From NCBI GenBank assembly GCA_025403435.1, contig CM046333.1:13231770-13295769 (forward strand): a DNA stretch of 64,000 nucleotides, read 5' to 3'. The stretch comes from Artocarpus heterophyllus (Eukaryota; Streptophyta; Magnoliopsida; Rosales; Moraceae). The notes below the pieces were generated by a model. That model saw only the letters and a list, made by a program, of their open reading frames with translations, did no database searches and was not told the DNA's origin. A program made the translations under genes and the position numbers. This document shows, one piece after another, positions 1 through 64,000 of this stretch. Position 1 is the first letter of the stretch, and the number at the start of each line of letters is the position of its first letter.

Positions 1-1539
1 ATTTCAAATCCCAAAAATTTTGCCCACTCATTTATTTATACCACGCAGCTGTTTTCCACGCTCTCACCAAAAATACATGTGCCTCATTCCGGTGATAATC
101 AATTTTAATGTGGAGTAATTGAAGTCCTATAGGTTATAATTAAAACTTAAAACTACAATCAACTAATGTGAAGTAGTCATTTAATGACTCTAATCTGTCA
201 ATAAACGAGAAACGTTTTAAGTGTATTTTATACAAAAATTGCGAGGCATCATGTCAATTAATTAATACTCATTGCCTATTTGATCACATTTGCATTAGAT
301 TTTTAAATTGCCAAATACTGATTAATGGAGCGTGGGAGACAAGCCCAGCGTCAGGGTGTTGTCGTTTTCTTTCCTTTCCTCCAAGCCAGCGTCAACTTTT
401 TCGTTTTGGTTCACCAGAAAACAAAAAGCGTTACAGCTTGACTACAGATTGCAAAAGGTATGGATTGACTAAATTGCCACTCATTTATATGCCAACCATT
501 CGGCATCCAATATGGGCATTAGCGGAAGAAAAAAAAGATATATACGTTAGGAGGGGCACAGGCTGGAAGTCATAATAAATATTATATTATAATAATAACA
601 ACCCAACTGGAACGTCACTAATGGCTACCAAAAGAAGACTGCGGGTATCCTATGTGAGCCAAGCACGTGAGTTTTACGCGCTCGCAATAGTGATTGGACA
701 AGTAGTGCATGAGAGAGAAACGTAGCACACACAAAGCTCGTGAAGTAGTGAAGGCCAATTTTTAGCTTCATGTAAAGCGCCAGCTCATACGGTCAAGCCC
801 AGCTGGATCAAGATAAGCAAAGACACACACACACATATATAAACAGGTGAACAGCTAGCTTAGCTTCATGGATGTCTCACGGTCCCCGCAACATTCTTTC
901 CTATTAAATTGGTACGCCGCAAAATTATGATACCTGCCCGCGTGGAATATTGTCACGATTATAAATTTGACCAACATAATTTTTGGCCTGTAAAAAGCTC
1001 CACTTGTGACTGTTTATTATATATTTGGCTCTCTTACGAAGCTTCTTGATTTAGAGAAGTGAACAACATACTGTCTTGTGTTTTTTGCATAGCCACAGGA
1101 ACGTCGAGAACTAAAATTTAAATGTGGTTTTGCAAGGTTGTGGACAGTGACGGAGTAAGAATTTATTACTAAAGTGGTCAAATTTTTTTTATTAAGATTA
1201 TACTAATATGTATATGTTATTGTTTTCGAGACCTATTGAGCCTTGCGATATAAATTAGTACTTCATAATTTTTTAAAATTGAAACAAAACATATAGTTAA
1301 AACAACGAATGCGACAAATACTTTAATTTTTTGTAATTAAAAACAAACATATAATTAAAATAAAACAAAAAAAGATGTAACGAAACACGCAGCTATTGTC
1401 TCGCGAATAGGATGTTGCAACGTGGACGGAATCGGTTCACTTTTCGCTGGCTTGGCCTTTGAGTCACAGATCACTGTGTGCCTACTGGGTTTCGACTATT
1501 GACGTGACTTTGACAAGGCTGCTGATACGACTGAAGAAC
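1..1539. other. gene-free AT-rich intergenic DNA
   Basis: I see no ORF with recognisable protein similarity, no RNA gene and no clear element ends here. The stretch is AT-rich with scattered homopolymer runs. It could hold regulatory DNA of a gene to the left of the window, but nothing in it proves that. Confidence 0.5.
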
Positions 1540-1770
1540 AAAATATATTACAAACATGACGTGGATACGTTTCAAGAATACAAAGTACTCGGTGTAATTA
1601 GCTATGCTCATCATAAAAAATAGAGAATATAGAAGTCTTGACAAACAAAAGAGTAGACCTTAAACAGAATACATTTCGAGAATACTAGTTTTTTCGTAAT
1701 ATCAGTCATCTCGATACTAGAATCAATGAATTTAAAAGTTTTAATAACAACATGTCACAAAACATATAAC
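1540..1770 (-). repeat. old relic of the LOG-carrying retroelement interior
   Basis: Two spaced blocks here (cgtttcaagaatacaaagta and, about 120 bp later, catttcgagaatac) match in order and spacing the paired blocks at 50641-50800 inside the retroelement at 47995-56176. The shared context includes a motif ending in acaaacaaaag and the following tcaatgaat. Divergence is much higher than between the young copies, so this looks like a decayed fragment of the same or a sister family. No LTR or cargo ORF is recognisable beside it. Homology was judged by eye. Confidence 0.5.
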
Positions 1771-3043
1771 ATTTTTATAAAATACACCAACAAACAAACA
1801 AATACACTAAAGATTATATGGAGGAGCGGTTGTTTAGCACACAACAAATGAAAACGAACATGCTGTGGACAACAAGCCCGAATTTGAAGCCCAATTCGAT
1901 AAATTCTATGTTTTTTTTTTCTTTTTTTTTCTTGTCCTCAAACAAAGTGCTAAGTTTAGGGGTATTTGATAACATGTAAAAGTGCATCTTAATCTAAAAT
2001 GTATTTTTATTGGTCATTAAATATTGATAAGGTTTAAAATCAAGAGTTAGATATGTTTGCTCTTTTATGTTGTTCATTTTGCTAGGAAATCATAAAATGG
2101 ATAGAACTTATAAGCTTTTCTTTGCAAAACAGGAACCATGCACCTTTTTTTTTTTTTTTTAGTTTCCTTGTCTGTGGCCATGACTTGTTTGCTCTTTACA
2201 AGCTTTTCTTTGCAAAATAGATTTGTTTGCTTTTTTATTTTGCTCATTTGGCGATGACTTTTCCAAGTTGTAAAGGTAATGACTTTTCTTTATTTTTTTT
2301 TCCTTTCCCTCTAAAATTTTAAATAGTTGCATTTTCTCACGTGAAGCTTTATGTTGAAATTCCAACTATTTTTAAAAACAAAAAAACTAAGGGGCCAGGT
2401 TTAGTTTTTGGGTTAATGAGACAACTGGTTCAATTACGTTTATTGAATTGAAATATGACTCTAATTTGTAAAAATTCTATAAATGTCTCATAATGATATC
2501 ATTAAAATTATTTATATGTAATTATATAGTATAATATGTAATATCATTAAAATAATTACTATATCATTAAGGACATTTTTAAAATATTTTAAATATTGTG
2601 TTAGATTTTAATTTCATAACAATAATTTAAACCCATATTGTAATTTTTTCTTATTTTTTAAGCAACTATGTTTAAAGACAGCAAAGGGGCCAGTTTGTTT
2701 TTTTTTTTTTAAACAACTATATTAAAAGAAACAAAATGCATGCCCCCCAACTTGTAGTTCTTTTTCTTTCCACATATATATATCATTATTTTATACTAGT
2801 TTTGGCAAAATAATATTGCGATAGTAACGAATATGTATATATATATGTGTGTGTATATACATATATATGAAAGAGGGATAAAGACAAATTTGTACTATGT
2901 GGAACCATATATGCATAGATGTGTGCAGCCAGAACCGCAACCTTGCCAGATTCATGAATATCGCCCCTTTTCTTCGCTTTTCGTCTTTTTTTTTTTTAGT
3001 GTTTTTCCCCCACAGTTGCAGGCCTTAGTGTGTGTATATATAT

Positions 3044-3082
<39 letters not shown>

Positions 3083-3596
3083 AATAGAACCTTAAAATAT
3101 ATTACCGAACGAGTATTTAAGATTGCAAGATAAAGCATTTCAAAAAAAAAAAAAATTGCACGATAAAAGGATCAAATTATATTTTTCTGACTATGGTAAT
3201 CTCAAGTGCAAATTAAATTTGTTAAGAAAGTAATATTGTGGGCTAGCCTTGTTTGGCAAGACCGTCTGAATTAGGAGTTGCAGTTTAATCCACCACTAGC
3301 GTTTGGACTATTAAAAAAAATTTGGTACAACTAATATTTGTGGTTCAAAATAAGTTGAATTTAACAATTTTTTAACAAGCAATCTAAACACTGGGTCAAA
3401 ATAAAAAATAAAAATTGTGGTTAAAACCATCAGGCTACTTTATATGAATATGTAGATGTTGTTTGAATGATATTAACTTAGACTTCATATGTGCAACTGT
3501 TTATTTTCACCGAGGGATCGACTAACAAAATATTTTGGATTAATTTTATAAATACTCTCGTACTATATGTCACTTTGGTCACTTTGTCTTCTAAAC
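1771..3596. other. AT-rich intergenic DNA with simple repeats
   Basis: There are long poly-T and poly-A runs and no supported gene. Short ORFs here are chance products of low-complexity sequence. A TA microsatellite near the right end is listed separately. Confidence 0.5.
3034..3078. repeat. (TA)n microsatellite
   Basis: An almost uninterrupted TA dinucleotide run with one interrupting G. Such runs are usually length-polymorphic. Confidence 0.9.
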
Positions 3597-3995
3597 TTTA
3601 AGGTTTCGTTTGATAAGAGGTATGAAAAGAAGTAAGGATGGAGAGAGTTTGACGGATAGAGAATATGAAGGATAAAGAAGATTATAGTAATCCTTTGTGT
3701 TATTTGGTAAGAAGGATAAAGAATTAAAATGATGAATAAATAGATATATGTTTAATTATTATATTGTTCTTTTTTATTATTTTATATTTAACTTTTTTAA
3801 TGATAAAATAGTCTTTTCAATCATTTAAGAGGTGGATTGTATAGATCTTTTCAAAAATAAAGGCATGCAAAATGATGGGCTTCCAAGGAGAAGGTCTCTC
3901 TCCATTGCTCCTCTCCCTCCTTCTCTCCCTCTAACCAAACAAAGGATTGAAGCTCCCCTCCATCTCTCTCTCTCCCTCCTGCCAAACACACCTTA
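3597..3995. mobile_element. candidate MITE with imperfect terminal inverted repeats
   Basis: The left end (ttaaggtttcgtttgataag) and the reverse complement of the right end (ttaaggtgtgtttggcagga) match over about 22 bases with a few differences. The ~400-bp interior has no ORF and is purine-rich on the left and pyrimidine-rich (CT-rich) on the right, as expected for a long fold-back. The termini overlap TTAA/TWA-like flanks, so the exact target duplication and superfamily are unclear. Confidence 0.55.
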
Positions 3996-4873
3996 AAATG
4001 AACCAATCTGTCCCATAAACTATAAAATGTTTACAAGAACATTCGTTCCATTACATTTACATTAAATTTTGCTGACGTGACATTGTAATTGTAATATTAA
4101 ATCTGAATTTAAAGTATAAAACTTAATCCTTATTTAAAAAAAATAAAAAACTGAAATTATTTCTAATGTCAAAAATAAACTAATCCTAACGTTGGTTTAG
4201 GATCTGACCCACGGAATACAATGATCGGCTGCAAGATCTTCTATAGAAGATGGTTGTATTACTGATGGCTTTGCATTGGGCAATTGCCCACCTGATAAAT
4301 GTACTGGGTTTAATATTTTTTCTGGTCAAACCAATCTTTTTTTTCTTTTGTTGAGGTGGGAAAGTATTTTATGGATTTTTCTAATTTACTTGGACATTGT
4401 GGGACGAAGAATTTTACAAAGCCACATTTGATCTTCCAACAGAAATCTGAAATCCCCGAAATTTACCAAGGACGATGAAGAGAGCAGATTCAGTGTAGCG
4501 ATAGAGAACAACGCCAAGAGCAACGACCTCAAAGAGGCAATATCTGGTCCAAAATAGTTGCTAATGTTTAATAATAGTTAAGTTTTATACTTTAAAGTAG
4601 GATTTAATATTATAGTTATAGTGCCATCTCAGCAAAACTTAACGGAATTGTGACGGAAGTTGTGTTCTTGCAAACATTTCATAGTTTATGGGGATAAATT
4701 AATGTATTTTAAAATTCACGAGGTAAAGTGATACAAGTGAGATAGTTCAAGAGATATTTTAAAAATTAATCCAAATATTTATATTGTTAGTTTCTCTTTA
4801 TTGCCCCTGACTCCAAGTGCTAAAGTATGAACATTTTTTTAAATTACCATCCGTGATACTCTTGCAGTAATAA
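3996..4873. other. intergenic, no gene seen
   Basis: AT-rich sequence without recognisable coding potential. It contains short segments resembling its own flanks, possibly eroded MITE arms, but nothing that can be delimited. Confidence 0.4.
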
Positions 4874-4992
4874 GGGTACGTTTGGTATGAGTATTTGAGT
4901 ATAGTATTTGAATAAAGATTTAAATTTTTGTGAGAGAAAATACTGTAGCAAAATGATTCGAACCGTGATTTGAAAACTCAAACAAACACACT
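4874..4992 (+). mobile_element. small MITE, family A copy 1
   Basis: A ~120-bp unit starting gggtacgtttggtatgag and ending ctcaaacaaacac, with a central tactgtagcaaaatgattcg block. The reverse complement of 43763-43880 carries the same ends and the same core, so the two are copies of one non-coding element. The GTTTGG/CAAAC termini resemble hAT-type MITE ends. Confidence 0.65.
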
Positions 4993-7900
4993 CAAAAAAT
5001 GCACAATCAAACTCGTGCATCGCATGAAAAACATTTCACTATTTAGGATACTTTAGGTAAAAATTACAGATTTTGTTTGAATTAATCTCAACTGAATATG
5101 TCCCGGTTCACTTCCACTCAAGAGAGAAAGTTCTTCAACATGTAAACTATTAACCATCAAACCTCTTGACAAAACATAAAAGTGGTACTATTAGTTTTTA
5201 GTTTCCCATCCAATGACTCTTACAGATAAGCTATAACTGGCAAAGTATCGATTTGAGTTAAAAACTGCTATTTAGTGTTAATTGTTTTGATTAAGAACCC
5301 TTCTTAATTCAAACATTGCCATGAATCTCATGATTAATTAAACAAATCACACGCATCAAGCTACATCGAATAGCATTCGTCGGCCATCGAAAACCTAAAC
5401 TCACGAGCTAGGCTAACCTGCAGGAAAAATCTAATTATATTTTCCCCCCTATGTCTAAGAACATTATCCAAATCCATAGCATTCACAAGGCTGCCGCCAT
5501 ATGCGTTGTTGAATTAATTAGTACAGTACTATTATACAAATAATTTATCATATGCTTATTTTTTAATGCAATGTTTTCAAAATCTCATTAATTTTCGACG
5601 AGGCGTCCACTTGCAACCCTTTATGCCCCGATAAACTCAAAAAAAATAAAAATAAAAACATAAAAAAAAACCTGCAGCGTGTTCGATGGAGGATGATTAA
5701 TTAATCAAAAAACCAGTTATAAATAGCTGCCTTGTTTCATTCCCGCAAACATGGTAAAAGCCAGTTAAGATATGCACTTAAAAATATCATTTTCTCTAGC
5801 TGCAAATGCAAGGTCCTTCGTATGTAAACATTATATGTAATTTGAAAATGCTAAAGAACTTGTTACAAGACTTAAATTTACATCTTATTCAGTACATATA
5901 CACAAAGATAGAGCTTGCAGCTTCTTGGATTCTCTTGCTCTGTATCAAAGAAGGCTCATTAGCTATAGTTTGTCTTTGTGTAATGGAAATGTAATTATAG
6001 TAAAATTATCTATAAAGACGATATATATATATATATATATATATAAATATATGCTATGAATTAATTTTATGTTATAATATCATCAATATTTCGTAATGTA
6101 ATTTCAATGTACCGCCAAATAAAGAAGCTTCGAATTAAAAAAGCATATATGTATTCTGCAAGGCCTAGAAGTTACATTCTAATGTGTACATAGATAATTA
6201 TATTACTCGAATAAATAATCTTGAATTACGATTGTGAATGTCATGTAGGGCACATTCTTCCTACTATAAATCAAGTGGCTCGCTCTTGTCTGAAAACTGG
6301 TAAGACGACTAATAACACTATAGGAAGACATACACTTAAACTTTATTTTTCTAGAAAAATGGTATATATGTGTGTGTATATATATTCTCACGGGCACTGT
6401 TAGTTGAAGCATCCCAAGATATTTGGACAATGTAATAAATTGAAGTTTAGTCCTTGCAATTAGTCTCCTCGGATGCCCACAGCTTCAGATAAGATAGAGC
6501 AGATTGTCCAGCCTGTCCCAAGGTGATCCGTTGTCGTGTTTGTATACCTAAACAATAGGACTTTTGCACAACTAAGAATAAGTAAAGAAAAGAAAAAGTC
6601 AGATTAGTAGTACTCAAGAAATAGCCTCTGCCTATTATTTGTTTATTTGTAAGGAGGAATTGTATTCAACTAAATAAAAGATACACACACCAATATGATT
6701 GACCCCCTGGTACATGAGAGAAAACCCTCAACTGAGACTGGATCTATTAATTAAATCTGATGAAGCTTGGGGAGAAAGACGTATGTTAAGACCCAACAAT
6801 AGAAAAAGTCCTTGGTACAAAAATAATCGAGCACACATGAAGGTCGTTATGATAAGACCTCTACAATCAATGGACTCATCTGATCGATTGAGAGTCAATA
6901 ACATGTAGCATTGAAGCCACCACCAACTCCGTATAAACATAAGTCCAATGGAACCAAGACACTACCAAGACACAGATATGGTAGATCACAAAAGCAAACT
7001 CAAAAGATAGGCAAACCACCTTTGTTATTACAAAGAACGAACAAAAAACAAAATTTCAAAACACAAAAACTGCAAGGCGATCGCCATTATTCGCCTTTGC
7101 TTGATTCAAATAAAAGGTTAGTGTACTAATGTGACATAGTCAAAATGCATTTTTACAAATTAAATGGAATAAAAACTTAAAAGGATGAGTTCAATTTCAA
7201 CCACCACGAATTTAGTGTTGCACGATCTATTAGTTGGACAAGACTTTTTATGTTAGAATCGTCAACCTAAAAACATCTTAGAAGAAGAAAAAAGGAAAGA
7301 CATTCCTACTGTTTCACTAATCGATTTTTGGCAACAAAAAATTAAGTAAGAAGTTTTAATGAAAGGTGTTTAATTTATTCAAGTTTTATTTGAAACTGAA
7401 ATGGTAGTGATGAAGCATTGAGTAGGAGTAGCTAACCCGGTCTTTATTCAAGTACGTACTCCTACGTCTTCATAAACAGTTGGTGGGTGGATGTGGATAA
7501 GGTACAGAGAATTGGTTCATCCTATTGATCAAAGTTCATCATCCATTATAGTAGTAGTAGTTAAGTTATAACTATTATATGCATATGGTGACCACCACGG
7601 TCAACATGAGAGTATGGAAGCACCCCTTTGCACTACATGGGGGCATGGCATGTGACCCCACAGGGAGCATGGGTGACTTGTTACATTCCTTCCTATCTTT
7701 TCTAAAATCGCATGATGTTTGGCGCAGCATTCAGGCTCATCATCAATTCTTATGGACCTACCATTTGGGTATATGCATATTCCTTGGTATGCATCAGAAG
7801 ATAAAAATTATTGAGAGTTTGATGGTGATGGATTAAGAAGCGCCAATCTAGGCGTGTTATTTTCCTTTGAATATTTTCATGAAACTTCTAGGGGCAGTAT

Positions 7901-8554
7901 AGTGCATGATATAATTCATCACAGAAAAAAAATTATGTATCAACTATATTATAACTAGTGAAAACCAACATGAATTTTTTTAACTGTTTAGAAATATACA
8001 TGTAAGATTGTGTCAATTTCAGTTGGATCTTAGAGTTGAAACATCAATTTAGAATTCGTTGGTGTTGCTAGTTTATATAGTAACTAATTTATGATTGGTT
8101 AAGGTCGAAATTCATCCTGTTTTCCTTGGTTCTAATCCATAGTCGTATGTAATACTTATTAAGAATCATATCTTCAATTTGAGAAACAAAATTATTATTT
8201 TTTTATTGTCTTTGAGTATTGGTATATCAAACATTGGCTTAAGTATTGGTAGCTAAAAGAGTGCAATGATGAATCTTGACGCAGGAAAGAGCACAAACAC
8301 AGAGGTATAATTTGAAAATTTCGGAGAGGTGTACGTTGTTAAAGAGGTCAGTCGCACATGCAATTGCTGATTCAGCTGCCCATCTAAGTAGGTAATCTCA
8401 TATCTGCCCCCCGCAAGTATTCGATCTTCGTGCCTCTCCCATCACCATGCGTGCCATTTTGGCAACCAGCAAACCGATGTTGGCGTCTGCAAACGCAATG
8501 CAAAGCAAAGCTTAAAGACCCTGCTTATTTTCTAATCTCCAAACAAATTAAAAC
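4993..8554. other. gene-free intergenic stretch
   Basis: No ORF here resembles a known protein. Short reading frames around 5.8-7.8 kb lack homology I can recognise and sit in low-complexity or AT-rich DNA. A TA microsatellite occurs at about 6020-6045. The last several hundred bases are the upstream region of the EXORDIUM-like gene. Confidence 0.45.
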
Positions 8555-8556
8555 CG

Positions 8557-8564
8557 TATAAATA
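8557..8564 (+). promoter_or_regulatory. candidate TATA box of the EXORDIUM-like gene
   Basis: The sequence tataaata lies about 240 bp upstream of the chosen start codon. It would give a 5' leader of roughly 200 bases that includes a CT-rich stretch, common in plant leaders. Position alone supports it. Confidence 0.45.
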
Positions 8565-8794
8565 TTAGATTGTCTCCTTATCTTATCCCCTTCTCGTGAT
8601 CTCTGTTTTAAACCTAAGAAAAGAAAAAATAAAAAATGCTATCTTGAAAGCTACCCAACAAACCCACATTTGATCAGTGCATGCACCAACTTCAACTATA
8701 TATATTACTTTCTCACTCCCTCTCCTCACTCACACCACTCGAGTACCAAAAACAAACGACTTTGTTTTTTCTTCTTTTTTTGGCTAATCAGAAA

Positions 8795-9733
8795 ATGGGT
8801 TCCTCTCTAATCACTAAACCATCCACTTTTTTCCTTCTCTTTTTCCTGATTTTAACGTTAACAAACTTGTCCCTCGCCGCAAGAAAGCTAACGTCGTTAT
8901 ACGAACCACCACCAATGGCCTTAACGTACCATAACGGCGCTTTGCTCGAAGGAAACCTCCCCGTTGCCGTTCTATGGTACGGGAAATTCTCATCAGCTCA
9001 GAAATCCATTATCGCCAACTTTCTTCTCTCCCTTGACTCACAAATGACGGATTTGCCCTCCGTCGCTCGCTGGTGGAACATCGTCCAAACCTACTTGAAG
9101 AAAGCCGGCAAAAGAGAGACGCGAATTTCTTTATCAAACCAGGTCTCCGACGAGGAATGTTCCCTCGGGAAATTCCTCAAAAGGTCTCAGGTCTCCGAGT
9201 TGGCTCACCGGGCGAACTCGAGACCTGGCGAGTTGACTCTGGTCCTCACTGCCCAGGACGTCGTTGTGGAGGGCTTTTGCATGAGCATCTGCGGGTTCCA
9301 CGGCTCGGGCGGCCACCACGGCCGGCATGACTCGGTGTTCGTCTGGGTCGGTAACTCGGTAACTCAGTGCCCTGGTCAGTGCACGTGGCCGTTCCACCAG
9401 CCCATCTACGGCCCACAGACTGCACCGCTGGGCGCGCCAAACGACGACATTGGGGTGGATGGCATGATCGTAAATATCGCCAGCCTTTTGGCCGGGACTG
9501 TCACGAACCCGTTTAGGAACGGGTACTATCTCGGCTCGGCTGACGCGCCACTCGAGGTGGCTTCAGCTTGTCCTGGAGTGTACGGCAAAGGGGCGTACCC
9601 GGGTTACGCTGGGGAGGTTTTAGTGGATTCTAGCTCCGGAGCGAGCTATAATGCGGTGGGACTGAATGGGAGGAAGTATATGTTGCCGGGATTGTTTGAC
9701 CCGGATACTTCTCAGTGTTCGACGGTTGTTTGA
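8795..9733 (+). CDS. EXORDIUM-like (EXO/EXL/PHI-1 family) secreted protein
   Basis: An intronless 312-codon gene. Known family role: EXORDIUM/PHI-1 proteins are secreted to the apoplast and promote growth and cell expansion in brassinosteroid and carbon signalling; no enzymatic activity is established. Visible features: a hydrophobic signal peptide (residues about 10-27, likely cleavage in LSLA-ARK), YHNG near residue 45, a WYGKF block at 61-65, a Cys-rich core FCMSICGFHGS at 161-171, CPGQCTWPFHQPIYGPQ at 192-208, and the conserved tail CPGVYGKGAYPGYAGEVLVD plus FDPDTSQC. Full-length members are about 300-320 residues, so it is complete. An in-frame ATG at 8681 exists, but starting at 8795 puts the signal peptide at the N-terminus. 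The CDS is clearly more GC-rich than its flanks. Closest in style to EXL2-type members; the exact orthologue is not assigned. Confidence 0.93.
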   Translation: MGSSLITKPSTFFLLFFLILTLTNLSLAARKLTSLYEPPPMALTYHNGALLEGNLPVAVLWYGKFSSAQKSIIANFLLSLDSQMTDLPSVARWWNIVQTYLKKAGKRETRISLSNQVSDEECSLGKFLKRSQVSELAHRANSRPGELTLVLTAQDVVVEGFCMSICGFHGSGGHHGRHDSVFVWVGNSVTQCPGQCTWPFHQPIYGPQTAPLGAPNDDIGVDGMIVNIASLLAGTVTNPFRNGYYLGSADAPLEVASACPGVYGKGAYPGYAGEVLVDSSSGASYNAVGLNGRKYMLPGLFDPDTSQCSTVV

Positions 9734-11710
9734 GTGATTTTGCTTTGGAGAGACACGTGTCTTTTGGTTATTGGTTATGCTTGTACATAATATGCCACTT
9801 CACTACTGTATTTTAGCTGTTTATTAACATCTTTGATCAATACCGGATTTTGTTTGTCTTTTTAGATGCTTTCCTCTTTATTTTTATTTTTTGCTTTCTT
9901 TTTCAGATAAAAGTATTGCAGCCGGAAAAATGTACCTGATTACAAATAAATCAACTCGAAAGTTTGATGCAATGTTTTGTTTTATAACCCTTTAAACATT
10001 AATACAAAAAAAACATTTAAATATATAACATAATTTTATTAATGAGATTGAAATATAACGAAATACTTAAAAATGGTTTTTAAATAATGAATTAAATTTA
10101 TTATAGTAATTAATACGTTATTTTAGAGGATAAAATATAACAATATTATAATAATTACTATTTAATTTTGTAATTTTCAAAATATTTTAAAAAATTATTA
10201 TATTTCATTTTCAATTTTTTAAACAAATTCTTTCCATTTAATATGAGGAATGGTTAGCGCTCTAATAATTCACTAGTCAAGCATGACAAGTATATATCCG
10301 TTAGAGTGCTACATTATAAAGTAAAAATATACACTATAATATAAAGCTCTTATATAATATAGTTTTAATACGATGAAAAGTTTAAAGTTGAAACTCTTCT
10401 TTTAAATACCTTATAAGTGTCCTTTTAAACAGAAATTGATCGAATTATTATTCCTTTTTTCTTTTTTTTTTTTTTGTAAATAAGCTAGCTTCTTAAGATT
10501 TAATGTTTTCAGAAGGAAAAAAATAAAGAGCTAGAATATTACCCATATTTTTTAATCATCCTTTTTTTAAGCCGCAAAAAAATGAAAAATACTATGCCAC
10601 AAATTTTTAGTGCCACAAAATTTCCCCAAATCTATCTCCAATTCAAATCATTCGAAAAAAATCTCTCGACTTTGTCTTCCTTTCCCCCGCTGCATCCAGA
10701 CTGGCGTTGGAGCTTTATAACCTTTATACCAGCGATGAGGAATTCAATCTATCAAGTGTATTGAAGATCTCTATTGAGTACCACCATCGGAGCTTTCACT
10801 GCCACATGTTTGTTTCTCCTAAAATTTAAATCAAATGAATTTTTTGAATTTAAGTTTTTACAATTCCACTCCTCTTAAACTCTTTGTACTCGGATATGTT
10901 TGCTACAATAAAAGCTATAATTCTCTCTCATATATTTAAGGAAAAAAATCATAACTTCTTCATTTTATATCCTATTGAAATGATTCTTTTTTCATAACAT
11001 TTTTAATGAAAAGAGAAATAAATCAGGATCTATATTGTATATTTTTTAGAATCATAAACATTACGATTTTGTTAAATTTATTAATAAATAATTTTTTTCT
11101 ACTATCTATCCAAATACAAATTCTAATTTTATTTCCTATTTAGATTAATACTTTAAATGCAAATCTAAATTTCAATTCAGATAGCAATTTAACCGCCAAT
11201 TAAAATCGCACATCTCAAATCAACACAATTCAAATCCATTGCATTTGAATCCAAATTCATAATTGTGCACTATGTTGGTTGAAGTTTCTTAAAATTTTTG
11301 TTGCATTGGTTTTATTATGTTTTATTTGTTAGTTTGTGACTTAATGTATGCAAGCTTGTATTGTAGATCCTTTTATCTTTATGTTGGTTCATGGCTTATT
11401 AATATAATATTGGAACTTCAATGTTACGAATTGTAGCCTTTTGATTTATTATATGTTACATTGTTAGTTCTGATTTTGTTTTTCCTTTTTAATAATATTT
11501 TACCCGACCAACCTACCAAACTCACCCAAACTTTAATTGGATAAATTAATTTTAAATTTTAGATTGATTAGGTGGGTTAAATTTAAAATCAACTAACTCA
11601 AAGCCTCAAAAAGCCACCAAACCTTTCTTTTAGGAAGCAATTTTTTTAATCTCCTATGTATTTTTTTTACATCAATATTTTACTATAAAACTTGTTTATA
11701 GAGTATTATG
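9734..11710. other. intergenic, AT-rich with MITE fragments
   Basis: The 3' flank of the EXORDIUM-like gene has an aataaa at about 9945. A partial copy of the MITE family seen at 39888-40043 (motif tataaagctcttatata) lies at about 10250-10420. No gene is seen. Confidence 0.45.
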
Positions 11711-11824
11711 AAATATGGTTAGAACTGAAACTTTTAAATTAAAAATTATAGCATGTGAGAGCTTTATAATATAACTTACTTTTTTTCTATTACTATAACA
11801 TATAAAAGCTTTATGATATAACAT
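11711..11824. mobile_element. truncated MITE (family B) abutting the UGT relic
   Basis: The stretch begins with a ggttagaactg-type end and carries the family signature (tagcatgtgagagctttata, then a second inverted copy near acatataaaagctttatga). It stops a few bases before the first recognisable UGT exon-1 codons at about 11826, so the pseudogene breakpoint and the MITE remnant coincide. Confidence 0.55.
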
Positions 11825-11825
11825 G

Positions 11826-12660
11826 AACACTCTTGATTCCACCGAGGAGCTTGGCATTCCGGTGGTTCTTTTCTAGACGTTGTGTGCTTGTGGGATCTTG
11901 GGTTATCTCCATTATCGAGGACTCGTGGAAAAGGGTTATACGCCTCTTAAAGGTATATGTTTTAACGATTATAATCGTTACAGACTTAATTTCTCTATCG
12001 ATTTATTTATTTTCTAGTTTTGCGGCTAAGCGTGCCATGATATATATGATTTATAGTGCGGCTGTTTTTGTATTTTTTAACTTCTGATCAGTGGTAAATT
12101 CAATATATATTTTAATGCAGATGACATGAGACGTTTTTGTGTTCAAATTTTAAACTTTTAATTAAACGAATCTTCAATCATATTAATATGTCAGTAATAT
12201 ACATAATTTTCTTGTCGTTTACCATTCTACATCATCACTAGGTATGAAAGACATTCGTCTAAAGGACATCTTAACGTTCATCAGAACAACCAACCCAAAC
12301 GACATCATGCTCAACTTCGTCATCACCGAAACCGAGAGGACCACCCAAAGAGCTTCAGCAATCATTTTAAACACCTTTTATGACCTCAAACGGGACGTCA
12401 TTAACGCAATGAAATCCATCCTAAAACCACCGGTTTACACTGTCGGCCCCCTTCACCTCCTCCTCAACCAAATCCCCATCAAAGATAGCTCGAAAACCCT
12501 TGGATCAAACCTATGGAAAGAAGACCCCAAATGCCTCGAGTGGCTAGACTCTAAAGAACCCGGCAGGGTGGTTTACGTGAGTTTCGGAAGCATAACTCTG
12601 ATGACGGCGGATCAGTTGACGGAGTTTGCCTGGGGACTTGCAAACAGCAAGAGGGAATTC
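11826..12660 (+). pseudogene. truncated UGT85-type glycosyltransferase pseudogene
   Basis: A broken relative of the intact gene at 19949-21980. The exon-1 remnant (11826-11952) encodes only the end of the N-terminal domain (around ELGIPVVLF). The conserved Trp after VLF is a TAG stop at 11874-11876. A donor-like AAAG|GTATAT is preserved. The intron is about 290 bp. The exon-2 remnant (about 12240-12660) resumes at [10 protein letters not shown], lacking roughly the first 18 codons, and runs through TVGPL and VVYVSFGSIT to NSKREF, then similarity ends abruptly. The PSPG donor-binding box is missing altogether, as are the catalytic His and the true start. It cannot make a working enzyme. High similarity to the exon 2 at 21010 suggests a fairly recent duplication. 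Confidence 0.88.
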
Positions 12661-15600
12661 CCTTCACGTGACTTGAATTTGCAGAAAATGAGTAAATGTT
12701 GGCATGAGAGGTGCGAATGCCAGTCTAACTAATAAAATAACCAGCGACGGATGATTGAGCTTCATTTACACATCCTATTCGTCTACAAAAGCCGTTTTAT
12801 GCAAATGTCTGGATCCGCGTGTTTTCATAGTTACTTTGTGCGAATTGTTATTAAAAAAAATGCTGTCATTCTACTAGATATACCACCATCGTACTACAAT
12901 ATTATTTGTCCGAGTTTAAACAGAGTAAAGAAATTTAATATTACATTGGGAGCACATATAATTCTGACATCATTCGATTAAAACAACTCAAGAAATCATA
13001 CTCCATAAGTATAAATTCAACGGTCAATTAAACGAGTGAAATTCTAGGCTGCCATTCCAAGCTGAAATTGGATTTCGAAGTTTCCTTTTTTATCCTGGTT
13101 CAGCGGCCTTAAACGGCATTTAACTAGTCGGTTGGAACCAATTAATTTCAAACAATTACGATAAAAAACAAAAAGTTATTATAATGTAAAGCTCTTATAT
13201 ACTACGGTTTTTAAATTAAAATTTTCAATTCTAACTAGTTTGCCAAACGATCTATTTAATATTTTGATCTATCGCTTGCACTGTATTATCATCTGCAAAA
13301 TTATACCTGATTACTGAAGGAACAGTTTGGAGGCCAAGAAAATCTGTCCGTGTTGTTTTGACCAGCAAATTTATATATTTGGAATCTTTCATTTTTTTCC
13401 TATGTCGGCATCAATACCAATAAATCTTTAACAAATATATAAAGTCATGAGAATAGGTGTGCTTCCACCTTTAAAAATGCCAAAACGTTGTTTCCCTTTA
13501 TTTTTCATTTTTTCTTTCTCTTTTCTCTCCTTTTCTTTTCTATTTTTGTAATTTTTTTCCATAAATATTTGTTTCTTCTCATTTTAGTTTTTTTCATACA
13601 TATTTATTTTTTCCTCCTTTTTTCTTACTTTTTTTTTTTTTTGTTAACATTCTTAAAAAAGCAGGCATCGATATATATATGTTGAGATGAGAGCCTTTTG
13701 CTTGCGGAGTATGGAGATGGTGGAGAGAAAGCACTTTCTGAACTAAAGCCATCAAAATCTCAATTATATATCACGTTAACATATTAAAGAAAAATTCGTG
13801 GAGTGATCCCATATTGAGCTCAACAATATTTGATTAGCTACTCACATAAACGGTTTTTTTTGGAAGAAATTAGTCCACTTTTGTAGATACATAGCATTTC
13901 TTATCTGAATGGCAGAATACGAGTGCACATAAGTTTCTGCACTATATTATCGTCTCTTTTCGATTGTAAAACATTACAGTTATGTACTCAAAAATGTGTC
14001 TGGGTTCGCTGTTATATATCTACATATACATATATATATATAAATATATATTTATATATTTACATATATAGATGATGTGGTGGGTATCATACTAGATGGT
14101 TATTATCGAAATGCATAATGGTACGGAATGCTTCTGAGTTGTTTCCAATTATGAGGCATTGTTTCAATTAGAGAGATCTAATCAAACATCATTAACTAAT
14201 AAATTAAAGCTCGAGTACTAATTACATCATACTGGCGGGGGATCGTTTCTAAATTTTCCAAATCTCAATAAACTATTCATGTTAACGTTTAATTTTAAAT
14301 TGATCTTTAATGCGATGTGAAATCAAAGAACGCCTCTACTAACCTTTGTCCATGAATATAATACAAGTGGTTATCCCCAGAAATAAACTATTTAACGAAC
14401 AGAGGATAACATAGGATTTAAATGACATCATATTTTTCCTTTCTGTACACTTGCCTTACTTTTATATCTAGGACATGGCTATAAGATTCCACTAGCATGG
14501 CCGAAGATTCTGTTGTGAATTGTAAAAAAATAATAAAAAAATAATAATAATGTTAAAATTTATTCTAAAATCAACTTAAATTCAAATGTTACACAAAGCA
14601 ACCCAAAATCCAACAAATCTAATCTAAATTTTGATAAAAATAAAAAAGCCAGAAGTCTCATCAAAATATAATGAATCTTTATTTAACCAAAAAAAAAAAA
14701 AAACACTTTCTTCAAATAAATCGTATATTTGGGGGTGCTTCTTCCATTCCCATCCCTGGCTCTGACTTGGAGACAAGAAGTCCTCATTGTAGTCCAAACC
14801 CCTGTTGATGTGAAACAATTATAAAAGTTCCCTTCCCAATTTCAATTATATTGATTTAGACGACAAAAGTCGTCTTCAATAACATTTTCCAGCCTCTAGA
14901 TCTCATTTATGCACAAAAGGTACTATTTCGTTGAGAAACGAACATACATATCTATATATACACGTTCCGTTTGGTATATAGATTTAAGTAAACATTTCAG
15001 TTTTTGTAAAAAAAAGAAAAAAAATACCGTATTAAAAATGTTTAAACTGCTGTTGAACTTACGAAACAAACAGGATAATAGTTTCGTCAATAAAACTATT
15101 GTCGGCAAAATTACCATTACTGATTCATAACCGTTGTAAATGGCCGAGGATGAAAACGTTCAGAATATTGTCTGACATTTCTATGGAATTAATATCCATA
15201 TTTTGAAATCTTGACATGGAAATGATTTTTCTTCTGTAATGTTCATAAAATATCCACGTATTTCCTCAATATCTGTGAATATTTTTCAAGATCCAGGATA
15301 TTTCCAAAAATATCCACAAAAAGTTCAAAAAAGCCAAAAAAAATTTCTTTTTTGCACAAAAGTAATTTTGTAGGACTTTTTTTAATTATTTAATATAATT
15401 CGACTAATACTTTAAACCCAAAAACAATAAAAAAGTATCGATTAAGACTTGTTAGTTTTTAAATAATTTTTACTTTTTTAAATAAGTAGTTTAGAACTTC
15501 GCATTTAAAATTTATGACTTTGGTAATAAAATTCATTTTTAATTTTCTTCTTTTTTTCTTCGAAAAATAAATTCATAGCTTCAATCTTTTTTTCAAATAA

Positions 15601-18600
15601 TATATTCATGAGATTTTTCATGTTTTATTCTACAAGGTTAAGTTTTACATAATTTAGAAATAGACCTAGTAAAACTTCTACTATTTAACTATTAGTATGA
15701 ATTATTGTTTTCGTGATATAATTACTTGTTTATATACCTTGTTTTCAATAAGTATATATAATAATATTAGAATCATAATGCTCATATTAGACCAAAAATG
15801 TACTATTTATGTTCTTAACTTCGTTTAAGTTAATAATATTTATTACTTTAGTATTTTGTAAAATTTTAAGAAAAAAATTTAACTTTTTTTAAGTTATCTG
15901 ATTATTTGTAAATTAAAACCTCGGCAACTCCATTGACTTCAATATTTATCATTTTATATGGCTTTATTTTGCGTAAAGAAATCAATTACTAATTCAAAAT
16001 CGACCGCATAATGCCTATCACGTAATTTGTTAGGGAAAGTTCTAGCCATCGTGTATTTCCTCGCATACATATCAAGAAAGAAAAAGTTTCGGATGCGGCT
16101 CCCACATTAAAGAAACAGCAAATGTTTCGTTTTCCCGAAACGTTCTGCTACGTGTCAATAAATTATTCGTCATTTGCTCCATGTGTCTCCATCGGATTTG
16201 CAAGCAAAAGAATTTTTACGTGGCTCGGTTCCACAGGATCACCCTATCAAGGGAATTCACACTCCGATTCACAAGGCTTGGCCTACCACGCATGCGTGAT
16301 ATTTTGTAATTTGATTTCTTGACTTGCTTAGATTTAATCGTGGCTGTCTGGCTGGAATAAGATTGACGCATTTGTTGGTTCAAAAACTATTATCCAGGTT
16401 CCTTTCTTATATTGTATGCATAGACACACGTCTCCTTCTGTGCTCAAAGTATGGAAGTTTCTTTCTAACTTCTCTAGCCAAAGCCATAAAACGTGGCAAA
16501 ATATTATATTGACTAATCATATCATATCATATATTTGCTATAGTTCTATTTACTGAAGCCATAATTTAAGAGGACTATGAAGATCTTGTGCCTTCTTCTA
16601 CTCGCTATTGTCTTTTCTTTTTTCTTTTTTTTTTTGAGCTTTTACTTTTTGCAATCTTTTAATTGTATTTGCACGCTTTGAAAAAAAAAGGTAATTCAAA
16701 TCTCACCATTTTTTTTTTTCTAATTTCAGCTTTGCCTCTGTCTCTGTAGAGCATATAACAATGTTCTCCTTCTGGTTTGTATTGTTAAAATTGACGATCA
16801 TCATGTTATATAATTAACGAGAATACGATGGAAGTGAGAAGGAAGCAGGAGGAGTAAATAGGCCACCTTTACCAAACTTAATTAGACCCGACAGACTTTA
16901 TTTACCTTTCTTTCTTTGTTTATTCTTGGCTTCTATACACTTTTGGTTTCTATACAGCTTGGAAAATGTGGCCTATTTACTCTTGGGATTCTGTTCATTT
17001 TTGGCTTGTGCTTTCTATTCCCGTGATTTCATTTTCTGATTGAAGCACTTCTTTCATTAGGGTTTAAGGTATCCTGGTCTCATGTTGGTCTTCAATTATT
17101 GAGGTGAGTCTTTGTTTACTTTTCTTTTATTTTCTCGGGCTTCTATGATATTTATTGCGTATATAAACAATCATTTTATTTTGTATCATTTGTAAGTTGA
17201 TGTGGAGATCAAATTGAAGTTGGCATCAAATCCGCTTCTCAAGGTATTTTCTGCTAATTAATATGGATTGATGATTGATGGTGCTACAGAAACAATTACC
17301 TAGATGTACAACTATGCATTAGTTTGATTCTGCTTGAAACTGTTACAGGAAATGTGCTTTTGATATCTGGGTGTGTTTTGAACCTGCAACTTTTATTGGA
17401 ATCAGCTACATTTTGATACCGTTACTATGGAAATAGACAAGGGTAATCTTGAAATGATAAGGTTTTGGACGTTTTAAGGCTTGATGGAAGTGTTTTGGAA
17501 TGGAAAAATGAAGTTTAGGAGTTGTTTAGAAGAGGAACAAAAGGTAGGTTAAGCATCAGGTCTAGGAAAAGTGTTTAGGAAATGAAAAAGGATAACTAGA
17601 TAGGTTTTTCGATGCCAATCCACCAAGATAAGTCTTAATCTCACCATTCAAGGAATCCACCAAAAGTTAAGAGAAAGAAAGGAATAATACAAAGGTCTTC
17701 TCTGAATTTCTTTTCAATCATCCAAAAGCTTCCTTCAAATTTGAAAATTACATATTAAAAAGCCAAAAGCTGAAACCAACTAATCAGCTCCGCAAATGGC
17801 CGTTACACACTTTAAGAAATACACCAATGGCACTAATTACCTCTTAACACACCAATGGTTAACTCCAAGATTTAGCAACAACAAATTGTTGTAACTCCAG
17901 AATTTACAACCTTGCAAACCAATAGCCACACACGTAAAACAAACATAACTACTCCTAAATTTAGCTAAGTAACTGCCACTTTAACTAGCTAATCCTCAAA
18001 CTATATTTGAGCCATAAAACACGCATTAAAACACTTGAAAAACTGAAAACATCACTATGGCAACCCTAAAAACGTTCCCAATAATAAACCACACTTTAAC
18101 ACACTTTAAATTACTTAAAACTCCAAAATAGCAGTCCAAAAAGGCCCTCAACAGCAATTGATTAACCAATAGCCTTCAATTCTGATTGAGACACATTGAA
18201 GACACACATTGGATCACTCCCATGCAGCCCATGTACATGCAAAGCACGTCCATCCTCATCACATTTCTTTGATTTAGTTGAGTTTCCTTAAATGTCGTGA
18301 GATTTTTTCTTCAGCACGTGTAACATTGAATTTTCCCCACATTGAATTGCTGTCAATTTTTATTTCTTTTAAAATTACTCAGTTTTTATTATGATTATTG
18401 TACGAAATTAAAAATGCATAGTTTGTTATCTTTACATGTGTATAATGCTATTGATGATTCTAAAAATGAAACACAAGTTAGGTGGCTTCTTGTGAACAAT
18501 CTCTAATGGGCCGTACCTGTTGAACTAGATGTTGCTGATCAATCTGTGGTGCTTGAGAATTCTCCCGGCTACAAACGATTTCAGTTTCACTTTATGGACT

Positions 18601-19790
18601 TTATTTATATTTTTGCACTTTCCGAAGTATAATCTTGCTACAAACATTTTAGTTACGTGAAAATGATGTTATGAATTATGCTATTGTGAATAAATACATC
18701 TAATGAATTATATATTACTTCTATTTGGATGCCATATGGTGAATTTTGTAGTATTTGGGTATGTATTATGGAACGAATGAAGGCAAGTTTGGACTGAATT
18801 TTATTTCAACAAGCTAAAGAGAGAATGAAAAACAAAAACGAAAAAAAAAGGAGGTAAATTTAAAAATTCAAGTTCAGAAAAAAAACGTGTGATTCTAAAA
18901 ATATTATATACTTAAATAATTTTTTGACTTGCTATGATCCTAAGTTTTATATAGGGCAATTTCGAAAACTACTTCAGGAGTTCATTTAATACACATAAAT
19001 TTTTCAGATTTTATAACAAAATACCCTTTTAATTTTTCTAAAATCGTTAAAACCGTCTCTTTCACCAGTCAAATTTTGAAACGTCAAGAATACTCTTAAT
19101 AATCAACGTTCAAGTATTATTCAAATATTAATTGTTCAAAAAATTAAACAAAAAAATTTGAAAAAAAAAAAAAACGAAAAACGATTCTCACCGCCTCAAT
19201 AAGCGAATTCACTCAACCAACCAAATGCACCTCTGCCAATAACCAATCTACTAGGACGTCTAATCTTACTTCTTGACCGAACGCATCTCCACCCATGGTC
19301 AATATGTAACGTCTAATCATACTTCTCGCATCTAGTTTTTAGTTTTAAAAGTTTAAATTTAATTATTTTAAAGAAGTTTCGTTAATTTATCTTTATAAAC
19401 CTATTTATAATTTTTTTTGAGTAGCTAATTTTTAAACAGTATAGAAATTCTTTTAAAAATATTTAAATATCCATCAATGAAGGTATTGTTAACATTTATC
19501 ACAATTTGATAGGTCAAAAGAATGCTTTAACTCTTTTAAAAGAATATTTTTTTATTACCTTAAACTTTTTGTAGTATTTTAAATAAACTCAATACTATGA
19601 ATCTTTCCCCAACAATTAGGAGGCATGATTTATTTGACTTTTGTAACTAGCCAAAACTGGAAATGATGTCAATTCCCCAAAAAAGAGAAATCAATGCAAC
19701 ACCAACAATTACGTTTTGAAAGAAACGGGAAAAGGCCAAAAACTTTTACAATTTGGCGGTTTGGCCCTCTTCTCTTGCCTCTCCCCCCAC
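12661..19790. other. long gene-free stretch between UGT copies
   Basis: No supported gene in about 7 kb. A family-B MITE fragment is at about 13140-13250 and TA-rich simple sequence at about 14020-14075. The segment 16.1-17.4 kb is slightly less AT-rich and looks like eroded transcript-like sequence, but no protein similarity was recognised. The final part is the promoter region of the UGT at 19949. Confidence 0.4.
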
Positions 19791-19797
19791 TATAAAA
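19791..19797 (+). promoter_or_regulatory. TATA box of UGT85-type gene 1
   Basis: The sequence tataaaa follows a C-rich stretch and lies about 158 bp upstream of the ATG at 19949. A leader of around 125 bases would then include the AC microsatellite. Confidence 0.65.
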
Positions 19798-19800
19798 CCG

Positions 19801-19801
<1 letters not shown>

Positions 19802-19836
<35 letters not shown>
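19802..19836 (+). repeat. (AC)n microsatellite in the predicted 5' leader
   Basis: About 17 AC dinucleotides lie between the TATA box and the start codon of the UGT gene, so the run should be transcribed. Length variation here would change the 5' UTR. Confidence 0.9.
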
Positions 19837-19837
<1 letters not shown>

Positions 19838-19948
19838 CTCCCTCCATAAGCACAAGCCATCTCACCGCCTCGTTTCCAAAGCCAAAAAACATAGCCATCC
19901 ATAGCCTGCCATTACTTATATTCTCCGCTTCCACATTTGCGATTAAAA

Positions 19949-21980
19949 ATGGGTACCCTTTCCATGCAAGAAAAGCCTCACGCAGTTTGCATACCTTTCC
20001 CAGCTCAGGGCCACATAAACCCCATGCTCAAACTCGCCAAGCTCCTCCATTTTAAGGGCTTCCACATCACCTTCGTCAACACAGAGTTCAACCACAAACG
20101 CCTCCTCAAGTCTCGTGGCCCTCACGCCCTCGATGGCCTTCCGTCGTTCCGCTTTGAAGCCATCCCCGACGGCCTCCCCCCCTCCGACGCCGATGCCACG
20201 CAGGACGTACCGTCTATCTGCGACTCCACGCCCAAGCACAGCCTTGTGCCCTTCAGAGACCTCCTTCTGAAGCTCAACTCCTCGCCGGACTTGCCTCCAG
20301 TCAGCTGCGTCGTCTCCGACGGCTCCATGAGCTTCACTCTCGACGCCGCCGAGGAGCTTGGCATCCTGGAGGTTCTTTTCTGGACGATGAGTGCATGTGG
20401 GTTTTTGGGATACCTCCACTACAGAGGACTCGTGGAAAAGGGGTATACGCCTTTTAAAGGTATGAAGTTTGTCATTTGTCATTAGTATTAATGAATCTAG
20501 TTACTGTCTTAATTACTTTATCTGATTTTTATGATTAATTATTTTTTAGTTTTGCGGCAACCCTTCTTGTCATGAGATGCATAAGTTAGTGCTGTTTTTG
20601 TGAAACTGATTTTTATGAGGATGTGACGGTTAAATGTATATTATATTAATATGCGGATTACATTAGATATATTTTGTGCACGAGTTTCAATTTTTTTTAA
20701 TCAAATTTATCTCTCTGATAAAAAATCAAACTTATCTCCAATCACCAATAATGGTTATAAGTTAGATTTAGTCTAGTGGATTGGGACAAATCTAAGTCTA
20801 CAAATTATTTTCCCTTATCATTTTATTTGTCTCGCGACGTAGTGCTTGACTCAGTGTCTGTATTTTCTACAAATTTTTTCTCACGTGCAAATACTTTTTT
20901 TTTCGCCTTTTCGTAAAAAAAAAAAAAAAAGAGTGCATTTTTTTGAAAGAAAAAAAAAAAGAAAATACATTGATTGATTATGTATCATTTCTTGGATTTC
21001 GCTCTGCAGATGAAAGTTACCTCACCAACGGGTATCTGGACACCGTGCTAGATTGGATTCCAGGCATGAAAGACATTCGTCTGAAGGACATCCCAACCTT
21101 CATCAGAACAACCGACCGAAACGACATCATGCTCAACTACGTCATCACCGAAACTGAGAGGACTCAAAAAGCTTCAGCAATCATCTTAAACACCTTTTAT
21201 GACCTCGAACGCGACGTCCTAAATGCAATAAAATCCATCCTAAAACCTCCCCTTTACACCGTCGGCCCTCTTCAGCTCCTCATCAACCAAATTCCCATAA
21301 ATGATCTCTCCAGATCCCTCGGATCAAACCTATGGAAAGAAGACCCCAAATGCCTCGAGTGGGTAGACTCTAAAGAACCCGGAAGCGTGGTTTACGTGAA
21401 TTTTGGAAGCATAACCGTCATGACATCGGAGCAGATGGTTGAGTTCGCCTGGGGACTCGCGAACAGTGAGAGGGAATTTCTGTGGGTGATAAGGCCGGAT
21501 CTCGTTGGTGGCGAGAGTGCCATTCTGCCTCTGGAATTCTTGGAGGAGACGAAGGAGAGAGGGTTCTTGACGAGCTGGTGTCCGCAGGAGCAGGTGCTGA
21601 GCCACCCGGCGGTGGGAGGGTTCTTGACACACAGCGGGTGGAACTCGACGATCGAGAGCATCTGCAGCGGGGTTCCGATGCTGTGCTGGCCGTTCTTCGC
21701 GGAGCAGCAGACCAACTGCCGGTTCAGCTGTGAAGAGTGGGGGATTGGGATGGAGATAGAGAGCGATGCAAAAAGAGAGGAGATAGAAAGGCTTGTGAGG
21801 GAGTTGATGGAGGGAGAAAAGGGGGGAGAGATGAAGAAGAGAGCGGAGGAGTGGAAGGAATTGGCGGATCAGGCAAGTAGCTCCGCCAGCAATGCTGACG
21901 CGGGCTCATCGTCTTTGTCGAGTTTTGGAAAGTTGGTTAACTTGCTATTAATGATGTCGAAGTCGTCATTGACTGGTTGA
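19949..21980 (+). CDS. UGT85-type UDP-glycosyltransferase (intact, two exons)
   Basis: Exon 1 is 19949-20459, the intron 20460-21009 (GT...AG, phase 1), exon 2 21010-21980; the product is 493 residues, usual for the family. Known family role: cytosolic transfer of a sugar, normally glucose from UDP-glucose, to small acceptors; UGT85 members act on iridoid aglycones, cyanohydrins, steviol or zeatin. Visible: [11 protein letters not shown] with catalytic His22, the partner Asp124 in [16 protein letters not shown] near 299, and the PSPG box W360-Q403 ending in FFAEQQ. Joining the exons restores the family sequence [12 protein letters not shown]. Oddity: the usual HCGWNS is HSGWNS (Ser379); the direct donor-binding His378, Trp381, Asn382, Ser383 and Glu386 remain. 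The C-terminal tail is Ser-rich and diverges from the commoner family ending. An in-frame TTG at 19937 is not a credible start; aaaATGGG at 19949 is. The acceptor cannot be predicted. Confidence 0.93.
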
Positions 21981-22111
21981 GTTTTGGAACCATTACCGCA
22001 TGACTTGGGATCAATCGTCCTTATCTTATAATCATAAAAGCCTTTTTAGTAATCTTTAGTTTACGTGGCTGTCTCTTTGTTGATAATTAATATATAATCA
22101 TAAAAGGCCTG

Positions 22112-22275
22112 TACTTTTTTAATAAAGTTAGTTAGAACTAATTTTTAGTTTAAAATATTATAATATATAAAAATTTTATATTGTAGTAATTTTTTATCTT
22201 TTATTGTAGTATATAAGCGCTTTATACTATTCTTTAATCAAAAAATTGGTTCTAACCAACTTTACCAAACACCCT
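22112..22275. mobile_element. MITE, family B, 3' of the UGT gene
   Basis: The inverted ends (left agttagttagaact; right ggttctaaccaactttacca followed by aacaccct) fold back on each other around an AT-rich core. It lies about 130 bp after the UGT stop codon. An aataaa at 22121-22126 sits at its left edge and could serve the gene as a poly(A) signal. Confidence 0.65.
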
Positions 22276-22328
22276 AATAATTTTTTTTAAAATGATTATT
22301 TAATGTTTTATTCGTTACCCGCTTTAAA

Positions 22329-22485
22329 GAGGTGTTTGACAGTTGTAGTTTGAATCGTTTTTTTAGTTATGAACAATGTAAAACTCTTACATGCTACAAT
22401 AATAATAAAAAAATCACTACAGTATAAAGCTCTCATTTGATAAAATAAAAACAGTTATAACTATCCTGCTAAATATTCTATAAAT
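22329..22485. mobile_element. second MITE of related type
   Basis: Starts aggtgtttgacagttgtag and ends with an inverted match near aacagttataactatcctgc. The core contains ctacagtataaagctctcat, as in family B. It sits about 55 bp from the preceding copy. Confidence 0.5.
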
Positions 22486-23120
22486 AACTTCTTGTATCCT
22501 AGATAGCAGACCGCATTGTGTATAAATTATGAATCTGGTTTAAGGGAATATAAAGTTTATGTTAGGTTTAAAAGAAGTGAAGCATACATATCGTATTGTG
22601 ACAAATAACTAAAAATTAGCCGCGTTGCCGAATGAATTGACAATCTCGTGAGAAAGTTTTATCTTCAACGGCACATAATTAGCCTGGACTATGACAAGAT
22701 TATTCGAATATTATTTACAAGATATAAAAATGTCGGTATAAACTTATTGCTGAAGTAAATATAGACATAATCTATCAATAAAATTACATCTGGCTTTATA
22801 TAAAGATGAAGAATTTGAATATCTCTACCTCAAGTTCAATGTTCAAAAACTTTGATGAATGTTAGTTACAAATTGGTAAGGGGAAAGTTAATTGGAAACT
22901 AGACGGAAAAATATTAAACAAATAACTTATTTTTGACTGTCTTTTAAATAAATGGTTCGACTTTTTAAAATTTAAACGTATTTTGATTCTCACAACAGGC
23001 TATAATGCGAAATTTATACTATTAAAAAGTCGACTGAGAAAAGTTATGTAACATATTTTGCAAGTCAAAACATCCTCATTTTTTCCATATACTTGCAAGA
23101 CAATTTAAATACATTTTTAA
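22486..23120. other. intergenic, nothing recognised
   Basis: AT-rich DNA between the MITE pair and the inverted-repeat segment. No gene or element end was seen. Confidence 0.4.
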
Positions 23121-23282
23121 TTGACATTTCGGTGGTTGTCTCTCAATAAGTCCTTGTCATTCTGCAAAATTGTCCTTCGTGCTATCAATTCGCGCGATTC
23201 CCTATCATCGGGGGAGTTGAAAGTTGACCCATTGTTCCCCTTCAATTTCATATCACAACTTGGCCTAGTCGACTCAACGAAT
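23121..23282 (+). repeat. left arm of a long imperfect inverted repeat
   Basis: The reverse complement of this block matches 25368-25530 in the same order (aggccaagttg, tgatagggaa, gatagcac, aggacaattttgca, gacaaggacttattg). The arms are about 160 bp and roughly 2.1 kb apart, so the pair bounds a possible transposon or an inverted duplication. Confidence 0.7.
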
Positions 23283-25367
23283 TCTTATGATAGTACATCA
23301 TTGATGAAAACTGGTATATCATTGATGTAATGCATCAATCTTTAATTATTATTTATCATTAATAAATTAGTTTATTATTAAGTAAATAAACCGTTAATTT
23401 AACCAATGATAAACTATAAATTAATACATTATTGATGTATTGCAATATATCAACGATATATAAATTAGCATTAGTATATTATTGATGTAATTCAGTACAT
23501 TATTGATGCACAAAAACAATCATTTTTTTAAGTTTTGAAAACTTTGACTATTTACTTTAAAAATAATAAAAAAAACTTAAAAAGGGATATCATTTACCTC
23601 AAATCTCAAAAAAAAATTGATTATCGAACATGAGTTGCACAAAGTTTCTAAATAAAATAGTTTATCTACCAAAAATAGCCGTGTGAAAATTTGATATATA
23701 TAAGTTTATATATCCTAATTATTGAGAAGAAAACAACAATATTCCTACAAAGTCAAACTTGACTAGAAGAAAACAAAAACTGTATATTAGATTTATATTT
23801 AATTTAAAAAGAAAGAAAGAAAAAAAGACTGGTCTAGAGCTTCGATGACAAGTCTGAATTTTGAGAAACTATTGTATGTTGTTGCAGATGAAATTAGATT
23901 ATATTCAGCACAATGTTCCGTAATTTGTCTGTCAATTACTGATAGAAAAATCCTATCAATCGTCGATCACTGATAATCACCACATGACTTGCATAAATGC
24001 ACGACTTCTGTTTGTGAGACTTTTAAGTGAGACTATTCCAAATTTATTGTCTATATTTTTGTTATTTCTTTTTTTTTTTTTGGTACCTCCAACTTAAGCA
24101 TTGAAAATGACAATTCATCAAAATTGTATACCAGTTCGTAGATGATATGGGTCAGTTCAGCTAGTATTTATCGACGGCATCAATAATTTACTGGTGGGTA
24201 AAGAATAAAATTTCAAACAACAAGAAAAATAAAGGAAAACCTTCTATAGCCCGACGGGTTTTGTGTCTGGCAGGGCAATAATCCCGTTAGGTTTTTTTTT
24301 TAGTATTGCTAAGGTAAATTATGCATTTATCAAAACTATTGTTAGGTTTTTTGATTGCATAATTGGCATGTACTTATAAAAAAAAAACAAATTAAAAAAA
24401 TGTCAAAATTGATAAGATTCTAAAAGCATGGAGAAGATATTTGTCAAAAAAGGATAAGAATTTGAAGATTCAAACCTTGAAACAAAAAAAGCAGAATTTA
24501 TCTCTTATCTAGAAGATATGTTTTTTAAATGTTTTTTTAAAATATCTTTTGGTTTTTCAAACTTTTTCCTAAACGATTTTTTTTAATAATATGATAAGCT
24601 TTTTCCAAAAAACGATTTTGATCAAGAATTTGATTTGCTAACTTTTTCCTACGGATTAGGTTATATCACATTTCAAAGTTTGATATAAATCAAACTCAAA
24701 AGGCACACGTACACTTTTCTACATATATATATATATATAAGTTAATGGTGGTTTGTGGTTTGCTCAAAAAGTGAGAGAAAAATAGTTTTTCAAGTTTGGG
24801 TTTAAAGCTTTATTTTTCTGTGAAAATCTAAGTTGCAAAAATAGTTTTTGTGCGTAAATTTTCAAGCAGCTTAAATATTTGGTCTAAGGTTCTTGGTTAA
24901 ACTTGGGAAAAATATTTTCTAGGTGTATGATATCTTTTTACTATATCTTCAGGAAAAGGTGCTTCGTTCTTTGGGGGAAGAATTTACAATCTTCAGGAGA
25001 AGGTTTTATGCTATTGACGGGAGTCACTTGCAGTGGAGATCAAAGTTAAGTGGTTCTCGCTAAACAAAGCCAAAAGAAGTACAGCAACATAGGCCTCAAT
25101 TACTAAGAGGGAATCTTAATTTGAATAAATCCAATTGGTACTTATAAACAGGTTTCCTTAATAGATTGTTTAACATCTAGACGTGGCCCAATAGACGTAG
25201 GTTTTATAACCAAATTATGTTAAAATTTGCTCTATACATGAGTAATTTTTAACTAATTAGACTTAACTATAAGTTTGGTAATTTGGTAAAAAAAAAGATC
25301 TTTCAATTATTGGCAAGGAATATCAATTCTTCAAAATAAGACGCTGACCACATTTTCATTGGCGCTA
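23283..25367. other. AT-rich interior between inverted-repeat arms
   Basis: No ORF with transposase similarity was found, so if the arms are element ends this is a non-autonomous element. Low-complexity runs and a TA microsatellite near 24725 are present. Confidence 0.4.
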
Positions 25368-25530
25368 CTAGGCCAAGTTGTTATATGAAATTTAAGAGGA
25401 ACAATAGCTCTCTCAATTCCCCCAATGATAGGGAATGGAACGGCGCAGATTGATAGCACTAAGGACAATTTTGCAAAAATGACAAGGACTTATTGTGAGA
25501 CGTCCAAGTTGCAACCAAGACATTTATGTT
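25368..25530 (-). repeat. right arm of a long imperfect inverted repeat
   Basis: Inverted counterpart of 23121-23282. Its outer end runs into the tandem repeat that starts at 25475. Confidence 0.7.
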
Positions 25531-25705
25531 GTCTTGATATTATTAGAGAAAAATGACAAGTACTTATTGAGAGACAACCGTCGAAGTTTCAACGAAGATA
25601 TTTATATTGTCTTGATATTATTGGAGAAAAATGACAAGGACTTATTGAGAGATAACTATCGAAATTTCAACCAAGATATTTTATATTGTCTTGCAATTAT
25701 TAGAG
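25475..25705 (+). repeat. imperfect tandem repeat, three units of 74-79 bp
   Basis: Units start with aaaaatgacaag at 25475, 25549 and 25627, with a fourth partial start at 25706. Each contains a cttattg(t)gagaga block and an attgtcttgatattatt-type block. The open frame through it (repeating a LLEKNDK-like string) is a by-product of the repeat, not a gene. Confidence 0.8.
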
Positions 25706-28139
25706 AAAAATGACAAAGTTTTGAGAAAAAATTCCACTTTTCCAACAAATATTATAACGTATTTGTTATTTCTAAGTACATATAACGTATTGGTTATCTG
25801 ACTCTCATAATGAATGTAAATACCTTTCTTCTATTTGTTTCCAGGCTAACAAGAGTACACATGAGATACATGAGATGATAAAAGAAGTTGCTTTGATTAT
25901 ATTTTGTGGTGAATTAGTCCTTCCAAACTTTATGAGGAATTTCATGCCTTCTTAACAGTGCAGATGGAAAGATGACAGTTCTTCTCATACCTTCTATAAA
26001 TTGAGAACCACTTAAAGACATTTTCTGCGGCAATTAAGTAGATTTTGGACATTTTATAAGTATGGTTTTTCCAATGGTGCTAATCTTTATAAACAATAGA
26101 TGAGTAGAATTTCAAAATTTTAAGCATTTCTTTTCTGAGTATGATTAGACAGCATAGCTAACTTGTGAATTTGATTTTGGTATATGACGTTGCTTTCCTC
26201 TCTAGTACAATTTCCATAGTGGTTTTTGTTTTGTTTAATGTAAACCATATGATATATTTTCATGTTAGACTGACCTATAATAGATAAATTCATTCTTATG
26301 TCATTTTAGTCAGAGAGAAACGTTTAATCATTGAGAATCATAATGATCCAAAAGATTTGATCATGGAAAAGCATTACTAAGATTAAAAACTCTTAGTCAG
26401 AGATATGTTGTAATTGAAAGTTTGTAATATGTTTCATGTGATTAAAAAAAATTTGTAGATAATACTAATTATGAAATATTTAGACATCAATTATTCTAAT
26501 ATGCAGTGATTGTGATTAAAGTCGCTGTTAGTCACACTATGATTTTTTGTTATGGCAAATCTTTAGTCATGGGGTTTTTAGTGACAATTAAATCGCTGCT
26601 AGGATAGATGCTTTCAAACATGTGATATTTTGTTTTAAAAAAAGCTTATAAATAAACAAAGTGAATTTTTTCATTATATTCATGTGTATGTTTTTTGAAT
26701 ACTGTATGAATATTATTATAATTCTATAATTATCTATGCAACTTTAAATTTTGTATGTAAGTATTGTATACAAGATGATAATATTTAAGGATGACAATGG
26801 AAATGGACAGTAATATATAATTAATTAATACATTTATTTATTCAATTAAATTTTAAAATCTTTAATTGAGCATTAGTAGTGCAGGCATTTTCTTTAAGAA
26901 TGGAATAATCTTATCTAACTTTTAATATAGTAAGTCATTAAATAAATGCACTGTACGTAATGAGGCTATATGGCACTAGGACATGATTTGATATGAGCAC
27001 CTAAATAATTTGCGTAAATATTGCAAGTTCTAATCCCTTCAACTAATGGTCCTATATAAGATGATCTTAATCTTGAGTTATTAGCATAGTCTTATTTATA
27101 GAATTATGTCTTTTGATTTACTCGGTACGGATTAAAGAATTTAATTATAAGAATTATGTCTTTTGATTTCCATAATTAGCATAACTTTTCAATTAAGAAT
27201 TATGTCTATATAATGGTCCTATATAAGTCTTATTTTGACAAATCTTTACTTGGTGCTGGAGATGAGCCATCGGTGTTGTGGAGAGAGAAAGTGAAAGAAG
27301 AGAAAAAAAGAGGAGAAAAATGTCATGTAGGGCATGCAACATGTCTCAAAGGGACACGAGAAATGTCTCAATAGGATAGGCAACGTGTCTTCATGAGACA
27401 CAAAATATACTAATGGGACATGCTGCATGTGAAATGATTGAGAAAATCTTAGAATTAAATAATGTAATTTACATATTTAAGCCAAGGATTTTCTTAGAAA
27501 TATTATGTATGAATTTTGTGAGTGAAGGATTTATGAAATTAATATAAGAATATTCTAAAAATTCTATAGTGAATTTTAAAAAATTTAACTTTCATGATTA
27601 AATAATTCGGTTGATAAAATTCTACCACAACTTAAGACGAAAGAAATTTTAATCCGTAAATAACTTGAGAAATTTAATTATAAGAATTTTTGAGTGTACT
27701 ACGAAGTTAATAGTGTACTAGGAAACACTCTAATGTATATTATATCCTTAATTGCCAATTAATTTAAAATCAGTGCTACACGAATAGCAATTTTGGTGAG
27801 AAATGTTACGTGAACTCCGAAAATGATACTATTAAAAACTATGTTATTACCGAGTTTAGATACTAAAAAAGTTAAGTATAGATTTTTATTAAGCCTAAAA
27901 TAAATTTCAAGACTTAACACAATCAAAAATCAATATGATATTAAACTTATATTGATATCAGTTCATACTATGATTGGTGTGTCATTTTATTCAAAAAATA
28001 TGAGGAAACCTGTCAGATTTTAATATCTCTTGTAAGCTAAGTTAGACATTGCTGACAGTATAAAGATTTATCTGTTTGAGAGGTAATTTGTAGGTAAGCC
28101 TAGAGTACTAATAGCACCCTTAAATTGTAGATCTTGTCT
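25706..28139. other. intergenic AT-rich DNA, repeat-derived
   Basis: No gene seen. Around 27310-27430 there are several spaced variants of a gggacat/acatgtctca block. The stretch looks like decayed transposon DNA but I cannot assign a family. Confidence 0.35.
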
Positions 28140-28311
28140 TGTAAGTAAGGCCATGCCATACCTCCACCATGCCTTGTAAAGCAAGATAAAACCTGTTGTT
28201 TATTAAAAAAAAGAAAATATCTTTTTCTTTCTTTGCTTATGCATGCGCCACACATTAGTAAGGACTAGACACATTTATTTTGCACCATTAAGTCATTTAT
28301 ACGACTTAAAC

Positions 28312-28380
28312 CATCTCATGTTAAAAGATAACAATCCTCCTATATTTAGGCTAGTAATTGTTATCTTTTAACATGAGATG
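28312..28380. repeat. perfect 24-bp inverted repeat with 21-nt loop
   Basis: Arm 28312-28335 (starting catctcatgttaaaagataa) is exactly the reverse complement of 28357-28380. An exact fold-back inside otherwise decayed DNA is notable. Confidence 0.9.
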
Positions 28381-28386
28381 CTACAG

Positions 28387-28502
28387 TTTTGGCAAAGGAA
28401 AAGGAAACAAAATGGAACAAATGGAGCATTAAAGCCTATATGGGACAAAAGGCTTTAGTGCTCCATTTGTTTACATTTTGTTTCCTTTTCCCTTGCCAAA
28501 AA
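28387..28502. repeat. imperfect ~50-bp inverted repeat, short loop
   Basis: The left arm (about 28387-28436, starting ttttggcaaaggaaaaggaa) pairs with the right arm (about 28452-28502) with only three or four mismatches or bulges around a ~14-nt loop. It starts within ten bases of the preceding perfect hairpin. It could be a MITE remnant or a hairpin RNA source. Confidence 0.8.
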
Positions 28503-31378
28503 CCGTAAGCCCTCTCCACCGATCCTAAATCTCTTATATCATCCACACTCTCTTAAACTCACCCAAAAAGAAACTTGTAGAAGAAGAAAGAAGATGAAGA
28601 TTAGGAAGAGTGATTCACGAGTGTTCTTCAAAGGTAAATCCTAGATTTTCATCATCATTCTCTTATTTAAAACTAAAAGATTACACCTATACTAAGATTA
28701 AATATATATTTAGTAATCAAGCCAGAAGAAATAGGAGGATTTAGATATTCTAGGAAGGATTCAAGTTTGATCATTAAGGATCCTTAACTTTGTCTTTAAA
28801 TTTACTAAGATTAAAATTTACAATTTTATGAGTGATTTGATGATTGAGTGAGAAAATGGTTTGTAATAATCATTTATGTATTGGTTAGTTTAGTTTATGT
28901 ATATATATGATGTAACAAGTTAGAAGTTGCTTGCTAGGTTTATGTTTTTACAAGTTTGGTTTATGAAAAAATTTTCCACAAACTTTGAGCCCTTGAACAG
29001 AGTCCTTAGAATCGGTTTTTAAAATTTTTCCAAACATGAAACTTCTAGTTTTTGACATTTTGAACAAAATCCCATGACTAAGCAAAAACATGGTTTTAAC
29101 TCTCAATAGGCTTTCTAAGTAGTTTTTATGGACTACCTAAAACAGTCCCAAAAATTGCACCAAAGCAGTCCCAAAACTGTCAAAAATCAAATTGTGAAAA
29201 ATGTCAAAAAATAGTTTTGAAATGTTGTCACTATTTTGAACTTTTTGCACCATTTTGGGTCTAAATTTCATGTTTCACTTAGACAAAGTTTTTAGATTTT
29301 GACGAGATGGACAACTTTTGTGAATAAACTTTTCTCAAAATCTGCCTCTAATATACTGTTATGAATAGTTTTGAAAAACTGTTCAAAAATTGTATTTTTA
29401 GGCTGAAAACAATTTTTAAGTTTCAGGTCGTTTCAAGAACAAGTTGTAATTTTCGCTGAATATAAAAGTTTTAATTTTCAACAAAATGAAGAAGTTTTGT
29501 GAAGAAAGTTTTATAGAAATCCACTTTTAAAATAGACTTTAATTGAGATTTATAAAAGCAGTCAAGATTTTTGATTGGTAAAGTTTGCAAAGTTTAGCCA
29601 AAAAACAAATAAGCCAAAGACGGTAACTGTGACTTCAAAATAAGCATGAAAAATCATTAAATCACATACTTAAAACAATTAATTTTTATAGAGAAAACCT
29701 TTAGAAGGAAAACTATCTTTAACGTATAATTTTTTATGGTAATTTTCTAAAATTAACCAAAAAGTACCTTCTAATGCCAGTTTTTATAAACAAAGATCAC
29801 GTAACTATAGAATCCTATTTTTCAACAAACCAAGAAATTTTAGAGCTCTAGACAGATTATATAAGCCTAAGATTTTGTAGAATACTAAGTTTGAGCATTA
29901 TTTTATAGAGCGATTTCTATTCAAAACTTTAAGTTACAAGGATGAAATTTTTTAAGGATAAACTTTAATAGTTTTCAATTTGATATTAAAACAACTATCA
30001 TAAAAACTCGATATGCTAAATTCCTAATACCACAATGTTAGGCATGGGTCCAATGTCTGTTTTAATCTAAAAGGCCATGCGGGTCATAGTTTTAACAATA
30101 TAGTATATAGAACGTCATGCGATCATTTTTGCGCTTAGTAGGCTTAGAACCACCTATGAAGCTATTAAATGGACTAAGAATATGGTTAATTAGAACTTAG
30201 TTCAAGAATCATGAATTTAGGAAATGTCTAATTTAGTGGAATGAGGTCATATAAATTTAATGATGATAGATAATTAATTAATTATTTTTAAATTAATTAA
30301 TTATCAATTTTGATATGAATTTATGGCAGTTAAGGAAAAATTAAATATTATGAGGATTTAATAGAATAATAAACTTTGTAATAGCAATAATGATTTTTTT
30401 ATGATCCACTGAAGGAAGGAAAATACAGATGGAAATAGTGCTCAAAATATCATCGTTGATGCTAAAATCTAAATAGCATTCTCACACACTCTTAATGGGT
30501 GTTTTGGTACAAAATTGTTTCCTTTAGTGAAAAAGGGAATTCAAGATTTAGAGGGAAGCCTAATTCATAAAAACAAGTAATTAAGTAGGAATCTCACTTA
30601 CAGCACGGATAGTTTAAAATAAATGTTTTTCTAAAAGTAGTAAGCAAGTTTAAATTCGAGTCACAATATGCTATGTCATGTCATATTGCATGCTCACTAA
30701 AATGATTAGTGAAACTTCTAAGAATGAACTAACTAAAAGAGTCGTACCAACCTCTCAACCTACAAAGAGGCTTAAGATTTATAAATAAAAGATAAATTAA
30801 ATTAGGTCACGATGTTGTTGGGACCTTACAAACCTTGACATCACATTGATTGCGTGTAACCGGTGCGACGAATCTAGTCCGATAAATAATAAGACAATAT
30901 CGTAGCTAAGTATAATTGGTACATGCGTTTTTATTGTTATTACATGCTATTTCAAATATTTTGCGAGTTATAATTCCTACTTGCTAAGTGAAAGCTCATT
31001 CAAGAATATTTATATTGTAGGTAAACAACATACTGGTAATGTTTAATGGACGATGGCAAAGCGATAGACTATTAGAGTGGAGTCATGGGAGATAGATACC
31101 ATGCGCTTTATTTTCCGCATATATTTTTTTGATACTTATGAGTCTTTTGATAATATGTATAATTGTATGACTCTAGTACTGGTATATTTTGGATAACTGT
31201 TAAATCTCTATATTATGTTACTATTTTTGTTGTAACAAAAAATAAAAATAATTTTAAATTAAAATTAACTAGCAAAGTTAACTTTTAAAGAATAGTTTAT
31301 AAAAAAATATTCCAAAAAAGTAAGTAATCTAATGTTAAAGTAATTAAGTAACAGTCACGTAAGTAGGGTCGTTATAGT

Positions 31379-31390
31379 TGGTATTAGAGT
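31379..31390 (+). other. degenerate retrotransposon primer-binding site
   Basis: tggtattagagt differs from the canonical initiator-tRNA(Met) site tggtatcagagc by two C-to-T changes and lies 2 bases after the LTR end. The same site is intact in the young elements at 54184-54195 and 60682-60693. Confidence 0.65.
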
Positions 31391-31523
31391 CGGTATCATG
31401 TTATCCTACTCCACATCGTTTTACATCTGTTTTGCCACGGTCTAAGTAAGTTAAATTTAATTATGCAATTAAGCTACATATATCTTATATTTAAAATTAT
31501 ATTATATTACTTTATAATAGAGT

Positions 31524-32279
31524 ATGGCCGGACCAGTGGATCCTCATCAAATCAACGATGACCTTCAAGCGGCAATCATATTCTAGGACATGGTACCCGG
31601 AACTTTTTCTGGAATCCGCTAGCCCTACTTTTTGACTGAGTAGATTAATGACCTCAAGAAGATCTATGCTATGTGCGACATTGAGGAACACCTATGAGTC
31701 CCTTTAACCGTCACCAGGCTCCGAGGCCACGCTTTGGCCTGGTGGCTAGGAGTGGGGGCCGAGCACCAGAGGCATGACTGGAGAGGATTTAAAGAGTAAA
31801 TGCACGTTGAGTTTGGGGCAGTACGTACAGAGAGACGTTTAGATATGGAACGACATGGGATTGAGACATTATGAGCCCTTAGCGGCCATCTGGGATGCCT
31901 ACGAGGGGGAATCCACGGTTCATTATTATTAGCGATTTTGCGATGCCATGATGCCCGATATTTTGCCCACGATTCCATTGTAGAGGTTTATGCCCTTATC
32001 TGAAGAGCCGTGCCTCCTAAGGTGCAGGAGATAGTTCCATACCCTAGGTAGTACTGCAATGCTGATAGGAAACGACACCGGCCAGTCCATCAGGAGCCGA
32101 GCGACGAGCACGATAGATTTCAGGAGTCCTTCAGGAGTCGTCCGATGGCAAGATCGTCTTCATTCTTCTCCCGCGACAATCTGGTGTCTCCTACGGTAGA
32201 TCCGGTGCCGCAATCCCCCACCATAACAATGGAGGTCCGCCAGAGATTCGCGAAGTAGCCGCTGGAGATCCACTGTTAA
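31524..32279 (+). pseudogene. retrotransposon gag relic, single frame with nine stops
   Basis: From an ATG at 31524 one frame runs 251 codons to TAA at 32277 without a frameshift but with nine internal stops, the first at 31584-31586. Visible gag-like pieces are PGTFSGI, PYFLTE, DLKKIYAMCDIEEHL and LRGHALAWW, the capsid pattern of plant Ty3-type elements. It follows an LTR and primer site in the expected order. Protease, reverse transcriptase and integrase are absent after 32280, so the element was truncated. The stops are TAG, TGA and TAA in positions consistent with C-to-T change of CAG, CGA or CAA codons, as expected after methylation-linked deamination; the ancestral codons are inferred. 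Confidence 0.8.
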
Positions 32280-32410
32280 ATTTCGTTTTTTCACATTTTT
32301 TTCTGTTTTAACTAATTAGTTTTTTTCTATAATTTTTATTTGATTATTGTATTTGTTGAGGATATATTTGGGTTTAGGCTGGGCTTCGTCGGCCCAATTT
32401 ACGCACTCAT

Positions 32411-32844
32411 TTGCTGCGGCTCAAGATTAAGGCATCTTGGCAAATGTACACAAATACTTTCATACACACCAGTCTAGGAGAGGTGAAGTAGAAAATGGTA
32501 CGCCTTTTTAAGAGAGAATTATAGACGACAGATGTAAATAAATGCAATTTGTTTGGAAGCAATTATGAGCAGATTCAACTTGTATCAGAAAGTAGTTGGG
32601 TGATCACATGTGTCATAATGAACTGACTTGCTGCGGCTCAAGATTAAGGCATCTTGGTAAATGAACACTAATACTTTCATACACAACAGTCTAGGAGAGG
32701 TGAAGAAGAAAATGGTACGCCTCGTTAAGAGAGAATTATAGACAACGGATGTAAATAAATGCAATTTGTTTGGAAGCAATTATGAGCAGATTCAACTTGA
32801 ATCAGAAAATAGTTGGATGATCACATGTGTCATAATGAACTGAT
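32411..32844 (+). repeat. 217-bp tandem duplication
   Basis: Two units (32411-32627, 32628-32844) begin ttgctgcggctcaagattaa and stay aligned to the end (tgatcacatgtgtcataatg) with a few substitutions. They lie upstream of the UGT promoter at 33372. Confidence 0.9.
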
Positions 32845-33371
32845 TTGTTGTCTTTTACTTTTCCCTTCGCGTGCAACTTGGAACGATCTCAATCTTGTTG
32901 ATTTATATAACAAGTATCAAATATATTAAACCAAATTTTTTATGTTAGAAAAAAGTACCTAGAGTCTGAGACGTCAATCAACAAGTAAGTTGTATAATAT
33001 TATACTCAAAAAATATTATCTATAGGGGTTTCCCTTTCTTATTATTCGTTGTGTCTTTCAGCCTAAGATATGAAAATCCGGAAATATGGGAATTAGTGAT
33101 ACGTTGCATGTTTTGACAAATAGAAATGTAATCTCCCTCCATCCAACACTTGTTTACCAACCACATGGACAATATCCATAATTTATTTATTGATTTATTT
33201 ATTTTGAAATGATATCCATAATTTAACAACACCAAATCCCTATCCTAGTTGACAGGCTGTATCTTTATTTCATAAATTAAATGGTCATTAAAAGAGATAC
33301 TGGTAATTTTACCAGTTATTATTTATCTTTATAGTTTAAAAAAAAAAAAAAAAAACCTTGAGCGACGTGCC
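32845..33371. other. upstream region of UGT gene 2
   Basis: AT-rich DNA between the tandem duplication and the TATA box. No separate gene was recognised. It is the natural place for the gene's regulatory sites, none of which I can identify with confidence. Confidence 0.4.
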
Positions 33372-33378
33372 TATAAAA
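33372..33378 (+). promoter_or_regulatory. TATA box of UGT85-type gene 2
   Basis: tataaaa lies 110 bp upstream of the ATG at 33482, giving a leader of about 75-80 bases. The spacing is typical for plant genes. Confidence 0.65.
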
Positions 33379-33481
33379 ACAAGGTAGATAGATCTCTAGG
33401 CTCTACCAAAGTGCAAAACCATATTCCAAACAGTTTAAGAACTTTTCCATTCCTTATCTTGTGATCAAAGTAGAGAAATCA

Positions 33482-35914
33482 ATGGGTTCCATTGTGGCGG
33501 AGAAGAATCAGCCACACGTAGTTTGCATTCCATATCCGGCTCAAGGCCACATCAACCCCATGACAAAGCTGGCCAAACTCCTCCATTACAAGGGGTTTTA
33601 TGTCACCTTTGTCCACACAGAGTTCAACTATAGACGCCTCCTCAGATCTCGAGGGCCGAACTCTCTAGACGGCCTTCCCTCGTTCAGGTTCGAGTCCATT
33701 CCCGATGGGCTTCCCCAGTCCGATGTCGATGCCACGCAGGACATACCGTCTTTGTGCGAGTCAATTAGCAAAAACTGCTTGGTACCATTCAGAGGGCTCC
33801 TCTCCAGGCTAAATTCTTCGCCAGATATTCCTCGGGTGACTTGTATTGTTTCTGACGGCGGCATGAGCTTCACTCTCGATGCGGCCCGTGAACTCGGTGT
33901 CCCGGAAGTTCTCTTCTGGACCACAAGTGCCTGTGGCTTCTTGGCCTACCTTAACTACCGGCAGCTTATTGAAAATGGCCTTACACCTCTTAAAGGTACT
34001 GGTCAGAACTTAAAGGACTTCTTTGATACCAAGAAAAATTAAACTTTTAGTCATAATAGTTTTTAGTAAAATTTATGTTATAACTAAATTTTTATTAAAA
34101 ATAAATGTGACTAAAAGTACAGCTTTTTTTAGTGTCATTAGCATTTTCTTTTTTTTAATATTATCGTTACAATTCTAAATGCTAAATTCATATGAATATG
34201 TCTTCCACGTTCCTTTCATACTTCCAGCTTGACATGCTAATTAATATGCATGCAGTAATAACTAGGGAGGGTGTCTCATTTTTTTTTGTAGTGTCTTTTT
34301 TTTTTAATATCATACCATGTCATATTAATAAAAATATTATAATTTATAAAATTTTTTAAATAATGTGACATGATATTGACATAACATTTTTTGTTGATAT
34401 GACATTATATTGTAAAAAAACATGAAAAAAAAACGAGAGTCGAATTAATCTGCTCCAAATGCAGTTACCTTTGAGCCTAAGCCCCATGTCAATTCCAATT
34501 CAAGTTCGATAAAAGCCACTCAACATTGCTCCTGTATTAATTTAGTTGATAGAAACTGCTGTTGGCTATGACGGCATCCAGGTTTTATAAACAAAAAATC
34601 CGTGGGCATAACACGAATTATTTTGATTAATCCGACGCTATTTTGATTTGATTGGAAAATTAAAAATTATTTCTACTTTAATCTGAATCCTACCACGAGA
34701 GAATTCTCCTTTATAAACTACCAATATTTACAGGAACTCGAATAATTCTGTCACAAACGTTTTGGCTATTTTATAATGCTAATTGCTTTGTAAATAATAT
34801 TCATTTGTATATGATATTTAGAGACTGATCACCTACATAGCTTGAGGGGGTACAACGACAGAATGAGTAACGTGTAGGTTTTTTTTTAAACGTTCGTATA
34901 CATACATATATATATAGATATATGATTAATTTTGTGATTTGATATACTAAATTCTGCTATTTTGTTGCACTTGCGCGGGTAGATGCAAGCTATATGACAA
35001 ATGGGTACTTGGATAACACCGTCATAAACTCAATACCGGGCATGAAAGACATGCGTCTGAGGGACTTCCCTAGCTTCATTAGAACTACAGATCGAAAAGA
35101 CATTATGCTTAACTTTCTCGACGTCGGGAGCCAGAAAGCCAAGAAAGCTTCCGCAATTGTTTTGAACACTTTTGACGCGCTCGAGAAGGAAGTCCTGGAC
35201 TCACTCTCTTCCATACTACCTCCGATTTACACCGTCGGTCCCTTAACTCTACTAATCAATCAAATCCAAGACGAAAACCTTAGATCCATTGGATCAAACC
35301 TCTGGAAAGAAGAGCCGTATTGCTTGAAGTGGTTGGACACACAATCACCGAACTCTGTTATCTACGTGAACTTTGGAAGCATAACGGTCATGACACCGGA
35401 GCAATTGGTCGAGTTTGCTTGGGGGCTCGCAAATAGCAACAAAACCTTGTGGATAATTAGGCCTGACCTAGTCATTGGAGATGTGGCGATATTGCCTCCA
35501 GAGTTTGTTTCGGAGACGAAAGATAGGGGCCTAATGGCTAGCTGGTGCCCTCAAGAGCAGGTCCTGAACCACCCTGCGATCGGAGGGTTCCTAACGCACT
35601 GCGGCTGGAACTCGACGATCGAGAGCATCAGCTGCGGGGTGCCGGTGATCTGCTGGCCGTTCTTCGCTGAGCAGCAGACCAACTGTAGGTATAGCTGCAG
35701 AGAGTGGGGGATTGGGATGGAGATAGAGATAGAGAAAGTAGAGAGAGGTAATATTGAAGGACTTGTGAGGGAATTGATGGACGGGGAGAAAGGTGGGGAG
35801 ATGAAGGAGAGGGCGATGGAGTGGAAGAAGTTGGCGGAGAATTCCACTGCTTTGTCTCTGTTGAATTTGGATAAGATGATTAAGCAGGTTCTTTTGGGTC
35901 CCGGGCTTAATTAA
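33482..35914 (+). CDS. UGT85-type UDP-glycosyltransferase (intact, two exons)
   Basis: Exon 1 is 33482-33995, the intron 33996-34982 (GT...AG, phase 1, 987 bp), exon 2 34983-35914; the product is 481 residues. Visible: [11 protein letters not shown] with catalytic His23, partner Asp125 in VSDGGMSF, the junction sequence [20 protein letters not shown] near 299, and a canonical PSPG box W359-Q402 with THCGWNS and FFAEQQ. The upstream in-frame GTG at 33461 is not a start; ATG at 33482 begins the family-like MGSIVAEKNQPHVVCIPYPAQGH region. An aataaa at 36027-36032 may be the poly(A) signal. It shares intron position and phase with the gene at 19949 but has a longer, unrelated-looking intron. Expected role is cytosolic glucosylation of a small hydroxylated acceptor, as for iridoid-, cyanohydrin- or zeatin-active UGT85 enzymes; the substrate is not readable from sequence. 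Confidence 0.94.
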
Positions 35915-36803
35915 AAACAAAAGTTACTCTTAATTAGTTTCTGTTTTTTGTTTTGTTTCTTTTTGTTTTACGTGGACTTTATTCGATCGCTTGGAATCTC
36001 AGGATACAATCATTCGATCGCTTTTTAATAAAATAGACGTCCTTCCCTTGTTGTTTTACTATAAACCACCGTACCCAATTTGTTTTTTTTTTTTTCCTTA
36101 AAAAAAAGAGTGTGAACGGGAAAGTGAACTCTTACTCTCAAGGGAGGCATTGGAAAGAATTAAGAAATATTAATATAATATGAGTTTGGAGAAATTGCTG
36201 ATAAATAATACTGTCCCATTACGGTCGAAGTCAATTTCACACGGCCACATCTAGGAAGGTAATTGGGCGTTGGTGTTCAACAGATCTCCCGTAAGAGATA
36301 TGAATAACTTATGATGCCTCTCGTGATTTGATCCTAAAAAAGATAATAAGAAAAAAAAAAGACAAGTAAAAATAGCAAGGAAAAAAAAAAAAAGACAGGT
36401 CTGTATCTAGCTAATTTGAGAAGAGAATTGAATAATTTATTTTTGTCGTGGAAAACTTTTTGTGCGGGAGCATCATTGGCAATAAAAGAAAGAAAGAAGG
36501 AACCAAACAAAAGGACGTTTCTTTCCATTGGCTCAATGAATCTCCATAGATTAATTTATTATTCAACGATTTCACGATGGCATTGTTCACGGAACAACAA
36601 CAGCAACAACAAACAGCTTTCGATCTTTGCCAAAAGTTGAAAAAGGAACAGTTCAACAGGCGCTATCAAATTCGCTAATCTTATTGTAGCATTCCTCTAA
36701 ATTACTCTGAGCCTTATAGTTCACAAATGGCCCAAGTGTTCAGCAGTACGATCTCAGATTTATTATTTAAATTATACGAACCAAACTGTAGAATTGCAGG
36801 CTC
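35915..36803. other. tail-to-tail spacer between UGT gene 2 and pseudogene
   Basis: Holds the 3' flanks of two convergent transcription units. The part about 36510-36680 (tcaatgaatctccatagatt and onwards) is paralogous to 41040-41180, so the tandem duplication of the minus-strand pseudogenes included downstream sequence. Confidence 0.6.
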
Positions 36804-38925
36804 TTATTTTCTGGAAGCTAAAAGCTTGTGGCTCACCATCTTATTGAAATTCACGAAAGATGATCCATTTGGACTCATAGCCGTCGCTTCCTCCGCCAAC
36901 TTTTTCCACTCTTCCGCTCTCTTCTTTATCTCTCTCCCCTTCTCTCCTTCCATCAACTCCCTCACAAGCCTTTCTATCTCCTCTCTCTTTGCATCACTCT
37001 CTATCTCCATCCCAATCACCCACTCTTCACAACTGAACCGGCAGTTCGTCTGCTGCTCCCCGAAGAATGGCCAGCATAACATCGAAACCCCACCGCAGAT
37101 ACTCTCGATTGTCGAGTTCCACCCGCAGTGCGTCAAGAACCCTCCCACCACTGGATGGCTTAGCACCATCTCGTGCAGACACCAGCTTGCCAAGAATCCT
37201 CTGTCTTTCGTCTCCTCTGTGAATTACGGAGGCAGACTTGCACTCTCTTCAGAGACAAGGTCCGGCCTAATGATCCAAAGAAACGCCTTTTGCTGTTTGT
37301 TAGTCCCCAGGCGAACTTGACCAGCTGTTCTGATGTTATGACGGTTATGCTTCCGAAATTCACGTAAACGACAGAATTGGGTTCCTTCGAGTCTAGCCAC
37401 CCGAGGCATTTGGGGTCTTCCTTCCACAAGTTGATGCTTATGGAATCAAACTGGTTCTTTTCCAGATCATTACTATTGACAGTACGGTCGAGAAGTAGGT
37501 GTAGAGGTCCATTGGCGTAAACAGGAGGTGACAAATGAGAAGATAGAGCGTCTAATACTTGACGCTCAAGTGAACTAAACGTGTTCAGAATTATGGCGGT
37601 GGCCTTTTGGGTTCTTTTGGTCACGAACAGGGCAAAGTCTATCATTTTGTCGTTTGGATCTGTGGTTCTAATGAAGCTTGGAATATCCTTTAAGCGCATG
37701 TTGTTCATGCCTGGAATCCAGTCTATTTTGGTGTCTAAATAGCCGTTGGTCAAATAACTAGCATCTGTACACGTATGAGAGCGTTTAAGAGTGTAGTTGA
37801 AATTATGTGTTAGAATAATAAATATTGTAGTATATGAGAGCTGTAACACTTTTGCTTATATTATAGTATGTGAAAACTTTATACTATAAACAATTGGAAT
37901 TATAAGTTCTAACTAGATTGACAAACACATTCTATATATGATTAGGAATAGCATTTTAAAGGATTAATGTGGTGAAATAAGAAGCAACACATCTATAAGC
38001 TTAAACGGTGAGAATATGTGCAAAACTGGTGCTTTTTAAAAGAATATGTCTAGTAGAAATGTTTTCTCAATTAAGAAAAATATCTGTGGACAATTTAAAT
38101 GTATGAATATAGGTTAGTAAATCAATAAGTCATTGATTATTTACTAATCGCTTACTAAAATTACGCAACATGCAAGTTATTTTCCAATAGCAACTAATGA
38201 CATGATGAAAAAGCTAGTATTTACATTTTTTTTCATATATAGTCACAAGTCACAGTATGACATCTCATTTTTTTTTAAAAAGCCGGGATTAAGTTAATAA
38301 ATTAATGTGCTTTTATCCACAGAAGTGTGTCTTTAAATCAGAAAAACAAAACAAGTACATGATAAAATTGTATCGTTTTCTGATTCTTTTTGACATCTCT
38401 CAGTGGTGGATAACCTAGCTCGACAAGATGGCGATAGTGAAGGTAGCCCATGAAGCCGCAAGCACTTGTTGTCCAGAAAAGGACATTTGGAACGCCGAGC
38501 TCTTTAGGTGCATCGAGTGTAAAACTCATAATACCATCATAAACAATGCAGGTGACGGGAGGGATAGATGATCCCCGCGGGTGAGGAATAATTGAGCTTG
38601 GTAAGAAGGTCCCTGAAGGGTGCCAAGCAATGTTTCCTTGTGGAGTCATAGAGAGAGGTAATGTCTTGGGTTGCATCCATGTCCATCAGAGGAAGACCAT
38701 CAGGAATGGTCTCAAACCTGAAGGATTTGAGGCTGTTGAGAGAGTCGGGTCCTCGGGATTTTAGAAAACGTTTGTGGTTGAACTTTATGTGAAAGCCTTT
38801 ATGGTGGAGGAGTTTTGCTAGCTTTAGCATTGGGGTTTTGTGACCTTGTGCTGGGAAAGGCACACAAACTGCATCAGGTTTCAGTTCCAATGGGGTGCCG
38901 GTGTTGGGATCCACACTACTTTTTC
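36804..38925 (-). pseudogene. UGT85-type pseudogene, copy A
   Basis: Reads on the minus strand: exon 1 about 38913-38397, exon 2 37764-36804. Lesions seen: the family ATG is GTG (MDP of copy B is VDP here); a 15-nt in-frame loss in the [12 protein letters not shown] region; a frameshift near 38563 just before PVTCIV; the donor after AAAG-type exon end reads AT instead of GT (38395-38396); a one-base loss near 37290 before FLWIIRPDL; and a TAA at 37224-37226 replacing a Glu codon after LPP. The acceptor CAG at 37765-37767 and most of the PSPG box, including THCGWNS and GEQQ, survive, although WCPQ has become WCLH. An upstream in-frame ATG at 38980 does not rescue the frame. Copy B has the same donor lesion. 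Confidence 0.92.
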
Positions 38926-39059
38926 TTATTGATTCCAATTTTGAAGTAGTATGATCGAAGTAAAGAAAAGGGATCACCATGCATGTAATATGTGGCTAAA
39001 ACAAAGGCATCAAAATTATGTGGCATATAAACAAGCCAACTCAATGCGCCAAAGCAAAA
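38926..39059. other. 5' flank of pseudogene A
   Basis: Upstream sequence of the dead UGT copy; no TATA box was clear at the expected distance. Confidence 0.3.
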
Positions 39060-39390
39060 GCTTGTTTCTCTCATGAATCTTGGCCTTAGATTTCTCCATA
39101 CAGGATCCGATCGAGATAGAGTGGTCCTTACTTGCCACAGGATAAGCCTTTCTAACAGAGAATTTGCCACTCTTACGCGCTGTCCAGTCAAGTCTATCCC
39201 TTCGTACAGAGATGTACGGATTTTGTCTTGCACCTGAGGTTCAAAAACATTACGCACAAAGCTTGGTCATTCCTTCCAGAGCACAACTATTAGGTTTAGA
39301 GAGAGCGCTTACCGTATTTGAATTCAGCCCATTATTTGATTTGAAGGGCTCTCTTCGCATCTCTTTCCATAATGCCAAACCTAATTAGTC
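39060..39390. other. compositionally distinct segment, possible organellar insert
   Basis: This ~330-bp block is clearly less AT-rich than its surroundings and is open in more than one frame on both strands (for example 38916-39257 minus and 39164-39388 plus). I recognise no protein family. Base composition and codon-like texture recall plant mitochondrial intergenic DNA, so a nuclear insertion of organellar DNA is one explanation; an unrecognised gene fragment is another. Confidence 0.3.
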
Positions 39391-39597
39391 TAATAACTTA
39401 AGCTTAATTATATTTTTTGTGTTTGCATATGATTTTATTTAATGCTTTAATTAAAGCTAAGTATATCATTTTTATATGTCATGCATTTTTACAACTCATG
39501 TGCTATTGAAATTATCTAAGCACGTGGTTTTAAGTAATTGTGCGAAAAAGAGCTGAAAGTCGCCAGAAGAAAAGTCGATCATTAGGCTTGGTCTAAA

Positions 39598-39601
<4 letters not shown>

Positions 39602-39633
<32 letters not shown>
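39602..39633. repeat. (TA)n microsatellite
   Basis: An uninterrupted TA run of about 16 units. Confidence 0.9.
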
Positions 39634-39638
<5 letters not shown>

Positions 39639-39887
39639 GTAATTTAAAATTATAAAATGTATTATGGAGGGTTGTTATAAAATTTTTCTATAGACTTACT
39701 TGGAAGGAATGTGCTTGTGTGATTTTAGTGTGAATATTGAGCTTTTTTAGGTACTTTATTTAATTTTGAAGACTTTGTTTATTGCTGTTATTTTATGTTG
39801 CTTACACTTGCCCCTAAGTTGTCAAAAACCTCATCATATTAGATACTATTCTCTCTTTTTCCCTCTTACACGTTAGACATGCAAGTA

Positions 39888-40043
39888 GGGTATTTAGTTG
39901 GTTAGAACCAAACAAAAAGTAAAAATCTTTCAAATGCTATAACAAAAAGCAAAAAAAAATTGTTATAATATAAAGCTCTCATTACTACAGTGTTTTTAAC
40001 TAAAATTGACTCCAATCATTGGTTCTTATTTTGCCAAACACCC
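39888..40043. mobile_element. MITE, family B, complete copy
   Basis: 156 bp with inverted ends (gggtatttagttggttagaa against ccaatcattggttcttattttgccaaacaccc) and a TA on both sides as likely target duplication. The core has the family motif tataatataaagctctcatt. This is the best-delimited member in the window. Confidence 0.75.
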
Positions 40044-41316
40044 TATAGGTCTCCCAAAATAAAGAAAAAAAATCATCTTCTTCGTCGTGACTTACTCAAA
40101 CTTTGCACACTCCAAATGCCAGAGAGAACATGGCCCTTTTAGCTCTCTAAAATCACAAAAGAATGTGGAGACAAGCTTCCTTTAGAACCTTCTCGGATAC
40201 CAATTAGAATCACAAAAATCTTATTCTAAAATCACAAAAAATAAAAAGTAAAACTCAACAGATTGCATTAAGACACAAACCTGAGAATACTTGACGTGAT
40301 TTAATCCTTAAAAGAAAGAGAGAGACAAGAATAGAAAAGAAGATAATACAAAAATAGTACAATAGAAACAAATAACAAAACACACAGAGAATTTACATAA
40401 AAACTCAAGATGGGAAAAAACCACGGGTAAAGGAAAAGAAAATCACTAAACTCGTGAAGATTACAATAGAGGTGTTAGGGAGGCTAAAAATTCGCTAATG
40501 ATAAAACCCTAACGCAATACATCATATATATGGGTATAGAAAAAACCATATGGGCCCATCAACATAAAATAAACGGCCCAAAAACAATGATCTGTACCAT
40601 CGGGGCTCCGCCCCCACACCCCAGCGAGATCAGTAGTGGGCTACAGGATTGGGCCGCCCGATCCCTCCGCTACCACCACAGATCTCATAAAAAATCCTAC
40701 TTTTATTTTTCAATACAATTGTCGCATCACGAACTTTTTGGGTCATGCCAAATTAAATTCGGATCACCATACTCTAACAGAAGATAAGGCAGAAGATTTG
40801 ATATTAGAAAATATTCTCATCATATCCGAGATGCAGAGTATAAAGATTTTATTTTCCCGAGCAAGATATCGGAACAATTCCGTAGTTCCATGTTCGCGCT
40901 AACCACTAAATAATATAATTTTGCTCGGTGAATTTTTTTTTCCCCTTAATAAGCTACTCAGTAATCTAGCTGGTATGACCATGCGACGTTAACTTTTTTT
41001 TGTAAACATGACTGTCGAATGAAAAAGTTCTTTCCAATCTGCTCAATGAATTTTAATAAATTAATTCATTATTCAGCGATCACAAATTCACAACGCATCA
41101 TTCGTGGAACAACAATACCAACAGGCCAAAAGTTGAAAAAGGAACAATGCAACACGCACTATATATCAAATATACTACTCTTATTGTAGCATTTCTTTAA
41201 ATTACTCAATCTTTTATATGGTCCTTAAATTTGAAAATCATACTGCTTGAGGGTTCAGCAACACGATCTTAGATTTATTATTCAAATTATACGAACCAAA
41301 CTGTACTTGCAGGCTC
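40044..41316. other. intergenic repeat-like DNA
   Basis: About 40190-40910 is less AT-rich and resembles retrotransposon-derived DNA (a ctcggataccaattag block recalls an eroded inverse primer site; the 40590-40680 stretch is GC-rich). No ends or coding domains could be set. From 41040 on it is paralogous to 36510-36800, the downstream flank of pseudogene A. Confidence 0.4.
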
Positions 41317-43367
41317 TTATTTTCTGGAAGCTAAAAGCTCTTGGCTCACCATCTTTTTGAAATTCACGAAAGATGATCCATTTGGACTCATAGCCGTCGC
41401 TTCCTCCGCCAACTTTCTCCACTCTTCCGCTCTCTTCTTCATTGCTTTCCCCTGCTCTCCTTCCATCAACCCCCTCAGAAGCCTTTCTATCTCCTCTCTC
41501 TTTGCGTCACTCTCTATCTCCATCCCAATCCCCCACCCTTCACAACTGAACCGGCAGTTCGTCTGCTGCTCCGCCAAGAATGGCCAGCATATTATCGGAA
41601 CACCCCTTCTGATACTCTCGATCATCGAGTTTCACCTGCAGTGCATCAAGAAATCTGACACTGTCGGGTGGCTCAGCACCTGCTCCTGCAGACACCAGCT
41701 TGCCAAGAATCCTCTGTCCTTCGTCTCCTCCATGAATTCTGGAGGCAGCAGAATCGCACTCTCTCCGGAGACAAGATCCGGCCTAATGATCCAAAGAAAC
41801 GCCTTCTTGCTGTTTCTCAGTCCCCAGGCAAACTCGACCAGCTCCTCCGATGTCATGACTGTTATGCTTGCGAAATTCACATGAACAACCGAGTTGGGTT
41901 CCTTCGAGTCCAGCCACCCGAGGCATTTGGCGTCTTGTTTCCGCAAGTTGCTGCTTATGGAATCAAACTGGTTTTTTCCAGATCACTAGTATTGACAGTA
42001 TGGTCAAGAAGTAGGTGTAGAGGTCCAAAGGCATAAAGAGGAGGCGACAAATGAGAAGATAGAGCACCTAATACTTGACATTCAAGTGAACCAAACGTGT
42101 TCAGAATTATGGCGGTGGCCTTTGTCTTGAACAGGGCAAAGTCTTTCATTATGTCGTTTGGATCTGTGGTTCTAATGAAGCTTGGAATGTCCTCTAAGCG
42201 CATGTTGTTCTTGCTTGGAATCCAGTCTATTTTGGTGTTCATATAGCCGTTGGTCGAATAACTAGCATCTATACATGTATAAGAGAGTTTGAAAACTATA
42301 AATATTATAATATGTGAGAATTTTAAAGTGTAGCATACTTTTGGTTTATAATGTAGCATATGAGAGCTTTATACAATAAATGTTTAAAATTATGAGTTCC
42401 AACTAGCATTTTAAAGGATTAATGTGGTGAAATAGGAAGTGAAACAACTATAAGCTTAAACAGTGAGAATATGTGCAAAACTAGCTCCTTTTTAAAAGAA
42501 TATGTCAAGTAGAAATAATTTTTTAATTAAGAAAAATATCTGTGGATAATGTTAATGCTGAGAATTGATAAATTGAATATAGGTTAATAAATCAATAAGT
42601 CATTACTACAAATTATGCAACATGTGATTTAGGGGAAAAAAAGCAAGTGCATACATATGTATTTTTTCCAAATATAGTTACTAGTCACGATATGATATCC
42701 CAGTAAAAAATAAAAATAAAAAAAGCCGATATAAAGTTAATAACTTGCCGTTGAGCGTTTTTTCACAGAAATGTGTCTTTTAACTCGAAAGAACAAAACA
42801 ATTACATGATAAAGTTGATGAATTCATTTTGCGATTCTTTTTGATATCTTTCAGCGGTGTATAACCTAGCTTGACAAGATGGCGATAGTGAAGGCAGCCC
42901 ATGAAGCCACAAGCACTTGTCGTCCAGAAAAGGACATTTGGGACACCGAGCTCTTCAGCTGCATCGAGTGTAAAACTCATAATACCAGCAGAAACAATGC
43001 AGGTGACTGGAGAGGGATATATGATCCCCGCGGGTGAGCAATAATTGAGCTTGGTAAGAAGGTCCCCAAGCAATGTTTCCTTGTGGAGTCACAGAGAGAG
43101 GTAATGTCTTGGGTTGCGTCCATGTCCATCAGAGGAAGGCCATCAGGAATGGTCTCAAACCTGAAGGATTCGAGGCTGTTGAGAGAGTCGGGTCCTCGGG
43201 ATTTTAGAAAATGTGTGGTTGAATTCCGTGTTCACAAAGGTTATGTGAAAGCCTTTGTGGTGGAGTTTTGCTAGGTTTAGCATTAGGGTTATGTGACCTC
43301 TTGCTGGGAAAGGTACACAAACTGCACGTGGTTTCACTTCCAATGGGGTGCCGAATTTTGGATCCAT
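41317..43367 (-). pseudogene. UGT85-type pseudogene, copy B
   Basis: Minus strand: start ATG at 43367, exon 1 to 42848, exon 2 42268-41317. Lesions: a 2-nt loss near 43213 within the FNHKR region; a 10-nt loss near 43067 that brings the frame back; donor AT instead of GT at 42846-42847; a 12-nt loss near the VTKRTQK region of copy A; a one-base loss near 41973 (before the NLW/RK segment); and TGA at 41632-41634 replacing the Trp of the PSPG HCGWNS. FGSIT has become FASIT. The TAG acceptor before GATGCTAGT is kept. Gene body, intron and downstream flank are paralogous to 36.5-38.9 kb at a ~4.5-kb offset. It cannot encode a full enzyme. Confidence 0.92.
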
Positions 43368-44925
43368 AACACTTTCTCTTATTAATTCCAATTTCATTTA
43401 AAAAATAATGTCCAACAATTTTTAATGGTTAAACTTAACGGTTTGACAATTAAAATCGTCTCTCAAACAACTTAATTGAAAGATAGACCGAAAAATTAAA
43501 AAAAAAAAATTAAAGACCAAAATCTTATTTTTGTGAAAAATTAGAGACCAATTCATCAACTTTTGTTGTTGTTGGATTTAATTATTTATTTATCAAATTA
43601 TATTTGAGAATGCCAACTTAACCTACGCAATTGAACAAGAGATAAGTTTATAAATGATACTTTATTTGTACCTCTAAAAATACATTTTCAATAGCCTTTA
43701 TTATTATATAACATTTTCAAAACATTAAATTTAATTTATTGAGGACAATTACAATATATTTAGGGTCTGTTTGTTTTCATACTCGAATCACAGTTTGAAT
43801 CATTTTGCTACAGTATTTACTCTCACAAAAATTTAAATCTTTATTTAAATACTCTATTTAAATACTCGAACCAAACGGCCTTTATAATTGTTGATTTGAA
43901 TAAAGAATTTGTTGTAGTTATTAGTCCCCTCACAAAAATTCCTGGCTTTATCATTGGTGAGAATCGATTTAAGATAAAAAGGCACTCTTTTTCCCAAATC
44001 AAGACCAGAATTCACCAATCAATGAACAAGCATTACATGATGACCCACCCACAAAACAGATCAAAATGCCTAAACAAACATAAAGCTCAAACACCACAAC
44101 AACAAATCAATTAGATCAACTCCTAAATAAAATAAATATCCACGATGAAGAAAAATTAATCCATTCAACTTCATACAAAAAGGAAAAAAAAAAAGAAAAA
44201 TCAATAATTCTCAGAGATGAAGCGGCCATCCTTGATCGTCCATTGCAAAATCTGAAAGGACAGTCGTGTCCTTGTGCTCGTCGTCGTCTGTTGTCTAGCG
44301 GCCATCCTTCATTGTCTATCGCAAAAAATAAAGGCCATCCCGGAGAGAAGCCTTGGTGTTGTTGTACTCGGATGATGACCCAAAACTATGGCTGAGACAG
44401 GACTAGCGGCAGCGACGGAAAGTAGAATGAGAAAGGTTTGAGGCGATGAGTGGAGAGAGAGAGTGGACATTTTTTATCATTAACAGAGAAGGCAAGGGGA
44501 AAAAGACAAAGAAAATTTTGGTCAGATTAGGGTTTTTGAATTAATGTTTAGCTATTTGAGATTTTTGATCGAAGCATGTGGATTTCCAGGTTTGAGATTA
44601 AGGGAAAACATTTAGGAAAGAAATTTGGGGAGCTCAGCCATGAATTCGCTACAGGGAAGAGAAGAGAATTTTTTTTTTTTTTTTTTTCCCTTCAGTTTTA
44701 GGTAAAATTTTCTGTGCTTCATGCTCTAGTAGACATGGTGTGGTCTTGCAATCTAAACCATTCAAAACTAAACCTGCGGCTAATAATGCATATTCCATCG
44801 GTGCAGAATGTTTGCAGCCCCCACCACAACATTTCCCAAAACTAAAATACCAAGAATACTTTTGTAACTGACATGTATTGGGTATCTTTGTTCCACAACT
44901 TTTAAATTAAATTTTCAGCCACCTT
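43368..44925. other. intergenic, no gene seen
   Basis: Contains a family-A MITE (listed) and, at about 44220-44350, two copies of a gcggccatcctt-type block about 75 bp apart. No coding similarity was recognised. Confidence 0.4.
43763..43880 (-). mobile_element. small MITE, family A copy 2
   Basis: Inverted copy of the element at 4874-4992, sharing the core (cattttgctacagtattt) and the gtttg/caaac termini. ttta flanks both ends and may be the target duplication. Confidence 0.7.
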
Positions 44926-47267
44926 ATCGTGGCATCCTACTTTTTTGATTTGAACATCGTTTATTAACTTTAATCTTATTTATTTAGTAAAAAAAATACA
45001 TGGTAAATTTTTTTTTTTTAAACATACTTAAAAATTATTGTGAATTTCATTGTAATTGAAGTTGAAATATAGCTCAATACTTAACTTTAAAATTATTCAA
45101 AACTCTTAAAACTTATTAACAAATATTTACTTCCACAAAACTTTTGTTAAAACATCTTTTCAAACTTATAAATGATTTTCATTAAAACAGCAAAAACTTT
45201 ATCTTTAAGCAGTAGAAAACTACAGTAATGGTATCTATACTCAATCTTTGCATCTGTCCTTGTATCACCGAGCTCTTCGGCCTATTACACTGGTTTCTTG
45301 TAGGATTACCTAAAGCCTGAAAGAACTTGTAATGAGCTTACTCTCAATAAGTTCAAACATTATCTCACAAAAAATTTAAAACTTTTTTATAAACCTTTTC
45401 TTGTAAACATTTTTCATAAATATTTATCGTAAAACATTTCTCAAAATATTTTTCATAAACATATTGAGTAAATATTTCATAACAAGGAATACAAATAATA
45501 ATATAATGCATGACTCTATTTATGCTCATTTATGAACATCCATTTATGAGCTCTTTATAATCATTCATAACTTACTTTAATTTTTTATCATCATTCTTAT
45601 CTTTTCTTATCTTGTGAACTTGAGTGTTAATACTAACATCATCAATCATGAGAACATAAACACAATGTTTCCCTTATGGAAGACTTAAGACCATCGAATA
45701 ACGAGGTCGTAACTTTAACATAATTTGTATACCTTATATTAAGGAGACTGATACAACACTTACTTATCCTCTTTGTTTTACCTTCTTGTTAATTTTCGTG
45801 AGCATATTAAATGCTACATAGATCACATGCAAACTTAATGCAAATCATAACTTAAACTTTAAAACATTATGCATAACACATGTAAACATACTTTAAACAT
45901 AACAATCGTAAATACATTGTAAGTCTTAACCTGATCTTTGAAACTTTATGCATAATAAATACAAACATAAAACATACTCAAGACATTTGAAATTCATTTT
46001 TTTTTATGTTGTAGGTGAGGTTTGAAACTTACCTAGGTTACACTCTAACGTTCCTACTTTATCTTTTTTCTTCTATTAGTCAGCTTATATGCCCTGTTCA
46101 AATAACACATGACTATTATTTAACTTTCTCATTATCGATCTACTTGGTCGATAATATAACTTATAAGTTAATCGTTCATTCCTTTTACTTAACTTTGTAT
46201 CTTATCAGTTTATCTTTCCGTTACTTAACTTGAGTGTCTCTTAGTTAAGCTTTTCGTCTTACTTAACGGTTTCATCACTTAACATATTACAGAACATTTT
46301 CCATCTAAGGGTGTCTCGTTAATTTGGAAGGCTCGGGGTCCGTTTTAACGGTTTCCTTAAAAATAACAATTTTTACCCTTGACAGATTTTTTGCAAGTCT
46401 CGTAACTTTACTAGACTTTTATCATTCCATTACTTACGGGTTATGAAAAAATTTTCACTGAGGGCCATTTTCCTAAATCAGGCGTTTCGGCGTTCGTTTT
46501 GGACTTTCTACAAAAATGATCATTTTGCCCTTGAAGAGTCTTAGAAAAATTTTGGAACCCATTTTAAAACAAAACTTACATTTCCTTACTTCTCATAACT
46601 TTACAAAAAATCAAACATTGGTTTCCTTTTTGCAAACATCCTTTTTATCAAACTTTACTATTTTGACTCATAATACAAAAATCCTGAGGTTTTCACCCTT
46701 AATGTTCTTTCTTTATTCTTTACTTGATAAAAACTTTAAATCCTTTTAAACTTAACATCTGTGGTTACTCACCACCCATAACAGTGCAGAAAACCAACAT
46801 TCCTTAGTGAAAATTATGATTTTACACGGTTTTATGGTTCTGGTCTAAAACATAAAATCTTGACATTTTTGCTTCTGGGACCAAAAATAACTATCTTATG
46901 CCAAAACGTTTAGTTTTTTTACAAGGATTTAAACTTTCAAAAGCTCTTTGATCAAATTCAAAACATTTCATAATTTTTTTATACGAAATTTTACGCTTAA
47001 AATCTCGTAAAATTCATAACTTAAAATTGGTCTAGAATTTTGCAAAGCGTCTATGATCTCTAATTTTTTTGATGAGATCTACAACTTTTTGGTTTTAACT
47101 TTTATCAAAATCTTTCATCTTCATGATGTTCTTGAAAAGGCAAAACTGAAATTAATGTGTTTCAGCTTGTTTCGATTAGAATTCTAGCAGAATTTCTTCA
47201 CGAAAGTTGTCCAGTTTGATGTTTTTAATAAATCATGTATCAAATCTAGAGAACTATTTAGCCTTTA
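44926..47267 (-). repeat. older degenerate LTR, outermost nesting level
   Basis: The sequence follows the same block order as the better-preserved LTR that begins at 47268 (start near tggcatcctactttt; an aatgagctta...caataagttca block; a tgtaggtgagg...acttacct block). It resumes after 58389. It is therefore a related, older LTR split by the solo LTR insertion. Limits are approximate and the right end lies beyond the next insertion. Confidence 0.5.
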
Positions 47268-47994
47268 TGTCACAACCTACCTTTTTGGGCTGTGATAAAA
47301 CTCTTTCTTACTTACTTTAAGGCAAAAATTTAGATTTTTTTTATACCGAAATAGATAGTTTACTTTCATTAATTTTGGTAACTTCTAAAATACTTTCACA
47401 CATTCATAATAACATAATTACTTTTACTTTTACAACATTTTTCTTTTTAAACATTTCCTTTTCAAAACAACTTAATATATACACTGCGGAAACATTCAGT
47501 AGCAGACTCCGTACCCGATCTGCACACGTCATCCGTCTGCCAGCTCATCATTAAGATTTATTTGGACCTTTTCGTCGAAATACTTACAGTATGAAATACT
47601 TAATGAGCTAACGCCCAGTAAGTCTCATAAATCCCACATGGACATTCAAATAAATGCATGATTCAATTATGCTTTCTTATAAACTTTCCTTATCTTCACC
47701 ATCTCTTATCTTTACTAGGGCCCAAGTGTTCGTACCATTGCACAATTTCATTTAGGTCTACGTAACACCGTGACCATACTTTAATCGTTAAACTCCCCTT
47801 GATTCAGGAGTCGGTACGATACTTTTCTTAATTTCTGGTGACATATTTACCAGTCCATTTATTATGGTTGACATACCATGCATGATGTAAGAATCACATG
47901 TTATCTATGATTCATTAATTCGTTCGCATAGCACAGTACACACAAGTACTTTCTTTATATACACACAAGTATTCATTCGTATACTCACATATAT
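47268..47994 (-). repeat. left part of a split solo LTR
   Basis: Begins TGTCACAACCTACC, the reverse of a GGTTGTGACA LTR end, and is preceded by cttta (47263-47267). It is cut at 47994 by the LOG-carrying element and continues at 56182. Both parts together make about 2930 bp. Confidence 0.8.
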
Positions 47995-49968
47995 TGTAAC
48001 GCCCCTATATGGGGGTTAACAGTTTTTAATGAGATAAAATAAAAATAAATAATAAAAGTAAAACCTTAAAAATAAAATTTGCCCGGGACTTAAATGAAAA
48101 CTCCCAACTCAAAAATAAAAATATAAACGACAAATAAACCACAGTTTTAATGTAGCACCTTAAATTTAATAATATAAACTGTTGTCATCATCATTTTAAC
48201 CCTCAACACATTGTAATACAGTCACAGAAAGTAACAATTGATGCTTACATTATCATGAAGAACATTCTCAACAATTGAAGCAGTCCCAATGTAATATAGT
48301 TACATCACTTCCTCAACTATATTTCTCGTAGCCACCTCACACTTAGTGAGTCCTGAAAAGATATAAACATAAGGGAATGAGCAACACTATGCTCAGTAGA
48401 GAAAGCCATTACTCACCTTTAGGTTTTTATCATTACCACATTAAAATCTGCATGGTCAGTAAGTCACATCATATTCCAGATTATGAGGTTTATTATGATC
48501 ACATCTTATGGATACCGTAGTTAATCATTACCAAGTGTCATAATTACACATTTATACAAATATTACCAATCATCATTGTTCCTAGGTATCCATGTTAAAT
48601 TGAGTATCACTCAACTCATCGAAACCCAAATGGGCGCACTTGATCACCCTATAAACATTCCAAGGGTGTTCCGGTGAGGGGACATCAAGCCCCGAGTCCT
48701 CACCAAATCGATTCCTGTACAGTGTGTTCTGGGACTTTCAACCCAAGGAAGCGTCATCGCCTTCCCCCTACTTTACCTTTTAGGGTATTCATGCCCAAGG
48801 ACGTAACCGCCGCCCTCTTCATGTCTCACCATTTCTCTATATTAAATCATTATTAATAGAGTCAGTTTTCCTAACCATGCTTCTCAATTTATAACATGTG
48901 TCAATTCATTATGTTCCTCGTCGTACAATACAAGACGAGTCCATGTCATAGTTTCATATGTGATACTCATATAATATCAGTTCAACATAGATATATATAT
49001 ATTGCGGCAAAACAATCAATTTTAATTCTATAAAAACCTCACAAAAATGAGTAATAGAATCCCTACCTTTCAAGCTTATCAACAGTCTCTTAATCCTGGA
49101 ATCAATTAACGTTAGCTCCATACTCCCTTGATCCTAAGGCGTGCATAAGGACAATTAAAACTAAAGCACAACATACAACTACATTCATAAAATTTATTTT
49201 AATTTAATCTTAGAATTTCAAGAAATAACCACTGCCCATAGAGGTATTATAAAGTTTAACAATATAAATTTTCTGTCTAGGGCATATACACTTAGACTTC
49301 ATACATATGCTCCAAAATAGCAACAAACATATACTTAGGTTTAAGAACGCAAATTTGAATAATCCTTTAGTATAAAAGAAAATTTATAAATGAAAGACTA
49401 AATTTGTTCATAAGATTCTAACCTCGGATTATGGTTAGTTGGAAGCTTGAAATGGCTTCAAAACAGGTTCCTTTAGTTCGGTATGACTGAAATTCTTGCT
49501 CAAATGGAGGTGATGGTGGCTGATTTTTATGGCTGCCTTGAAGAAGTTCTCTAAGTATTTTGCTTCAGCAAAGAAATATGAAGAAGAGTGTGGGAACCGT
49601 GGAAGAGAAAGGAAGAAAAGATGAAGTCTTTGAAGAGAAGTGATAGAAACAATTATAGAGGAGACATGTTGAAGCATGTCACGGAGGAAATAAAGAAAAT
49701 GAGGGTCAAGAGTAGTTGGAAAAGATATCCTTATGTCTCATCTAAAGACTTTAACACACATAATGCCAATATGACATTTTTGAGATTTATTAGAAGTTCT
49801 AAGGCTTTTTAGTAATCATACTAAATAAATATAGGAGAATTTTAGAAAACTTAAAAATAGATAAAAATAAATATTATAAAATAAATTTAAATGAAGCAAT
49901 TTTTTTTTTATACATTAAAAATTAATTTAATTACCTCAATACCCGTTAGAAGAATAACGGGTGTCACA
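47995..49968 (-). repeat. 3' LTR of the LOG-carrying element
   Basis: On the plus strand it reads tgtaacgcccctatatgg... to ...acgggtgtcaca. Every landmark lies exactly 6208 bp from its partner in the 5' LTR, so there are no length differences. Small reading frames inside it recur in all LTR copies and are not treated as genes. Confidence 0.93.
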
Positions 49969-49986
49969 GCTCTACCCCCCTTAAAG
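49969..49986 (-). other. polypurine tract of the LOG-carrying element
   Basis: In element sense the sequence is ctttaaggggggtagagc directly before the 3' LTR start TGTGACACC, the expected plus-strand primer position. Confidence 0.8.
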
Positions 49987-50640
49987 AAATTTCGTCCTCG
50001 AAATTTCAATTCTAGCAATACTAGTAAAAATTATGATTCCACTATGATTCCAATTCTGAGTCTAAACCGTTAATGTTGTTTGTCCTCCAAATTTAAGTTA
50101 TCGTATTTCCACTTATTTACTTGCATAATAAATCTTACTCCTAAATCCCTCAATAAGAGTATTTCTGACAAGTTTCAACTTATAACACCATATAATAGTC
50201 TAAGAATCTGATCAGGCATACATATTGACCATATCATGATTCCGGTCCTTCATTGTCCATGGACTGTGATTTACAATCACATTTAAGGAGATTGCCAGAG
50301 AAATTTTATATACTTCATCTTTAGGTTCCTTTTCCTTTTTGAGTAAGGAAAAGTCAAATATATTTGATTTCATACCTCAACTAATAAACTAAAACATAAT
50401 CATAAAACATATATCACAAACACTTATATTCAAAACCATACATTAAACTTATTCATAGAGATATTAAACGGAATCTCAGAGTTGCAAACATACCCGACAT
50501 ATTATTCATTAAACAGCTATCCTCATGACACAAACATTCAACCCAAATAATATACTCATGTTTCATATGGAATATCCCCATAACTGACTCTGGTACTTCC
50601 ACATAATATTAACAGAATATTACACATTACAAACATAATA

Positions 50641-50800
50641 CGGATACGTTTCGAGAGTACAAGGCACTCCGTATACCAGCTATCCATATCATGCATGCTT
50701 AGAGGATACAAAAACATCGATAAACAAAAGATCGGACCTTAAGAAGGATGCGTTTCGAGAGCATCAAGTACTCCGTATCCAGCCATCCCGGCATTAGGCT
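50641..50800 (-). repeat. two spaced copies of a ~45-bp motif in the element
   Basis: Blocks ggatacgtttcgagagtaca (50641) and ggatgcgtttcgagagcatc (50746) each run on into a ctccgtat(a)ccagc(c)atcc end, about 105 bp apart. A diverged pair occurs at 1540-1770. Confidence 0.7.
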
Positions 50801-50923
50801 CAATGAATCTAAAAGATTGAACAACGACGTACCACAAGAAACACAGAATACAAGGTAAACGATTATTCGTAACACACGAAATACGGACACACATGCCTAC
50901 ATGCCAAAGATAAAACAAAAAGA

Positions 50924-51614
50924 TTACAGATGGAGATTCAAATCAATTGGCCGCTCCCGGCTTTCCCTTTCCCATTCAAGCTTGGATGTTGCAGTGTCGG
51001 ATTCTGGATGTATGATTTGCATTTTATCTATCAATTCCTCAGCTGTTGAAGCAGTGACAAAGATTTGTCTCTCCGATTCTGTAGTGATGTTTTCTTCCAC
51101 AGCGTAATCTAGAAATTTCAAAAGACCGTCATAAAAACCCTTTACGTTCAGCAGTCCCAAAGGTTTGGAATAAAAGCCCAACAATTGCCCACAAGCAACT
51201 ATAAATATTTCCTCAAGAGTACCTAGACCACCAGGTAATGCTATAAAAGCATCAGAATTATAGATTATGTCTTTAAAATTTTTTAGGGATACTCCTGACT
51301 CCTTCTCCCTTACCTATGGCTTCCTTACAAAGGTTTCCTTCAACTGGAATATGAGGCCAAATTCTTACATCAGTAGCGTCGCTAGACCTAGCTGCTAGTG
51401 CCATATTTACCATCATTTTTATACTACCACCCCCATAGATTATGTTAATCTTCTTGTGTGCTAGGACTTGCCCTAAGTGATTTGCAGCTTCTAAATAAGC
51501 TTTATCTTTTCCAAGGCTGGAACCACAAAAGACACAGACATTCTTTATTTTCTTCGTGGACTGGGAGGTAGACATATTTGGTTTATAGAAGTGGTTGCTT
51601 AATGTCTGCTCCAC
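50924..51614 (-). pseudogene. LOG-like cytokinin-activating enzyme sequence captured by the retroelement
   Basis: Known role: LOG releases free-base cytokinin from cytokinin riboside 5'-monophosphate in the cytosol. The N-terminal part (from an ATG near 51575) has NVCVFCGSSLGKDKAYLEAA and IIYGGGSIKMM, matching the LOG nucleotide-binding start. The C-terminal part has DAFIALPGGLGTLEE, the PGGxGTxxE motif (about 51208-51245), then KPLGLLNVKGFYDGLL. The two parts are in different frames; the first ends at TAA 51273-51275, so a one-base shift near 51300 separates them. The conserved Arg-Lys pair upstream of the PGG motif appears as Asn-Phe. Plant LOG genes normally have several introns; this copy has none, so it probably came from a spliced transcript. 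The middle portion is much more diverged. Its sense orientation matches the element. A functional product is unlikely unless frameshifting occurs. Confidence 0.85.
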
Positions 51615-52218
51615 TTAGACTTCGGGTTCTACATGAGTTTTTAAAGATGAGAAATATACAAAAAGGGCTAAAGAGATAGACAAGTAGGTAATGAAAAAGT
51701 AATCCAAAGATTTAAACAAAATCTTGTGCGGATAAGAAAGTAAGATAAGGTGATTGATAGTTTACAGAAAATCTGATTCACTTTTTGAAAAAGATTAGAC
51801 TCTAATTGTATAACTTTTGACAATTGAGAACAATTCGACAGAAGACCCTCTTGACACAACTGTAGACTTTTTGACAAATATACACCAAGTCTAGAAATTT
51901 AATATAAACGACAAATACTGTAGAACTTTTGAAATTTGAGACACAAATCTTGAAATATCTGGATAAGCTTTTCAAAATTCAAACATATTACTGTACCGTA
52001 TGTAACGTGTCTGATAAGATAATATATTTTATTATATATATATTTAAGAAAATCATAAATTAAATAAGATATTAACACTTACTGTATCAATCTAATAATC
52101 ACAATTATTTCAAACACAAAAGCAAATATTCTGAGTAAAAGAAAAACACAAACTGTTGAACATCAGCTAAAACTGCTTCAAATAAGTAAAGACTGAATAA
52201 CCTTTATAGAGCGATGAC
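51615..52218. other. AT-rich spacer between the two cargo ORFs
   Basis: No coding similarity. In element sense it is U/A-rich. It could be the 5' leader of the LOG-like unit; no clear promoter was identified. Confidence 0.4.
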
Positions 52219-52740
52219 TTATTCCCCATCCAGTTTTCTTATGGCTTGGCAAACAGGATCTAGAAATACCATATTCCTGAGGCGTTGTCTTTCTGTATAA
52301 AATTTAGGCCAGAGTTTAAAAATAGCTCCTTGAACATATCCACTAGGGTGACCGTGGAGAGGAGGATGGATGCTATCCAAGTTCTCCTTTGAAAGTCCAT
52401 CCCTACAAAACCTTATTTTATCCTCTCTATTCGTAGACATATAACCAGGTGAAGTACATTTACCGTTACAATTTTGTCTTCCACATTTGTTACAAGTGAC
52501 CACGATGGCACGAGCTCTTCTTTTCATTGCACTACGACTAGTACATGTTCCTGGTAAACCGACATCTTGACTAAAGTCACTCGGACGGATTTTCCCCTCT
52601 ATTAACATTCTCACATCACAAGGGATACCAAAACGCATAAGAATCCACAACCGAGTAATTCTAGCCTTGTATTTCTTTCTGAGAATCTTTTGGGAGAGTG
52701 ATGGGAAATACTTTCTCAGGTGTTGGTACTTTGGGTCCAT
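52219..52740 (-). CDS. basic Cys-rich 173-residue ORF, resembles viral nucleic-acid-binding proteins
   Basis: A complete frame from ATG at 52740 to a stop at 52219, in element sense, first of the two cargo units. The N-terminal part (about 1-85) is basic; a central ...GIPCDVRMLIEGKIRPSDF region is followed by an Arg-rich KRRARAI string and then CNKCGRQNCNGKC (Cys spacing C-x2-C-x4-C-x3-C, about residues 82-94). The C-terminal half has no motif I know. This order (hydrophobic block, PSDF-like element, basic cluster, zinc-finger-like Cys cluster) recalls the small nucleic-acid-binding proteins of carlaviruses and relatives (Pfam Carla_C4 type), which bind RNA/DNA and can suppress silencing. That match is by eye only. 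It is not a retroviral gag zinc knuckle (CCHC): no His is in the cluster. Preceded by a CT-rich leader-like region. Confidence 0.6.
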   Translation of the reverse strand: MDPKYQHLRKYFPSLSQKILRKKYKARITRLWILMRFGIPCDVRMLIEGKIRPSDFSQDVGLPGTCTSRSAMKRRARAIVVTCNKCGRQNCNGKCTSPGYMSTNREDKIRFCRDGLSKENLDSIHPPLHGHPSGYVQGAIFKLWPKFYTERQRLRNMVFLDPVCQAIRKLDGE

Positions 52741-54183
52741 GATGAGATGAAAGAAGAGTAAATAGAAAGGAAAAATTAAGATAGTAAATTGCAGAATCCT
52801 AGAATTCCTTCTTCTTTTAGAGGAAAAGAAGAATTTTTAATGAAAAAGAAGAGGATTTGCGATTTAGAGAGAAAATAACAAATTAAGAGAGAAAAAGTGA
52901 ACTCGGAGAAATAAGCTCCTATGCACAGTAAACGTATTTGTAAACATTAATTAAACCACTGTATATGACACGTATAGAGACCACGTGGGAGAGACAGTGT
53001 GAATCAAACTGATTTAGGATTTAAACTAGGCCCAAATGTTCTTAGTTGAAAATGGTCAGGTTGTTTCGGGCCTTAACACATTTAGAACGAGTTAAATAAC
53101 AAATATAAAATTGAAAACCAATTTGTATAAATCTTAAACCCAATTCAAAGTCCACTATAGATAAAGTTAACTATAAACAACAAATCTAATTTAACGACAA
53201 CAAGGATCTTCTTGAATGATCCAGCAACTCAAATAATTTTGTTTTAATCAAAACCTTATTGAACAATACATACACCCATATGTTATTCCTAATACTCAAC
53301 ATCTATCAATGGATTCATCATCATTGCTACCAAGGGTTTAGAATGCGACTAACCTTGAAATCAATACGATTTACGTCTTTCAACGTAGACCATATCAATG
53401 AACAAAGACACTAGATGTTACTACTTAAGAACATCTACAATCCCCACAATTCTACTTATACAATATATAATTTTTTTCATATAACAAAACCTTAGGTAAC
53501 CAAAAGATTCACTGATACACTTAAATACAATGTACGTAACAAAATATTCCAATTTTGAGATTCATGCATTCTAGACTTTACACAGTCTCAACAGACCAAA
53601 AGTCTAACATTTATCTCTCTCAAGATTCAATACCATGATTCCCAACTTATATCATATTCCTCAAATAAATAGAACTTTCAAGAAAAGTTATTGACACTTA
53701 TGTGCTCCATCGAATCCACACATAATCATTACTTAGGTTTGAATCAATTACGAAAAAAAAATTGGCATATCTATGTCAAACTTTAAAATCAATAAATCAA
53801 GCCTTATATTTCTTATTGTTTTTCACGAGACAAAAGGCTCTTAAATCCTCGTATCTATACGAATTTCTTATCGTTTATACGAATTAGATATGCTTATAGA
53901 TCCAAATATTATACGAATCTCTCATAAGCATTCTACTTATAAACTCATTCCATATAATTATCATTCCCTCATAACTATTAATACTTTCCTTCTATATAAT
54001 TATTGTACTCATATAACTATTAATATTTTCATTCTATGGCCTTTCCATGTTACATCCTTCTAAACTGTATAAATCAATGTGAAGGTTCATTTTGATGATG
54101 ACACTGAAAATTCAGCTTCAAAACCATCTCAAAAATATATTTTTTTAAAGTGGTGCTACACTCCCTAGGTTAACCGAACCTAG
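52741..54183. other. non-coding leader region of the element
   Basis: About 1.4 kb between primer site and first ORF. Its first ~0.75 kb is shared with the second element at 60694-61525, so it is a family feature. No gag-like frame is seen. Confidence 0.6.
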
Positions 54184-54195
54184 GCTCTGATACCA
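54184..54195 (-). other. tRNA primer-binding site of the element
   Basis: gctctgatacca on the plus strand is the exact complement-sense of tggtatcagagc, the initiator-tRNA(Met) site of most plant LTR elements, a few bases inside the 5' LTR. Confidence 0.9.
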
Positions 54196-54202
54196 AAAAT
54201 TC

Positions 54203-56176
54203 TGTAACGCCCCTATATGGGGGTTAACAGTTTTTAATGAGATAAAATAAAAATAAATAATAAAAGTAAAACCTTAAAAATAAAATTTGCCCGGGACTTA
54301 AATGAAAACTCCCAACTCAAAAATAAAAATATAAACGACAAATAAACCACAGTTTTAATGTAGCACCTTAAATTTAATAATATAAACTGTTGTCATCATC
54401 ATTTTAACCCTCAACACATTGTAATACAGTCACAGAAAGTAACAATTGATGCTTACATTATCATGAAGAACATTCTCAACAATTGAAGCAGTCCCAATGT
54501 AATATAGTTACATCACTTCCTCAACTATATTTCTCGTAGCCACCTCACACTTAGTGAGTCCTGAAAAGATATAAACATAAGGGAATGAGCAACACTATGC
54601 TCAGTAGAGAAAGCCATTACTCACCTTTAGGTTTTTATCATTACCACATTAAAATCTGCATGGTCAGTAAGTCACATCATATTCCAGATTATGAGGTTTA
54701 TTATGATCACATCTTATGGATACCGTAGTTAATCATTACCAAGTGTCATAATTACACATTTATACAAATATTACCAATCATCATTGTTCCTAGGTATCCA
54801 TGTTAAATTGAGTATCACTCAACTCATCGAAACCCAAATGGGCGCACTTGATCACCCTATAAACATTCCAAGGGTGTTCCGGTGAGGGGACATCAAGCCC
54901 CGAGTCCTCACCAAATCGATTCCTGTACAGTGTGTTCTGGGACTTTCAACCCAAGGAAGCGTCATCGCCTTCCCCCTACTTTACCTTTTAGGGTATTCAT
55001 GCCCAAGGACGTAACCGCCGCCCTCTTCATGTCTCACCATTTCTCTATATTAAATCATTATTAATAGAGTCAGTTTTCCTAACCATGCTTCTCAATTTAT
55101 AACATGTGTCAATTCATTATGTTCCTCGTCGTACAATACAAGACGAGTCCATGTCATAGTTTCATATGTGATACTCATATAATATCAGTTCAACATAGAT
55201 ATATATATATTGCGGCAAAACAATCAATTTTAATTCTATAAAAACCTCACAAAAATGAGTAATAGAATCCCTACCTTTCAAGCTTATCAACAGTCTCTTA
55301 ATCCTGGAATCAATTAACGTTAGCTCCATACTCCCTTGATCCTAAGGCGTGCATAAGGACAATTAAAACTAAAGCACAACATACAACTACATTCATAAAA
55401 TTTATTTTAATTTAATCTTAGAATTTCAAGAAATAACCACTGCCCATAGAGGTATTATAAAGTTTAACAATATAAATTTTCTGTCTAGGGCATATACACT
55501 TAGACTTCATACATATGCTCCAAAATAGCAACAAACATATACTTAGGTTTAAGAACGCAAATTTGAATAATCCTTTAGTATAAAAGAAAATTTATAAATG
55601 AAAGACTAAATTTGTTCATAAGATTCTAACCTCGGATTATGGTTAGTTGGAAGCTTGAAATGGCTTCAAAACAGGTTCCTTTAGTTCGGTATGACTGAAA
55701 TTCTTGCTCAAATGGAGGTGATGGTGGCTGATTTTTATGGCTGCCTTGAAGAAGTTCTCTAAGTATTTTGCTTCAGCAAAGAAATATGAAGAAGAGTGTG
55801 GGAACCGTGGAAGAGAAAGGAAGAAAAGATGAAGTCTTTGAAGAGAAGTGATAGAAACAATTATAGAGGAGACATGTTGAAGCATGTCACGGAGGAAATA
55901 AAGAAAATGAGGGTCAAGAGTAGTTGGAAAAGATATCCTTATGTCTCATCTAAAGACTTTAACACACATAATGCCAATATGACATTTTTGAGATTTATTA
56001 GAAGTTCTAAGGCTTTTTAGTAATCATACTAAATAAATATAGGAGAATTTTAGAAAACTTAAAAATAGATAAAAATAAATATTATAAAATAAATTTAAAT
56101 GAAGCAATTTTTTTTTTATACATTAAAAATTAATTTAATTACCTCAATACCCGTTAGAAGAATAACGGGTGTCACA
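54203..56176 (-). repeat. 5' LTR of the LOG-carrying element
   Basis: 1974 bp, same length as the 3' LTR, starts tgtaacgcccc and ends gggtgtcaca on the plus strand, followed by the target duplication tatat. Confidence 0.93.
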
Positions 56177-56181
56177 TATAT

Positions 56182-58384
56182 TCATACATGACTATACCCC
56201 TAGGTATTCATATCATGGCAAACATACAGGGTCACACTTTATTATACGCATGGGGATACATATACATACATTTTTTTCGATACCTACATTTCACACTGTA
56301 GGTGAGAAGGGTACTTACTTGTGTTTGTGTACCGAAATATCGAGTTCAGTCTCCTTTCTCCTAGGCTCTTAGGATCTTGTTGGCCAATTACAAAACTATT
56401 AGCTAATCCCACTACGTTTCGTTACAAAACGTTCGTTACTTAATTAGTCGAGTTGTATCACCGTATACAACTCTGAAATCATTGATTCACTTATTCTTAT
56501 CTTATCAATACCATTACCCTTTACGAAAAGCGGAATTCTTTCTAATCACTCTTTTTTCCTCCCGGGATCGTTTTAAAATAATTCGGTCTACTTGGGAGAA
56601 AATTGACGATTTTGCCCCTAGCAGGTCAACTAACTTTTCGAGCTTGGTTTCACTTTTTTAATGGAAATAATCACGTATTTATTTCAAAATAACACCCTAA
56701 TGGGTCGGGTCTCTTTGTTTCCTCTCTATAACCCTTTTTTTGTCAATATTTGTAGTTCGGCCCCTTGATTGAAATTTTAACAATTTTGCCCCTCGAGGCT
56801 AAAATTGTCCTTTTTATCCCAAAATTTCCTATTTTTCTCAAGGATCATTTTTTCTCAAAGTACCTTATTCAAAATTCTTTGAGAAATAATGTTTTTGCCC
56901 TTTTTAAAATTTTTACAATTTCGTAAATTTTTTGAAAAATCAAAATCTCACAAACGATTGTGTTTTTTGACGAATCGTCTTCATTGTCCAACAGTTTTAT
57001 CAAGATCTACAACTTTTGTGTTTTAACTTTTCCCAAAATCTCACTGTACAGGGGTGTTTCTGGGCGTTTTTCAAATCTACCGAGAGAAAACCTTTTCTTT
57101 CAATTTAGTCCTTAGGGCGTTTTTATAAAAATCCATTTCAAAATTACAAATCTACCCCTACAAAAACCGTTCCATGCCTTATTCAAATCATCCTCATGCT
57201 TCAAACATCATTTGTACTTAAACTAACCTCAAAATTACAAAAATAAAGCTTTTTGCAAAACTTACTATTTTGCACCATAAACCAAAATTTCACAACTTAA
57301 ACATGCCATACATCACATATACATGAAATTTCATCAAATATATGCTCAAGAACCCACATAGGTTCAAAGTAATAAAAATCAAAATAAAAATTACAAAATT
57401 TCAAAACTTTAAAACTTAAAACTTACCCAAATATCACTCTTTTGATTTCTAGCCTTCAAAGTTCCTTTGAACTTCCTTCAAGGCTTCCTTTTTATTCAAA
57501 AACACCATGGATTAATTTTTTTCCCTTTTACCCATGAAAATCCCTTGAAAACTTGCTAAAAAGTTTGGGATTTTACCTTAAATCTTGTGAAAAATCCTTG
57601 AGCTTTGCTTCTTTAATTTATTTGGGGTTATTTTTGCAAAGTGTGGGGCTGAAAATTTTTTTTAGAGGTCTCAACAATGGGTGCCGAACATGGAGGAAAG
57701 AAAGAAATGAAAAATTTGTGATAACTTTGCCATAAATGCATCCTTATCTCATTTGATGACTCATGGTAATCCATGAGTATCCCCAAGGTGTCATCATGCT
57801 ATTGGGCCACATTTCCAAGCTTGGTGGCCTAATCAAATTTTGTTGGGTGTCCACTTTGTGGGGTCTAAAAATTTGTACAGTGAAATTTTTTGTTATGGAG
57901 TATTTTTCTTATACTGTTGTGGCCACATCAGTGTACTTTCGATCCTTAGACTGTATAAAAATATTTAGCTTACTTTTCATTCACTTTGGAGGACAAATAT
58001 GATATTTTCCATATTTGCGTTTTCATTTAGCAATATTCTCATACCGCTCCGGCCTCCTTTCTATCTCAGGTTGGGGTTTGGACAACCTTTATGTCTTATT
58101 TATATTCTAATCTCCCATTCGTTTATATCATAATTTTACAATTAATCGTGATATAAAATTTATTTTATGGATATTATTTACAAATTCCTGAGTAATTAAA
58201 CTCATAAAATCTATATTCGGCAATATCCAACATTACATCACAATTGCCATAAAATTTGCATTCAATACCGTTTATTCATACTTTATCGTAATTTTTACAA
58301 AAATTTACATTTTTAAGAGAAAATTCATTAATTAAACCTAATTAAATATTAGGTTTGATTAATGAAATTTTCTTGGTCCTTACA
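56182..58384 (-). repeat. right part of the split solo LTR
   Basis: Continues the LTR begun at 47268 and ends ttggtccttaca; cttta follows at 58385-58389 and matches 47263-47267. With no interior between ends, this is a solo LTR left by recombination. In sense orientation it starts TGTAAGGACC and ends GGTTGTGACA, as in Del/Tekay-type elements. Confidence 0.8.
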
Positions 58385-58389
58385 CTTTA

Positions 58390-58708
58390 AGGGCTTCAAA
58401 GATTTAATTCTTTCAAATATTCCCTTAGGCACTCTTTTTGCACCTTAATTTACCTTAGCCTGATTTTCTAAGGTTTAATCTCGTTCAAACCTTTTCAATC
58501 ATTTAATCAAGTACTTATTATATAAACAAAACATGCCATAACATTTTCTTTTCATGCCATGGTTAAAATCATTTTATCAAACACTCTAGAGAATGTTAAT
58601 ATAGGATAAGAATGTTAAGGGGTGTTGATCTAGATGAGATATCCCAATCCTCTTTGATACTGGTCGTTCCTTCTCATCATTCACTATATAAAAAAAAGTG
58701 AAAAATAA
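58390..58708 (-). repeat. continuation of the outer degenerate LTR
   Basis: Sequence after the solo LTR's target duplication, inferred to continue the older LTR that ends at 47267. It is interrupted at 58709 by the next element. No gene seen. Confidence 0.4.
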
Positions 58709-60674
58709 TGTGACACCCGTTATTCTTCTAACGGGTATTGAGGTAATTAAATTAATTTTTAATGTATAAAAAAAAAATTGCTTCATTTAAATTTATTTTA
58801 TAATATTTATTTTTATCTATTTTTAAATTTTCTAAAATTCTCCTATATTTATTTAGTATGATTACTAAAAAGCCTTAGAACTTCTAATAAATCTCAAAAA
58901 TGTCATATTGGCATTATGTGTGTTAAAGTCTTTAGATGAGACATAAGGATATCTTTTCCAACTACTCTTGACCCTCATTTTCTTTATTTCCTCCGTGACA
59001 TGCTTCAACATGTCTCCTCTATAATTGTTTCTATCACTTCTCTTCAAAGATTTCATCTTTTCTTCCTTTCTCTTCCACGGTTCCCACACTCTTCTTCTCA
59101 TTTCTTTGCTGAAGCAAAATACTTAGAGAACTTCTTCAAGGCAGCCATAAAAATCAGCCACCATCACCTCCATTTGAGCAAGAATTTCAGTCATACCGAA
59201 GTAAAGGAACCTGTTTTGAAGCCATTTCAAGCTTCCAACTAACCATAATCCGAGGTTAGAATCTTATGAACAAATTTAGTCTTTCATTTATAAATTTTCT
59301 TTTATACTAAAGGATTATTCAAATTTGCGTTCTTAAACCTAAGTTTATGTTTGTTGCTATTTTGGAGCATATGTATGAAGTCTAAGTGTATATGCCCTAG
59401 ACAGAAAATTTATATTGTTAAACTTTGTAATACCTCTATGGGCAGTGGTTATTTCTTGAAATTCTAAGATTAAATTAAAATAAATTTTATGAATGTAGTT
59501 GTATGTTGTGCTTTAGTTTTAATTGTCCTTATGCACGCCTTAGGATCAAGGGAGTATGGAGCTAACGTTAATTGATTCCAGGATTAAGAGACTGTTGATA
59601 AGCTTAAAAGGTAGGGATTCTATTACTCATCTTTTGTGAGGTTTTTATAGAATTAAAATTGATTGTTTTGCCGCAATATATATATATCTATGTTGAACTG
59701 ATATTATATGTGTATCACATATGAAACTATGACATGGACTCGTCTTGTATTGTACGGCGAGGAACATAATGAATTGACACATGTTATAAATTGAGAAGCA
59801 TGGTTAGGAAAACTAACTCTATTGATAATGATTTAATATAGAGAAATTGTGAGACATGAAGAGGGCGACGGTTACGTCCTTGGGCATGAATACCCTAAAA
59901 GGTAAAGTAGGGGGAAGGCGATGACGCTTCCTTGGGTTGAAAGTCCCAGAACACACTGTACAGGAATCGATTTGGTGAGGACTCGGGGCTTGATGTCCCC
60001 TCACCGGAACACCCTTGGAATGTTTATAGGGTGATCAAGTGCGCCCATTTGGGTTTCGATGAGTTGAGTGATACTCAATTTAACATGGATACCTAGGAAC
60101 AATGATGATTGTTAATATTTGTATAAATGTGTAATTATGACACTTGGTAATGATTAACTACGGTATCCATAAGATGTGATCATAATAAACCTCATAATCT
60201 GGAATATGATGTAACTTACTAACCATGCAGATTTTAATGTGGTAATGATAAAGGTGAGTAATGGCTTTCTCTACTGAGCATAGTGTTGCTCATTCCCTTA
60301 TGTTTATATCTTTTCAGGACTCACTAAGTGTGAGGTGGCTACGAGAAATATAGTTGAGGAAGTGATGTAACTATATTACATTGGGACTGCTTCAATCGTT
60401 GAGAATGTTCTTCATGATAATGTAAGCATCAATTGTTACTTTCTGTGACTGTATTACAATGTGTTGAGGGTTAAAATGATGATGACAACAGTTTATATTA
60501 TTAAATTTAAGGTGCTACATTAAAACTGTGGTTTATTTGTCGTTTATATTTTTATTTTGAGTTGAGAGTTTTCATTTAAGTCCCGGGCAAATTTTATTTT
60601 TAAGGTTTTACTTTTATTATTTATTTTTATTTTATCTCATTAAAAACTGTTAACCCCCACATAGGGGCGTTACA
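58709..60674 (+). repeat. 5' LTR of the second element
   Basis: 1966 bp, starts tgtgacacccgttattc, ends ggggcgttaca. It differs from the 1974-bp LTRs by scattered substitutions and small indels, so it belongs to a separate insertion event. Confidence 0.92.
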
Positions 60675-60681
60675 GAATTTT

Positions 60682-60693
60682 TGGTATCAGAGC
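60682..60693 (+). other. tRNA primer-binding site of the second element
   Basis: tggtatcagagc, canonical initiator-tRNA(Met) site, 7 bases after the LTR end. Confidence 0.9.
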
Positions 60694-61525
60694 CTAGGTT
60701 CGGTTAACCTAGGGAGTGTAGCACCACTTTAAAAAAATATATTTTTGAGATGGTTTTGAAGCTGAATTTTCATTGTCATCATCAAAATGAACCTTCACAT
60801 TGATTTATACAGTCTAGAAGGATGTAACATGGAAAGGCCATAGAATGAAAATATTAATAGTTATATGAGTACAATAATTATATAGAAGGAAAGTATTAAT
60901 AGTTATGAGGGAATGATAATTATATGGAATGAGTTTATAAGTAGAATGCTTATGAGAGATTCGTATAATATTAGGATCTATAAGCATATCTAATTCGTAT
61001 AAACGATGAGAAATTCGTATAGATACGAGGATTTAAGAGCCTTTTGTCTCGTGAAAAACAATAAGAAATATAAGGCTTGATTTATTGATTTTAAAGTTTG
61101 ACATAGATATGCCAAATTTTTCGTAATTGATTCAAACCTAAGTAATGATTATGTGTGGATTCGATGGAGCACATAAGTGTCAATGTCTTTTCTTAAAAGT
61201 TCTATATATTTGAGGAATATGATATAAGTTGAAAATCATGGTATTGAATCTTGAGAGAGATAAATGTTAGACTTTTGGTCTGTTGAGACTGTGTAAAGTC
61301 TAGAATGCATGAATCTCAAAATTGGAATATTTCGTTACGTACATTGTATTTAAGTGTATCAGTGAATCTTTATATATAGATGCAATAGAAAAATGATCAA
61401 TAGGAGTTTCCTTAAGTAAATCATAATACTTAAGGCACTTATAATAATTTTGGATAATTACGATAAAATGTTTAAGTTTTAGATGTTTAGAAGTGAATCT
61501 TTTGGTTACTTAAGGTTTTGTTATA

Positions 61526-63871
61526 TGTAACGCCCCTATGTGGGGGTTAACAGTTTTTAATGAGATAAAATAAAAATAAATAATAAAAGTAAAACCTTAA
61601 AATAAAATTTGCCCGGGACTTAAATGAAAACTCTCAACTCAAAAATAAAAATATAAACGACAAATAAACCACAGTTTAATGTAGCACCTTAAATTTAATA
61701 ATATAAACTGTTGTCATCATCATTTTATCCCTCAACACATTGTAATACAGTCACAGAAAGTAACAATTGATGCTTACATTATCATGAAGAACATTCTCAA
61801 CAATTGAAGCAGTCCCAATGTAATATAGCTACATCACTTCCTCAACTATATTTCTCGTAGCCACCTCACACTTAGTGAGTCCTGAAAAGATATAAACATA
61901 AGGGAATGAGCAACACTATGCTCAGTAGAGAAAGCCATTACTCACCTCTATCATTACCACATTAAAATCTGCATGGTTAGTAGGTACATCATATTCCAGA
62001 TTATGAGGTTTATTATGATCACATCTTATGGATACCGTAGTTAATCATTACCAAGTGTCATAATTACACATTTATACAAATATTACCAATCATCATTGTT
62101 CCTAGGTATCCATGTTAAATTGAGTATCACTCAACTCATCGAAACCCAAATGGGCGCACTTGATCACCCTATAAACATTCCAAGGGTGTTCCGGTGAGGG
62201 GACATCAAGCCCCGAGTCCTCACCAAATCGATTCCTGTACAGTGTGTTCTGGGACTTTCAACCCAAGGAAGCGTCATCGCCTTCCCCCTATTTTACCTTT
62301 TAGGGTATTCATGCCCAAGGACGTAACCGTCGCCCTCTTCATGTCTCACAATTTCTCTATATTGAATCATTATCAATAGAGTTAGTTTTCCTAACCATGC
62401 TTCTCAATTTATAACATGTGTCAATTCATTATGTTCCTCGCCGTACAATACAAGACGAGTCCATGTCATAGTTTCATATGTGATACACATATAATATCAG
62501 TTCAACATAGATATATATATTGCAGCAAAACAATCAATTTTAATTCTATAAAAACCTCACAAAAGATGAGTAATAGAATCCCTACCTTTTAAGCTTATCA
62601 ACAGTCTCTTAATCCTGGAATCAATTAACGTTAGCTCCATACTCCCTTGATCCTAAGGCGTGCATAAGGACAATTAAAACTAAAGCACAACATACAACTA
62701 CATTCATAAATAAATCATGTGTAAACCTATCTTACTAGTATGCCATTAAAGCTTTTATATAAATCTCTTTCGAATACCACAGTAAACAATTTTTGTCTTA
62801 ACACAATATAAAATGTAAACAAGTAATCTATAGGTTTTAGTCCCTAATAAGATTCATCAATCACTTAGGATAATATTGGAAAGGTTGCAAGACATTAAAG
62901 AATTAGGTGGTGAGCAAAGATGGGTTCTTGGTTCAGGTTAGCAGCTGGTATACCATAACAAACTGGCAGATTTACTAGTTTCCAATACAAAAATTGAATA
63001 ATTCTTAGAAAATAAAATACAACTCCGATTTAGGTTTATGATAGCTCGTTAGAAAGCCTAGGATGCTACTTTTCAAATATGCAAACCAATTCATAAAATT
63101 CATTTTAATTTAATCTTAGAATTTCAAGAAATAGCCACTGTCCATAGAGGTATTACAAAGTTTAACAATATAAATTTTCTGTCTAGGGCATATACACTTA
63201 GACTTCATACATATGCTCCAAAATAGCAACAAACATATACTTAGGCTTAAGAACGCAAATTTGAATAATCCTTTAGTATAAAAGAAAATTTATAAATGAA
63301 AGACTAAATTTGTTCATAAGATTCTAACCTCGGATTATGGTTAGTTGGAAGCTTGAAATGGCTTCAAAACAGGTTCCTTTACTTCGGTATGACTGAAATT
63401 CTTGCTCAAATGGAGGTGATGGTGGCTGATTTTTATGGCTGCCTTGAAGAAGTTCTCTAAGTATTTTGCTTCAGCAAAGAAATAGAAGAAGAGTGTGGGA
63501 ACCGTGGAAGAGAAAGGAAGAAAAGATGAAGTCTTTGAAGAGAAGTGATAGAAACAATTATAGAGGAGACATGTTGAAGCATGTCACGGAGGAAATAAAG
63601 AAAATGAGGGTCAAGAGTAGTTGGAAAAGATATCCTTATGTCTCATCTAAGACTTTAACACACATAATGCCAATATGACATTTTTGAGATTTATTAGAAG
63701 TTCTAAGGCTTTTTAGTAATCATACTAAATAAATATAAGAGAATTTTAGAAAATTTAAAAATAGATAAAAATAAATATTATAAAATAAATTTAAATGAAG
63801 CAATTTTTTTTTATACATTAAAAGTTAATTTAATTACCTCAATACCCGTTAGGAGAATAACGGGTGTCACA
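61526..63871 (-). repeat. 3' LTR of the third element, with a ~390-bp extra segment
   Basis: 2346 bp. The excess over other copies is 62711-63097, bounded by the 9-bp direct repeat attcataaa (62702-62710 and 63089-63097). The remainder matches the other LTRs. Confidence 0.9.
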
Positions 63872-63889
63872 GCTCTACCCCCCTTAAAG
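63872..63889 (-). other. polypurine tract of the third element
   Basis: Same sequence as 49969-49986, adjacent to the LTR. Confidence 0.8.
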
Positions 63890-64000
63890 AAATTTCGTCC
63901 TCGAAATTTCAATTCTAGCAATACTAGTAAAAATTATGATTCCACTATGATTCCAATTCTGAGTCTAAACCGTTAATGTTGTTTGTCCTCCAAATTTAAG

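Follow-up and report, generated by a model that had tools for sequence, protein, structure and literature searches.

The window, that is the whole 64-kb stretch of DNA analysed here, contains a complete LTR retrotransposon, E1 (47995-56176, minus strand). Its 5' LTR in element sense (54203-56176, minus strand) and its 3' LTR (47995-49968, minus strand) measure 1974 bp each with 0 differences between them, and the element is flanked by a TATAT target duplication at 47990-47994 and 56177-56181. A primer site, TGGTATCAGAGC, begins 7 bases past the 5' LTR (minus strand, 54195-54184) and is presumably of the initiator-Met tRNA (iMet) type, while a polypurine tract, AAGGGGGGTAGAGC (49969-49982, minus strand), lies just before the 3' LTR. 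These limits are the ones drawn in the initial annotation of this DNA. The interior of 4234 bp carries two genes, both in element sense: a Cys-rich ORF of 173 codons whose product resembles viral nucleic-acid-binding proteins (NABP; 52219-52740, minus strand), and a LONELY GUY (LOG)-like gene (50924-51575, minus strand) that spans the whole length of a LOG, its frame being broken once near 51280-51290, and has an LxL-rich tail on its second half. Of 50 ORFs of 42 aa or longer, taken from the six reading frames of the interior and one LTR, none gave a Pfam match to gag, reverse transcriptase (RT) or integrase (IN), and the pol piece of contig L001, described below, has no match anywhere in the 64-kb window. 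The earlier description of an element with no gag-pol and with two non-retroviral genes in its own sense, one LOG-like and one virus-like, is thus upheld. With two LTRs, a 5-bp target site duplication (TSD), a primer site and a polypurine tract, E1 belongs to the LTR retrotransposons, and with neither gag nor pol detected it falls outside the autonomous ones: it is a very young, non-autonomous LTR retrotransposon.

Elsewhere in the window lie an intact gene of the Phi_1 (phosphate-induced protein 1, EXORDIUM-like) family (8648-9733, E=1.5e-116) and an array of tandem UDP-glycosyltransferase genes and pieces (19895-21980 and 33392-35914, with related repeats up to 43394), two ORFs of which match PF00201. 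A stretch at 1547-1760 matches, at 69% over 215 bp, the part of E1 between LOG and the 3' LTR and may be what remains of a related element.

Two further copies of the E1 family occupy the end of the window. Copy B (58709-61525, plus strand) comprises an LTR (58709-60674) and the start of an interior and is interrupted by copy C (61526-64000, minus strand), which is inserted in it and extends past the window end, its NABP ORF being located beyond that end (C7:13297895). The LTR of copy C holds an insert of about 380 bp (62711-63088) with a 9-bp flanking repeat; since 4 of 20 fetched copies (L012, L016, L025 and L029) have their LTR split at this position, the insert marks an LTR variant. Another insert, of 120 bp with an 11-bp flanking repeat, is found in the interior of copy B (61372-61491).

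A search for genome copies with the same cargo, the check proposed with the initial annotation, was positive: in the 985-Mb genome, the 1.9-kb module that spans both genes recurs in at least 39 other places at 98-100% identity (40 scored among 2329 first-look candidates, the counts being lower bounds). The Cys-rich ORF by itself is found in at least 150 copies at 99-100% identity over residues 1-173, all stop-free (150 scored among 5820 candidates, again a lower bound), and a hand count of these 150 listed matches places 33 on contig C8 and 31 on contig C7. Full-length sequences were fetched for 20 copies, chosen as the best module matches, and 13 of them possess two full LTRs. These 13 copies are 8115-8207 bp long, the two LTRs of a copy differ by 0-7 mismatches and 0-9 gap positions, and matching 5-bp TSDs surround 11 of the 13. 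The E1 family is young, large and uniform.

The LOG-like sequence had been regarded as a gene fragment. It proves to be a whole, intronless LOG gene with one frame break, and full-length copies of 216 aa are present in the genome. Its second half matches PF03641 (E=9.9e-22) and its first half PF18306 at a sub-threshold level (4.8e-4), and each of the two halves has a PDB match to Arabidopsis At2g37210. Plant LOG genes contain introns, and their absence here fits a copy made at the RNA level. P0126, an unbroken relative that is 98% identical to the window LOG, yields a structural model whose best PDB hit is 2a33 (E=1.2e-15), which points to a LOG fold, residues 73-95 and the tail being modelled with low confidence. 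While the PGGxGTxxE motif is kept as PGGLGTLEE in both the window frame and P0126, the GGGSxGLMG and MHxRKxxM stretches are altered in the window LOG family. The Arg residue of the latter stretch, which we take to be catalytic, is changed in this family; it is kept in most aligned relatives and in the two more distant loci L049 and L050 (MPERIRDM) considered below. Because the active-site region has drifted, catalysis by the LOG of the window's own family seems unlikely. The branch leading to the window LOG in the tree is very long (1.72) and its placement unsure. An LxLxL tail, presumably an EAR repression motif, occurs within the last 14 residues of 106 of the 120 LOG relatives listed, a set biased to close relatives, versus 2.2 expected by shuffling. 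This tail is absent from the sister sequences P0194, P0234 and P0235, and the LOG proteins of L049 and L050 end in DLSL instead.

The 173 codons of the Cys-rich ORF compare with a longest ORF of 156 codons and a mean of 72 in 500 Markov-simulated interiors. A search with this single sequence retrieved 15 relatives, and a profile search a plant family of 855 proteins at E<=0.01 (the best 120 of the 855 being listed); the named hosts among the relatives listed are Hibiscus, Xanthoceras, Populus, Acer, Rhamnella and Orobanche. Scans with NABP queries and with one LOG found no relatives in viral contigs, plasmids gave no match, and prokaryote genome contigs yielded one relative, L001, among 117 pattern matches. 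At E<=0.01, 36 of 43 family members match PF01623 and 35 of 43 match PF05515, by which the family appears modestly similar to the NABP of betaflexiviruses. Viral descent of the Cys-rich protein is a lead rather than an established fact, and has to be weighed against a non-viral origin, in which the protein would be a plant or retroelement zinc finger that arose by convergence or was taken by viruses from plants. A four-Cys finger is found in 107 of 125 relatives and the basic pattern searched for in 102. Several features accord with a non-viral origin: the finger spacing is CX2CX4CX3C in 101 of 125 and the carlavirus-type CX2CX12CX4[CH] in 0 of 125, and the window protein itself matches neither PF05515 nor PF01623. 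Likewise, fold comparisons gave weak matches, the model of the protein (pLDDT 77, pTM 0.48) having one PDB match, at E=5.1, and none of note. However, when members were scanned singly, 6 of 10 passed the cut-off of PF05515, with matches of 58-88 residues, while that of PF01623 was passed by 5 of 10, and the top match in the viral fold library, weak though it is at E=0.13, is the 15 kDa protein of a trichovirus, cherry mottle leaf virus. We regard a non-viral origin as less likely than not.

Carlavirus cysteine-rich proteins (CRPs) are reported to suppress silencing and to contain a nuclear signal; in chrysanthemum virus B, the CRP has been tied to increased expression of a host transcription factor and to cell proliferation (PMC8742542, PMC8839810). 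Like the NABP/CRP of carlaviruses and trichoviruses as presented in these articles, the plant proteins have a Cys finger after a basic stretch, besides the Pfam similarity of relatives; they differ by the spacing of the finger, by their location in retrotransposons and by a length of about 170-185 aa (PMC8742542, PMC8839810). By analogy, the NABP-like protein plausibly works like a carlavirus CRP.

The association of the two genes extends beyond E1 and its close copies. Searching the genome with P0234 yielded 5748 candidates, of which 150 were scored as single-frame LOG matches at 47-54% identity, many of them stop-free; as the window LOG family is just 43% identical to P0234, these matches are mostly other copies. 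In both of the two places inspected among the 150, L049 and L050, a gag, a protease region, an NABP and a LOG follow each other in identical order and sense. The gag ORFs match Retrotrans_gag (5.5e-9 in L049 and 4.5e-9 in L050), the aspartic protease regions score 0.03 (below the cut-off) and 2.2e-6, and the NABP are 59% and 54% identical to that of the window; the NABP frame is broken in L049, and both genes are open in L050. RT was not found in nine ORFs scanned from these loci, an absence that is provisional, and the pol piece of L001, itself lacking RT, gave no integrase match in the L050 element. L050, on contig C4, is flanked by LTR-like repeats (19344960-19347030 and 19354729-19356846) that are about 92.5% identical, and a TGGCGCC primer-like site occurs 5 bases past the first of them in place of TGGTATCAGAGC. 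Its different primer-like site, the presence of a gag region and the divergence between its LTRs place the L050 element in another, older family than that of E1. On these sequence comparisons, the NABP-LOG pair predates E1, and at least two LTR families of this genome carry it.

This finding bears on the proposal, made in the initial annotation, of a capture private to the E1 family in the fashion of maize Bs1. Such a capture would account for a plant-type LOG gene devoid of introns, but it is at odds with a full-length LOG and with the same pair standing beside gag in a second family, and we consider it highly improbable. Recent common descent of the pair in the two families is also unlikely, given their differing primer sites and a protein identity of about 50-60%.

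Sequences from other sources add to this picture. In L001 (L001:1-3330) an NABP ORF comes immediately after a gypsy-type integrase (rve 2.4e-16), and no LOG was found in the 983 bases after that ORF. L001 is filed under a Candidatus Nomurabacteria MAG, yet it looks like a plant retrotransposon, and it is probably plant contamination in a bacterial MAG. Two NABP-LOG pairs share both source and contig size (4511 and 8723). In a coincidence test on 79 NABP and 78 LOG rows, from which chromosome- and scaffold-scale rows and rows below 1.2 kb were excluded, two such pairs are not unusual at the 1.2-kb cut (0.62 expected; two or more in 45 of 400 shifts); at a 4-kb cut they are unusual, with 0.0275 expected and 0 of 400 shifts reaching two. 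As the 4-kb cut was picked after the data had been seen, we treat the coincidence as a hint only.

Whether the two genes are maintained can be judged from the 39 other module copies. The NABP has 173 aa and a good match in 31 of them, and two more (L027 and L047) also have a full-length frame but fall outside the cut-off because of a longer frame and a weaker match; LOG has its full 216 aa in 24, and both genes pass in 21. The LOG frame is split at one shared place in 14 of these copies and in the window copy, hence in 15 of 40. No SNP is fixed in the split-LOG class, and this lack of a diagnostic SNP suggests that the frame change recurred or was spread by gene conversion. Distinct SNPs number 19 synonymous, 18 nonsynonymous and 3 stop in NABP (synonymous excess, P=0.009), and 17 synonymous and 17 nonsynonymous in LOG (P=0.010). 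The tests are modest, since the copies share a history and were chosen by their module match, and they lend moderate support to constraint on both ORFs. A lower variation in the module than in its surroundings was not used, because the copies had been chosen by the module.

The two genes could also be passive passengers, an ancestral gag-pol element having taken both genes and then lost gag-pol, so that they now hitch-hike without function. The frequency of split LOG frames, the altered active-site region and the great length of the branch on which the window LOG sits would agree with this, and in so young a family intact ORFs could reflect youth alone. On the other hand, both genes are open in far more diverged relatives, at about 50% identity, a synonymous SNP excess is seen in each, and the window NABP and that of L001 are identical at 57, 69 and 45% of first, second and third codon positions. 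We consider functionless hitch-hiking unlikely.

The best explanation, to which we give a probability of about 0.7, is that NABP and LOG form an accessory cassette that different LTR families have in common, the E1 family being a gag-less, high-copy carrier of it. What counts for it is the pair in L049 and L050, the 150 or more stop-free NABP copies, the full-length state of NABP in 31 and of LOG in 24 of 39 copies, the synonymous excess among SNPs, the existence of an 855-protein family, the LxLxL tail of most LOG relatives listed and the gene arrangement of L001. Against it count the 15 of 40 copies with a split LOG, the modest strength of the SNP tests, the inspection of two among 150 LOG places, the broken NABP frame of L049, the lack of a LOG in the 983 bases after the NABP ORF of L001, the DLSL tails of L049 and L050 and the failure to find an autonomous partner of the E1 family. 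A non-viral origin of the Cys-rich protein is compatible with the cassette. According to this explanation, E1 RNA would be transcribed from the LTR and would rely on gag-pol supplied in trans by another element for its copying, a process that does not need an intact LOG in cis, as the split copies indicate. The cassette would be an exchangeable module, kept because host cells may become more permissive. The NABP-like protein may have RNA as its target or work in the nucleus, through silencing suppression or transcription as reported for carlavirus proteins, and the LOG-like protein might activate cytokinin in those elements that retain an intact active site or, alternatively, act through its LxLxL tail on host transcription and a co-repressor.

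Pushed further, these analogies lead to a more specific scheme, which we hold tentatively and at somewhat less than even odds. The cassette would resemble the accessory genes of retroviruses, combining an NABP of RNA-virus type with a retrocopied cytokinin-activating enzyme that bears a co-repressor-binding tail; it would move between gag-bearing and gag-less families and aid their spread by silencing suppression together with reprogramming of growth or transcription. If true, the manipulation of silencing, cytokinin or co-repressor pathways by plant retrotransposons would become testable, as would the exchange of genes between RNA viruses and LTR elements, and the cassette could explain the very high copy number of an element devoid of gag-pol.

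Among the papers listed by full-text searches, titles and the openings of abstracts contained no report of a LOG or a carlavirus-type NABP in an LTR element, nor of the two as a pair. A review of additional ORFs in plant LTR retrotransposons describes their functions as unclear or unknown, and neither NABP nor LOG is named among them in the first two of its three parts (PMC7264820); a term search of PMC13317346 returned no mention of cytokinin or LOG. As in the elements covered by those parts of the review, the E1 family has interior sense ORFs kept in many copies, and the position of the NABP ORF behind pol in L001 recalls that of env-like additional ORFs, whereas E1 is without gag-pol (PMC7264820). 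Compared with LOG enzymes, the element LOG shares the fold and the PGGxGTLEE motif, and differs in being intronless, in residing inside LTR elements, in the LxLxL tail of most relatives listed and, for the window family, in a changed catalytic Arg region. Maize Bs1 is likewise an LTR element with host-derived sequence; its captured segments reportedly fall short of full-length ORFs (PMC7264820, PMC13317346), whereas the ORFs of the E1 family are full length in most inspected copies and the pair occurs in two families. Finally, Ty3/gypsy elements of orchids that carry an m6A demethylase domain (PMC9289625) resemble E1 in having gained a host-type enzyme domain, the domain being a different one from the LOG of E1.
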